Shown here: positions 1 to 64,000 of the stretch, one piece after another
Layout: each line of letters starts with the position of its first letter
Numbering within the stretch: the stretch's first letter is position 1
DNA from: Antedon mediterranea
Lineage: Eukaryota; Echinodermata; Crinoidea; Comatulida; Antedonidae
Length of the DNA stretch: 64,000 nucleotides
NCBI RefSeq assembly: GCF_964355755.1
Contig: NC_092674.1
Span: 7,135,001-7,199,000, forward strand
Direction: 5' to 3'
Position numbers and translations under genes: made by a program
Notes under the pieces: model-generated
Told to the model about the DNA's origin: nothing
Databases searched by the model: none
Seen by the model: only the letters and a program-made list of their open reading frames with translations

Positions 1-128
1 ATATTTTGGAATCTTTCATTCATCCACACATTTTTCTCCCGATATGAGTATAGAGTACTTTTATGGACAAATTTAGTACAGTAGGAATAATAATGTAATA
101 ATATATTTAATAATCTTGTTATTTTTAG

Positions 129-3100
129 GAGGTGGTGTAAAGCGTACATTATCAGGACTTGGTGGTAATTCAGTTCTACATCTACCATCAGCCTTAAGTT
201 ATTTACCCCACATCAATGGCAAACCTGGAAGTTTACAGCCTGCTTTCCAGCTGTCTCAGGGCATTTCACGAGGTAAGTAGATGTGCTAGTACAGGCAACT
301 CTCCCAATACCAGACTCTCTGAATTTAACCAGAACCTCTCCCGATACCAGACTTTTCCAAGTCCAAATTGTCCCAAATATTGGGTAATTGGGAGAGTATA
401 ATATATAAGGGGGGTTTTGTTTACTGAATATGTACTGTATCAGCAGTTTTCCATGGTTAAAAACAGTCAGTGAAATATGACAATAATGATAATACAGTAG
501 AACCTTCATTTTACGTACGGTACGGGACCGAAAGGCGTACGTAAAAAAAAGAGATTCGTAAAATCAAGGTTGACCTTAAATTGACCCCAAATATAGATCG
601 TAGCTATAAAGGCTACCGTGTTTGCCTAGGCCTACTTTACTGTACAGCATGCAGGTGGTCACTAGCTAGGCCTTGCCTAGACTATTCAGGCCAGGCTAGC
701 AGGCCTAGCAAGATGTGAGGCCTAACTAGAAAAGTACACAGTATACAGCCTGTGCGTTTAATATCAATAATGTTCTTGTATTTTCTATCAATAAAAACGG
801 TCGCTAACTGTAGGGGGAATGCACGTGTGTAGCTTGTCTCACACAGCAGAATTCCTTACACAGCCATGGCTTTGTTTGTTGTTGTTAAATTGCGCCCTCA
901 ATGTAAGAAAATGATGACGTCATCCGTTATTTTAAGCGTACGTAAAATCCAGGGAACGTAAAATTAGGGTACGTAAAACACAGGTTCTACTGTAATACTA
1001 ATAGCGAAAAATGCATGGGGCCTTTCTAAGTGCTGAATAATACACGGAAATAATTTTAAAGAAGAGCAAATTAATGATGAAAGTGCAAATTACAAAGGTG
1101 GGATATGAGGATAACACCACAGCATTATTTCCTAGTTTTTGTGTGGTTTTGTAATATTTTCATGACATAACCAAAATACCAGAGTTTCTATTGAAGATTT
1201 GCAACATTACCATAATATTTAAGTTGGGTTTTGTTTACTGATGTATCAGCGGTTTTTCCATGATTGTCACTGTCAATGTGTCATGACACATTTGGTAATA
1301 TTGTCATGACACAACCAAAATTCCAGAGATAGATTCAACTGTTTCTGGTAGTTAGCATGTTACTGTATGTAGCTACTGGACTAGACTATATAGTATTAGT
1401 ACTATATGTATTGTTACCACCTATAAAACCATGTGATACATTTGAATGAGTTTTTCTGCAATTAATTGCCAATAATCAGGCTCTATGGTAATTGATTCTG
1501 TACACCCAATTTTCCAATTGTAAACAAACTTGTGAGAAATAAAAATAACCCTTGTTTGGTCTGTTGATTTGATTACCTGTTTTGTGGGAAATGAATATTA
1601 ATTGCTTTATTATGAATGTTCATAGAAGAAACAGACAACTGATAGTGCATAAATAATAATCAGTTGTCTACTATTTATAATCTACTGTAATGCTTTGTCT
1701 ATGGGCCTGTTTCTGCTGCAACTGCTCAAAATACGGTATAAAAATACGGTATTTTTTATACCGTATTTTTTAGTACCCCGTTTCTGCTAACAATACTTCT
1801 TGGGTGGTCGTGTTAAATTTCATCTTTTTTACCCAAATTGCCATTCATTTATTTGATCGATAATTAAAAGTCGCAATAAAGGAAGTTTTACGTCTCACTT
1901 TCAACAGCCTAGCCCTAGTGATAGAGATGTTGTGAGAGCACAGAAAACATCGTAATGGGGACAATTAATTCGTTCCCTCCCCGAGTTATTGTATTTTGCA
2001 ATGTTGTACTGCTTTCGCAGGCTCTTCAGCTTTGAGTTTACTTGCTTTGGAGACAAGTCTATTCCATACTCCTGCTTTATTTTTTTAGAAATGTCTTTAT
2101 AAATGTGGTTGTCCCTTTTATTACCTTTTAGTTGGCCAGACATTTTAGCTTCCCCACACACATTTATTTAGTAAAACTGTGACGTCTTCGCTCCACATTT
2201 TCGCCGAATATATCTATACACGTGTGTAAAGCAGCTGACAGCGACAGAAAATAAAAACACGAATGGTGACCTTTTGTCATGTAAAAAAGAAATACGGTAT
2301 TTTTTATTGGCAGCAGAAACGGGTACAAAAAGTACGGTATAAATTTGTAAATACCGTATTTTATCCACAAATTTTGTGGGGAAAATACGGTATACAAAAT
2401 ACGGTATACAAAATACGGTATATTTTTTATGAGCGCAGTTTCTGCTGCCAAAAATATACCGTATATATACGGTATTCAAAAAATACCGTATAATATACGG
2501 TATTTAGTTGGCAGCCGAAACAGGGCCTATCAAACTAGTTTGACAAAAAAGTGTGATGTGCCAAAATATAGTGGTGATATTCCCAAATATGGTAATGATG
2601 ACCTTATCTGATAGTGTTGACAGAGCTTTAGATTGAGAGAATGAACATTTTGGCTGTACCATCCAAAGAAACTCATTTTTTAAGATACAAAGCCTGTACA
2701 TAGTAAAATGGATTGTGCTGTGCGATCCTACTGTGTGTGTCTATATAATATTGCAGCCGGAGCAGAGCTTGGTATGTAGCATGCCTAGGCTTAATTAAGC
2801 ACCTGTCTTAAAAGAAATAATAGCTACTTAACCCTCACATATTGTCACTTGGTTTAACATTGTACATTTTATATTATTATGGCACTGTTATTTTAACTGC
2901 CTGCAGGTTTCTTATTCTTTCTTGTAATGATGGTGTGGAACTTTAAAACACTTCATGAAATTTAATTAAAGATTTTTAAACAGATGGTATTAGTCTATAC
3001 TGTGTGAGGAATTAGATCATGTTAACTGTTACATACTGTAAATTGAAAAGGATGAGGGATAGTAAAATTTTACTGTAGTTTCCCTGACATGACGGTACAG

Positions 3101-6100
3101 TAGATGAAAATTGTAAATGTTATAAAGATTTAGTTAAAGATATTGTCCCTCTAAATTGTTTTTATTTGTATTGAATTGAATATGAAATTTTAATGTCACA
3201 GTTAGGGTTTTTGGTTATTAAAATTAACACAGTTTCTTTTGTCTTTTTATTTTAAATAATTATTTGTTTTAATTTTTTTTTTTACAGTAAGTGATAACAT
3301 TATAACTGAAAAATGGCCTAAAGTCTAATTTGGTTAAATCTTAATTTTTCATGTTTTTGGGGGACAATAAATCTTTAAGCTTGAGGACCAGTATTAAATA
3401 TCTTTACCTTTATACCTTTTACAGCACCTCAAAATGTATTATTTTAGTAGTAATATTATTGCTCAAAATGAATTATTGTTTTTTAAATCTGATGAAGCTT
3501 TTCTACAAAACTATGTTTCGTAGTATTACTACTACTAGTAATATATACTGTACAGTAAACGCTATACAGTATGTACTATATGTTTCAAATAAGGCTGTTT
3601 GTCAGTTTCGAAATTATATAAATTGCAATAATGCATGCCAGAGGTCATAATCATTAATAGGGATGTAGAGACTATGTTTATTATACCCGTCCATAGGGAC
3701 CAAGTCCCTGCACACACCTCAGGTCTCCAGGTACCTCTGTCTGAAATGCTTGTTTAGACATCCTGTTTACGTGCTTTACAGTGATACGATAAAACCATTT
3801 TTTTGGAAAGTGGTTTAATAGTACACTGTATTATTATAATGATTAAATATTTTACATTCTTAGAAATACTATTTTTATAATAATAGAGGTCGAAATTTAA
3901 TGTGAAAATGAAAAGTATAAATCATATAAATAAATCATAGAAATATTATTAAGGAACACATTTAATGGATATAATGACCTTTTTCAAATGAAAATGGTCA
4001 TTTCACTTCTAGCTAAAACTGTATGTTTTTAAATTTGTGCACCTGTTGATATAATGTCATTCTTTGTAATGTATGTGATTTTATTTTTTCAAGTATTATT
4101 TTTGTTGTCTCCAGTTTCGATTATGATTGGATATAGTTCCATCATTATTTGTATATTTTTTTTATCTCCAATTGTGATTAGATATATTTAATTTAATGCC
4201 ATCATTATTTGTAATGTTATTGTATATTTTGTATTATTTTCTTATTTCCAGTTTCGATTGTTATTGGAATTCCAACGATAAAAAGAGATATAGAAAGTTA
4301 CATCATTCCGACGCTACGTTCTCTACTTGATGGCTTATCTCCTGAAGAGAAGTTAGATTGTCTGATTGTTGTATTCATAGCTGAGGTAAGGGAATATAGC
4401 TTTAGTTTTTTGAGTGATGGTGTAATGATAAGGGAAATCTGGCTAGTATGTGATAGGCGTGGGTTCAGGCATGTATTTATTGTATCCTGTTCCGGCACGG
4501 TTATGGTCCGGAGAATCAAATGCCAATGTTTCGTTTTCACGACGCTCCACGCAACTATGCGGCAATCGATATGCTCGTAGCTGCATAAAAAAACGAAACA
4601 TTGACGTTCGATTGAATTTGCCGCCGTCGGACCGGATACGGTGCCGGAACAGGTGTGAAAGAACCTTTAGACAAGACACTTTACTCTCATTACCTTGTCC
4701 TTCGAATTGGGACGTAAAGCCATTGGTCTCATGTGCATACAGTGCTTTTTAAAATAAACAGGGGATCGTCTACCCTATTCTTTAAACAAGACTCTTTACT
4801 CTCATTACCTTGTCCTTCGGATTGGGATGTAAGGCCATTGGTCTCTTGTGCTTGTTAAAATGAACAGGGGATCGTCTACCCATGTGCTGATCTGGTAAGC
4901 GCTCAACTGCTGGCTGCTATAGGCCTGTAGAGGACATAATTTATATCCTCGGTTCCCAGTTAAGCTTGATGACAATTAATAGATTCTTTTATCACTATAC
5001 GTTTCTTTTATTTCCCAAAAATAAATTATAAACATAAATAAAACAATATCAAAATGAACGGCTAAAAAATAGTCGGAACTTATCAAGTTCCGCCCCTAAA
5101 CATTGAAGGATAAATACTGAATAATTATTAGTAAAAATAACCTTTTATAAACTTATATGGATTGCAATAACATCAATAAAGACCTATAAAATAATCTATT
5201 AATACAGAGAAATAGGAACAGCATGGATGAGGGAATAAAGATTGAAGTGATGCACTGAGGAATAACTATTACCATTTTAGAGAAGAAGAACTTAGCTGGC
5301 TGAAACCCCAACATTATTTATAAAAATATTTATTGCTTTAAAATATTAAAATATGGTTAAAACAGGTTAGTCCATATATGGAATAATTTATTCTGTCAGT
5401 GTCGTCAATCAATCCTGTGTTTTATATGATTATTGATTAGTTTATGGTAATCGCATCTTCTTTTTTAAAATTATTGTTTAATAAATAAAGATCACCACTT
5501 TGTTATTATAAATAATTGAGAACAACTGGCTTCATGAATTAAATGCATTAATAGCCTCAAATAAAGCATCAGCTCGTTCTCGGCAAATGATTTATTGTGT
5601 GGTATATCAATTATATTTTTTGTTTACGATGGTATCATCCATTTTCTTTTGTTATTTAGATAGTTAATAGTTAATAAAAAAAAAAGTAATATTTCATACA
5701 GGTTTGCACTTTTAGTTGTATTATAAACATGCAATATACTGTTTAGTGTTTGATCCTACTATAGACCAGGCTTTAGGAATTAATTTATTTGATGGTAATT
5801 GAATAGAACATCTTAGCAATTATATTTAATTAATCAATTAATTCCATATGCTTTTAGTGTGTTTAATTGTAAATCACTAACTGCATACAATACAAGTCGA
5901 ATTTGAACTACACTACACATCATTAATTATTAATAATATTAATAATAATAGGACCATATTTCATGGCTTAAGCATAGTAGTCTGTGTGGCTTAAATTGGC
6001 CAAAAATAACAACAAAAACCTGTTTTTTAATTGTTATTGATTATCATTGGTAATTGTTAATCCAAAGTCAACATAACAGTATGTTTCACCATCAAGCAAT

Positions 6101-9100
6101 TAAAATGATGTTACTGAGGTGGGGCGGACATACTTATCATCAATCAGTCTTCCATCCAGGCCTTTCTTCACCTACTGTACTGTAGCTTTACTTGTAACCC
6201 AAGACAACTTGCTGACCCTATATACAGTATATCCTTAATTTTTTAACACCCACATCTAGCTATATCCCTTAGGATTTATCTACATAAGTAGAGAGGTCTA
6301 GGGGTGGATATCGAAAACTTAAAGATATGTTGGTATGTTTGTTTGTATGTACTTTTGTTACTGTTATGTATATGTTAAGGGGGGATGTGGATAGAGGTGA
6401 TTGTCACCTGTTATGTATATGTTAAGGGGGATGTGGATAGAGGTGATTGTCACCTGTTATGTATATGTTAAGGGGGGATGTGGATAGAGGTGATTGTCAC
6501 CTGTTCATCCCTTTCTTTTTGCTGTTTTTGTATGCAGTGATAAAGTTTAATAAATAAAAAATAATAAAAATGTGGGAAAAAATTAAAAAGCAATTTCAGG
6601 TACTCAAAGGTTTCTTGGGTGGGTGATGTGTTTAGATTAGGCTAGGCAGAAGACCTCAAGCTTAGGTTGATTGGAACACTTAAAAGTTGGGGAGGGGGAG
6701 GACACACCCAGGTTGTAACAATTATAATGAAGTGCCGAAATGAACTTGTGTCATATCTTTTGCATTGTAATGTAAATCTTGAAATTTAGGTATCCCAGGC
6801 CTCCCATCGAACTAATCATGGATTGACATGACACATACTGTAATATAAAATGTTAGTTTCTTTACTTTGTTAAATATCTTTCATACGCATTGATGAACCA
6901 TATTTCATAATGTAATATAACTATATCAGTGAATTTCCCACGCAATGATTAGCCTACAAGAAAGATAATATGACAATTTTTACTATGTATTGTGAAAATA
7001 ATCCTAACAGGTATTCAAAATATTTATTAAGGCCATGAAATTTCAAGGAAAATTGGTATTATATAGTGTTATTTATAACCTAGGCCTACATTGTGTATGA
7101 ACAATTGTGTCTGGTAGTGTTGGCATTACTAGGTAGTGATTGGGCAACTTCATCAGGAAGGTGATCAATGGTACATATACCATATTATATCCTGTTTTGT
7201 TGTTCCATTGTCCTACATTTAGATCAACCTTTCTAAAAAAGTATACAGAGCTTCAGAAAAAAAAAATAGCTGCATCTTAAGCTCTGTCTACACTATCAAA
7301 CTAGCTTGATGTGCCCATGGAAATGATGATCTCATATCACTACTGCTAGTTTGATAGTGTAGACAGAGCTTAAGATGCAGCTACTTTTTTTGTGTAGAGC
7401 TTTAGCCTTGGTATATTAACTACAATCTATGTACTTTCAATTTTAGATAAAGTGGGCTGTTATATTTGATGTAAAGAACTAGAGGTATATGACATTGCTT
7501 CAATGTATTGCCAGTTGAATAGCTGAATGCTGTACAATCGATACAGCAGTGTCTTGATTGGAGTTACTCCCTGGCATAGATTCACATAGGTCCCAACTTG
7601 GGAAAGTACATTCGCAGGAGATTTTGTCGTGAACCACATTCAATTCGTCGGGGCGTCGAAAAAAAGTCAACGCGCGGGGAATCGAAAATCAACACGCGTG
7701 TCATTTACGTCTCTTGATTAACTAAATATGTTACATATACAGTATATACAATATTTACACATAAGTTGGCTTAAATTTTACATAGGTTCCATCAGTATTT
7801 TTACATTCTTATTTTTTTTATGGACACACCCTCAGTACAAAGAATTTAAAAAATATATACTGTATTTTAACTAAAATTCAGTATATAAAATAATTTAACT
7901 TAATTACATAATGTACAATATTTACACATGATAGTATTGCCCAATAGAATTTACTCATTTTTTTTAGGCACAGGCCTAGGCCTAGCCTAGGGCTTCTACT
8001 TCTAGGCCCTAGCTAGCTACCATTTTAAAACCCAAAAACAATCGAAATAACTATTCCGAATCCGTCTTATGCTACATTACGCGAGTTAACATATTATTTC
8101 AGATGAAAAACATTGAGTTTTATATTGTTTTATCCATACGTAATTACACTGGCATTATTGATATAACATTAAAATGTAGGCCGTTTATGAGCTACTTCGC
8201 CGATTTCTTATCGCTGGGAAATTCCCCACCAGGAACAACATCGATCGATCGAGGAGTAGGCCTAGGCTAGAGGCCTAGCGTGCATGATGCCGGAACGGGT
8301 GGATTATTGCTATATAAATAACAAGTTTAAACAAAAGAGCTTACGACAATCTTAGGTAAATTTTTATTAAATGTAGGCCTACTTGCTTGGCGAAGCCATG
8401 CCTTTTAAATCATTTAACATGTTCGTATTATCGGATCGTACAGTAAAACCAAATAAAACACCGCCTCAACACTCGTGCGATGTGCGATCTGTTGTTCTTT
8501 GCAGCGGATCAACATTGGTAGAGTCCATTAATTATGAGGGTGTTTAAAAATGTAATAACTATTAAAAACGTGTCTCAACCACTGTGTAACCAAAGCGTTT
8601 ATTTAGTTAAAACTTGGATCATCCCAAAATTGATAATCGCGTATTCCGGTTACCACGTGATTGATTCACGGTTGGTTGCACGTTTCTTTTTTTTCTACTT
8701 CCGGCGTGTAGTACCGTGCATGTTTATATTATTGTTTACGGTTTAACAAAGGCAGTGCATACAAATAAAAATACAATATAGACCACAGAGACTGCATGAA
8801 TAGACATTGTTTCAACATCCTGCCTCACTTTTGTCTGGTTATTGACTATTGTTGACCTGGGCTGAGCCTGGGTGTAACCGTAAATTAATTTGTCAAAAAA
8901 TATGGGGAAATTTGAAAATGCGGTAAAAAAAATCAAAATGCGGTAGAAAACGTCGAGATCGCGATAGATGGGTACTAAAAGCGGTAGACTACCGCGAGTA
9001 GCGGTAGACTTGGGACCCCTGGATTCAGTCAGTGCAAACACAAATTAACTTCTTCATTAACTTAGCTTAGCATGATTATGTTCCTACCCCAGGTTAAAAA

Positions 9101-12100
9101 TAGAGTGGTTTATTCCATGGATTTAATGAATAAAATCTATTCGTTAATACATGGTTATACAGAGAGGTAGTACACTATTTCACAACCAAACTCATGTTTG
9201 CTCATATACCTCTAATCATTGTTCGAGAATTAAATGTTGACCATATTGTGAAAAGTGTGTTTATATACAGTATGTCAATATGGTCGGATAGAATCCACAT
9301 TCTTAGATTTGTCTTGCTTGCTCTTTCTTTTGTCAAAAGCCACTTATACAAAACACATACTCTATTATTCTAGGTATACCATAACACTACAAAACACATT
9401 TTAGGCGACTATATGCTTAATACATTACAGTACTAACATACAGTAGCCTACCAATACCATACAGTACTTTAGTTTTTTGAAGTAGCCCAACCTTAGTAAC
9501 TGCCAATCTTAAGGTCCCGTACTTTAACAACTAGATTTTTACTGGTGGTAGGGCTGCCAATAGTATATCACAGATTTTCAGTTACAATGATTGAACACAT
9601 ACTACCAATTGTTTTGGTATTATTGATGTTGAAATGTATTGTAAATATGGATACATTTGAAACAATATATCAAATATAAAACCATAGAAACGTGTGTTCA
9701 TTTAAATGTAGTTTAAAACCTTCTGCATACAATTTCCTGTCATTTCCATTACCACTAATGCCTAAACTAAAGCCAGTTCAAATTTAGTTACAAAATCCTT
9801 CCGGTCATTTCTATACAGAAAAATAGCAGAAATTTGTATTGTAACAAACATTTAGCAAAAAGTGGTGAGTCTATTTTGGGCATATCTTACCTGGATAAAC
9901 CGACAAAATCCCGTGGTCTCCAGAGGGAGGGCTTAGATATAAAAAATGAAATTTGAATTTAGACACCATTTTTTTTTTTTTTTTTTTTGTTACTCTTCTT
10001 CTATCCGGACACTATTGAGTAAAAAGTGCGATTTATAAAGTACTACTCCTCCCTTATTCGTTGTAGTATTGAGCAGGGATTTGGCATGAATATACTACAG
10101 GGACATGTCCTCAAAGCTACATAGAGCGGGATCTTTTTATTTCAAACCGGATGCAGCCACGTCTCGAAGATGGTACCGTATAGCCGTATTTGGTAGCGAG
10201 GTTATTGATGTGTATGTGACGTTACACCCGGTCTTATGACGTCATTACAGCTTCTTTTGCTGTACCCCGAGTATTGCACATTCGTGCTTGTTTATAATAT
10301 AGATATTAGAAAATAATGAATTAACTGCTTTGTGTTAATATTCAATCAATTTTGACAAGCTTATAATTTTGACAAGAATAAGCTATACAATCAATATTTA
10401 TAGAAAGTGTTTTTTTACCATTTGACACAATAAGTCAATTATTGATTTTCACCACGTTATCTAATATGACGTTCATTGAATACTTATCAATTGGCTCTAT
10501 TTGCACTAATAATAATATTATTATTAAATATTATGAATAATAATTATATTTGTTGTATTGATAATAAACAATCATCTTGTAGCAGGTGTTTATGTTTTAT
10601 ATGAGGATAAATGATGTAAACAAAAACTATCTCGAAAAGAAATGATGATGGTGGTTTGTTGGGATGTTCCCACTTGAGGGCAGGGTTCATGGAATGTACC
10701 ATTATCTGACAGGGGTGTTTCAACATTTTTTTATATATATATTCGAGTTGTAGCTATCTTCTCGGCGAGAATAGGCCAATGTTGGTTTATCCAGGTAAGC
10801 TAGCACTTATAGAATACTAAGCCACTTTTGGTGTGTTTAATCAAATACAGTTCTGATGAAAAGATTGGTTCCCTATGACTTTAAATATTGGGAGTTGTTT
10901 TTGGAAAAAAGTACTATACAGTAGTATAGCTTAGTATTCTATAAGTGCTAGCTTACCTGGATAAACCAACATTAGCCTCTCTCTCCGACGAGATGTAAAC
11001 ATTACGAAAAGAAGAACATTAACTTTTTCACACCCTCCGAAGGTGCTAAGAGAAGGAATCTAGGCTTTAGTGGCACAGACTAACTAGTACCAGGGTAATA
11101 TTCTTAGTACATTGTGTACAGTATATTGATTGTATTTCAAATGTTTTGTTATTCTCTTTTTCAGTTGGATTTGGTGTATGTTAAATCACAAGCTGATGAG
11201 ATTAAAGAAGCGTAAGTACAGTACATAAAGCTCTATCTGTACTATCAAACTAGTTTGACATAAAAGTGTGATGTGCCCAAATATGGTAGTGATTTGACAT
11301 CATCGTATCCATGGGTACATCACTTTTTTGTTACATAAAGTTTGATAGTGTAGACAGAGCTTTTGCTATTATGTATATTTTTATTTTACAGTTGCTTTAA
11401 AAAAAGTTAAAATATTTTTTAAAATCATTTTACTACAGTAGAACCCCTCCTTTGGGACAGCCCTATTACGCGGGGACAGCCCTATTACGCGGGGACAGCC
11501 CTATTACGCGGGGACAGCCCTATTACGCGGGGACAGCCCTATTACGCGGGGACAGCCCTATTACGCGGGGACAGCCCTATTACGCGGGGACAGCCCTATT
11601 ACGCGGGGACAGCCCTATTACGCGGGGACAGCCCTATTACGCGGGGACAGCCCTATTACGCGGGGACAGCCCTATTACGCGGGGACAGCCCTATTACGCG
11701 GGGACAGCCCTATTACGCGGGGACAGCCCTATTACGCGGGGACAGCCCTATTACGCGGGGACAGCCCTATTACGCGGGGACAGCCCTATTACGCGGGGAC
11801 AGCCCTATTACGCGGGGACAGCCCTATTACGCGGGGACAGCCCTATTACGCGGGGACAGCCCTATTACGCGGGGACAGCCCTATTACGCGGGGACAGCCC
11901 TATCATTCCGATGAAACTAGCAAGTAACAATGTTTAAACATTACAGTATGCCCAACCCAGAGGACATCTCTATATAAGGGGACACTGTTTTGAGTCTGCA
12001 GTATGCCCAACCCAGAGGACATCTCTATTATTATAAGGGGACACTGTTTTGAGTGTGCAGTATGCCCAACCCACAGGACATCTCTATAAGAGGACACTGT

Positions 12101-15100
12101 TTTGAGTCTGCAAGTGGTACCTGTAATGGTGTTTCTACTGTATAAAGAATAATAATAATATACTTTGTTTAGTTGAGTGTATTCAAAATTTAACTATAAA
12201 TAATAAACTATGTTACTAAGTATACTACTAGTATGTTAAACTGTGTTACTTAAAAAAAATAATTAAAATTTCAGTTAGTCTGTTGTAACTGTCTGTGTAA
12301 GTTAAATTTTTAACTTATTAAATTGAATTTATAAATTGTGATGGGAGGTACTGCATTAAAACATCTGAAGCATTAATAATTTCATTGTGAAGTGTAACCT
12401 GTATATTAACCTGTGTTAATACTTTAATCCGTGAATGCCACGTGTAAACCCGCTGCTTGTACTGTATACCATTCAATCTTTTAAAATGATACGTTTATAT
12501 TTTGGTATGCATAGCATACAATGTACATGGAACAAAATAGATGTTTATCTTTTGACACTCTTTTAAAATACTTCTTGATATTTTTTGTATTTTTAACTCG
12601 CAAAAATTTCCTTTTTAAAAAATTTGATTTTAATTTAGTGATAAGTGATAACATTATCAAAACTACAATGACGTAACATAACACAATTTGCTATATAAAT
12701 TAATATAATATTGTTATTACAAGAAAAAATGAAAATAAGAGTCAAGTCGATTTGGAATTAATAAAATAAGTTGAAATATGCGTTTGACTTGTTTTGTTTT
12801 TTTTTTCAGATTTCCAACAGAAGTTGAGAGTGGTTTATTAGAGGTTATATCACCACCTGCATCATATTACCCCGATTTAGATAATTTAAAAGAAACATTT
12901 GGTGATTCAAAAGAAAGAGTAAAGTAAGTATTCTAACTTGAATGTTGAGACGCAAGGAAACTAGGGAAATGAACATTAGGCCTTCTAAAGTGACCCATGA
13001 CATGCATACTAAACTACCAACTGTTACCTTCACTACACTACAGTATTATATATGACCAAGTGTACTCCCATGCTCGAGTGTAATCCCACCCTAGTATAAT
13101 CCCATGCTCAAATGTAATCCCATCCCAGTATAATTCCGTGCTTGAGTGTAATCCCATGCTCAAGTGTAATCCCACTCCAGTATAATATCATGCTTGAGTG
13201 TAATCCCATGCTCAAGTGTAATCCCATGCTCAAGTGTAATCCCACACCAGTGTAATCCCACACCAGTGTAATCCCATGCTCGAGTGTAATCCTATGCTCA
13301 AGTGTAATCCCACACCAGTGTAATCCCATGCTCGAGTGTAATCACACTCCTGTATAATCCCCATGCTTGAGTATAATTCCATTCCAGTTTAATCCCATGC
13401 TTGAGTGTAATCCCATGCTCAAGTGTAATCCCATGCTCAAGTGTAATCCCATGCTCAAGTGTAATCCCACCCCAGTATAATCCCATGCTTTGGTGTAATC
13501 CCACCCCAGTATAATCCCACCCCGAATTGAGGCTTATTTCTAACAATTATAACATGAAAATTTGTTGTAGCACCACTTTTTTTAAAAAGCGACTTATAAA
13601 AGTTCCGCTTTACCATCGACTAGAACTATAATCAATTATATAAGTTGGTAGTTGTTGTTGTTGCTTAATTGTAGGCCTACTATATTCTTGAACATCTGAA
13701 GAAAATGAAATTGATAGAATCTGGCCTAAAAGACATTGCACCCATCATGCAGTGATTGTCTTGTCCAGCAGCGAGGGGTTTACCTTGCAAGAAAGAAGGC
13801 CCTCTCCACCTAAACATACTAGTTTTAAAAAAGAGTTAAAGACACCTTCCCTACGTTTTTTAGATCTAATTTAAGATCACAAACTATATTTAATGTAAAA
13901 ATAATACTATATGGTCCTATTGCGATAACTGTTTTCGTCTTTAAATGGTTAAAAATGTGAAAAATAAGTCGAATCTAATAATTTTAGCGGCCCGCTATAA
14001 ATCCCAAAATGCATTGCGCGCGGATTGATATTTTTGTTTTTCTTCTGTAATTCACCCACTTTTCGATCGATCGTGAGGCCAAAACAAATGGAAGACTCCT
14101 AACTTTTGAGCGAAAATACTCAATTTGTATCAACGGAGTCTCGCAAAAATAGAAAGACAATCAATGCAACAACTATACAACGTCAGGCTAGTTATATATA
14201 GCTAGCGTATGATGTTCGTACGTTACCGATGTTTACCAGCTTGGCCTACAAAACTAAGCCTACCTAGGCTAGGCCTAAAGACCGTTCACGAGAAGTCAAT
14301 CGACGCGAGCTACTTAGGTAGTGCATTTTTTCTCACTTTTTATCATAATTTACCACAAAACGTACATTTAAGACAAGGAATGACCTGGTTTAATGTTTTT
14401 AAAGTAATATATATTGTATTATTTTAACAAAACGTCACAAATTGTAGGGAAGGTGTCTTTAACTATAACTATATTTAATTTACTAATTAAACAATTTTGC
14501 ATAATGTTATTATGCAAAATGCTATTATCTATACATACTATAAACAGGTCCTATCCTGTACATTAATATGATGCAAAAAATATGTTTGTAGATCAAGAAT
14601 GTCTGTCAGTTGAACTTTTCTTCAAATGGGTCATTAAGTAACTAATCTATTTTTAACACAGGTAATTACAACAGATAATGACTTTATACTTAAATGTGTT
14701 TATACTTACGTACTTTAATGGAATGATGATGAAAGGGAGGTTTAGAAGTTTAAATGTTTAAAATAATGACAAAGTCACCAAGACTGTCTGTCAAATTGGA
14801 TGATTATGCTAATTGACAAATGAACTAAATAGTGGTGAACTTTTACATGATAAGATGTAGCTATATTTGGATGATGATGATGTCAATAACCTCATGTGAA
14901 CATATGCATAGTTTAACAATGATAAATGATATTTTACACAAAACTAGCTTTTATTTCAGATTTCTGTGGCCCTGTTCAGACCCATGGCGTTAGACCGTTT
15001 TAGCGTACGACGCTAAAAGAATGTGTGTCTGAACAGTTGGGGATTAGCGTACAACGCGTCGTACAACGGTTGTAGCGTTGTAGTGGAAAACGGTTGATAG

Positions 15101-18100
15101 TACCGTTTTAGCGTACGACGCTACTGTAAGTCAACGTTGTATCCAATCAGAACGTTTCCTGTTATGACGCGAAACAAGGTTTGACCTAGGCTGACATCTT
15201 GTATCGTCAATGTGTGAGATGGATTTCAATAACAAAAAGGCCAGAATAAATAAGGCCTAACTACACTACAAATACAACTGTTACAAAGGCTACAAACTAT
15301 TATCAACTGATTACCATTATATTTTCTAACAAATGACATAAATACATGCACCTTGTATTTAAACATAGGGACTACGATCCCATCCGCTTTTAGGCCTAGC
15401 TAGGCCTAAAGCCATTCACGCATTTCATTCAAGCTAAAAACTAGCGTGGGACATCAAGTCACTCATTCATCAAGGCAGACTAGACTGGACAAGTTTAATG
15501 CTGAAAACCCCCTAACTCCTAAAAAAATCAGTAAACAAACAAGGGGAGCTGTGTCCCTTTTATTAAGGGTTATTTTCAACCGACTGAACTAAAGAATATA
15601 TTATATCTTTGACTGGACTGGATAGACTAATCACAATCATTGTTTTCTTCATCATTACGAGCCCTGCTTTATTTTCGTAACACAAGAGCCTGGGGAAAAT
15701 GTTTTTTACTACAAAATAAAAACAATAGAAACAGAAATTTGGCTTTACTATATTTTTTTCTTAAATAAATGCTGAGGTATGTTTTATTTACGGCAAATTT
15801 TGTCATAATTGTAGGGCTGCGATCTAGGCCTATATACAGTGGAAATAATGATGAAAACACGTGGGTAAGAGCACATGAATATGCAACTAGAAACAACCTG
15901 GATGACGTACTTCCGTTGTAACGATAATCGTACGCTATGGGTCTGAACACCTCGTTTTTTTCTCTGCGGTTTGTAACGTGACCTTGATAGTAACGTTGTA
16001 CGCTAAAACGGTCTAACGCCATGGGTCTGAACAGGGCCTGTGTATACAGTACACTTAACCCTTCTAGGAATTAAACAAATAGATAATAATTCATTTAATG
16101 TGCATGTTTCATTCGCACAACATATGGCTTACATCTACAGAATATTAGAAGTTTAAAGACGATCTTAGATGTTTTGTACAGTAGGTCATGCGTTGAAAAC
16201 TTAATAATTATGCTTAGGCCTACAGTACCCTTTGGTCTATTCATAGTTTTACCTTGATAACCAACATTGGCCCACATATTGTCCCAACAAACGTTATACT
16301 GTTATACCGTACTATAGGGTTGTATTGGGGGTTGTTGCTTCCATTTGTGGACAGGGTTATCTGGGAGGTTTTTAATAAGTTTAAGCTGAGCAAAATAGAC
16401 CATTTTTATCCCTTATAAGTGGCGATCCTAGAATACTAAAACCATTTCTGGTTTGTGAAATTTTCCTTTTATAATATTAAGTTATATCCTGTTTTCTATT
16501 ATACTGTTTCCTTTTTGAGATAATACCATATGAAATATACCATAATAGGCCTAATAGTAATACCACATTTAGAAAGAAATACATTAAAATTTATTTGTAT
16601 TTATATAACATTATTACTAGCTTTGTTTCTTGTTATAATCTTATTATTAAAGAAAAACTGAAAATATGTAAAAAGTTCAATTATAGAACAAATATTGATA
16701 ATTAATGGTTTTGTAAAAAGTTTAATAATATATATCATCTACTGTACATTATCGTCAATTTCTTTATTTTCTTTTTGTGTAGATGGAGAACGAAACAAAA
16801 TCTAGACTTCTCTTTTTTAATGATGTATTGTCAACCAAAAGCTACATATTATGTTCAGGTAAGTTTAATGACGTAGGAACATGGTTTTTATAGTGATTGC
16901 TTTTTACTACAGTCTTGGTTCAAATCTTAGCGGGCGCTGTAGAAAATACAGTAACTAAACGACGTTCCTCCAAGAGAGTGTCTTGTGAGTCATCACGGTG
17001 GACATGCACACTAAACGTTTTCAAAGCTCTGTCTACACTATCAAACTTTATGTGACAAAAAAATGTAATGTGCTCATATATGGACATAATGATGTCATAT
17101 CTCTACCATCTTTGGTCATATCTCTACCATTTTTGGGCATATCACTACCATATTTGTCAAACTAGGCAGAGCTTAGGAACAGAAAATAACAAAAACAAAT
17201 TTAAGATGTTGTCCTCTTGATGATCAGGATTTTATTTTGTATCTGTTTCCATTCGAACTATTAACCTCTCTGTTAAGCTTTGTCTACACTATCAAACTAG
17301 TTTGACAAATATGGTAGTGATATGCCCAAACATGGTAGTGATATGACGTCATCATGTCATGATTTTGTATCTGTTTCTACTCAAACTATTACCTGTCTGT
17401 TACTCCCATTAGATTTACCAGGAAATACATTGTCACTCATTCATGCATACAAATGTAGTGAAAACAGGTGTTAAAATAAAAATGTCCTCCTTTTTTCCCT
17501 GTACATTAGCTGTGTTCACACATGCACTATAGTTATGCATACATAGAACATAGTTTGACATAAGTGCTTGTGTGAACAGTTCACTCTCTTAAGGCCAATT
17601 TAGACAGATGAGCGGTAACAAAAATATAGAATCTGTTATTTGGGAAGTTTCCGCTCAGGATAGATACAAATTTTACGTGGGACAAGTTACAGAGTTTTAG
17701 TTACCGCTTGTCTGTGTAAATTGGCCTTTATACGTCCAGTGGCCATATTCACCAATCACACTTAAGTCAGATATTTCCCTTTCAAGAATTTCACTCAAAT
17801 TCAATAAATATTAAGTATTTCCCTTAAATTACATTCACTTAGATAGGAGATTTTTTTCAATTTAAGGGTGTTTCCCTAAGCCTAAGTGTGAATACGGCCA
17901 CTGGTCGTTGATTCTTATGTCCCGATATAATGGTTTCAGAGGTATTATGTAACATGTTTGGATGAAGAACAAATGAAAGTTTGAATGTGTTTACTCTATT
18001 AGAGAAAAGAGCGTGTAGAAAAAATATACATATGAACCCTTCTATTCTATACATTTTATGTGATAGAACTGGAGGCTAAAACCTACTCAGTATCAAGAAC

Positions 18101-21100
18101 TACTGTAGTATTAATAGCTTGTCTGATATCCACTGTACATTTAAAACAAAAGAGATATGCATAAATTCATTTTGCGCTGTGAGACTCCAGTAAAGAGCGC
18201 TTTATAAATGTTTGATTTTATTATGCGAGTACTATTCTGTCTGAACAGCAAAGACTCGAACCTACTACCTTGGGATTGATTACTTAATGTTCCATAAAAA
18301 GACATGTTGCAATTTGCTTCTGTAGACCCTAAAGGTGGTTTTCATTGCTGGCATAAGAAACTCATTACTGTTCCGCTTGATTAACTATTGATTTAAGTAA
18401 CTTGTGAACCTATTTTGTCTACTTAGCATAACATGTGACTAATTCCTATCCTATGAATAATTCATGATGCTAATCAAAATACTATTCCACTTCAGTAAAC
18501 TTATGATCCTATTTCATTTACTTTTCTGTAAAATGTGCCTTTCATTCATGAATAATTTATGAACGTCAACTGAATTCCGATTCGCTTCAGTGGTTATCGA
18601 TTAAAGTTGACCGATTATACTGTAACAACATATTTCTCTCTTTATTTTGTTGTAGAAGTGTCAAATGTTGTTGTTGTTGTTGAATATTTCATTTTCTCAT
18701 TAGATAAGATTAGAAATTTACAATCCACTGTATATAAATTTTAATCAAAAATTCTTTGATTAAGACAACTGTCAATTTTCCAAATGAATACAGGAGATTC
18801 TTGTTAACTAACGACTACTAAATGCTTTGTGACCTTTAAATATAGCATCCAACGAAAATTATTACTTTGTATCTTCGGACTATAAAATTGTTTTTCATTA
18901 TCTCGTATTAATGCGAGGGATTTCAAAATATTCTTGTATAATTGAAACAAAACAAATTGTTTAATTACTAATAGTCCAATAGCAAAGCTAAAACAGCATG
19001 AATTTTACTCGTTTTATGGATGATATATTACTCATGATAAATATGAATATTAAAGATATGATAATAATGATTATATTTAAATTCAGGGGAAAAGCATGTA
19101 GTTAAAAAGTAACATCAAAGTCCACAGCGTCATGAGCAATGATCGTTAGAATGGGACTATAGAAACCGATATTATCATTATCAATGACGATGATGATGGT
19201 TGTGAATTTAAAGATTGTAAGGAGTTTAAAATAAATGTAACGTTGAATTGTACATATTATTAAATTATTAATTTCTTTTCCAATATTACCCCTTTCTGCA
19301 GTCACCTACTTTACTAGTGCAATATTTTATTTCGCAGCTTGAAGATGACATCATCGCCAAGCCAGGCTACATCACCACAATGAAGAACTTTGCCCAGCAG
19401 CAGAAGTCTGACGATTGGGTATTATTAGAATTCTCGTCTTTGGGCTTTATAGGTAAATCATGTTTCAACTTGGAATTGAATCTATGTATATGGAATTGAA
19501 TATTTATTATGATATCAATATTTATTTCTCTCTGGCAGCGAGATTATGAAATTGAATGAAACTGATCCTGACTATTGAAAATTATAGTCAACTTAATGTT
19601 GTGTATATATATTATTACTAATTTATGTCATTATGTAATACAGTAAAGTCAAGGGTTTATTTGTACAGCTCATTTGGGCCACCCCTATTAAGGGGATACT
19701 CTCCTTTGAAAATAGCAAGAGATAATATGTTTTAACACTACGGCCAAGGGACACTCACTATTCTCTGAAACGAACATGGGTAATATGGGTAGTATATGTT
19801 TCAAAACTATACATACAGCTCCACAAAGAAATATTTACATAAGTCTATTTAAAAAATTCAATTTTAGTATTCTTTAACCAGCATTTTTGACAATTTCCTA
19901 CAAAATAATTTTATTTGTCTAGACTCACAGTATATACATATTTACATGACAAATAATATCGTAATAAACATTTACAATTGAATTATAATATAAACATGAA
20001 CATTTTAACATTTTGGAAACCATATTTAAATTTGAAAATGATCATAGTAAAATGAAATACAAAGAATACAGGAAACACTAACTAATTAAAATTAGAACAA
20101 ATTATTTAAAATATTTATATAACATTTCTTATTATCAGATTTCATTTTTAATGTAATGAAGTAAATGGTAAAAACTATTTAATCTTAATAATATTATGTA
20201 AATCTGAAATATTACGATATAGTTTGCTTTTGGTAATGTTACTGTATTTATCAATGGCTGACCCAAAAGACCAAGATGTAGTAGATTAACCTTTCAACCA
20301 AACAGATTACCTTATTGCATGAAAGTCACCTTTGACCTATTTACTACCTTATTGCATGAAAGTCACCTTTGACCTCTTTACCACACCACATTTTTAGATA
20401 TTAATCTAAAATATGCTTTGTGTCTTGGTTTTTCTTATTACTAACATTTATTTTGATGCATTTATGTTTGTTTATAGGTAAATTATTCAAAAGCAGTGAT
20501 TTGGGCTTGGTGGTGGAGTTCTTCCTGATGTTTCACAAAGAGAAACCAATAGACTGGCTTCTAGATCATATACTGTATGTGAAAGTTTGCAATCCAGAAA
20601 AGGATAACGTAAGTCATGCATTAAAGTAGAATTGATTATCATACCATCTCCAGATTATTCCAGCATTCCCCACATTGGTTTAGGAGTCTCCACATTGGTT
20701 TAGGAGTTTCCACATTGCTTCAGGAGTCTCCACATTGCTTCAGGAGTCTCCACATTTGTTTAGAAGTCTCCACATTGGTTTAGGAGCATCCACATTGGTT
20801 TAGGAGTATCCACATTGCTTCAGGAGTCTCCACATTGCTTCAGCAGCCTCCACATTGGCTCAGGAGTCTCTACATTGGTTTAGGAGTCTTTCTATTGGTT
20901 TAGGAGTCTCCACATTAGTTCAGGAGTCTCCACATTGATTCAGTAATCTCCACATTGCTTCAGGAGTCTCCACATTGCTTCAGCAGCCTCCACATTGGCT
21001 CAGGAGTCTCTACATTGGTTTAGGAGTCTTTCTATTGGTTTAGGAGTCTCCACATTAGTTCAGGAGTCTCCACATTAGTTCAGTAGTCTCCACATTGATT

Positions 21101-24100
21101 CAGTAATCTCCACGTTGGTTCAGTAGTCTCCACATTGGTTCAGCAGTCTCTGCATTGGTTCAGGAGTCTCTGCATTGGTTCAGGAGTCTCCACGTTGGTT
21201 TAGGAGTCTCCACGTCGGTTAAGAAATCTCCACGTCGGTTAAGAAATCTCCACGTTGGTTAAGGAGTCTCCACGTTGGTTAAGGAGTCTCCACGTTGGTT
21301 AAGGAGTCTCCACGTTGGTTTAGGAGTCTCCACATTGCTTCAGAAGTCTCCACATTGCTTCTGGAAACTCCACATTGGTTCCGGAAGCTCCACATCGCTT
21401 CATTGGTTTAGGAGTCTTCAGATTGGTTTAGCAGCTTCCGCATTGCTTCAGGCATCTCCTCATTAATTCTCAAAATGGTAAATAAAATATGAGAATTAAG
21501 TTTTTGAGATTAAAGGACATAATGAATGATGGTATTGATTGTAGGTATCTTTAGATAAAAGATGAGATGACCCAGCTGTAGCAATCAAACATATGGTTTT
21601 AGGTGTGAGAGAGAAGGCCTAAGTTAATGCTTTGGTAAAGCTGTTTACTTTCATTGTCTTCTAGTGTATATCAAGAAAAAATGTGAAAAAAACAAATCTA
21701 AAACAATTCCTCTATTATAAAGGAAATGACTGGAGTTTCCTAAATATGAACTTTTTTTTATTGAAGAGCACCACTTGAAAATGTCTTAATAATTATTTAA
21801 TAATATTGGGAATTTCCATAATAATTCTAGAGGAAATCACTTAATGCGTTGTTAAAAAAAACGTTCTTTTGTATAATAGATTTTATTCTTGACTTTTATT
21901 AAATAATTTTGTATATATTTTTAACTGTAGCCTTTCACAACTTAAATGTACTATACTATCATATAAATGTATCTTTGTGTTTTTATATTATATGTATTTT
22001 ATGATCAACCTGTTATTGGTGCCTTGCACTGTTGGTTGAAGAATAAAGAATACATTTTGATTAAGCCAATACATGTTTACACTGTACTGGACATGTGACA
22101 CATACTGTACATGTATGTTTTTTGTTTATTCTAGAATGAAAATACCTTAAAGTAAAATGGATTAGTCAACCCTTTGTAGAATAATTATGGAACAACTCAT
22201 AATCATTTGTTTGGATAGATTAGTTCATTGGACAGATTTATTGCAAAGTCTTATTAATTTATGACAGACAAGCTTAGAAAATCTCAGTAATCTATGATTA
22301 ACTTTTAATTTCATTTCAATTATTACACCAATTACTTTTGAACTTTAGGACAATTTACTCTTGCCTAATATGTTAATACTGGATAATCCTATGCATACAT
22401 TTCATAAATATTAGAATGTCATATTCATTTAGACCGTTCTATTCTTCTTCTGGGGGTTTATGGATATTCTCATTGACAATGACAGGATTTTTTTTTAGGA
22501 AATATCATGTGCGTGGGAACTGGTTGCATATTTTAACAGCTTGTATGAAAATCTGCAAATTATGATTTTGAAATAAAAAGATCAGAAGTATTTTGTTCCC
22601 GTAAATTATCTTTGAATTGTAAACCTGATGTTGAATTTCCTATTCAGTCAAATTATTATTGTATGTGTTACCACATGTTGCCGACAATATACCAACTACT
22701 TGCAATGAAAATTATTGTGCAACCAGCATAATGTCAATACACTAAACATACAATAACAAAAACAATATAAAAACATCCATGTGACTCAAAAACACTTTGA
22801 AGCTGGTTCCCACCTAGACATAATAGTCCAGATCCCTATGTAACAAAAAGTGCCTTCGTGTGCAGATCATGGGGAAAGTGTAAACATTATGTTTTATGAA
22901 TATTTGAATCATGCTGGTTATAAAAACCCATGTTGTCAAATTTCTAAAATTCATCTTTGACCTCTGACCTCAATTTGAATGTTTTGACCCATTGAAAACA
23001 AAATGGTCATATCTTTGTAACGCTTAGATTAAATTAAATAATGCAAGAATTGAGAGGCTTGGTGGTTATGATGCTTGGCTACACTCCAAGGATCCTGGGT
23101 TCAAGTCCTGTCACATGTTTTTTCTATAGACAAAATTACAACTCCACTCCCAAAGACTTGTAATAAGACTTTGTTTGTGTAGAGCATCTTGTGTATATGT
23201 TTGTCTTGTGAACCTCTGAGAGTCCCTAATGATCAGCAATTGCTGGATGAATGGATCACCCTCATTAAATATGGTCCAAAAAAAAGAATGTAACAGAAGT
23301 GATTTGACAAATCACATGACCGTGCGGATGATCTGTCCCTTGTGATCAACCGGATTTAATTATTTAAATTTTTATGTCGATTGAGGCTGTTTAATAAGTT
23401 ACACAATATTTTATTCAATTCAATTTTGTTACAATACAATACAATGAGAATTGTAATGTTACAAAATACAATTCCTGTTGTGAAAATGTGAAAATTTATT
23501 TGTAAATTCAAAGACGTCATTAAATAATATTATTCAAATAAATCTACCATGACAAAACTATTCAACCAATGATTATTACTCCAGACAGACTAAGCGTTGT
23601 TTAAGTCTCTGTGTGAAGACTCGATCGCAATTCTAATACATTGACTCAATGATGTTTTGCCAGTTTTAATTTCAGCTAGAAGTAGTTTTAATATTTTATG
23701 TATGCTATAGTAAATCCTGATTTATTACAAGTCTAAATTTAGTTCCCTTTTTACAAATTCTTTGTAGATGAACAATTTCTAAACTGATTTACGATTATGT
23801 CTTATCTGGCTTTTAGTCGTCTCGGAGGGGTTTTTTTTCAGTATCATCAATGAACAAATGAGTGTAGCAATAAGTGTAGTTGAGTTTTGTTTTGCTGCAA
23901 TTATTTGCAAGATTTTTTAACTACAGACTTATTTAACTACAGTCACATGCTTATTTAAACTACAGGTGCCTTTTCAACTATAGACCTTATTCAACTACAG
24001 TGCTTATTTGACTAATAATATTCAACTACCTTTACTACAGTTACAGTGCGTGGTTGAATGTTGTGCTTATTTGAATAATACAGCGCTTATTCAACTACAG

Positions 24101-27100
24101 TGTTTATTCAACTATATCACTTATTCATCTTCATCACTTATTTAACTAAATCACTTATTCAACTAAATCACTTATTCAACCATCAGTGCTTGTTTGACTG
24201 TATTGCTTAATTGACTACAGTGCTTATTTATTCAACTACAGTAGTTATTTAACTACAATAGTTATTCAACTACAGTACTTATTCAACTATAGTACTTATT
24301 AAACTACAGTGTTAATTTTCCTACATCTATTCAACTAAAATTCTTATTCAACTACATCCCTTATTTAACTACAGTGCTTTGACAATAGAGCTTATTCATC
24401 TAATGCACTTATAGGGCCATATGCTATATAAATGCATTATTATTTTTATATTTCCGCTACTAAACAAATAAGGGTTTTTATAACTACATTTTTATTGATT
24501 TAAAAGAGCGGATAATGCCCTTGAATTGAACTTGGCAATCATTTTAGCGACATTTTAAATCGGAACTACTGTAGATGGAAAATACCCTGATATTGATTAA
24601 TTCTTTTAGAATGCAAATTAAAAAGTCATGTGTTAAGAGTGTGCAGTCATATGTTCATAATTGCAGTTAACGACAGCCAAAAGGAGGATATACGATTAAA
24701 CTTATAAAATTTTATGTATTATTCAAGCAAGGCAATTAAATTTTATACATATGTGTTATGAAATTCTAAAATTGTAAACACATCACTACATAATTACATA
24801 CAGAAATGCATTATTAATTTAAGTTTTTGTAAAACATTACTATTATGTAATTTTGTTTTGTAAAACTATTAGTATTATAAATTTGTAATATAAAATTGAG
24901 AATTTAATTTCTTGATACTATCATTTCTGTTTCACAGTGCTTTTGGCCATACATTTTTTTAGAAGAGCGCATTATAGTATATAGTGGATGCAAAGATAAA
25001 CAATATCAGTATGGCATGCTGACATTGCCAAAAACATTGAAAACCAGTTAATTTTGGTCTTGTATTGTAGAAAATGATATTGTAAACATTACTCTAACCA
25101 TGGAGGTATAACAAGCAATTTATTCGGATTCCATATATAGCCATCCACTTATTATGTTGTATTCATTAGAGATATAAGAATTTAAGCCATGTTTTCTTCA
25201 CGAGTTTACAAAATAAATTGAATTGAATCTTCATGAGTATGAAGAAAATTAAGAAAAAAAAAATGAATCGAATCTTGTTGATTAACTATACAATTAATAC
25301 TCAAATATTTTTGTTCTCTTTTTACAGAAACATTGCACAAGACAGAAAGCACAGCTTCGTATACGCTTTAAACCATCGTTATATCAGCACGTTGGTACGC
25401 ACTCATCATTGAAGGGCAAACTTCAAAAACTTAAGGTACTGCATCAACACCATATTTGTCAAATACATAAAAACCATATATGCAGACATAGATAGGTAGA
25501 CCAAGGCAATGTACCACAGGATGCTGAGCTCTGGGGATCAAAGGTTTTTTTTGTGTGGCTGTGACACGATCAGTTCCATGCTCTTAACAGACACCACGTG
25601 ATTCCACGTCTTGTAGAGATGTTCCCATTAATTAATCAAAATCCTACAAACGATCTAAAGCTAATTTAAATGCCTTTTTGATCTAAATTAGTACATCTCT
25701 CCAGAAATGTACTTCCATCGCAAAAAACCAGTCATAACATTCAAATTGTGGCGGAAGTACAAAATAGGTGGCGCTGTTGTATTTCAAAAGCAATAGTATA
25801 AAGATTAGTTTTTTTTCATACACGAAATAAAGTAAGTATTAAACGATCATTTAATAGTGCGTACTATTGCACACCATGTGACCCACATTCGTCCAATCAA
25901 ATGATAGGAATTTATTTAGTTGTTATATAAACAGCTCTAACGTAGCCTGGATTTAAAACTAACTCACAATTGATGTTGTATTAATACTTTGCTGCTGCAG
26001 GACCGATATTTTAATGCACCAGATGTACTTGAAAGATATCAATTACACCGCACTGTAAGACATTTTTTTATAAAAACACGGCTTGCGTCTTTCAAAGAAG
26101 CTGTTTATGATTCTACTTTGACTTCCTGTTTAAAACTTTTAATACATTTTTGCATACAATACTTAATAACAGTTTCAAAGCACTGGAGCATAACAAACGT
26201 TTACACATGCCTACAAACCAATCACTGTTGTGATAGCTACTGTATGCTGCAATCATTAAAATTATAGTAATTTAGTAGATGGTAAATATTGGTTTGTAGG
26301 ATGCAGATAAGTTTGTTATGCTCCACCGCTCATAACTTTTGGTACCATGTGACAAAGTCTTATTTAGAAACCATCTCATTTATGACTCTCATCATGGTGG
26401 TTTTAATTATGAATGAATATTTTTAAAATGAAGGACTGATCTTCCTGTTTTGTTTTTTAAAATAGTTTTCCAGACTATTTTACTTAATTTGTTAATTAAA
26501 CTATTCTCTAACTTGACTACTGTATTTGTTCCATTTGAATTTTAAAATAATAATTAACAAATTGGTACTTATTTGCATGTTTTGGATTTGAAGAAGTTTA
26601 CATGCAGTTTTTTTTTTACATTTTTCTTTCAATTGAGATTCAGTATGATAGTCACTATCAGTGACTGAAGCTCTTTTTACTAATGAATCTTTCTAAATAT
26701 CATGGTGGAAGAGTCAAGCACTTGTTTGACCAATCACAAGCGACAGTTCGGACTCTCTTAAGCTGTTGCGTTGCGTCCAAGGGAAAGCCAAGCTTAAGCT
26801 CTGTTCACACTATCAAACTAGTTTGACAAAAAAAGTGTGATGTGCCCAAATACGGTAGCTATATATGCCAAAATATGGTAGTGATATGACATCATCATTT
26901 ACATATATAGGCACATCACAATTTTTTAAGCTTTAAAGCTTAATATGAAAGTGAAATTCACAGGGAAAGACTCTATATCTTGCTATTGAAATACAATTTC
27001 AATTATGTGTTTACACTTGCAGGATAAAGATTTTGGAAAGGGTAAATTACCACAACATAGCTTAAACCCTCCAGCTGAGATATCAACAACAATTAAGCCC

Positions 27101-28884
27101 TATCAGAAGTACACCTTGGAGAAAGCATATAAAGGAGAGGACATTTTCTGGGGTATACTTCCAAAAGCTGGTTCAGTTGTGAGGTTTATCTTCAACCCGC
27201 CAATTAAAATAATAAGGTGCGTTCACATTATTTAATTCATCTAGAAAACTCACCAGGATATTATTAATGGGATGGATAAACTGCATTGTGCTCATACAGG
27301 TCAAATTGGAGTGGAGTTGTGGCTTGGTGGTTATGATGCTGGGCTACCACTCTAAGAATCCTAGTTTCAAGTCCCGTCACATGCCAGGATTTTGTCTAAG
27401 GACAAAATTACAACTCCACTCTCAAAGACTTGTAATAAGACTTTGTTTATGTAGAGCATCTTGTGTATTTATTTGTCTTGTGAACCTATTAGAGTCCCTA
27501 ATGATCAGCAATTGCTGGATGTATCACCCTCATTAAATATGGTTTAAAAAAAAACAGAAGAAAAAAATTAGAAATTGAAATGATGGGTACCTATCTCTTG
27601 TATGTTAACAACAGTGAAAACTCATGAGGTAGAAATTTCTAAGCACACATGAGATCACAGTAATTTACGGATGTACGGCAAGCGCAACAAAACCGTCAAT
27701 TTCGCAATTGTTCTGAAATTATATGTACATCCTAAATACATTGTCAAAATATGGTTCTCTGTGAAGTTGTCCTTTAATATGTAAAGCGCCTTTGAACATG
27801 TTTTACTCATGAAAAGGACGCTATATAAATGTGGTATTGTTATATTATTATTACAATTGAAATTAATTTTTTCATTATTAGTTATCGTTTTGTGAGTGGC
27901 AATGCTGACCATCCTGGCGATATATTCACAAATACTACTGTAGAGGTGATGCCAAGTTATCAACAGCAAAAGAAAGAAGGCTTACTAGAAACAGACGAAG
28001 ATAATAAATCAAAACATACTAATGATGGATACATTCAAATAGGTTGGTCAAATGTATCTGATTTTGAGGGGTCAGTTATAATCGGTCATTTACCAGATGT
28101 TGGTCAATTTAGTTGCAGGGAATTTGAGTGGGCTGGTCAGTTAAGTTGTCATGTTTTGTCTTTGTTATGTTACTCTGAATGGGACCCCTCAGGATACAAA
28201 CCTCCGGGTTTAGAGGGTTATCCTTTGCTCCTACTCGTTTTTTGTTGTTGTCTTTGTTCTGATTAAGTCTGCGACTTTTGATGTATATATATATTTTTCT
28301 GTACCACTGTTATTTTTATATGAGCAAGAAATAAAAACAAACAAACAAACAAACAAACCAAGCTGCTTGGCAAGAAACTAGTACTGTATATATGTCCCAA
28401 ATCCTCAAGTATAATCCCACCACTGAATTTTTGATAAATACTTTGGTAAATTTATTGTTAATGCAACCCCAGTATAATCCCACACCTACTTTCTTCAACA
28501 TTTTGTACCTATGCCCCTAGAATTATATTCACTCATATACAGTGATAGTGGGATGAATGTCTAAAGAAATCTGTTTTTTAAAAAAACTTTGTTTTTACAG
28601 GAGAATTTAAAGATGGTAGAATTATGGGTGATATGGATAAAAAATTAGATAAAGTACAAGAAATTCGTCTAAGAGTCCAAAGTAATGCAAAGGCATGGGT
28701 TATATTAAGTGATGTAAGTTGATTTTTGATATATTTTATTTAGATAATAATTGAATGACTTCTGATGTTGAATAACTGTGAGCCCAGAGGTTGATTTGAC
28801 AAGGAATGTATTGTCGCATGTTGTTAAAATGAACTGTTTTTGTTATTTCAGATACGTATAGTACCAGCTAAAAGGAGAAGGTGA
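129..28884 (+). CDS. MGAT4B: N-glycan GlcNAc-transferase IV, MGAT4A/B type (3' part of gene)
   Basis: Golgi alpha-1,3-mannosyl-glycoprotein 4-beta-N-acetylglucosaminyltransferase, which adds the beta-1,4 GlcNAc branch to the Man-alpha-1,3 arm of N-glycans. Coding exons with consensus splice sites and continuous phase: 129-272, 4252-4385, 11165-11211, 12810-12923, 16783-16858, 19338-19452, 20478-20608, 25328-25435, (optional 26001-26054), 27023-27216, 27882-28042, 28601-28713, 28852-28884 (stop TGA). Without the optional exon they encode about 456 residues. Recognisable blocks: [53 protein letters not shown], the metal-binding-type LEDD (about residues 173-176), [60 protein letters not shown] and a basic KRRR tail. 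The KLKDKDFGK and LEKAY stretches resemble vertebrate MGAT4B more than MGAT4A; an invertebrate co-orthologue of both is equally possible. The cytosolic tail, membrane anchor and stem are upstream of the window, so the CDS is 5'-partial only because of the window edge. Confidence 0.95.
495..992. mobile_element. TA-flanked TIR element, CAGTAGAACC family (B1)
   Basis: TIRs CAGTAGAACCTTCATTTTAC / CAGTAGAACCTGTGTTTTAC face each other, with TA on both sides. Internal inverted ACGTACG/GTACGTAAAA motifs continue the TIR. There is no transposase, so it is a Tc1/mariner-like MITE. Confidence 0.8.
1703..2527 (-). mobile_element. Myb/SANT-only DNA element with ATACCGTAT arrays, copy 1
   Basis: 825 bp with short terminal inverted repeats GGGCCTGTTTCTGCTGC / GGCCCTGTTTCGGCTGCC and the 3-bp target duplication TAT (1700-1702, 2528-2530). 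It has no transposase. It contains one SANT-like ORF (1901-2161, minus) and about a dozen ATACCGTAT/ATACGGTAT palindromes near both ends, interleaved with GTTTCTGCTGCC modules. It sits inside a copy of the TCTGTCTACACTATCAAAC foldback MITE. TIR sequence and TSD size suggest a PIF/Harbinger-like origin; that is inference. Confidence 0.8.
1901..2161 (-). CDS. Myb/SANT-like DNA-binding domain protein of mobile element, copy 1
   Basis: The 86-residue open frame contains [37 protein letters not shown], the signature of Myb/SANT-like (Myb_DNA-bind_4 type) domains that accompany Harbinger-type transposons. The domain's N-terminal helix, [12 protein letters not shown], is present just upstream (about 2195-2160) but one frame away, so the full domain needs a 1-nt correction. 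The same break is in the other copy. The protein differs from that copy at 3 of 86 positions. It is probably a relic, or a shortened protein starting at the internal ATG. Confidence 0.6.
   Translation of the reverse strand: MCGEAKMSGQLKGNKRDNHIYKDISKKIKQEYGIDLSPKQVNSKLKSLRKQYNIAKYNNSGRERINCPHYDVFCALTTSLSLGLGC
4486..4653. mobile_element. 170-bp foldback element, CCTGTTCCGGCAC ends
   Basis: CCTGTTCCGGCACGGTTATG..CAATGTTTCGTTTT faces AACGAAACATTG..CGGTGCCGGAACAGG. It is CpG-rich compared with its surroundings. Confidence 0.7.
4667..4882. repeat. Two tandem copies of a roughly 110-bp unit
   Basis: Both copies contain TTTACTCTCATTACCTTGTC CTTCG and AACAGGGGATCGTCTACCC (starts about 4671 and 4784). 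Confidence 0.85.
6361..6502. repeat. Three tandem copies of a 47-bp unit
   Basis: Unit CTGTTATGTATATGTTAAGG..GATGTGGATAGAGGTGATTG at 6361, 6408 and 6454. Confidence 0.9.
7266..7386. mobile_element. Foldback MITE A2 (long palindrome)
   Basis: Left arm AATAGCTGCATCTTAAGCTC..CTATCAAACTAGC. Right arm GCTAGTTTGATAGTGTAGACAGAGCTTAAGATGCAGCTA. The arms are nearly perfect. Confidence 0.85.
10775..10977. mobile_element. Foldback element, TTTATCCAGGTAAGCTAGCA arms
   Basis: Arms of about 50 bp at 10775-10823 and 10927-10977 (CCAATGTTGGTTTATCCAGG TAAGCTAGCAC). Related fragments occur near 9888, 16250, 49900 and 56170. Confidence 0.65.
11228..11362. mobile_element. Foldback MITE A3
   Basis: AAGCTCTATCTGTACTATC..AAAGTGTGATGTGCCC then TTTGATAGTGTAGACAGAGC. 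It lies just after the MGAT4 exon ending 11211. Confidence 0.85.
11452..11903. repeat. Perfect 19-bp tandem array, about 24 copies
   Basis: The unit GGGGACAGCCCTATTACGC repeats without visible mismatch. The unit itself matches the dispersed GGGACA..CCCCTATT motif of the CAGTAGAACC family. It opens a 161-codon frame of low-complexity peptide that is not a gene. Confidence 0.97.
11945..12116. repeat. Three tandem copies of a 55-59-bp unit
   Basis: Each copy starts AGTATGCCCAACCCA.AGGACAT and continues GGGGACACTGTTTTGAGT (starts 11945, 12000, 12059). It lies inside the B2 element. Confidence 0.9.
13060..13525. repeat. 19-bp minisatellite (TGTAATCCCATGCTCAAG)
   Basis: About 24 imperfect units alternating ATGCT(C/T)GAG and CACCCCAG types. 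The open frames across it are low-complexity artefacts. A few similar units recur near 28400-28490. It follows the MGAT4 exon ending 12923. Confidence 0.9.
13834..14463. mobile_element. 630-bp TIR element, GTTAAAGACACCTTCCCTA ends
   Basis: GTTAAAGACACCTTCCCTAC at the left; the right end is the reverse complement (TAGGGAAGGTGTCTTTAAC). The TSD is unclear. Interior ORFs are not recognisable. Confidence 0.7.
14968..16038. mobile_element. 1.07-kb TIR element, GGCCCTGTTC ends, TGT duplication
   Basis: The about 40-bp TIRs are essentially perfect (GGCCCTGTTCAGACCCATGG, then CGTTAGACCGTTTTAGCGTAC) with TGT at 14965-14967 and 16039-16041. The left part has extra inverted TAGCGTACGACGCTA motifs. No transposase ORF is present. 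The GGCCCTGTT start and 3-bp TSD resemble the SANT element. Confidence 0.88.
17024..17175. mobile_element. Foldback MITE A4
   Basis: AAGCTCTGTCTACACTATC at the left, internal duplicated TATCTCTACCAT blocks, and GTCAAACTAGGCAGAGCTTA at the right. Confidence 0.75.
17275..17360. mobile_element. Foldback MITE A5, right end missing
   Basis: AAGCTTTGTCTACACTATC AAACTAGTTTGAC then ATGGTAGTGATATGACGTCA; the right arm is absent. Confidence 0.7.
17591..17729. mobile_element. 140-bp MITE, AAGGCCAATTTACACAGA ends
   Basis: AAGGCCAATTTAGACAGATG AGCGGTAAC at the left faces GTTACCGCTTGTCTGTGTAAATTGGCCTT at the right. Confidence 0.75.
17736..17905. mobile_element. 170-bp MITE, CCAGTGGCCATATTCAC ends
   Basis: CCAGTGGCCATATTCACCAA faces CTAAGTGTGAATACGGCCACTGG; internal CACTTAAGT/ACTTAG motifs continue the palindrome. 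Confidence 0.7.
20660..21450. repeat. 20-bp minisatellite (CTCCACATTGGTTCAGGAGT)
   Basis: About 39 imperfect units starting 50 bases after the MGAT4 exon ending 20608. Blocks 20801-20940 and 20953-21072 are a higher-order duplication of several units. Confidence 0.95.
23050..23285 (+). mobile_element. tRNA-derived SINE, copy 1 (MGAT4 intron)
   Basis: The tRNA-like head has box A (GGCTTGGTGGTTATGATGC) and box B (GGGTTCAAGTCC at 23097-23108). The body is ACAAAATTACAACTCCACTC, AGACTTGTAATAAGACTTTG, GATCAGCAATTGCTGGATG, with an A-rich tail. The body is shared with the copies at 27317 and 34734. Confidence 0.8.
23900..24400. repeat. Degenerate 16-18-bp minisatellite (TTATTCAACTACAGTGC)
   Basis: Roughly 25 diverged units of the pattern CTTATTCAACTACAGT, clearly older than the other arrays. 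Confidence 0.8.
26001..26054 (+). CDS. MGAT4B: Candidate 54-nt cassette exon of the MGAT4 gene
   Basis: Between the exons ending 25435 and starting 27023 lies a phase-0 segment with a good acceptor (TTTGCTGCTGCAG) and donor (ACT|GTAAGA). It encodes [18 protein letters not shown], exactly 18 codons, so including or skipping it keeps the frame. The next exon starts with DKDFGK, which is what vertebrate MGAT4B has directly after KLK, so skipping gives the canonical protein. The initial D-basic-x-F resemblance to DKDF could mean an alternative or duplicated exon start. Splicing has not been shown. Confidence 0.5.
26796..26942. mobile_element. Foldback MITE A6
   Basis: AAGCTCTGTTCACACTATC AAACTAGTTTGAC, AAGTGTGATGTGCCC, then GGCACATCAC; the right arm is degraded to AAGCTTTAAAGCTTA. 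Confidence 0.75.
27317..27554 (+). mobile_element. tRNA-derived SINE, copy 2 (MGAT4 intron)
   Basis: Same head and body as the 23050 copy. Box A is TGGCTTGGTGG, box B is AGTTTCAAGTCC, and the tail is GGTTTAAAAAAAAACAG. It lies between coding exons 27023-27216 and 27882-28042. Confidence 0.8.
28260..28358 (+). mobile_element. Possible retroelement 3' end with (CAAA)n tail
   Basis: TATATGAGCAAGAAATAAAA followed by five to six CAAA/AAAC units (28334-28358). It may be the 3' end of a 5'-truncated element; the 5' limit is unclear. Confidence 0.35.
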
Positions 28885-29157
28885 CCTAGGCCTGACCTGA
28901 TCTTTAACCTTTATATCATTCCAGTTGTACATAATCTCATCTTTAAACATGTACAGAATCAATTTTATTGTAGATAATTTATAAAAAGATAGGGTATTAT
29001 TGGTTGTTTTATTCAGTAGGTGTTTGGAAACTATATTTAGGGTGTAGGTGATTTTTAAAACTATCCATCCGAGCAATAATTTAAATTAATCCTAAATGAT
29101 TAAGTAATCTTTTAACAACAAAAGGGCGAAAAGAGATTGCAAAGATCGAGTATAAGC

Positions 29158-29278
29158 CCACTTCTGAGTGTGAACCCACCATGCAGTATATGGTAAGCCC
29201 ACCATGTGGTATATGGTAAGCCCACCATGTGGTATATGGTAAGCCCACCATGTGGTATATGGTAATCCCACCCTGCCC
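29158..29278. repeat. 23-bp tandem repeat
   Basis: About five units of AAGCCCACCATGTGGTATATGGT in the MGAT4 3' flank. Confidence 0.9.
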
Positions 29279-29821
29279 TATACTAGTATTAAATCACAAC
29301 AACCGTTTCTTTTTTCCTTTGTTCTAGACCTATTTTGCTGTTGACTCTTCGTTGGGTCAGAGATGGATGTAGACTAGAGTCGTACAGTAATTATTAATTT
29401 TCTGTTTTCTGTCTTAAAACAACTTAGCACCAAATTATTCTAAATGAATCTAAAAAATCCGGCCAATAAGATTCCAGGAAATGATAATCAGTGAAGCGAA
29501 TCAAAAATGAACATTCCATTACCATCAACTAAAAAAAGAAACTTGATTGATCTTATTAAATACAGTTTTTTAAAAGTATGTTTTTGCCAAAATTTACAAA
29601 ACAAAAAAGCTGGCTTGTTTAAAACTACTATTACTAGGTAAATATGGAAGGCTATGCATTATGCATTGTTAGGTGGATAATTCTTGTAACTATCCTTGCT
29701 AGATTGTTGATGTACGAATCCCCAATTCTAGACATGAAGGGCTTAAACGTTTTTTATCAAACAAAACTTAAGAACTAGGGATACAGACCTCAAGACGACA
29801 TTTCTAGACGTTTCGATACCA

Positions 29822-29962
29822 AACTCTGTCTACACTATTAAACTAGTTAGACAAAAAAATGATGTGCCCAAATATGGTAGTGATATGACACCATCGTGTC
29901 CGTATATGGGTACATGACATTTTTTGTCACATAAAGTTTGATAGTTTTGTAGACAGGGCTTA
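29822..29962. mobile_element. Foldback MITE A7 (MGAT4 3' flank)
   Basis: CTCTGTCTACACTATTAAAC at the left; AAAGTTTGATAG and GTAGACAGGGCTTA at the right. Confidence 0.75.
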
Positions 29963-30591
29963 ATAGTTTATTTTTAATATTTCATCATTGATTCCGATAA
30001 GGCAAGGAACCCTTCTAATTCAAGAAGAAAAAAAATGTGTATCAAAATGAACATCAATTTTTATGAATTTGTGTTTTCTTATATTGTTGCATTGGAAACA
30101 TTGTAAAAATGTTTATAAATGTATTTTTTAATATTGATCATTTAGGTACACATTACAATTAAAGATATTCTTTGTTATTTACCAATTATTATGCACATGC
30201 AATAAATTAATGAAAACCATAAAAATGATAAAATAAATAATTTATGCTTTTTAGGGGTAACTAATTATAGATATATTGATGCCAAGTAAATTTTATATAT
30301 TTTATAAATATTTGACCAAATTTCAATTTATTTACATTTTTGTGAAATTGTTTATGTGGTATGGTATATTATTAAACTAATTTAATTATAAATTTTAAAG
30401 AAATCAACAAAAATATTTTTAAAAAAACCAGTAAGTTAAATTGAAACCAACTACCAAAACTGACAAAAATAAATTAATATAATTATCAGATTTAGAAATG
30501 ACATTATTAATCATAATTGTAATCATTATTACTGACGAACAAAATGAGAAATGTGTTTATTAACGTTTGTAGTTTTATATTTTACGGTTAT

Positions 30592-30871
30592 GCCTGGTTT
30601 CCATAAAATCGCTACACCGTGTCGCCGACTGCTGTCGCCGACAGAGCCTAGCGTTTCCAGAAACGCTAGAATTTATCTGGGATCTAGTACGCGAGCGCTA
30701 AATATTCTTTGGTACACGCGTATACGATTCATTGCCGGCAAAGTTGAGCATGGTTGAACTTTGCCGATTTGTCTGCGATGAATCGGGGAGACCTCCCCGA
30801 TGCGCGTCGGCGACATCTGCGCATGTAGCGATTTCAATGGAAACGGTGTAGCGATTTTATGGAAACCAGGC
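30592..30871. mobile_element. 280-bp GC-rich TIR element
   Basis: 29-bp perfect TIRs beginning GCCTGGTTTCCATAAAATCG. The interior is rich in CGCCGAC and CGATTC. No clean TSD (imperfect TTAT). Lies in the MGAT4 3' flank. Confidence 0.75.
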
Positions 30872-31220
30872 TTTATGCGTGATATTCAAGTGTGAAGTTT
30901 GACATAATGCATTCTGCTTATTCACGGAAAGTGTATCGTACTGTACTTTTCATGTGATAGGCAAAATGGCCGAAAATCGAGTTAGTAATCCATTTATTGA
31001 ATCAAAACGTCTCTCTCATTCTCCATATAAATTAACAGCAGCCAAAGAACTAGATTGTAATTTGTATAATTTCAATTTTTTTAATTTAAGTATATTTATT
31101 TTGTACTGTGAATACATTAAGTTTATACTACAAATTTACATATCTGATTAGTAATTTAAAAATCTTGTTTTGTATTTTTGTTAATGAGCAATTAAGTAAA
31201 TCATAAATTTAAAAAAAAAT

Positions 31221-31370
31221 GAACGTCCAGTCGTTCATGGGTGGCATTTAAGACTGTGAACGTCCAGTCGTTCATGGATGGCATTTAAGACTGTGAACGT
31301 CCAGTCGTCCATGGGTGGCATTTAAGACTGAACGTCCAGTTGTCCATGGGTGGCATTTAAGACTGTGTTT
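31221..31370. repeat. 37-bp tandem repeat, four copies
   Basis: GAACGTCCAGTCGTTCATGG..TGGCATTTAAGACTGT at 31221, 31258, 31295 and 31330. Confidence 0.9.
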
Positions 31371-31775
31371 CCACAGCCAAAAATAAACCGATAATGTATG
31401 TTATGCTGCGGAAACACGGCCTAAGAATCGTCAATCTTGTGGCGGCGCCTTAGAAAAACCATTGCTTTAAAGTTTTTGCTTTAACTATGGTTTTAGCCAA
31501 CAAACAGTGCCACTACCTACGCATAATAATTAGTTTAGTTTTTCCTTTAAATTGTTAGTTATTTTGCATTTGGGTTTTCTAATATAAAATGGTAGTTTGG
31601 AGATAAAGATTTATAGTGTCATTAAAACAATTTAAATGTATTGTTTTTATGATGTTTTTCTATGCATATAGATTTTATTTATTATTATGTAAAGTTCTAT
31701 AATTTAATGGTAACTGTTGCACAACATAAACACAAACTGTTTTATCTCTTTCAAATATTAATTTTTAAATATCTA

Positions 31776-32046
31776 CAGTCGAACACCTATTCAGCCTTGT
31801 CTGTACTATCAAACTTTGTGTGACAAAAAAATGTGATATGCCCATATATATGGACATGATGATGTCATATCACTACCATATTTGGACACATCGCATTTTT
31901 TTTGTAAAACAAGTTTGATAGTGTAGAGAGAGCTTTAAGGGGACACCTTGGGTAGTACCCGATAATTTCCCCTTATTCATTTCACAGATATAGCAGAATC
32001 CCAAAGGGGAATCCCAAAGGGGAATCCCAAAAGAGAAATTCTACTG
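31776..32046. mobile_element. CAGTAGAACC-family element (B3) with nested foldback MITE
   Basis: Ends are CAGTCGAACACC and (reverse complement) CAGTAGAATTTC with TA duplicated on both sides. A TCTGTCTACACTATCAAAC-type foldback MITE is inserted at 31793-31936. Confidence 0.7.
31793..31936. mobile_element. Foldback MITE A8 nested in B3
   Basis: CCTTGTCTGTACTATCAAAC at the left; AAGTTTGATAGTGTAGAGAG at the right. The central block is ATATGGACATGATGATGTC. Confidence 0.75.
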
Positions 32047-32820
32047 TAGTTCAGAGATGTATTTTCAACTACAACATTTAAATGGCCAATGCACACATTT
32101 TTAAGCTTTATCTAGTAATATTTTTTTTTAAACTCATAATTTATGAAGTACATCACTTTAAAAAGAACCATACTATATCAGAGCAAACTAAAACCAGGGA
32201 TATGTAAAATAATTTAATTTACATCTCTGCTAAAAGTTAGGTAATTTTATTAATATTTTTTTATTGCAATTAAACTGAATCTTTTATAAAATGTTCTTGC
32301 AAAATATGTCTGAATAAATAGTATATAATAGATCACTTGAATTGTGTGTTGAGATTTTTAATGTCAACATTGTCTAGCTGTTTCCTCAGCCTTGTGGACA
32401 GCACACCTTAGAATTAGGCCTCATAAGTAACGACAAAACACACTAAAAGAAGATATCTTCTATATATTTTTCTTTATTTAACAGTATATTTATATTCTCA
32501 AATAATAATTTGAGATAGGCATGATATAAAGCATGATGAACCAAAAATGGAAGACAAAAAAATATAAATAAATAACCCAACCTACTATTAAAAATAATAA
32601 TTTTTGAACTTAAAAATAACAATTTTTGAACTTAAAAATAATTTTTTAAATTTAAAATAATAATTTTTGAAATTAAAACTTTTTTGTTTTTATTTTATGC
32701 TAATCTTCATAATTTAATCAGCGTGTTACGCACATTTTTATGTGCGTTTGCAACAGACATGTTTCGACATTAACCATTATTATTCTTTATATATTATTTA
32801 TTATATATAATTCTATGTTC

Positions 32821-35800
32821 TTATCCTAACTCTTCTAATAATGCATTTTGCAATAATTCAATTTCATCCATCAAATTGTCCTCCATTCCCTGGAAGAGTT
32901 GGTTAAAACAAGGTGCAGTCAGGTTGTTATAGTGACTATATGGATTACTGGAGGAAAGAACATTTGAACACAACCAACAGAAATAAGTTCGACACTTTGT
33001 ACATGTCATCTTGTTGCAACCATCAATTTTCTGGAAAAAAAAATTATTAAAAAAAAAATTTACACCATGGCACTGAGCTCACCTTGCCAAGATAGGAACT
33101 CAGTCCTTTGATCTTATGTCTGGCTGCGACAAACACTAACAGTACTACTATGTACATATTGATCGTGTCGCAGCCACAGATGAGCCTTTGATCTCCAGAG
33201 CTCAGCCACCTCGCCAAGATAGGAACTCAGTCCTTTGATCTTATGTCTGGCTGCGACAAATACTAACAGTACTACTATGTACATATTAATCGTGTCGCAG
33301 CCACAGATGACCCTTTGATCTCCAGAGCTCAGCCACCTCGCCAAGATAGGAACTCAGTCCTTTGATCTTATGTCTGGCTGCGACAAATACCAACATTACT
33401 GCTATGTACATATTGATCGTGTCGCAGCCACAGATGACCCTTTGATCTCCAGAGCTCAGCATCCTGTTGTTGGATTGCCTTGGTTACACATTTTAGCATT
33501 TTTGTATGCTTTATATTGTACCCAAATTCAACTCCCTCAGAATATGATATATGAAGGTATTCAGACATTGTATGACATCTCATCAATTTTATCCCTTTCT
33601 TTCTGTCACCCAATCAATAGTATTTACCTGTATGTGTGTCCCACATGAAGGGCATTTTTTGCTGTTGCTATTTAACCATTCTTCACTGTAAAAATCTTCA
33701 AGTGCTTTTTGTATTGTTCGTTTCCCATAACGATGTTCTAAATATAACTTTTTACTCTTGTCGCCATTCTCATATTCTGTTCTGATTTTCTGTAGCTCGT
33801 CTGTGGAAAAATAAGCTCAGTTTTTGTATGTTCTAAATAATGATTTTTGTGCAAGTTATCATGAAGCTCTGTCTACACTATCAAACTTTATGTGACAAAA
33901 AAATGTGATGTGTTTTTTTTTTTTTTGTCAAACTAGTTTGATAGTGTAGACAGAGCTTAAGAACATCCTTGTTGAAGCAACTAACCTTTTCGTACTCTAC
34001 AAGGCGATACACCATGGTATGTCATTCGGCAGAAGAAACAAAACGTCAGATGGCATTTAGGGCATTGACCCAAATTTGACCCTTTCTCCATCATCACAGG
34101 TGTTTGACATTCTAAGCGAGGGCAGTAGACAATATCGTCCATGCTCTGTAACGAAGACTGTAGTAGCAGACGATCATATTGGGCAAACAAATCATTTCCT
34201 ACCAATGTGTGAACCTATAAAAGAAATTAAAATTAAAGTTTCTACAGCCAAAATAAAATTATCGGTTAATTTTTTAACCAATAAAGTGCACATGATCAGT
34301 CATTACTAAACAACCAGATGCCCAATCAGGGTGCAACAACTTGTCCGTCAGGTCAAAGGTTAAAAATGATCTTATAATTATCTGATTTGAATGAAATAAT
34401 TGTCGGTTAATTTTTCTTGAGTGGAATCGGTTAAACTTCGTTTTCACAGGCAGTTTATTGGGTTAATTGTTTGTTAATTTTTATTAGTTAATTTTTGGCT
34501 GCAGAAACATGGTTTAAGAGTTGAAAAGTTGAAATTAGCCTAGTCGGGTCAATCAATGTGTCATCGGTCGTCACCTAGACCTACAAACCATCAACACTGT
34601 GTTGAGGTATGGAAAAGGACATGCGGCCCAATTTTCCCCACATGCGCACAGTGACAATACAAGACATACTTCGGTCAATGCAAATCAAATACTCCCTAAC
34701 ATAAGCGTTGCTGTATTGCATGTGTCAAATACATTAGACTTGTAATAAGACTTTGTTTATGTAGAGCATCTCGTGTATATGTTTGTCTTGTGAATAGGAT
34801 TGCCACCTTTAAGGAGGATAGTGAATGAATTCGCTTATGGTTATCTTTGGGGAATTTGCCTAAATACAGAATATAAAAACAAAACATCATTTCTTATACA
34901 ATTGTTAGTGTCAGTTAACTCACTTGTAATGGTGTTGCTTGTGACTTGCATTTTGGATCCGGACAGTCTAGACTTTTAACATTACCGTCTTTAATTTGGA
35001 TCACAAAATAACTTTTCAAACATGCATTACAGTAGACGTGACTGCAATCGTGAAACCTCATACAATCACTTCCTGGTTTCTCATTAAAACAAACGCTGCA
35101 CATAAAATAACTCTTTTGAAATACTTTTTTACTTTCTTCGCTGTCGTACTCAATGATGCATTTTAGAAGTAGCTCTTGCGACGCTACATCCTGGATAGCT
35201 CGACTGTCGAGCTTCTCTTTTTCCGTTTTTGTCATTTCACCTGTTTTTGATGGATTTGTTTGATGTGGTTCAGAGTTTGTTTCTGTTTTTTCACAATGAC
35301 TGTTTAACAAGTATGGGGAAGTAATTTTTAGAAATGGAAGCGCTTCGTTGATGAGGAACTCGGACCAAGAATACATGATGACCATTCCTTGGTTCTCAAG
35401 CCATATGTCGTCCAACTGAGAGCACAGGTGACTTAACTGGAACCAAAAAATCATGGCATAAACGTTTCACATTTTTAGAATATACTGTACATACGACGGA
35501 CTAGCTACATTTTTTTCTAGTATTTTTTGGCTGTACTTAATTTTAGGAACAAGTCTGGTAACCACAAAATTAGTCTCATCTTCCCACTCCCTAACAATTG
35601 TTTTCAATAATAATTACCACCACTAATATCCCTTCCACATCTGCAAAACTTAAGTTTTAAGCAAATTTGCTGCATTGTGAGTCGTGAAGGCAATTTTATG
35701 GAAACTCTTTGTTTGAGATGTTTCGTGTTGTTACTGCTTATATATATGCATAGTTACCCTGGTATTTAACTGATCCAACACAGAACATGCACACTAATAA

Positions 35801-36368
35801 TTTAACAGCCCCCCAACTATTTTTTCTACCAAGATTTTGCAAGGTTTATGAATGTGTGTATGAAAGCGTGTAAAAAAAACGTGTAAATATACAATCAACC
35901 ACTCGGAATTCAGACAAAGTAATACACTTTACTAAATACTAACCATCTTTGTAGAAAGCCATTTTGAGAGAAGAGTGAATGAAGGTGGATCAGTACTTGG
36001 GTATGTCTTTGGATATTGAAAGTGAAGTACCAGGGGTGGTAAGTGGTTGACGCAAAGGTAAGTACCATCATCTGTCTTCTTTAGCTTACTACCTATTATA
36101 TCAGACAAAAAAACAGTTTGATAATGTGTTCCCGCGCACAAGGTCATAATTATAGAAGCAAAACAAAAAAAACCGAAATATTACCAAGATTCAACGCCTT
36201 TGTTGTCTGCTTTTCCGAAAGCATAATGTAGAACGGTTGTTGTGGAAGCTGAAGCGGTAACGTCAATTTCCCACCTCTTTTGTCGTCTGCTGGTCTGAAC
36301 ATTTTCTCATCTTCATAAATACTACTAAGGGCGAGTAACTCATCTTCTTGTTCATTTGCATTTTCCAT
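32821..36368 (-). CDS. RNF14: RNF14/ARA54-type RBR E3 ubiquitin ligase, complete
   Basis: E3 ubiquitin ligase of the RING-between-RING class, which passes ubiquitin through a catalytic cysteine. Coding exons on the minus strand: 36185-36368, 35944-36092, 34924-35436, 33986-34214, 33628-33800, 32821-33030. Each has GT/AG borders, and phases sum to 485 codons (human protein about 474). RWD domain about residues 8-145 (QEDELLALSSIY; LPPLVLHFQYPKTYPSTDPP). RING1 about 224-272 (CSVCFNEKPGSDC..CSHVYCNACL). IBR about 313-354 (YCPRLECQTPVMM..YHGVSPC). RING2 about 408-440 (CPSCGTHIQKIDGCNKMTC), with the catalytic Cys of the GCNKM motif at 421. The C-terminal NPYSHYNN..CFNQLF block is also family-typical. 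The start ATG has an A at -3 and an acceptor-like TTTATAG just upstream at 36377, so the 5' UTR is probably split by an intron. The gene converges on MGAT4. A minus-strand AATAAA lies at 32797-32802. Confidence 0.95.
33086..33466. repeat. 127-bp tandem repeat, three copies, in RNF14 last intron
   Basis: Units start at 33086, 33213 and 33340 (GCCAAGATAGGAACTCAGTC). Each holds opposed GGCTGCGACA and TGTCGCAGCC and opposed TTTGATCTTATG/CTTTGATCTCC, so each can form a hairpin. A related diverged single copy is at about 25515-25590 on the opposite strand. Confidence 0.9.
33864..33960. mobile_element. Foldback MITE A9 (RNF14 intron)
   Basis: AAGCTCTGTCTACACTATC and GTTTGATAGTGTAGACAGAG arms around a T-run. 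This is the shortest nearly intact copy. Confidence 0.85.
34734..34797 (+). mobile_element. SINE body fragment
   Basis: It matches the SINE body from AGACTTGTAATAAGACTTTG to GTTTGTCTTGTGAA and lacks head and tail. It lies in an RNF14 intron. Confidence 0.65.
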
Positions 36369-36376
36369 TTTTGGTG

Positions 36377-37130
36377 CTATAAAGTTTGATGATGCAATTT
36401 ACCTTTTAAATTTCAGCATATCTGAAAACATAAATTAACATTATTGAGTGGAACCAGTCATGACTTTTCTAGGGCAAGTTAAACAGCTGTATTGTGCACT
36501 TTTTTGTTTGGACCCTGGCTGGGGGTCAGTTACACAGTAGCTATAGGCCTACTACTACTAGTATAATTATAGGGAGGTTTATCCAGCCAGGTACTAGGCG
36601 GCAGGCCTACTCTACAACTAAAGGCCAACTCAGACAGCTTTGTACGACGAGACGTCTTGTCTGAACTTGACTCGTCCGTACTGTGCTGGGCTGGGCCTAC
36701 TATATACAGTACTACTATAGTACTACAGGCCTATCCAGCCTCTAGACCTAGCTAGGCCCTAGGGACATGCTAAGTCTACATAGCCTAGGCCTACTTAATA
36801 AATAAGTTCTAATTACTACTCTATCATAATCTAGCCTAGGCTAGACCTAGGAACTTAACACCTTTAGCTATTACTCTTGGAGAACTGACTAAACTCGATT
36901 AGTATGTGTTCTACCTTTTTTACACACCTACTACTAGCCTAGTACAGTTTTTTTCAGCGTGTTTATTCCCTCTGCTGTCATTCATAAAATCTATAGAGCG
37001 TGATGGATGGCCGCCGGCTCTGCTTGTTTTTATTGGTGACTACTTCTTCGCATGCAGCTAAAGTAAAATGACGTCACGTTAAAGCGTGTCGTCACAGAGT
37101 CTCATGCATATGCAAAAGGAGATTTTGTCT
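36377..37130 (-). promoter_or_regulatory. RNF14 upstream/promoter region with CRE
   Basis: Upstream of the RNF14 start this stretch holds AGGCCTA-rich sequence and then a GC-richer patch near 37000-37025 with a YY1-like GGCGGCCATC on the minus strand. A perfect CRE palindrome TGACGTCA lies at 37069-37076, followed by an octamer-like ATGCATATGCAAA. No exon other than a possible 5' UTR exon can be defined. The promoter role is inferred from position and motifs. Confidence 0.45.
37035..37111 (-). repeat. Inverted repeat arm (CRE module), partner at 42436-42512
   Basis: These 77 bases are the reverse complement of 42436-42512 with about 3 mismatches. Both arms contain TGACGTCA, GCATGCAGCTAAAG on this strand and CACAGAGTCTCATGCATAT. 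The other arm lies directly upstream of vault RNA copy 1. Confidence 0.85.
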
Positions 37131-37611
37131 CTGCTTCTTGTGCGCTCATGATTTTACAAAATGTTTTCAGAGTGATTAATTAATGATGGTGCGATCGGTG
37201 GTACAGAAAATAATCCGATATTGTTCCAGATAACAAAGAAGCAGATTAAATAATAATAATAATAATAATTTATTTGGAGATTATACTTTTACAACAGTGG
37301 CACTCGACCAAATGGAAGGTGCATCCAAGAGAAATATACAAAAAAAAAAAAACATGATATAGAAAATAACAATTACAATAAAAAGTCGACGTAGGTCAAC
37401 ATGTCAAAACAATTCAACTACAGTAACTACAATACCATTGAACTGACACCTAAAAATACAAAATTACAAGAAATAAACATATAGAATAGGTAGGAACTGT
37501 ACAATATAAAATGAATTGGGCAACAACAATGTAGACCTAACACTATAATGAGATAGATATCAATCATTTAGTGAGATAGATATCAATCATTTAGTTTGAT
37601 TGATATGAACA

Positions 37612-39658
37612 TTACTCGCCTAGAATAATACATCTGTGTGCCCAAGCTCTTTTAACATAGTGCTTACAGTAACAATCAAAGATATTTGATATGGAATCGA
37701 CGTCATACATATAATGATAGTAGTTATCAGTTCCACCTAATACAAGATTTAATTTGGTGTTCAGGTCACCAGAGATAAAATTTTCCCATACATCTAAATG
37801 ATTGATATCGATTAACATATATTCTAATTTGGTATATTCTTCAATCCTTATGCCATTGAGTTGGTTACATGTGAATAGAAAATGTTGAATGTCTTCTAAA
37901 CCATTCTTACACATTTTACAGATACCATCATATTCAGGAAGCCACTTACAACTCCTGTGACCTAAAGGAAGGGTGTTAGAACGTAGTTTGAATTTGAGGC
38001 TAGATCCTAGAAAGTCTGTACAATTCAATAAATATTTTTCAAGGCACGGATTAGACTTAATAAGAGAGTATGTCTGAAGTGACGATTTTCTTAGCATTTC
38101 ACTTTTCCAAAATGCAAATGTTTGTGTCATGCATTAACTCTTTAAATCTCTTAACCCAATGACTATCAGGGTCATTGCCAAGGTAGGAAGTTTCGAAAAT
38201 TGAGTCAATGTCCATATTAATAGACGCACACGTCTTAGCAAAACTGGGAATCAGTTTATAGCGTGGTTCTACATTTGTAGTTGAACTTAAACACGTATTA
38301 AGCATAAAGTTAGGCCAACGGTGTTTATCCATGTTCATTACATAATTAATAAATTTGGCTCTAGATATATCTTGAATAACTTTAATTGGAACCCACCCTA
38401 AATCCCCATACAAGGCCTCTTTAGGTGTATTTCTACTAGCTTTTAAGATGTACCGCGCCATTTGTAATTGAAGTGACTCAATTTTATCAATATCTTTCCT
38501 GCTTTGGCTAACCCACACTGAACAAGCATAATTTATTGTAGGAAGAGCAATTGTTTTCCATACAATGTCACCATAGAAAATTCTACTAAAATTATCAAAT
38601 CGGTCTATAATTGACTTAATATAAGCAATGACTCTATTGCCTTTATTGATGATTTGGTCGATGTGAAAATGATCTGAAATATTTCTTGATATGCAAGTAC
38701 CAAGATATTTATAGGTTTCAACCTCAGAAATATATTGATCGCCCAATTTCCACATCTTATTGTTTATGCGCTGTCCAACAATAAGGACCTTCGACTTTTC
38801 ATGATTAAAATTTAATTTCCATGACTTTGCAAATTTAGATGCTAGATTGAGCATCTCACTCAGATCATTTTCATTGTTTGCCATAAGTACAACGTCGTCT
38901 GCCCAAAAAAGGCTACCCATGCATACATTATAAATACGAACACCTAGATCATGTTTTTTGAGTAATTTGGTAAACTCGTGCATAAGAATACAAAACAAAG
39001 TCGGTGATAAAACACATCCCTGTTTAACTCCTCCATCAATATTAAAGAATTTAGTGTCTATTTTACCAAATCTTACTTTACCTTGCACATTGTGATATAA
39101 ACTATCGATTAATTTCCATAGCCTACCTCTAATCCCAATATTCCATGCTGCCATTAGCATTCCTTCCCTCCAAACCGTATCGAAGCGGCTTTTTTAAAAT
39201 CTAAGAAAGCCATGAAGGTTTTTTTCCCTTCAAGCAGACGACAGGAAGCTATGCTTTTGAGGGTAAATATGTGATCCTCACATCGTCGCGAAGGTCTAAA
39301 CCCTCCCTGTACTTCTGACAACACATTTTTATCTTCCAGAAAGTTAGAAATATTGTTTGAAATGATTCGGTTAAATATTTTCGAGATACATGGAGTAAGG
39401 GAAATCCCCCTGTAGTTATTAAGATCCCTGCGGTCCCCCTTTTTATGAACGGGTACAATAATACTTTTATTCCAGTCATTTGGAACTTTTTCTAAAGCAA
39501 TTATTCTATTAAATAAAGAAAGGATTGACATATTCAAACATTGACCACCATTTTTTAAAATTTCATTAGTGATCGTGTCAATTCCAGGTGATTTATTGTT
39601 CTTTGACCTTAAAATTGCGGTTTCAACAATATCTAAATTCAATTCAACATCTGAGGCC
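37612..39658 (-). pseudogene. LINE reverse transcriptase domain (frameshifted)
   Basis: From 39658 down: NKSPGIDTITNEILK, IIVPVHKKGDRRDLNNYRGI, EVQGGFRPSRRCEDHIFTL, FMAFLDFKKA. A frameshift near 39190 moves the following AFDTVW to another frame. It continues from about 39189 with MAAWNIGIRG, GGVKQGCVLSPTLFCIL, the catalytic FWADDVVLM, NHEKSKVLIVG and YLGTCISRN. A second frameshift near 38115 leads to a C-terminal zinc-knuckle-like CKMCKNGLEDIQHFLFTC (zf-RVT type). Confidence 0.9.
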
Positions 39659-40476
39659 CTGTTTCTGCTGCCAACTAAATACCGTATATTATACGGTATT
39701 TTTTTAATACCGTATATATACGGTATATTTTTGGCAGCAGAAACTGCGCTCATAAAAAATATACCGTATTTTGTATACCGTATTTTCCCCACAAAATTTG
39801 TGGATAAAATACGGTATTTACAAATTTATACCGTATTTTTTGTACCCGTTTCTGCTGCCAATAAAAAATACCGTATTTTTTTTTACATGACAAAAGGTCA
39901 CCATTCGTGTTTTTATTTTCTGTCGCTGTTAGCTGCTTTACACACATGTATAGATATATTCGGCGAAAATGTGGAGCGAATACGTCACAGTTTTACTAAA
40001 TAAATGTGTGTGGGGAAGCTAAAATGTCTGACCAACTAAAAGGTAATAAAAGGGACAACCACATTTATAAAGACATTTCTAACAAAATAAAGCAGGAGTA
40101 TGGAATAAACTTGTCTCCAAAGCAAGTAAACTCAAAGCTGAAGAGCCTGCGAAAGCAGTACAACATTGCAAAATACAATAACTCGGGGAGGGAACGAATT
40201 AATTGTCCCCATTACGATGTTTTCTGTGCTCTCACAACATCTCTATCACTAGGGCTAGGCTGTTGAAAGTGAGACGTAAAACTTCCTTTATTGCGACTTT
40301 TAATTATCGATCAAATAAATGAATGGCAATTTGGGTAAAAAAGATGAAATTTAACACGACCACCCAAGAAGTATTGTTAGCAGAAACGGGGTACTAAAAA
40401 ATACGGTATAAAAAATACCGTATTTTATACCGTATTTTTATACCGTATTTTGAGCAGTTGCAGCAGAAACAGGCCC
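39655..40476 (+). mobile_element. Myb/SANT-only DNA element with ATACCGTAT arrays, copy 2
   Basis: 822 bp with TIRs GGCCCTGTTTCTGCTGCC / GGGCCTGTTTCTGCTGC and the target duplication TGA (39652-39654, 40477-40479), inserted into the LINE between its endonuclease and RT domains. It is inverted relative to copy 1 and nearly identical along its length. The same palindrome arrays flank the ORF at 40006-40266. Confidence 0.85.
40006..40266 (+). CDS. Myb/SANT-like DNA-binding domain protein of mobile element, copy 2
   Basis: 86 residues; differs from copy 1 by G9D, K26N and D35N. The core is [19 protein letters not shown] then [18 protein letters not shown], the helix-rich Myb/SANT-like DNA-binding fold. 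The first helix (MWSEYVTVLLNK, about 39970-40008) lies in another frame, as in copy 1. No acidic catalytic domain is present. DNA binding to the element's own palindromes is a hypothesis. Confidence 0.6.
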   Translation: MCGEAKMSDQLKGNKRDNHIYKDISNKIKQEYGINLSPKQVNSKLKSLRKQYNIAKYNNSGRERINCPHYDVFCALTTSLSLGLGC

Positions 40477-41880
40477 TGAGAGAAATTCATCAGTCGTTGT
40501 GGGCATTTTTTGTGGTTCTAATGTTATTAATAAAGGTATTAATTTGTTTAGTTCGTTCATCAATTTCGGCCAAATTAGTTTTACCTAATGTTTGCCAGTA
40601 ATCAAGGGCTATTTGGTTCATTTCCTTTTCGTCGGAGACTATTTCACTAGAATCTGGTCTTTTGATACAACTAACAGGCTGGTTACGATTACTGCCTTTT
40701 AACAGTTTCCAAAAATCGCTACAGTTACGTCCACCTTTGTTTGCCAATTCAATAGACTTATTCACACGCATTTCAGTTATTTTAGTTTTAATCAGTTCTT
40801 TAGCATAAGACCGTTTCTCTTGGTAAGATTTCCATAAATCATCACCATTCTTATTGGGGTCGAGACCCTTAGCCCATCTACGATGAAGACGCGATGCTTC
40901 CCTTCTATCTTTAGGCCTAATAGCCGCATCGACATTTTCATCAAACCAAGAGTTGCATTTAATGTTAAAATTATTTTTCTTAATTCCTATACCCTTTGTC
41001 GCGGCCAATATAAGGTTATTTTTCCATGAATCCCAAAGACAATTAACATCATTAAAGGAATCTGCATCCCATTCGCGAAACAATATCCGAATGTGTTGCT
41101 TAAACAAAGACAAATCTTGATTCCTTTGGATATTCCAACATATTATGCTATTTTGATAATTAATATTTTTATGATAGATATTATTAATATATAATTTAAG
41201 GAGAAGGACATTGTGGTCACTCCCAAGACCCATCACCCTGTCGTCATCAATAATAAATTCATTTACACAATTGAGTACACTATTAGAGCATAACATGTAA
41301 TCAATTGTACTTTGCAAGTTATTCCTGAACCATGTAAATTTCCCCGTACAATGATCACTACAATTTAAAATAGCTAAGTTTGAATTGTCACGAAAATTCA
41401 ATAGCCGTACACCATTAGAGTTTAAAACAGGATCACCATTGGATATTTCCCCACCGATTCTGGCATTCATATCCGACATCACAATAATTTTGGGATCAGT
41501 ATTATCATCTTCAATACGTAAAATTTCAGCGAGAAGCTGGTTGTATAATTCGTCAGTCAGATTACTGTCAGAACCTTCAACAGGGAAATATGCAACAGCA
41601 ACGAATAAAGTTTCGTTTTGGTTACCATTATACTATAGCATAATTTTAACCAAAAACTTTCGTAAACATCAGACATTGAATTAAAAACATCATCATCAAG
41701 AACAGTTATACAATCAGAGATGAATGCACCAATACCACCACCTCCTTTAATTTTCCTACTTTTACCAATCCAACGAAATCCGTTGACATAATCAATATTT
41801 ACATTTGCCTTTACTTTAGAAATGTTTCTGCCACGCCAAAAACATGTATATTACAATCGTGTAAAAACTTTGAAATTTCA
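40477..41880 (-). pseudogene. LINE apurinic-like endonuclease domain (decayed)
   Basis: In reading order: an AET block (VFGVAET after a frameshift), KGGGGIGAFISD, a frameshift near 41600, then MSDMNARIGGE, CTGKFTWFRNN, STIDYML and LGSDHNVLLL. These are the conserved APE-type endonuclease motifs, including the SDH signature. The longest open stretch is 40490-41482. Downstream linker residues run up to the inserted DNA element. Confidence 0.85.
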
Positions 41881-41884
41881 TGCA

Positions 41885-41959
41885 ATATAGTTGTTTATTC
41901 GACCCATTTGTTATTGGCTTAGAAGCAGATTAAATATAGTTGTTTATTCGACCCATTTG
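41885..41959. repeat. 26-bp duplicated flank at the LINE 5' junction
   Basis: ATATAGTTGTTTATTCGACC.CATTTG occurs at 41885-41910 and again at 41934-41959, with the TSD between the copies. The inner copy lies between the LINE 5' end and the TSD. It looks like filler copied from the target during 5'-end attachment. Confidence 0.75.
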
Positions 41960-42435
41960 GCTTGCTTAGATGCCTAGCCCTATAGACAGACTTTCTATGA
42001 TACCTACTCACTAGCGGCCTAACTAAAGACAAGTAAAATACAGTATACACTACCCACTATCAGGCCATCCATATCCTCCCCTTCATCGTTACCGCGTGGC
42101 ATTGTGCAGATACTAACCCAGCATACTAGCTAACTTCCCACCCACCCTAGCTCTCAGGTATGCACTGCGCTGCCACTAACTACAGACAGTAGGAGGCCTA
42201 GCCTAATTCGGGCCTCATGTCTTGCAGCATTTGAAAATACATACTAATATTGTACATTATTATTATTTTGTATTCGCACTGGAAGTATCTAGGCTCTCCT
42301 GTCATGTTAAAATTAAAGTATATTATTTATTATCCTCAGCAGTGAAAACAATTATATTTTGTTGTATATTTTCGATAAATCTCGCGTCGCGTGTGTGTGG
42401 TGGTGGAAAAAACTCTCAGCAAGTTTGCTTCATTT

Positions 42436-42512
42436 ATATGCATGAGACTCTGTGACGACCCACTTTAACATGACGTCATTTTACTTTAGCTGCATGCGAA
42501 GAAGTAGTCACC
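42436..42512 (+). promoter_or_regulatory. CRE-containing upstream element of the vault RNA cluster
   Basis: It holds TGACGTCA at 42471-42478, about 122 bases before the first vault RNA gene. CRE-like sites are known upstream of vertebrate vault RNA genes. It forms a near-perfect inverted repeat with the RNF14 promoter segment 37035-37111. Confidence 0.6.
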
Positions 42513-42599
42513 GTTTTTATTTGAATACTGCCATCTATAGTTTCTCAGTTAATCGATATTTATATGACGAAATAAATGGTTATTATCCGTTTTCAATTG

Positions 42600-42695
42600 G
42601 GCTGGCTTGGCTAAGTGGTTACTTCGTTTAAATGAATTCATATGATATTATTTGTCCAAACACAAATCAACCACTGGCGCTGTCCAGTCCTTTTT
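42600..42695 (+). ncRNA. Vault RNA gene, copy 1
   Basis: RNA polymerase III transcript of the vault ribonucleoprotein particle. The 5' end GGCTGGCTTGGCTAAGTGG.TTACTTCG and 3' end TGGCGCTGTCCAGTCC followed by T5 closely match the conserved ends of vertebrate vtRNA1 (GGCUGGCUUUAGCUCAGCGG at the 5' end, GGCGCUCUCCAGUCC at the 3' end). The ends pair as a terminal stem (GGGCTGG with CCAGTCC). Box A (TGGCTAAGTGG) is good; box B is weak (AATCAACCAC region). A PSE-like CCATCTATAG sits at about -69, an AT-rich TATA-like stretch at -40 to -28, and a CRE further up. The terminator is 42691-42695. Confidence 0.85.
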
Positions 42696-43103
42696 ATTCC
42701 ACTATTTATTACCTGTCCTACCTATACATTTAATCATTGATCTTCTGGTCACCGAAATTATACGATAATTATACTCTATTTACATATTTTATTAGTAGTG
42801 TATTACTTTTGGCAAGACGGGAGTTCAAGAGAGGACGTACCTAGTTACCAAATTAATTACTTTGTGCTTTTTTTTGACAAACATTGATAATTTATTTTTT
42901 TAACGCAATTAACATCGGTTATATTCGTTTTCATTCAATTCCCTCTGCTTTTTTTTTAAGAAACACAGGCAAATAATATGGCACAACATAGAGCATGACC
43001 ACAACCATCATTGTTTTATTTAAATACTGCCATCTATAGTTTATCAGTTAGTCGATATTATGACGAAATGGTTATAAGCTTATTTACCATCCGTTTTCAA
43101 TTG

Positions 43104-43197
43104 GGCTGGCTTGGCTGAGTGGTTACTTCGTTTAAACACAATTTGCTAATTTGTCAATACAACACTAACCAACCACTGGCGCTGTCCAGTCCTTTTT
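43104..43197 (+). ncRNA. Vault RNA gene, copy 2
   Basis: Same conserved ends as copy 1: GGCTGGCTTGGCTGAGTGG.TTACTTCG and CTGGCGCTGTCCAGTCC plus T5. The middle differs (ACACAATTTGCTAATTTG..). The PSE-like TACTGCCATCTATAG block and the TTCAATTGG immediately before the start are shared with copy 1. The whole 0.46-kb unit is a tandem duplication of copy 1's unit, but the CRE is not duplicated. Confidence 0.85.
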
Positions 43198-43615
43198 ATT
43201 CCACTATTTCTAACATGCATACATGTAATCATTAATTTTCCGGTGGGCTTGTAATCACCGAAAATCTAAAATAATAATAATAATGTAGTAATTTTAGTAC
43301 TGTATCACTTTTGACAAGACGGAAGTTCGAGCGAGGACGTACCTAATTACCTTTTAAAAAAAAATTAATTACTTTATGTTTTTGTTTTGTGACAACCATT
43401 AATTATTTATATTTTTAACGCAATTAACATCGGTTTTATTCGTTTTCATTCAATTCCTTCTTTTTTTTAGAAACACAATAGTTTTGTAAAACGAATTTTG
43501 CTGTATATAATAATAATAGTACAGTAGTACTAATACTAATAGAACAACGCCCCCTATGTATTGCATAACACCCTCGTCATAGAATATAACGTTAAATACC
43601 CAATACATTCTCTTG

Positions 43616-43707
43616 GGGCGGCTTGGCTAAGTGGTTACTTCGAAAACACGGACTTTTGGCTATGTTGTGATACTGCAATTGTACCATTGGCGCTGTCCGT
43701 CCTTTTT
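43616..43707 (+). ncRNA. Vault RNA gene, copy 3 (diverged)
   Basis: The 5' end GGGCGGCTTGGCTAAGTGG.TTACTTCG and 3' end ATTGGCGCTGTCCGTCC plus T5 keep box A and both ends. The central region is unrelated to copies 1 and 2. The terminal stem has changed coordinately: GGGCGG pairs with CCGTCC, one base pair shorter than in copies 1 and 2. Upstream are a PSE-like CCCCCTATG at about -66 and a clear TATA (ATATAAC) at about -30. Confidence 0.8.
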
Positions 43708-43886
43708 ACCCCCTTTTTTTTTGTAGAAGCAGCACTCTACTTTTATTTATGGTATTTTCTGGGTGGGTAAATTTTAATACACTTTCTTCATGTTGTTTAT
43801 TTAAATAATTAAAATTATTTAACATAATAAATTACAACAAAACACAAAAAAAGAATAGACATTGACTCCATGAATATAAAGTAAGG

Positions 43887-44515
43887 ATTTTTGATTTGAT
43901 TTGATTTATTTCGGCATCAGTACATAAAATATCACAGACATACAATTAAAATTGGCAAATATAAAAATACCAAAATAAAACAAGGATGCCAAGGAAAACT
44001 CATAAAAGTCCTCTACGGACTTGTTTCCAATGAGGTCCTTTGAAAGAACAGCAAAAAAGACAAACAATGCAACATATAAAAATTACAAAAAAACAGCAAA
44101 AAAGGACAATCGAAAAAAGAAGAAGCGCTAATTAAATAGTTTCTAGAGCTAGTGAACGTTCCTGTAGATACTTTTTAACTTTACTTTTAAAACAACAAAC
44201 AGTTTGTGATTCCTTAATGTTAATTGGTAAATTATTCCATTCTTTAATAGCATTGTAAAAAAAGGTCACATGTGCCATTGGCTTGATAGTTGGGATTCTA
44301 AAATTAAAATTGCATCCCCTAGTATTGTAATTATGACTGTCTGAAATTCTAATAAAACGATTGCATAAATAAGGTGGACAACAATGATTATATATTTTAA
44401 AAACATGACAGACTCTAAGAAATTCGACACGGTCTTGGACTTTTAACATACCAACGTCGTTTAGCTGAGAAACGTCGTTTAGGACTGAAAAATTACTTTC
44501 CAAAAAATAAACTAC
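43887..44515 (-). mobile_element. 5'-truncated LINE remnant (C-terminal RT tail)
   Basis: The minus-strand ORF 44503-44132 encodes SDSHNYNTRGCNFNFRIP, FFYNAIKEWNNLPINIKES and CCFKSKVKKYL, the typical C-terminal tail of CR1/jockey-like reverse transcriptase proteins. The 3' end has GCCGAAATAAATC followed by AAATC repeats. No TSD is evident. Confidence 0.75.
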
Positions 44516-44674
44516 TATGTCCCTCTCTTTCTCTCTGAATCCCCATTTGGAAATTTGGCATATACTGTTAACAGATCGTTTAAAAAATATTGAAATATTT
44601 AAAAGTGACTAAATAAATGAAATGACGCTTATTAGATTTTAAAAACGCTTAGAAATAAAAAAAATAAAAATATG

Positions 44675-44746
44675 AGGTCCCACCGAGATTTGAACTCGGA
44701 TCGCGAGATTCAGAGTCTCGAGTGCTGACCGTTACACCATGGGACC
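44675..44746 (-). tRNA. tRNA-Gln (anticodon CTG)
   Basis: On the minus strand the 72-nt cloverleaf starts GGTCCCATGGTGTAACGG and ends CGGTGGGACCT. The acceptor stem GGTCCCA pairs with TGGGACC; the anticodon loop is CTCTGAA (anticodon CTG); the T arm has GAGTTCAAATCTC. It closely resembles metazoan tRNA-Gln(CTG). A T-run terminator follows (minus strand, about 44655-44669). Confidence 0.95.
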
Positions 44747-45026
44747 GGTTGAAAGGACGAGACGGATCTAGACTACTTGAACATTGATCGTACATTAAAT
44801 CTTCATAATACGATTTGTTTTATACTATTTGGTGGTACAATAGATGAATTAGAATTCTATGTTTTAACTCGTATAAATTTTATGATAAATAACTACTATA
44901 AATGTGTTAATAACTGTCGCGTGATTGTTCCATTCATATTATTTCCTTATATGGCATACGAGATATTCCACAAGTAGCCAATGGGAAAGTGTAAGAAGAC
45001 ACAATAGCTAGTCTCGCCCATAAACA

Positions 45027-45158
45027 ATGTTCAGCGGTTCAAAGTACGTAGCAGCAGAGCCAAGTGGACTTGGACGATTGAGAGCCTACCTAAAATTACT
45101 TGAATTATCAGCATTTTCTGTCATATTTTTAGTTATTATTATTTACAACGTGTGCTGA
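45027..45158 (+). CDS. Small single-pass membrane peptide ORF or first exon (43 aa)
   Basis: The ATG has an A at -3. The peptide starts MFSGSKYVAAEPSGLGRLR, then AYLKLLE, then a strongly hydrophobic segment (LSAFSVIFLVIIIYNVC) ending at a TGA. A soluble N-terminus followed by a C-terminal membrane helix fits a tail-anchored micropeptide. It could instead be the first coding exon of a membrane protein whose donor precedes the stop (AAC|GTGTGC). A better donor, CTT|GTAAGT, lies 48 bases after the stop. I recognise no family, and the case is suggestive only. Confidence 0.35.
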   Translation: MFSGSKYVAAEPSGLGRLRAYLKLLELSAFSVIFLVIIIYNVC

Positions 45159-45209
45159 ACATACAAGTTTCTGAAGCCCAAACGGCTGTTTCCACGTGCC
45201 TTGCTTGTA

Positions 45210-48200
45210 AGTAGACCAAGTGCACCAGGCGCACATACTTAGTTAGGCCTGAAAAAGTTATGTTTTGTTGTCACTGTGTGTACTGTTATTGCCTCCCATA
45301 CAATAAGGTACTTCTGTTCGTCTGGGTGAGGGGCGTGTCGTCTTCGAACTGTCTGCAGAGGGCTGAGGAAGACGGCCGGGGTGGGGTGAGGTTCGTTGTT
45401 GTATCGTGACCTACTGTAGCTAATTCATCAGAACTAGCCTAGACTTAGTTTAGTAGGTGTGTATTAGTAAGTAAGAAAAGTTAGGCAATTAATTAAATTA
45501 AAGTTCTCACTTAGACTTTAGTGTGTAGGTATATATGTGATTTTAACTCATCTATGATATTATTCAGCATCAATACAATACAGGCTACATAATCCAGTTA
45601 ATAATTATGTTACTCAATTTATTATACATCTTTATTTATGATTGTTGTATAAATTTGTTAATTGTTTTGCAATTGTATGCAAATAAAATGTATATCTTCC
45701 AATTCATTTTGCATAAGAAATTAACTGTTTATAGTAACAACACAACAAATGTACTGTATGTTCATTCACATACAGACATTATCTACTTAGAAACGCGAAC
45801 AAAAAAAATGGGTTATGACTGAGAAAAAATAGTTGCAGTCCTGTGGAAAAATCAAAATTGAGTTGAACGAAACACTGCCTCACACTTCGACTCTGCCTCA
45901 CACCTTAATAACACTCCCTAACACCTTGACAACACTTTGACAACACTCCCTAAGCATCTACAGTAGTTCATGCTGATGACTAGATATTCAAGGTATGCAA
46001 AGATTGATCAGGAAAACCTAATCAATATGATAACAAATGGTGTATTTGGTCCTATTTCTTTATGTGTTCCAATCTATGATCTATCTACTCTGGAATGCAT
46101 AGTCAAATGACTTGACTATAAAAAATCGTATGTTTTGATAAATAAGATGAAAAATGGTATTCAGGACATAGGCAGAAGGGTGGTTGAAAGAGTTGTGATT
46201 GAGTTCACACAGCATTTTTACCCATAACCCCCCATATTGCTAGGTTATGCACAGCCACTGTTGAGAGCTCATGAGTCATTTGATTGGCTAGTCTGACATA
46301 AAGGGGACCCTTTACGGAGAGAAGCATGTACTTAAAACAAGTCTGAAGACAGGATTTGGCACCAGAAAGAACTTTCCCTCTTCTCTCGATTTCCCCCCCC
46401 CCCCCTACCTCAATAAAAGAGCACTTATACTACTTTGCCAACAGAAGTTAAAATCATAAACTGTGGCATTTGTAAAGAATTTTAACATTACAGTTTTTGT
46501 AAAACTTGTACAGTTGCAGTAATTCATTTACCATCTGATTTTTCCATAACAAATAATTTCGAGTGGGTGTACCCATGGGGTTAGTGTTAGGGTTGTTTTC
46601 AAATTGTGTATGATAATATTTGTCTCTCATGAAAATCACTCAGGTGTATCAAAGAATAAAAATACACTCTATTGTTATCTATCTGTTATGATATTTTGAA
46701 CAAAAACATATTCTTAAGCTAGATAACAAATAGTCTGGTAACTTTTGCCATTTAATAAAACTCCAGAATTTATGGCACTATTTTATAGCCTATGTTGATA
46801 AGCATTGAATTACAGTTCTATAGTAGTGTACACCATGAAAATGTACTGTAGCTACTGTAGGACTCAAATATAGTGTTGTGGGTTGGTGATTTCCAGAGGC
46901 CCACCAGTCGGTAACCACGTTATATGTCTGCAGTAGCTGGTACAGTATTAAATCAAACACGTGTATGCAAATACAGAACCATGGTTTTGTATTGACAAAT
47001 ATCTACATCGTCATCAACTTATCTAAAATGTTGTTCATGTCATTGGGACAACTTCTCAATTACATCGACTTGTGCAGGTGATATTTTGCATAGTATACTG
47101 ACTGGTTAAGATACTATATTTATACTATATACCCTTCTCATACTTTACTTATTATTTTAGGCCTATATTTCTTAACCCTGGGTACTGTACAGTAATCATA
47201 TCTATAGTGTTTAAGCCATCATTTAGTATCTACTGGTACAAACTTGATTGCCATGACCGTGAGTAACCTCTTCACTGTGGTTTAGCTTGAATGAAATAGT
47301 GATGACTCAATCCTACACACCTCTTTTAGATCCTTTAAGATCTGCATTATTTACACCAATTGTCATGCTTAAATTAACCGTGGGCGTGGCTAGGTGCCAC
47401 ACAGTCATGTACTTCATACTCAACTTCGTAATCATTAATGGACTAATCCTGTAGTAGTCACATTAATGGACTAATCCTGTAGTAGTTACATTAATTTTAA
47501 AATTAAATTTTTTGATGTTTTTATGTTAATATGCTATAGCTGTTTTCAATTTTATCTGTTTTTTAGAATATACTTTTCTGTCAAATGATGATCCTTATAA
47601 GATGAGCATGGTCTGGATTTATAATGGTGGTAGCTAAAAACAATATGAAGATCTTAACTAAGTTTGTACGGAATTCCTAAAGTGAAATCAATATCTTGTT
47701 CTTCTCCATGGTACAAACATAATGTACAGCAAAGTTGTTGTGTTTAGTGGTTGAACTTACTATTGTTGTGTAACATACATTAACTATATTCAAAATGAAT
47801 TCAACAAAATTGGACTTTGATTTTATCAGATCTGATATTGGACTAGGTACTCTAATAAATAACAAATTTCTTAAACAAATATAAAGTTATCCTTTACTAG
47901 CTTGCAAATATGTACTGTCATTATAGATATTACTATTAATAGTTACACTGTTTTGTCCGTTCATATAGGACAATACTTAATTGTAGGCCAGATACACAAA
48001 TTGTTTTTGGATCCAGTAAATAGGTGTGGATGTTGTGTCATTTCAGAGATTTGTGGTATTTAATAGTTCTGGTAAATCACATTGGCCTGATATAACCTGC
48101 TAATTATCAATATACTAAAGTAGTATGTTGCTGTACAGCCAATTCCCCATTGGAGCTCCATTGAACATGAATGAATTCACAGGCCTGGTTCTTAGAGGAT

Positions 48201-49510
48201 ACTATAACAAGGAGTCATGTGGTCATCATTAATACAAAGTTGTGGTTGACATTACAATTTCAAGACTGTTATATATTCATAGATCCATTATAATTTTTTA
48301 GTAGAATTGTTAATATGAGACAAGGTTTCCAAAGCTTACCACAACGTATATATCCATATGGTCAGTCCTGTATTTACTTTAAGATCAATTGACTGCATTT
48401 AGAAAAAAAGCATCTGACCTCCTGGGAAGCCTTCGCAAATTCGGGATTAACTAATACTATTGTTATTTGAAACAGATGCAGTTAAAACCAGGCCTTTAAA
48501 GCTATATTTGTAATGCATTTTAAATGAGTACAATATTATACTAATAATGTTTATGAGTGCAATAGTACAAATAATTTCATGAGCAGGTAAAAATAGAACA
48601 TTTCATCTTTCACCAAATTAAATTATTTGTTCTATTGCATGAAAGAAACATTTATTATTTGTTTTATAACAAACAAGGGTTCATTGGAATAGTTTATTAA
48701 ATATCATGTGACCTGCAACAATCCTCCAATAAAATTGCAAGAATCTACTCAGGTGTGATAACTCAACTTGTTTAAATATAAATAAAATTTATCTTTCCTG
48801 GTAAGATCATTATTTTTAATTGAACACTGTGGTATCAAAAGTATTCCTATAATCAAATATCAAATTTCATCGATTTATAGATTTTTCGTAGTTTCTATAG
48901 TAATTATAGATTTTCAGCTGTCTTTGTCTATAATCTTTAGGCAATAAGCAGAGTTTGATTTAGTACTAGCCCAATAACAATCCTATAGCAAGTGGGGTTT
49001 GTAGGGTTTGGCCCCGGGTTTGGCTAAGGGCTTGCTATTGGGCTGACTAAATCAAACTATTATGGCTTAAACGTCATTTTATAGACAAAACTACTTTTCG
49101 AACAACATTAGTTGAGACCAGGGAGTTTTGAGACCATAAGCAGTGAAAGTGCTAGTAAATATAATAGGCAGTGACTCATGATTTTTTTACCAGTTTTAAA
49201 ATGTTATCTACTAGTGGACCTAAAACTAATTTTCTTCCATATACCCTTCAATTTTGTTATAAAAAACTCTCACTGTAAAAATTCTGGACTATGGGCTTAT
49301 TATTAAATAAAACCATGTACAGTAAAATTCTGTTACATAAATCTTGTCTGAGATCTACTGTACTTTTCTAAATATTATAAATTATTAATAAAATACCAAA
49401 TTTTAGAAGGATTTCATTAGCTTGACATACTAATTTTCTTATCAGTTAAAACATAATCAGTGCGGTTTGCTTTGATTATTTAGCAGGGGTGTGGTTTATT
49501 TCCGATAAAG
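45210..49510. other. No recognisable gene
   Basis: A short GC-richer patch at 45310-45400 could be regulatory. The remainder is AT-rich, with short random ORFs only. Confidence 0.5.
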
Positions 49511-49514
49511 TCAT

Positions 49515-49685
49515 AAAGCTCTATCTATACTATCAAAGTTTATGTGACAAAAAATGTGATGTGTGCCCATATATGGACATGATGATATCATATTACTACC
49601 ATATTTAGAAATATCACTATCATATTTAGGAACATCACACATTTTTTGTCAAACTAGTTATTTTTTATAGTGTGGACAGAGCTTA
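49515..49685. mobile_element. Foldback MITE A10
   Basis: AAAGCTCTATCTATACTATC at the left; GTCAAACTAG and GTGTGGACAGAGCTTA at the right. Confidence 0.75.
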
Positions 49686-50108
49686 ACAAGATTCTTATAC
49701 AGTATATTGCAATTTGTAATAATAGCCTTTATTACTGTTTAGTAGGAGCTTAATAAAATCAATGGCCTTGTAACCTTTCCTTCAAATTTTAATCCCTGTA
49801 ATTTTCTCTTGGTGTGCTAATTGTTTCCTATAATTCTAATTGATTTGAGCAAAAAGTAATTATAAATAGATTCATGTTTAAGTGTCTATTTCGTGCCTAG
49901 CTTACCTAGCCTCTCTCTCCAAACAGAGGAATGCATTACGAAATAAAAAAAAAACATTAATATACATTAGTACAGTAAATTATCACACCATCGTTGGATA
50001 ATGGTATAGTCTGTACCAGAGCTCCCCTTATGTGAGACACACCCACTTAACATCGTCATTTCCTTTTGTAACGCCTTTAAATGTCAAATCGTATGGTCTT
50101 TATTCATA

Positions 50109-50254
50109 CAGTAGAACCCCTCCTTTGGGACACCTATTTAGAGGACATTAAGGGAACACTTTTCATTAAAACCCATGGGGAAATATGTTTTATTACTATA
50201 GCCAACGCCTATTCAAGGGACAGCCTATTAAATTGGTTCCTAAACGACTATACT
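50109..50254. mobile_element. CAGTAGAACC-family element (B4), degraded right end
   Basis: The left end TA|CAGTAGAACCCCTCCTTTGG is intact. The interior has AGGACATTAAGGG and GGGACAGCCTATT motifs. The right end is only weakly recognisable. Confidence 0.55.
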
Positions 50255-51639
50255 GTTTATTTCCTTCAGTTTGGACTTTGGAATTGATTAATTTGAACTG
50301 GTTAATAAGAAAGATATGGATCTGCTTATCAAAATAAATCACATTTATGACAATATACAAGTAATTATACTAAGATGGTGTTATAGTCTTTTACTTTAAA
50401 ATGACCCCAACCCCACTTGTTTCCTTCATTCACTCAATAACAACACCTAGTATACAGGCCTGCACTCAGTTGTCAGCCTAATATAAACAACAGGTCTGCA
50501 TAATGTATTTTTGGTTACCATATTGGCAGACACCGTCTTCTGAAAAATGTAGTACATTTATTATCATACTGATTCTCCAACAATAATAAACAACAATCGG
50601 AAATTGAATATTGTACAAAACAATATATACAGCAAATATACATGCACATATATAGAAAAACATTTAAATGCAGTTAACAGACCTGATTGGCTTCCCAATT
50701 ATTGACCACAATAGGTTCTTACAAATACAATTGTGTTATATTTAGAGTAACGGTATTTTCAGATACAGTCAGGGGGAAATTGTAATGCAGTTTGGCTTTA
50801 TTGTATTGTATGCAAAATGACTTTCCTGTTTAGGCCAATTCTAAATATTTAGGCATGGGTTCATCAAAGTGAAACCGGCAAGAAATATTAAAAGATTATG
50901 TATCTCCTTGGATTTAACACTTACCACATTTAGCTAGTAGGCCTAATACTATAGCAGTAAATGTACATGTTATTAGGACGAACAACTAAACATACCATCT
51001 GAAGGATGAGGTGGTTACAGCACCCTCTATCTATTATCGAGAGGCAAGAAGTGCAGTGTGCGACAAGCAGTATCACGTGATTGTGAGGGGATGCCCTTTT
51101 CGTACATTGGCTTAAATATCATAAATTTGCTTGTGTGTAAAAAAAAAACACACATATACACCAAAATTCGGTTATCTTTGTAATTCGGGAGAAAATGTGG
51201 AAAACCGAGATTCTCCTGACCAAAATGGAAGTGTTTCATTCACATTTATTTGAAACAATCAAAAAAAAAAAAACAAGCATACAGCATTACAATAAGATTT
51301 GTGAACTTCTTTACTATTCTTAACCACCATGCTGTTAAGAGGATTTAAGTATTTGACAGATTAAATTTCTAATTGCCTTGGTGCTGGTAGAATTTCTGAG
51401 ATTCACAAGCTACATTCCTGCATTAGAAAAGGTTCTGAAATTTCTTTCAACGCACATAAAAAAGAGAGATTTATTATAATCTTTAAGTCTTTTAGAATCA
51501 TTAAGTTTTATAGAAAGATGAAGGACTCAAGGTGTGTCCAGGCATGCAATGTTTAATGTAATGTATGTTTAATGTTGATTTTTAAAAATAAAAGATTTCA
51601 TTATATTTTAATACAAAACATTATTTAATTTTTTCCACT

Positions 51640-51752
51640 AAAGCTAGATTCACACTTGTTCCATTTAATAGCCGACAACGTTCAATTGTTTAACAATACG
51701 CCGCCATCTTAATTCTGTTCCGTAAATGGGACAAGTGTAAATGTACCTTAAC
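51640..51752. mobile_element. Short MITE, TTCACACTTGTTCCATTTA arms
   Basis: AGATTCACACTTGTTCCATT faces AATGGGACAAGTGTAAATGTACC; about 110 bp. Confidence 0.6.
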
Positions 51753-52736
51753 ACTGTTAGATTTTGTACACTTGCTCTCTTCTTAATAATAATGCTTGAT
51801 AAATAGAATTTATGAAAACAAGTGGTTTGGAATGTTTTACTGCGATGGTCAGTTTTTTACTGTTGCACGGGTTTTTATTACGACTACACACTTTGATTGA
51901 GTGGTCATTTCTTACGAATACGGTAGCCACCAATTATACGATACAACTTTAGGCGTCGTTAACAAATGACTATTCATCTAGAATTTAAAAACAGACTGTT
52001 TAAGCCTGAAGCAATTATACAATTCCTATACTGCATTAATAGTCCCATCCTAGGACAATGACAAGTCTGTAGGCCCAGTGATTTCAACGTTTTCTTTTAT
52101 GCTCGGTGAACCGTGTCCCTTTGATAGTAGCATACAGTAATACAGTAATACCTCCATGAGTAGACACAGTGAATCACTCACTGGTATAAGTATTGACGTT
52201 TTAGTTGAGCATAGGAATGCCAATACAATCCTCATTCTTGTGGGAATTAACCTTGTTGTATTGTGTCTGTTACCTCTACCATAGCACTGTGCATAAGAGG
52301 AAATAAGTGCTGTAGCTTTCAATGGAATCGTACATTGTCGCTATCATACATTGGTAAATGCGTTTGGTATCTGTTGAATTAACAACAGGTATGTACAGTA
52401 TCAGGAATGTTTTCCATTGAATAGATTAGTTTGAACCAGTTTAGAACAGATACAAAACTTTACTTGTATAGGTTTAATTTAGTTATTTTTAGTTATGGTG
52501 TTATAATAGGATAATGATAAACTGTCTTGATGTTGAAATAATCAGTGCTCATTTATATAGTTTTTTAATGAAAACAGATAATGTGTCCTCTGCCATTGAG
52601 TTTTTTGGTATTTTGGAGAACTATTCAATTGAAATTTTGAAGTGCAACTTTAAAGCTACTTCTTTTGTGGTAAATTGGAGCTAATTAAAAGTGGTTTTTA
52701 TTTGTAGAAAAAGTCTTCCGATTGGAAGTGTCAAAC

Positions 52737-52855
52737 AATGTCTACATTATCAAACTAGTTTGACAAATATGGTAGTGATATGACATCATTATGTCCATAT
52801 ATCGGCACATCACATTTATTTGTCGCTTAAAGTTTGATAGTGTAGACAGAGCTTA
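52737..52855. mobile_element. Foldback MITE A11
   Basis: ATGTCTACATTATCAAACTA at the left; AGTTTGATAGTGTAGACAGA GC at the right. Confidence 0.75.
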
Positions 52856-53015
52856 GATTGGACCACCTGTAATTTAATATTTGACAAAATTTAACTATTT
52901 ATCATTTCAGATTCTAACTGGTTGATTACTATTCTGTGGAAGTGTCTATTGACTAGATTGTTTTAAGACTGTTGACGTACAGTTGAGTTACTAATATCTA
53001 GGGTAAGTCTGTGGG

Positions 53016-53380
53016 ACTGTTTCTGCTGCATAGCGCCAAATAAACCATTGATTTCAAAATAAATTTTAAATAAAATTTTATATGCTAAATTTGTGCTCCT
53101 AAATAACCATTTAAATCAGTGGGTGATCGTCGACAGAAATTGTTAGCCTTACCCAAAATGCAATGGACTCCGGCCATTACTGCAGTGTACTGTAGTTGGT
53201 CAGCGGTTTTTTTGAGCTGCAGTTAAAAGTTGGTTAAATGGCGTTCTGTTTTTAACCGTTATTTTCAGGCTGCCATATAACTGGTAACTGAAAATTTGTT
53301 GTGGTTCTGCTGCCAAGAAACAGGGGTTAATTTATTCACATGGTTAAAAACCAGTTATGTTTTCGCAGCAAAAACAGGAC
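53016..53380. mobile_element. Element with GGACTGTTTCTGCTGC end
   Basis: Left GGACTGTTTCTGCTGC, right (reverse complement) GTCCTGTTTTTGCTGCG. An internal CTGCTGCCAAGAAACAGGGG and opposed GTTAAAAACCAGTT motifs are present. The GTTTCTGCTGC end is the same module used by the SANT element. Confidence 0.55.
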
Positions 53381-54167
53381 TTAAGAATCTGTTTTATGGG
53401 AATTATTTTGATAATATCTGCAATATGATAAAACAATTATCTTTTCTAGCTTTATCTGTATATATCAGATCAAATATTTGAAATGAAAAACATTGATAAT
53501 AATGTTATGTTAAGTAATGTTTTCATTATTGATGTTAAATCAGAATTTGCATGTTACAGTATGTATGGAAATATGCAGAAAAATGATTGTATAGAGAGGT
53601 TAAAGTTCAATGAAATCAAGAAAGACAATAGAGTTTGTTTGGACAGTAGATCTATAATAACATTTTATTATACAGTATAACTGATTTCCTTCCGTCAGAA
53701 AAGTTTAAATTCCTGATTCGTTTTGCAACCAGGAGCTAGTGGCTACCATGAGCTGTAGTCAATAGAAAGGTGGATACTACATGGATAGCTAGAGAAGTCT
53801 GGGGGTGGGTTGTAAGTTAAAGTTTGAAGGGGAAAATAGCAGTATTTTCAGGTACCCAGATGTTTTTTGTGGGTATGTGCTGAGAGGAAGACCTTAAAAT
53901 AAGCTTTAGGCTGGTTAGAATTGACTTTGAATGTAGATGTCCCAACGCAATATACCTAGAAACTTGTCGCTTATTCTGAAAGGACTTTTAGACAGAACAG
54001 GATCTTGGATTTTTAAAACATGATAGTGGTAATAATTATAACCAAAAAAACAGATATAAAAATTAGTTTATAATTTCATTTTAACTGTCAAAAAGGAGAA
54101 GCGGCCACCCCTACTTTGCATCCACCCTGCAGAAGCATTGGGTTATATTTAGTACAGAACTTAAATC

Positions 54168-54377
54168 GCGTTTTTGTTTGGAGGAAAAGAATACTTTATT
54201 CAAACAGCAAATTACTGTATTTATAATTGTGTGAGATTTGTTTTGGATGTTGAAGTTTGTGGACGAGAATGAGGGACATTAAAATGCCCCTATTTTGGAA
54301 GGGGTTTTTGGACAGGCCGTTTTTTCCTGAAGTACTGTACATTTTAAAAACTCACCTCTTTGACAAACATTTCCATT
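54168..54377. repeat. Recent direct duplication, copy 1
   Basis: 210 bases, from GCGTTTTTGTTTGGAGG to CAAACATTTCCATT, repeated at 55086-55295 with only about three differences, 918 bases apart. No TIR or tail is visible. Confidence 0.9.
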
Positions 54378-55085
54378 ACTATATTTATAAAAATAATGTA
54401 AAACAGTATAAAGTAATCTTTACCAGCAACTAGCAGCGCAACATAAAAATAGCTATTGAAATAGGTGAGTTTTCAGCAGAGAATTGAGTGAGTTTATTTT
54501 TAATTATCCAAATTTACATATATTATATAATTTGTTAATTGCATTCTTCTAATAAAACTGAATCACAATGATATACACTTAAGAGTATAATAATCCAAAG
54601 ACCCTAAAACCTAAAGATATTCTACCATAAAGGGAAAGATTATATAACTGAATATATATTATATATCTGTAATTGGTGGAAGGCTATAAATATATGATAT
54701 ATATCAAACTATTATTGATATAATCTTGCTAAATTTTCGGCATTGATCAAAACTCCAGCTGTGGTATCATAAAAAGGTTATATTTGTCTACCTTTTCTTA
54801 ATATTGAATCCTATATTTGTGCGGTGTTTTCATGTTTTCTTACGTCACTTTAGTCTGTGATTAGATTAGCGTTGATTTGTAAGGGCAGTGGTGTATTGGA
54901 CCTGGAGCTATAGAAATAGCCTTTGTATGCAGATAGTTCAAATTCAGTGAATTGTAACCAAAGTAAGGATGACTTGGCAATTGTGAATTATTATTCTTTT
55001 CCCATTCTCAATAAAGTTAGTTAAATACAAATAGACAATCCCAAATAAGGCTGGAATTGTGAGCATGACGTACAGAAATTAATTT

Positions 55086-55295
55086 GCGTTTTTGTTTGGA
55101 GGAAAAGAATACTTTATTCAAACAGCAAATTACTGTATTTATAATTGTGAGAGATTTGTTTTGGATGTTGAAGTTTGTGGACGAGAATGAGGGACATTAA
55201 AATGCCCCTATTTTGGAAGGGGTTTTTGGACAGGCCTTTTTTTCCTGAAGTACTGTACATTTTAAAAACTCACCTCTTTGACAAACATTTCCATT
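55086..55295. repeat. Recent direct duplication, copy 2
   Basis: Near-identical to 54168-54377. Its right border abuts the eroded left end of foldback MITE A12. Confidence 0.9.
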
Positions 55296-55311
55296 TTCAA
55301 TAATCACAACT

Positions 55312-55440
55312 TTCCATGTGAAAAAAAATGTGATGTACTCATAAATGGACATGACGATGTTATATCACCACCATGTTTTGGGCATATCACTACCATATTT
55401 GGGCACATCACACATTTTTGTCACTAGTTTGATAGTGTAG
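55312..55440. mobile_element. Foldback MITE A12, left end eroded
   Basis: It keeps AATGTGATGTACTC, GGACATGACGATGT, GGGCACATCACAC and ACTAGTTTGATAGTGTAG; the left arm is mostly lost. Confidence 0.6.
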
Positions 55441-56421
55441 GTTTAGATGCTAAAATTCAAAACAAGTTAGTATGTATGTTCTACCTTTTTGTAGTATACA
55501 GTACATCTCTATGCTTCATCATCGTAGAGTACATAGCATGTCATGTCACATCCTAATATTTCATGCCATTTGATTCCTGTCGTATACAGTAGTACTATAT
55601 AGTGATTATAATGTATATTTCAAAATGAATCTTCATGTATCAATATTAATAAAGAGCGCAATTACTTTCAGATTCTTTCAGTTTTTTTGGGGTATAAAAA
55701 TACCGCATGTTCACCGTACGTATTCTGATTACATCAAACCAATAACGATTGTTTTGTTAAGTTCCAGGATGTTTACACAGAACAACAAGTTGTGTAGCAA
55801 AGCTGTACATTGTATTAACAACAATGGCATTTATCGTTGTCATTTTTCAAGACCACTGTTATGATAGTTCTAATAGTCAGTAGATAAATATTGACATTAA
55901 ATAAATGATTTATTTCATTTTCATACATTCTGAAAGCAAAAATGACAACATAGGGACAGGTTCAGAGATTTTAGGTTCAAAATATTTATTTTAAAAGTAA
56001 CCAGTGACTTTATTCACCAGTCTATCTTTACTGTAAGTGAATACCACTTTTAGGGGAATCCATGATTGTAAGTAAAATTCTTATGGGAAATGTGTGTGTG
56101 GTGAATTTTGCGACAGTACCCAACCCGGTTGAACCACAAGAACAGTTAGATTTGTCTGTAGGCGAATTATCCAGGTAAGATAGCACTTATAGACTACCCA
56201 CACTACTTTTTGTTTGTGTAGCCTCTATTACGTTTGTGGTGCAAACTTTATTTCCCCATTTGAAACAATTTCTTAGATGGTCCCCCAGGTGGTCATCATG
56301 GCCATGCAAAATTCAACAAGTGTTACCACCATAGCATACGAGTCTGTGGAATAGCTTGACCTCTTATTAATGTGTTCCACTACCACATGGGTAGATACTA
56401 ACAGTTTTATGTTGTTACTAA

Positions 56422-57495
56422 GACCCCATTTACACTTCAGCTTTTAGCGAGCCCGAGGCCGGCTCGAGGCCGGCTCCGAGCCAAAAGTGCACAAGTGTAA
56501 ACACTCTGGGAACAACCGAGCCGGCCTCGAGCCGGCTCAATTTTGAGCCTAGTCTAGAGTAGGCTTCGGGCCGGCAATTGCGGGCTTCGGGCCGGCACTT
56601 CGTATAGTGTAAACACTCGCGGTCATAAAATGAACGTTCTGTGTCAACTATAGCTTTAAGTTTACGAAACTTATTGCTGATGAATCGGAAATTCTTCATT
56701 GAAATTAAATTGGTGAAGATGCCTTTTTCACGATCTATGACAAACAATGCCGTGTGCAACGAAGCGTAACCAACAGAAATAACAGCGTTTTCAGGGGATT
56801 TCAGGACACCATGTGGCGCCTATGCTTATAAACTGTGGTGTTTTTTTCGATGTACTTAAGAAGTGAAAAAAAAAATTTAAATTTTTTTTAATCACACAGT
56901 TCTATAGGCTAATCTTTAAAGAACATTTTACAGTAAAAAATGTTGTCCATACGACTGTCCGTTGAGGAGTTACGAATTTTTAAGTAACTTGTCCTCCGAA
57001 AATAGGCTGAAAACGCTATGTTATTTCTGTTGGTTACGCTTCGTTGAACGGCATTGTTTGTGTTGTCATCGATCATGGAGTAAAGAATCATCGATCGAAG
57101 ATGTCTTCCGTTTCGTGAAAAAGGCGTATGATCTACTACTATTCTTTAGAAAACGAGACGCAAACATTAGTAGTAAAGCAATAATACAATTGTTTTGATC
57201 CATATTAAATACCGTTATTTGATTCTTTTTTGATAAAGTTGATAGGCCTAGGCCTAGTGTAGATTGATAACGCTTATAATATTAACTTTTTAAGACGCAC
57301 AGGAGCGGATATGACGTGAATGTAGCGAAATCGTATCATCGAGCACTCTTCCGCGAGAGCAAGTGTAAACGCAATAGTAAGGGCCCGAGGCCGGCTTTTT
57401 GGGTAAGTGTAAACACATTGCGGGCTAAAAAGAAAGCCGGCGTCGGGCCGACTTCGGGCCGGCTAAGAAATCGTCGATGAAGTGTAAATGGGGTC
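56422..57495. mobile_element. 1.07-kb TIR element with TAA duplication
   Basis: Ends GACCCCATTTACACTTCA on both sides with TAA duplicated (56419-56421, 57496-57498). The interior has CCGAGGCCGGCTCGAGGCC clusters near the left end and related GGGCCGGCTT at the right. A second, internal inverted repeat of about 53 bp lies at 56741-56793 / 57007-57061. No transposase. A PIF/Harbinger-like MITE is inferred from the TAA TSD. Confidence 0.85.
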
Positions 57496-58452
57496 TAAAT
57501 CACCAGTAATACATACAATGTTACTGTATTAGAATTTGGAATGTTGTAATGTTTAGTATGCCTAGTCTAAGCTTAATAAATAATAGTACTGAGAGCAGTA
57601 TTACAAGTATCTGCTTACATGCAAAAAAAAAACACACTATTTTTATCATACCCCCATATACTTTTAGAGGGTTCACAGTTTAATATGCAGTGTTCTGGTT
57701 GCGGGGATATAGAATTGGAGGTAATCTGATCAAATCTTGTCAACTTAGTCAAACCTTATAATCAAACTCAAACGAGTATGCCTCGCATGAAAACACCCTG
57801 TTTGTTGGATAAGTTTATTTGGCCCTCTGGCTCAACACTCTACAATCTATTTGACCAGTTTATTTATACTTGCATTATAAAACATCCTATTGGACGAGAA
57901 TACTTGCCCCTGCCTTACACGAAACACCCTATTGGAGTGCACTTATACCTGGACCAGTATACCTATACTTACCTTGCTAAACACACTATTGAACCAGTAG
58001 TCTATATTTTGAATACCTTACATTGTCCGTCATGTTAAGAAATTAAAGTTGTGTTTTGGTTTGAAGTTGTGTATTTTCTCTGGATTGGAAGGAAGGTTGG
58101 TGTTTTTTTTCTTGGAATAATTAATTTATAAATTAATTTTGGTTATTTAATAACAATATTCTTGTTAAATTGAAACCACCATCTTTTCAAGCAATTAACT
58201 GCTTTATTATATTTCACAGGAAACATTAAAGGGTAGAAACAGGATCTTGGATTTGATTGGTTGGATCACCTTGACATTTGACATGTCAAGTATAAAATTT
58301 CATTTCATAAATTGTTTTGTTTATTCTGTTTATACATTTTATTACTATTGCATTCTATACATTTTATCACATATTGAAATACTTTGGTTTTGAAACAGTC
58401 CATAGATATTTTATCAAACCATGTTGAGTCTATACATCTAGTCATGGGATTA

Positions 58453-58666
58453 CAATAGAACCCCCTTTTGGGACACCCCTATTCAGGGGACATCCCATTT
58501 TTAGGAGACATTTCTATTAAAGGGACACCTGTTAATTGAGCACTTTCCTGTGAAACGAACAAAGGGCAAGGAAAATACATGTTTTGATTAACGCCTATTC
58601 GCAGGACATCCCTCTTCAGGGGACACTTTGTTGGGACCAATAGTGTCCCCTTATAGGGTTCTACTG
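58453..58666. mobile_element. CAGTAGAACC-family element (B5)
   Basis: Left end CAATAGAACCCCCTTTTGGG; right end (reverse complement) CAGTAGAACCCTATAAGGGG. It contains several GGGACACC and AGGGGACAT blocks. Confidence 0.7.
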
Positions 58667-58669
58667 GAT

Positions 58670-60300
58670 AGTAGTAAAAATATTCCAAATACTTTCGGTC
58701 TTGAGTTGGAATTTATAAATGGTTTTGCTAAGCAGTGCTTAAGTAAAAATTGAAATTTTTATTTATGACTAACTTTGAACAGAGTTAAGAAGGTTTTGAC
58801 TAATTTTCGATAAGTTTTATGCAATACAATTGTTGAATGCTGTGTTATACTTATACTTGCATTAAAATGGCATTGCAGGTAACCATTGAGTGGGTACAAT
58901 TAAGCATATACTGTACTCTTAAACTAAATGGCATTGGGCTATGTGTGAAAGATCATTGTAACATGACATTGTATTTAATCTACCCTGGCACTTTAAAGCA
59001 ATGCAAAGGCATTGTTCCATTTGTCATTGAATTGGTTTGCCAAGTATGGTTTTATGACAACTACTGTATATTGTTTGAGCATGGATCTATAATGTAGGTC
59101 TATGGTTTGATCATTGCAATTCATTTCTTTTCAGTTATTATCACAATGTTAGGTCCAAGACCAATATCAATATCAGCAAGGTATCATTTTCTCTAGACTT
59201 ACTAAAACCTGTATTGTCTGGCTATAGTGTACTGTATTATGTATTCATTTGATATATTGTGCAGGTATACTGTATATGTTATGTTATACTTACTACCAAC
59301 ATGTATTAATTACAAATACTGTACTTACCTGCAGACAGTATGCTAGTCAATTTTGCCAATAGTTAATTGTTATGAAGTTATATGCAAATAAAAACCCTGT
59401 AAAAAAATCATTCCAACATCCAAATCAAAGCATGGTGATATGCCCTTGTCACTAACTAGGGTTCGAACAAATTACAGTTGAGTCTCTGCCTTACTCAGGA
59501 TTCAGGCGCCTCTAATTTTAGTAAAATGGAAACAGGTAGGCATAAAAAAAACCAATGACTAAATTGACAAAAATTAAAGGGTCATAATTTCTCTTTACAA
59601 ATAATGTCCTAAGTACTCAGATAAGAAGGCTTGTTAACAAAATTACTAGGGTTGGATTCGAACTGATGATCTCTAGATCACCACAACCTGGAATCATAAA
59701 AACACAGGGGCTCACATGTTGACACACAGGGCTCACATGTTGAAGCCCTGGTGTGTGAGAAAGGCTTACTAGACCAATGAGCTCAAACAAACAGCTGTTG
59801 AAATTCTTGTTTACCCTTTTAAAACGACATTCTACAGATACTTTTTACTTCGACAACAAGTACCGGTACTGTAGATAAACACAGTATCCCCTTAAATAGA
59901 TCCTTTTATTTGTTTTCCATAGCGACCGGAACTGATTTGACCTTTAAAAATGTCTATAATTGTGTCTAGGCTTTTGTTATTTCACCCACCTGATGAATCA
60001 GAATAGCTAATTCAATGTGGTGATGCTTTAGTTGATGTGGAATAGATTAAAGCCAGAGCCGACAATGGTCTACTGTGTAGGTTTTAACAAATTAAACAAG
60101 TTCTGTCAAAGTCATTGTAAGCTGTGGGCTGTTAATCAACCTTTTGACATTTTGACTATTCAAAATTACTGATTGTTACTGTTAGTTACATTTGTTATGG
60201 TCGTAGAACAAATAAATCCAGCATAAAAATATTATGATTATAATTTTGTTGGTTATATATAGACCAGTTTATTTCTGATTTTTAAACAGCAGAATTCTAA
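58670..60300. other. No recognisable gene
   Basis: AT-rich sequence. A short acceptor/donor-bounded segment near 59135-59180 was considered as an exon but has no supporting similarity. Confidence 0.4.
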
Positions 60301-60815
60301 TTAAGGGGACCCAAGTCTTTGTTAATAAAGATGTTCTCTGAATAGGGATGGGTAGTAGTATAAAATATATATTGACCATCAATCCTTTTGTGGAAAAATG
60401 TCCCCTTAATAGAAGTGTCCCCTGAATAGGGATTTCTCAGGTATAGTGATTTCCCCTGAATAACGATGACATCGTCGATGTCCCATGAATAGGTATGTCC
60501 CCTGAATAGGTTTTTCCGCTAAATAGGGATATCCCCTAAATAGGGATGTCTCCAGAATATGGATGTCCCCTGAATAGGAGTGTCCCCTGAATAGGGATGT
60601 CACCTGAATATGTACTGTATGTCCTATGAATAGGGGTTTCCCATGAATTAGGATATCCTATGAATAGGTATGTCCCCTGAATAGGGTTGTCGCATGAATA
60701 GGGATGTCCCATAGGGGTATCCTCTGAATAGCGATGTCCCATGAATAGGGATTTCCCAAGAATGAGGAGTGTCCCCAGAATCAGGGTGTGTCCTCTGAAT
60801 CAGGTATCACCAAAG
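60300..60815. repeat. Degenerate 16-19-bp minisatellite (TGTCCCCTGAATAGGGA)
   Basis: Many imperfect units such as GATGTCCCCTGAATAGG. The motif is that of the CAGTAGAACC-family interior, so this is probably an expanded interior. Confidence 0.85.
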
Positions 60816-61059
60816 GGTGGTTCTATAACGTATTCTAGTAGCACAGCTTTGTTTTCCATTAGCAACTAGCTACTTCATTTGTGAAAACTTTTTCTCGCTA
60901 AGAAAGTAATTGACACACTGGTATTAATGTTCTACTAGGCAAGAATTGAACATTTTTTAGAACAGGGGGTGGTCTCTGCTAAGACCTAATGGAAACAAGG
61001 TCAGGTTAACATGAAATCCATACATGATGTGATGTTAGGCCAGCTGATGTTAAACAATA

Positions 61060-61995
61060 CCGTATTTTCCGGAGTATAGGTCGAGACTTTGTGGGAAAAT
61101 TTTAATTGCAAAATCGGGGGGTCGACTTATACTCCGACCATGCGATTTTTGAAAAAAATCAAGCCGAAAAAATTCGTTCAAAAGCCGTCAGCTGTCAAGG
61201 CCTAGCAAGGTCAGTGGCCTATCATCAATCACTCACAGGAGTTTTCAATTTAATAATACCTACATTGTACAAAATAATACAACTCCAACAAGTACTGGTA
61301 CAAGTACTATTAATATATAACAAAGATTAATTTTGATGTTTATATTACGCTTTTATTAAAATAATTAAGAATAAATAGTTTTCGTTTGTGTTTCATATGC
61401 TTCGTATTCACTCGCGAAAACATCGTAACACACACCACAAAACGAACTACACGATGTTGGAATGTCCATGCAGCATGTTTGTTATTGCGCGATATTTTCA
61501 TCTATACACATGCGCAGTTTGTTTGTTTGTTCGTAATTACAATTACTGCGCATGTCTATTCATAAAATAAATTCTCCTCAGTCCGGCGCGTGTACATTTA
61601 CAGATAACGCGATTTACAACTACTCGCCTGTACAATTAATAAGCCTCCTAACGAAAAACTCGTTTTAATTTATTCGAGTGACGCGAAAAAACATCGCTGA
61701 TGGCAAGTACTGTAACGCTACATCGCTGTCATTTATTATAGGCTGGCGAAGACGGCGGCGAAGCCGTTGTGATTACGTCCGTCCGATATTGATTAGGCCT
61801 ACACTTTAATAATTGTATAAACAAACAACCACATTTCATACATTTCTAGCCTTCTTTGAACTTTAAAGTAAGTTGTGTTATTAGCCGATTTTGGGGGTCG
61901 ACTTATATTCAGGTCATACCAAAATCAACGATATTCTAGGTCAAAGTTGGGGGTCGACTTATACTTGGGGTCGACCTATACTCCGGAAAATACGG
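61060..61995. mobile_element. TA-flanked TIR element, CCGTATTTTCCGGAGTATAG ends
   Basis: TIRs CCGTATTTTCCGGAGTATAG GTCGA on both sides, TA duplicated (61058-61059, 61996-61997). Further GGGGGTCGACTTATA motifs face each other inside. Interior ORFs are short and resemble nothing I know. Confidence 0.85.
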
Positions 61996-63264
61996 TAGTT
62001 GTCTTGTATGTTTATACTGTATGTTATTTTTTCCGTTTACTTTAATACATTACACAAATGGAAAGTAAAGATTTGAAGCATACAAATGTAGATTATTCTA
62101 AAAAGACGTTCATTATCTGGCATTAGGTTGGCATATTTTTGGTGTTTTTTGGTGTATATATATTATTTGTACTTAAACACTTTGTTTAAAACTGACTAAT
62201 GTTCCTCCTTCGGGACATCCCTATTCAGAGGATATCTCTATAATAAGGAGATCACTTTTCTGGGAAATGAATGAAGGGTGATATGTTAACTCTATTGAGG
62301 CATAATAGTATACCCCGTGAGGTGTTCAAAACGGTACTGGGTATGATCAACTAGCATTCGTGTTCCCACCTAATCATCCATTCATAGAAGTACTGATGAA
62401 TAATTCAATCTGTGGCAACAATAGAATGGACCAGAGACCTGACTATCTTCGACTTTTAAATAGAAAGTTTGACAAATTTGTTGGGATAGAAATGTATGTT
62501 GTGTTCCCTCATATTAGTTCAACTGATACTTGGTGCATGCAGCATCTGATTCCTTTTTAGCTTAAAATTTACATCATAGCAAAGCTAGTCTTGTATTACA
62601 CAAACAAATACTATTGATTATTATTAATAATGATTTTTATTAATCGATGATACATCACTTGTAATCACTTTAAATCTAAATAAATAAGATAGAATGTTCG
62701 AGTCACTTTGTGATCGCTCCAAGCAGGGAGTTGTTGCATATTGATGTTCAATGGGCATTCCAGACACAGCATGTTCCACTGTGATGGCAGCATTTGACAC
62801 CAGGTTGTATAGCATATTAGGCTTTACCTGTCGGCTCAAGCTGTGTCACCTATATGGCCTACCATGCTCTATCAAAATCTAAGGCCAGTCATTGAAATAG
62901 ATTTCAGAGGGAACAGGTGGGTTGTGGTGGTGAAAGGATGCAAAGGAACAATATACACTTTCTTGGAAATTTATGAATAGTGGATTTTTAGTGAAAGATT
63001 GTTAATATTTTTAGGCTGCTTCTCATTTTAACTATTTTAGTGTCATCTGTAATATCGCAATACTTTGTGTGCTCCAAAGAATCTTTGGTTTAGAAATAAA
63101 ATACTGTCTGGAATCAAAGGGGTGAGAAAGGGTGATTTTTTCCTCTAGTTTTTTTGTATTCAACCTATCCTGCTCCAACATGTTCAATTCACAGTGTATT
63201 TAAATATATAGATAACCTGTATTGGTTCACAACTTTAAACACTTGATTTAATTAAATATTCGCC

Positions 63265-64000
63265 GTGGCTAAAGATACGGTACCGTATTCTAACTTCTGT
63301 TTACTAAAGGTACGGTAAAATTGCATTACGTCATAACCAGCCAATACCTGGTACGTGTGTGACGTCATCGTATAAGGACTTTGGATTTTTTTCATATCGC
63401 GAAAACAGTGATCAACCGCATTTTCTTTATGCTTCATTTATCGCTATTATCGCCGTCGTGTGTGCCAAAAACTAAATGTAGCCTACGTCTGTTATTATTA
63501 TTGAAAAGCCAAAACATGTTGATTTTAATTCTAGAATACAGAAAACCGTTTCAAAAGAGGCCTACGATAGGCCTACTTACTACGTACTATAACCTCATTA
63601 TATGAGTTTGTTTGTGTAGGGAAAGCGATGCCAGGCTGGGGCCAGCTGCATGTGTGCACTGATTTCTGTGACTCAGCCCTGGGGCTACTGTCTAAATCAT
63701 AGTATTTGAGGGCCCCTTTATTGTCCGCATTTGCTTGTTGTTTATGGTCACCATTGTAAACAAAGTTTAATAAAAAATATAGGCCTAAAGGCCATTTGGA
63801 ATAAAAATAAAACCCTCATCGGCGCCGCCGACAGGAATTCTCTACATACAACAGACGCGATAATATGAAAAAAAATCCAAAGTCCTTATACGATGACGTC
63901 TTGCACGTACCAGAACCCCATTGGCTGATTATGACGTAATGCAATTTTACCGTACCTTTAGTAAACAGAAGTTAGAATACGGTACCGTATCTTTAGCCAC
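63265..64000. mobile_element. Element with about 140-bp TIRs reaching the window end
   Basis: Left arm starts GTGGCTAAAGATACGGTACC and runs to about 63405. The window's last 140 bases are its reverse complement, ending GGTACCGTATCTTTAGCCAC. Shared blocks include AATTGCATTACGTCATAA and ATCCAAAGTCC. No transposase ORF. The target duplication cannot be seen because the window ends here. Confidence 0.8.

What the first reader, a model, noticed from the sequence alone, without database searches (positions are those of the whole stretch)
42600..43707. Three tandem vault RNA genes
Three loci share the vault RNA hallmarks: a GGCTGGCTTGGCTAAGTGG-type 5' end with box A and TTACTTCG, variable middles, a 3' end GGCGCTGTCC(A)GTCC and a T5 terminator. 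The ends form the terminal stem. The match to vertebrate vtRNA1 ends is from established knowledge; the sequences are seen directly. Vault RNAs are short, poorly conserved and usually missed by annotation, and a three-gene cluster in an invertebrate is informative.
Basis: partly seen in the sequence, partly recalled or inferred. Interest (0 to 1): 0.85.

Follow-up and report, generated by a model that had tools for sequence, protein, structure and literature searches.

The report
Vault RNA genes lacking box B
Three small genes in an invertebrate genome, probably of a sea-star or acorn-worm relative, are vault RNA genes by sequence and structure, but they lack one of the two internal start signals that such genes normally carry and may lean on signals in front of the gene instead, unlike a second set of vault RNA genes found elsewhere in the same genome.

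Summary
All three loci match Rfam vault RNA RF00006 well above its gathering score (61.3, 58.0 and 49.5 bits against 34), with box A, stems kept by compensatory changes, and T5 terminators. The genome search found seven more matches above cut-off and one below it, all in one cluster on another contig. MVP, PARP4-like and p62-type UBA matches are also present.

Seven of seven above-cut-off copies in the other cluster have a perfect box B, four inside a tRNA-like segment. The three window genes have none above background. Ten of eleven genes have an ATF/CREB half-site upstream, as described for vertebrate vault RNA genes. It is absent at the 13 tRNA and 9 U6 genes checked, but present at 7SL genes. 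In seven of eight other-cluster genes a C/EBP-ATF hybrid word stands at -49/-48.

Best reading: vault RNA genes that lost box B and depend on box A plus upstream elements. Expression is untested. A new variant of a known kind; moderate interest.

The parts
42599..42695 (+). vault RNA gene V1 with T5 terminator
   Evidence: RF00006 61.3 bits, model 1-99; T5 at 42691-42695
43103..43197 (+). vault RNA gene V2 with T5 terminator
   Evidence: RF00006 58.0 bits; T5 at 43193-43197
43615..43707 (+). vault RNA gene V3 with T5 terminator
   Evidence: RF00006 49.5 bits; T5 at 43703-43707
42608..42618 (+). box A of V1 (TGGCTAAGTGG)
   Evidence: sequence; alignments; box A consensus recalled
43112..43122 (+). 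box A of V2 (TGGCTGAGTGG)
   Evidence: sequence; alignments
43624..43634 (+). box A of V3 (TGGCTAAGTGG)
   Evidence: sequence; alignments
42565..42573 (-). ATF/CREB half-site upstream of V1 (TGACGAAAT on +; ATTTCGTCA on -), at -35
43061..43069 (-). ATF/CREB half-site upstream of V2 (same word), at -43
43575..43579 (+). CGTCA half-site upstream of V3, at -41; ATTGCATAA at 43560-43568
43072..43077 (+). TATA-like TTATAA upstream of V2, at -32
43585..43589 (+). TATA-like TATAA upstream of V3, at -31
42525..42543 (+). 19-nt element shared upstream of V1 (-75), identical in V2
   Evidence: 2 matches in the window with up to 3 mismatches, 0.01 expected
43024..43042 (+). same 19-nt element upstream of V2 (-80)

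Best explanation
The three loci are genuine vault RNA genes, transcribed by RNA polymerase III into RNAs of about 91-96 nt whose ends pair into the vault RNA terminal stem. They belong to a two-cluster vault RNA family of one animal genome. The other cluster keeps the usual internal promoter (box A + box B). The window cluster has lost box B together with the internal segment that holds it. It most likely starts transcription from box A plus an upstream ATF/CREB-type half-site (-35 to -43) and a TATA-like stretch, i.e. the external half of the known composite vault RNA promoter. Steps shown: match to RF00006, conserved stems, no box B match above background, presence and enrichment of the upstream word, MVP and PARP4-like matches. 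Steps inferred: that loss rather than gain explains the difference, that the genes are transcribed, that TFIIIB is recruited without box B, that ATF/CREB factors bind, and that the RNAs enter vaults or act on p62.
For: RF00006 matches for all three. Covariation on 10 copies: 94.7% of cells paired, 5 of 17 pairs changed on both sides, 1 of 500 shuffles as high. Between V1 and V2 the gene ends are 55 of 56 identical, the middle 19 of 38 and the downstream flanks 210 of 250, so the ends are conserved beyond their flanks. Box B (11 of 11 positions) is in 7 of 7 other-cluster copies above cut-off and in 0 of 3 window copies; the best window-gene score of 9 is at background, 571 such hits in 64 kb. 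CGTCA/TGACG lies within -80..-30 in 9 of the 10 genes above cut-off, is the top word of all 5-mers there, and 0 of 1000 random sets reach it; 7 of 8 after dropping V1 and L010 as near duplicates. It is in 0 of 13 neighbouring tRNA genes and 0 of 9 U6 genes within 110-120 bp. [quoted passage not shown] MVP and two PARP+VIT loci are present.
Against: No expression data. Box B is given as part of all vault RNA genes (passage in PMC7904556), so its loss could mean little or no transcription. V1 has no TATA-like word at -32..-28; its AT-rich words start at -43 to -39. In V1 and V2 the half-site is in the opposite orientation to the hybrid word of the other cluster. The half-site is not special to vault genes: 5 of the 6 7SL loci read have it within -80..-30 and 6 of 6 within 100 bp. 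It was first noticed by eye in the same sequences in which it was then tested. Number of further pair types is not above shuffles (236 of 500), and two of the three window genes do not fold clearly better than shuffles. TEP1, the RNA-binding vault protein, was not found (weak test), although sea urchin is reported to have it (passage in PMC550661).
Confidence: 0.75

Rival explanations
1. The window copies are decaying vault RNA pseudogenes: a cluster that lost box B and is no longer transcribed.
For: Box B absent in 3 of 3; the middle differs strongly between V1 and V2 (19 of 38 identical); V2 and V3 do not fold clearly better than shuffles; no expression evidence.
Against: They match the family model better than the box B-bearing copies (49.5-61.3 bits against 38.6-48.6). 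Stems are kept with compensatory changes. Ends are 55 of 56 identical while flanks have diverged to 210 of 250. T5 terminators and the CRE-type half-site are kept, an element reported missing from human vault pseudogenes (PMC7058938 section).
Confidence: 0.15
2. The window genes do use a box B, placed outside the gene: a conserved AGTTCRAGMGA about 130 bp behind the terminators of V1 and V2 (42822, 43324), as in the yeast U6 gene (recalled).
For: The stretch is conserved in V1 and V2 (62 of 70 identical over 42791-42860). A second box B behind the gene is described for human VTRNA1-1, there with a negative effect (PMC7058938 section).
Against: It scores only 9 of 11 against box B, a level met 571 times in the window; the neighbouring flank is as conserved (85 of 95); behind V3 the only hit of that level (43859) is a different word.
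Confidence: 0.06
3. The other cluster is not vault RNA at all but decayed tRNA genes or a tRNA-derived repeat, and only the window copies are vault RNAs.
For: 4 of the 7 copies also pass the tRNA gathering score (35.5-49.8 bits) and ARAGORN of the 7 tRNA; they lie near 13 minus-strand tRNA genes.
Against: All 7 pass RF00006 over its full length; the tRNA match lies inside, with acceptor-stem mispairs in the three best; the vault stems pair and covary across both clusters; the 3' end was found only in the two clusters (9 hits with up to 2 mismatches), which speaks against a dispersed repeat.
Confidence: 0.04

Closest known systems
Vertebrate vault RNAs, VTRNA1 locus (Rfam RF00006)
   Same: Length, terminal stem, box A, T-run terminator, small tandem cluster, upstream CRE-like and TATA-like elements (vertebrate features from passages and sections).
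   Different: The window genes lack box B, which a review gives for all vault RNA genes (passage in PMC7904556). No protocadherin or ZMAT2 match among the 10 window ORFs scanned, of 34 listed at 90 aa or more; a limited test.
Eutherian two-locus arrangement VTRNA1 / VTRNA2
   Same: Two loci of one family with different promoter structure (PMC7058938 section).
   Different: Here the difference is the presence or absence of the internal box B and of a tRNA-like segment; the loci lie on different contigs and no homology of the loci was tested.
Sea urchin vault RNA
   Same: Probably the same larger group (Ambulacraria); an RNA component of purified sea urchin vaults was seen as an RNase-sensitive band (PMC550661 passages).
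   Different: No sea urchin sequence was available here for comparison.
EBER and 7SL type Pol III genes with upstream CRE
   Same: Internal boxes with upstream CRE and TATA-like box (PMC7279448 passages); TGACG/CGTCA words lie within 100 bp upstream of 6 of the 6 7SL loci read here, of 19 matches.
   Different: The C/EBP-ATF hybrid word of the other vault cluster is absent, at up to 1 mismatch, from those 6 upstream regions.

Membership tests
Vault RNA (RF00006) | Covariance model score above the gathering threshold | tested here: met
   61.3, 58.0, 49.5 bits against 34
Vault RNA (RF00006) | 5' and 3' ends pair in a terminal stem kept by compensatory changes | tested here: met
   RNAalifold on 10 copies and pair counts: 95.7% and 94.0% of cells paired in the two helices, 5 of 17 pairs changed on both sides
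Vault RNA (RF00006) | Internal box A | tested here: met
   TGGCTRAGTGG in V1-V3; consensus recalled, seen by eye
Vault RNA (RF00006) | Internal box B | tested here: not met
   Best 9 of 11 in V1-V3, background level; 11 of 11 in 7 of 7 above-cut-off copies of the other cluster. The RNA is filed by its sequence and structure; the gene is filed as a promoter variant
Vault RNA (RF00006) | Upstream CRE-like element near -50 and TATA-like box near -28 | tested here: inconclusive
   Half-site at -35, -43, -41 in V1-V3 and in 9 of the 10 genes above cut-off. TATA-like word at -32 in V2 and -31 in V3, none at that place in V1
Vault RNA (RF00006) | Pol III terminator (T4 or more) | tested here: met
   T5 at all three
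Vault RNA (RF00006) | Host has vaults: MVP, PARP4, TEP1 genes | tested here: inconclusive
   MVP repeats and shoulder domain and two PARP+VIT loci found; TEP1 not found with PF05386, and the TROVE locus also carries a vWA_Ro60 domain
Vault RNA (RF00006) | Transcribed, 5'-triphosphate RNA associated with vault particles | not testable with these tools
   No RNA data available
tRNA genes (for the other cluster) | Functional cloverleaf with paired acceptor stem | tested here: not met
   Acceptor-stem mispairs in the cmscan alignments of the three best copies; in 4 of 4 segments folded, energy is no better than shuffles (z +0.08 to +1.16)

The most novel reading that the evidence does not exclude
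One animal runs two promoter classes for the same vault RNA family. One cluster uses box A plus a tRNA-like segment with box B and a C/EBP-ATF site at -49/-48, in some copies the amino-acid response core. The other has shed box B altogether and is driven from box A and upstream bZIP/TATA elements, i.e. a step from an internal (type 2) towards an external (type 3-like) Pol III promoter caught within one gene family. The fixed C/EBP-ATF site would place vault RNA output under the integrated stress response, so that amino-acid shortage changes vault RNA and, through p62, autophagy.
Probability: 0.25. Interest if true: 0.75.

Novelty: new variant of a known kind. Interest (0 to 1): 0.5.

Why it matters
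Vault RNA sequences are hard to find outside vertebrates and their control is poorly understood. A genome with eleven copies found in two clusters, one with and one without box B, is a natural experiment on which promoter parts a vault RNA gene needs. The upstream element resembles the one described in mammals in kind and place, so the composite promoter could be as old as deuterostomes if the host is an ambulacrarian. The match of part of the other cluster's elements to the amino-acid response core gives a simple test of whether vault RNA output is stress-controlled.

Tried and rejected
Host identity. No COX1 match in the assembly. A bantam microRNA search gave nothing but is uninformative, since nothing rang in its controls. 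Two paper searches for genome notes did not name the species. A recalled miR-2012 mature sequence matched twice with one mismatch, with none in the reversed control. Folded over 1480-1580 of the two loci the hairpins have z -5.24 and -2.66; over 1440-1545 the values were -2.17 and +1.60. This supports Ambulacraria but rests on my recall of the sequence and of its taxonomic range; 'crinoid' was only a guess from contig sizes, and merely looked up one crinoid's lineage.

U6-like PSE. U6 upstream regions were aligned and, by eye, shared no clear element with V1-V3. Of 14 U6 matches 10 loci were fetched and 9 used; L026 was dropped because its match did not start like U6. L025 is a partial match (1-71 of 105) and was kept.

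Downstream box B-like word: rejected as background.

Stable cloverleaf of the tRNA-like segment: not supported by folding energy, so I claim tRNA likeness by model score only. L008 and L010 fall below the tRNA gathering score (23.2 and 22.4 bits); L007 and the eleventh copy have no tRNA match at E up to 1.

Further copies: the family search scored 49 of 20099 first-look candidates, and the 3'-end pattern misses 2 of the 11 known copies (V3 and L007), so more diverged copies may exist.

Conserved block at 42902 and 43417, about 200 bp upstream of V2 and V3: 2 matches in the window, 0.01 expected; no copy in front of V1, and it lies in the duplicated flank. Left unexplained.

TEP1: PF05386 gave no match; with a 29-position model this does not show absence.

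Two alignments served only as steps: A1 and A3 of six tRNA-like segments, on which no pair count was made.

Full report
The finding. The sequence is as described, and the proposed test was run. Rfam RF00006 matches all three over the full model length on the + strand, at 42599-42694 (61.3 bits), 43103-43196 (58.0) and 43615-43707 (49.5), with a gathering score of 34. The only other gathering-level match in the 64 kb is a tRNA at 44675-44746 on the - strand; ARAGORN reads it as tRNA-Gln (CTG).

Not chance, and not only primary sequence. The same family search over the host genome (354 Mb, 18 contigs) gave 10 matches, all over the cut-off: the three of the window (contig C5) and seven within 7.6 kb on contig C4 (3309424-3317024), all on the + strand; 49 of 20099 first-look candidates were scored, so this is a lower bound. 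A 19-base 3'-end pattern with up to two mismatches hit 9 places, all in these two clusters, and 0 in the reversed control; one was a new, eleventh copy, which scores 22.7 bits, below the gathering score. The pattern misses V3 and L007. On an alignment of the 10 copies RNAalifold finds a terminal stem and a second helix. On that structure 94.7% of 170 cells pair, 5 of 17 pairs have a change on both sides (shuffle mean 1.5; 1 of 500 as high), and sliding the partners by one to three columns gives 17-50% paired. The number of further pair types is not above the shuffles (14 against 13.4; 236 of 500 as high). Because the structure was derived from the same alignment, the slid control leans towards it. 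V3 keeps the terminal stem through two pairs changed on both sides (read). Folding energy alone is weak evidence: among the three window genes z is -2.39, -0.86 and -0.37.

Selection. V1 and V2 are a tandem duplication that includes flanks. Aligned, the gene ends are 30 of 31 and 25 of 25 identical and the middle is 19 of 38. The three downstream sections are 63 of 85, 62 of 70 and 85 of 95; gap columns are left out. The middle differs more than the flanks (Fisher p 1e-5) and the ends less (p 0.002). Paired ends with a variable centre is what is described for vault RNAs (section read in PMC7058938).

V1, V2 and V3 reach at most 9, a level met 571 times in the 64 kb. The alignments show that the window copies lack most of the stretch that holds box B. 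In four of the seven that stretch also matches the tRNA family RF00005 above its gathering score (49.8, 45.4, 44.0 and 35.5 bits), nested inside the vault match; two more fall below it (23.2 and 22.4 bits) and one has no tRNA match. The eleventh copy has none at E up to 1, though a GGTTCGATCCC word is visible in it. ARAGORN calls a tRNA in 5 of the 7. Acceptor stems show mispairs in the three best, and in 4 of 4 segments folded the energy is no better than shuffles. So I call the segment tRNA-like, not a tRNA. That cluster lies near 13 minus-strand tRNA genes, 10 of them called tRNA-Arg (CCT anticodon). That the window genes lost, rather than never had, box B is inferred from the RF00006 consensus, which holds a box B-like stretch.

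Upstream elements. CGTCA/TGACG occurs within -80..-30 of 9 of the 10 genes above cut-off, the exception being L007. It ranks first among all 5-mers there (binomial 2.2e-11), and 0 of 1000 sets of random stretches reach that; after dropping L010 and V1 as near duplicates it is 7 of 8. It is absent within 110 bp of 13 of 13 neighbouring tRNA genes and within 120 bp of 9 of 9 U6 genes. It is not special to vault genes: of the 6 7SL loci read (of 19 matches), 5 have it within -80..-30 and 6 within 100 bp. Caveat: I saw the word by eye before testing it. The eleventh copy also has it, as TGACGTCA. In the other cluster a longer word stands at -49/-48: of 8 genes (eleventh included) 2 have ATTGCATCA, 4 ATTGCGTCA, 1 ATTTCATCA, and L007 none. 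The exact word ATTGCRTCA occurs once in the 64-kb window, once in 9.9 kb of L028 and not in 9.9 kb of L029; at up to one mismatch it is in 0 of 13 tRNA and 0 of 9 U6 upstream regions and 0 of 6 7SL ones. V1 and V2 have a one-mismatch version in the other orientation; V3 has CGTCA at -41 and ATTGCATAA at -56. TATA-like words start at -29/-28 in 5 of the 7 above-cut-off genes of the other cluster and at -32 and -31 in V2 and V3; the eleventh copy shows TTTAAAT at about -28.

Comparison with what is known. CREB/ATF sites around -50 are described for vtRNA, 7SL and EBER genes, and TATA-like boxes at -31/-24 for such genes (passages of PMC7279448). [quoted passage not shown] Box A and box B are stated for all vault RNA genes (passage of PMC7904556). 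ATTGCATCA is the core of the amino acid response element of CHOP, SNAT2 and ATF3, with core (A/G)TT(G/T)CATCA (passages of PMC3006201), which 3 of the 8 other-cluster genes fit. TGACGCAAT, the reverse complement of ATTGCGTCA (4 of 8), is a hybrid site bound by C/EBP-Jun heterodimers (passage of PMC7412551). A search for papers holding both 'vault RNA' and 'ATF4' found 16, 10 listed; I read one passage of one of them and saw there no statement of ATF4 control of vault RNA genes, so I cannot say that none exists. The listings showed no title or abstract start on vault RNA genes without box B; the key 2009 paper on vault RNA evolution is not held, so such genes may be in print.

Vault machinery. 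MVP repeats and shoulder domain are present, as are two loci with PARP followed by VIT, the PARP4 order (order recalled); in one (L033) the VIT match as scored reads over two stops, which may be an intron or damage. The TROVE locus found carries a vWA_Ro60 domain, so it is Ro60. TEP1 was not found, which is weak evidence. A UBA_5 match, the p62 type (recalled), is present.

Host. Two tandem hits to a recalled miR-2012 sequence, folding as hairpins in one of two stretches tried, suggest Ambulacraria.

Verdict. Vault RNA genes: near certain by family model and comparison of structure. Promoter: box B tested and not met, so a variant. Function: unproven. I think the window genes are transcribed from box A plus upstream elements, because ends, stems, terminators and half-sites are kept; loss of function is the main rival.

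Noticed in passing
L027 (G000:C4:3306500-3316400): 13 minus-strand tRNA genes, 10 of them called tRNA-Arg (CCT anticodon), interleaved with plus-strand vault RNA genes.
   Followed up: partly
G000:C3:2026936-2039706: 18 of the 19 7SL (SRP RNA) matches lie in one tandem array; the 5 array copies whose upstream regions were read share TATGTAAATAACGAGG at about -40, with one base changed further on in one copy.
   Followed up: no
window 42902-42920 and 43417-43435: Identical 19-nt block about 200 bp upstream of V2 and V3, inside a longer well-conserved stretch; no copy upstream of V1.
   Followed up: partly
window 37612-41850 (-): LINE-type element with endonuclease and reverse transcriptase open frames just upstream of the vault cluster.
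   Followed up: no
window 11401-11937: Repeat open in three frames (repeating [19 protein letters not shown]).
   Followed up: no
G000:C7:27617213 and 27617920: Two tandem miR-2012-like sequences.
   Followed up: partly
L032 and L033: Two PARP4-like loci (PARP followed by VIT) on contigs C9 and C7.
   Followed up: partly
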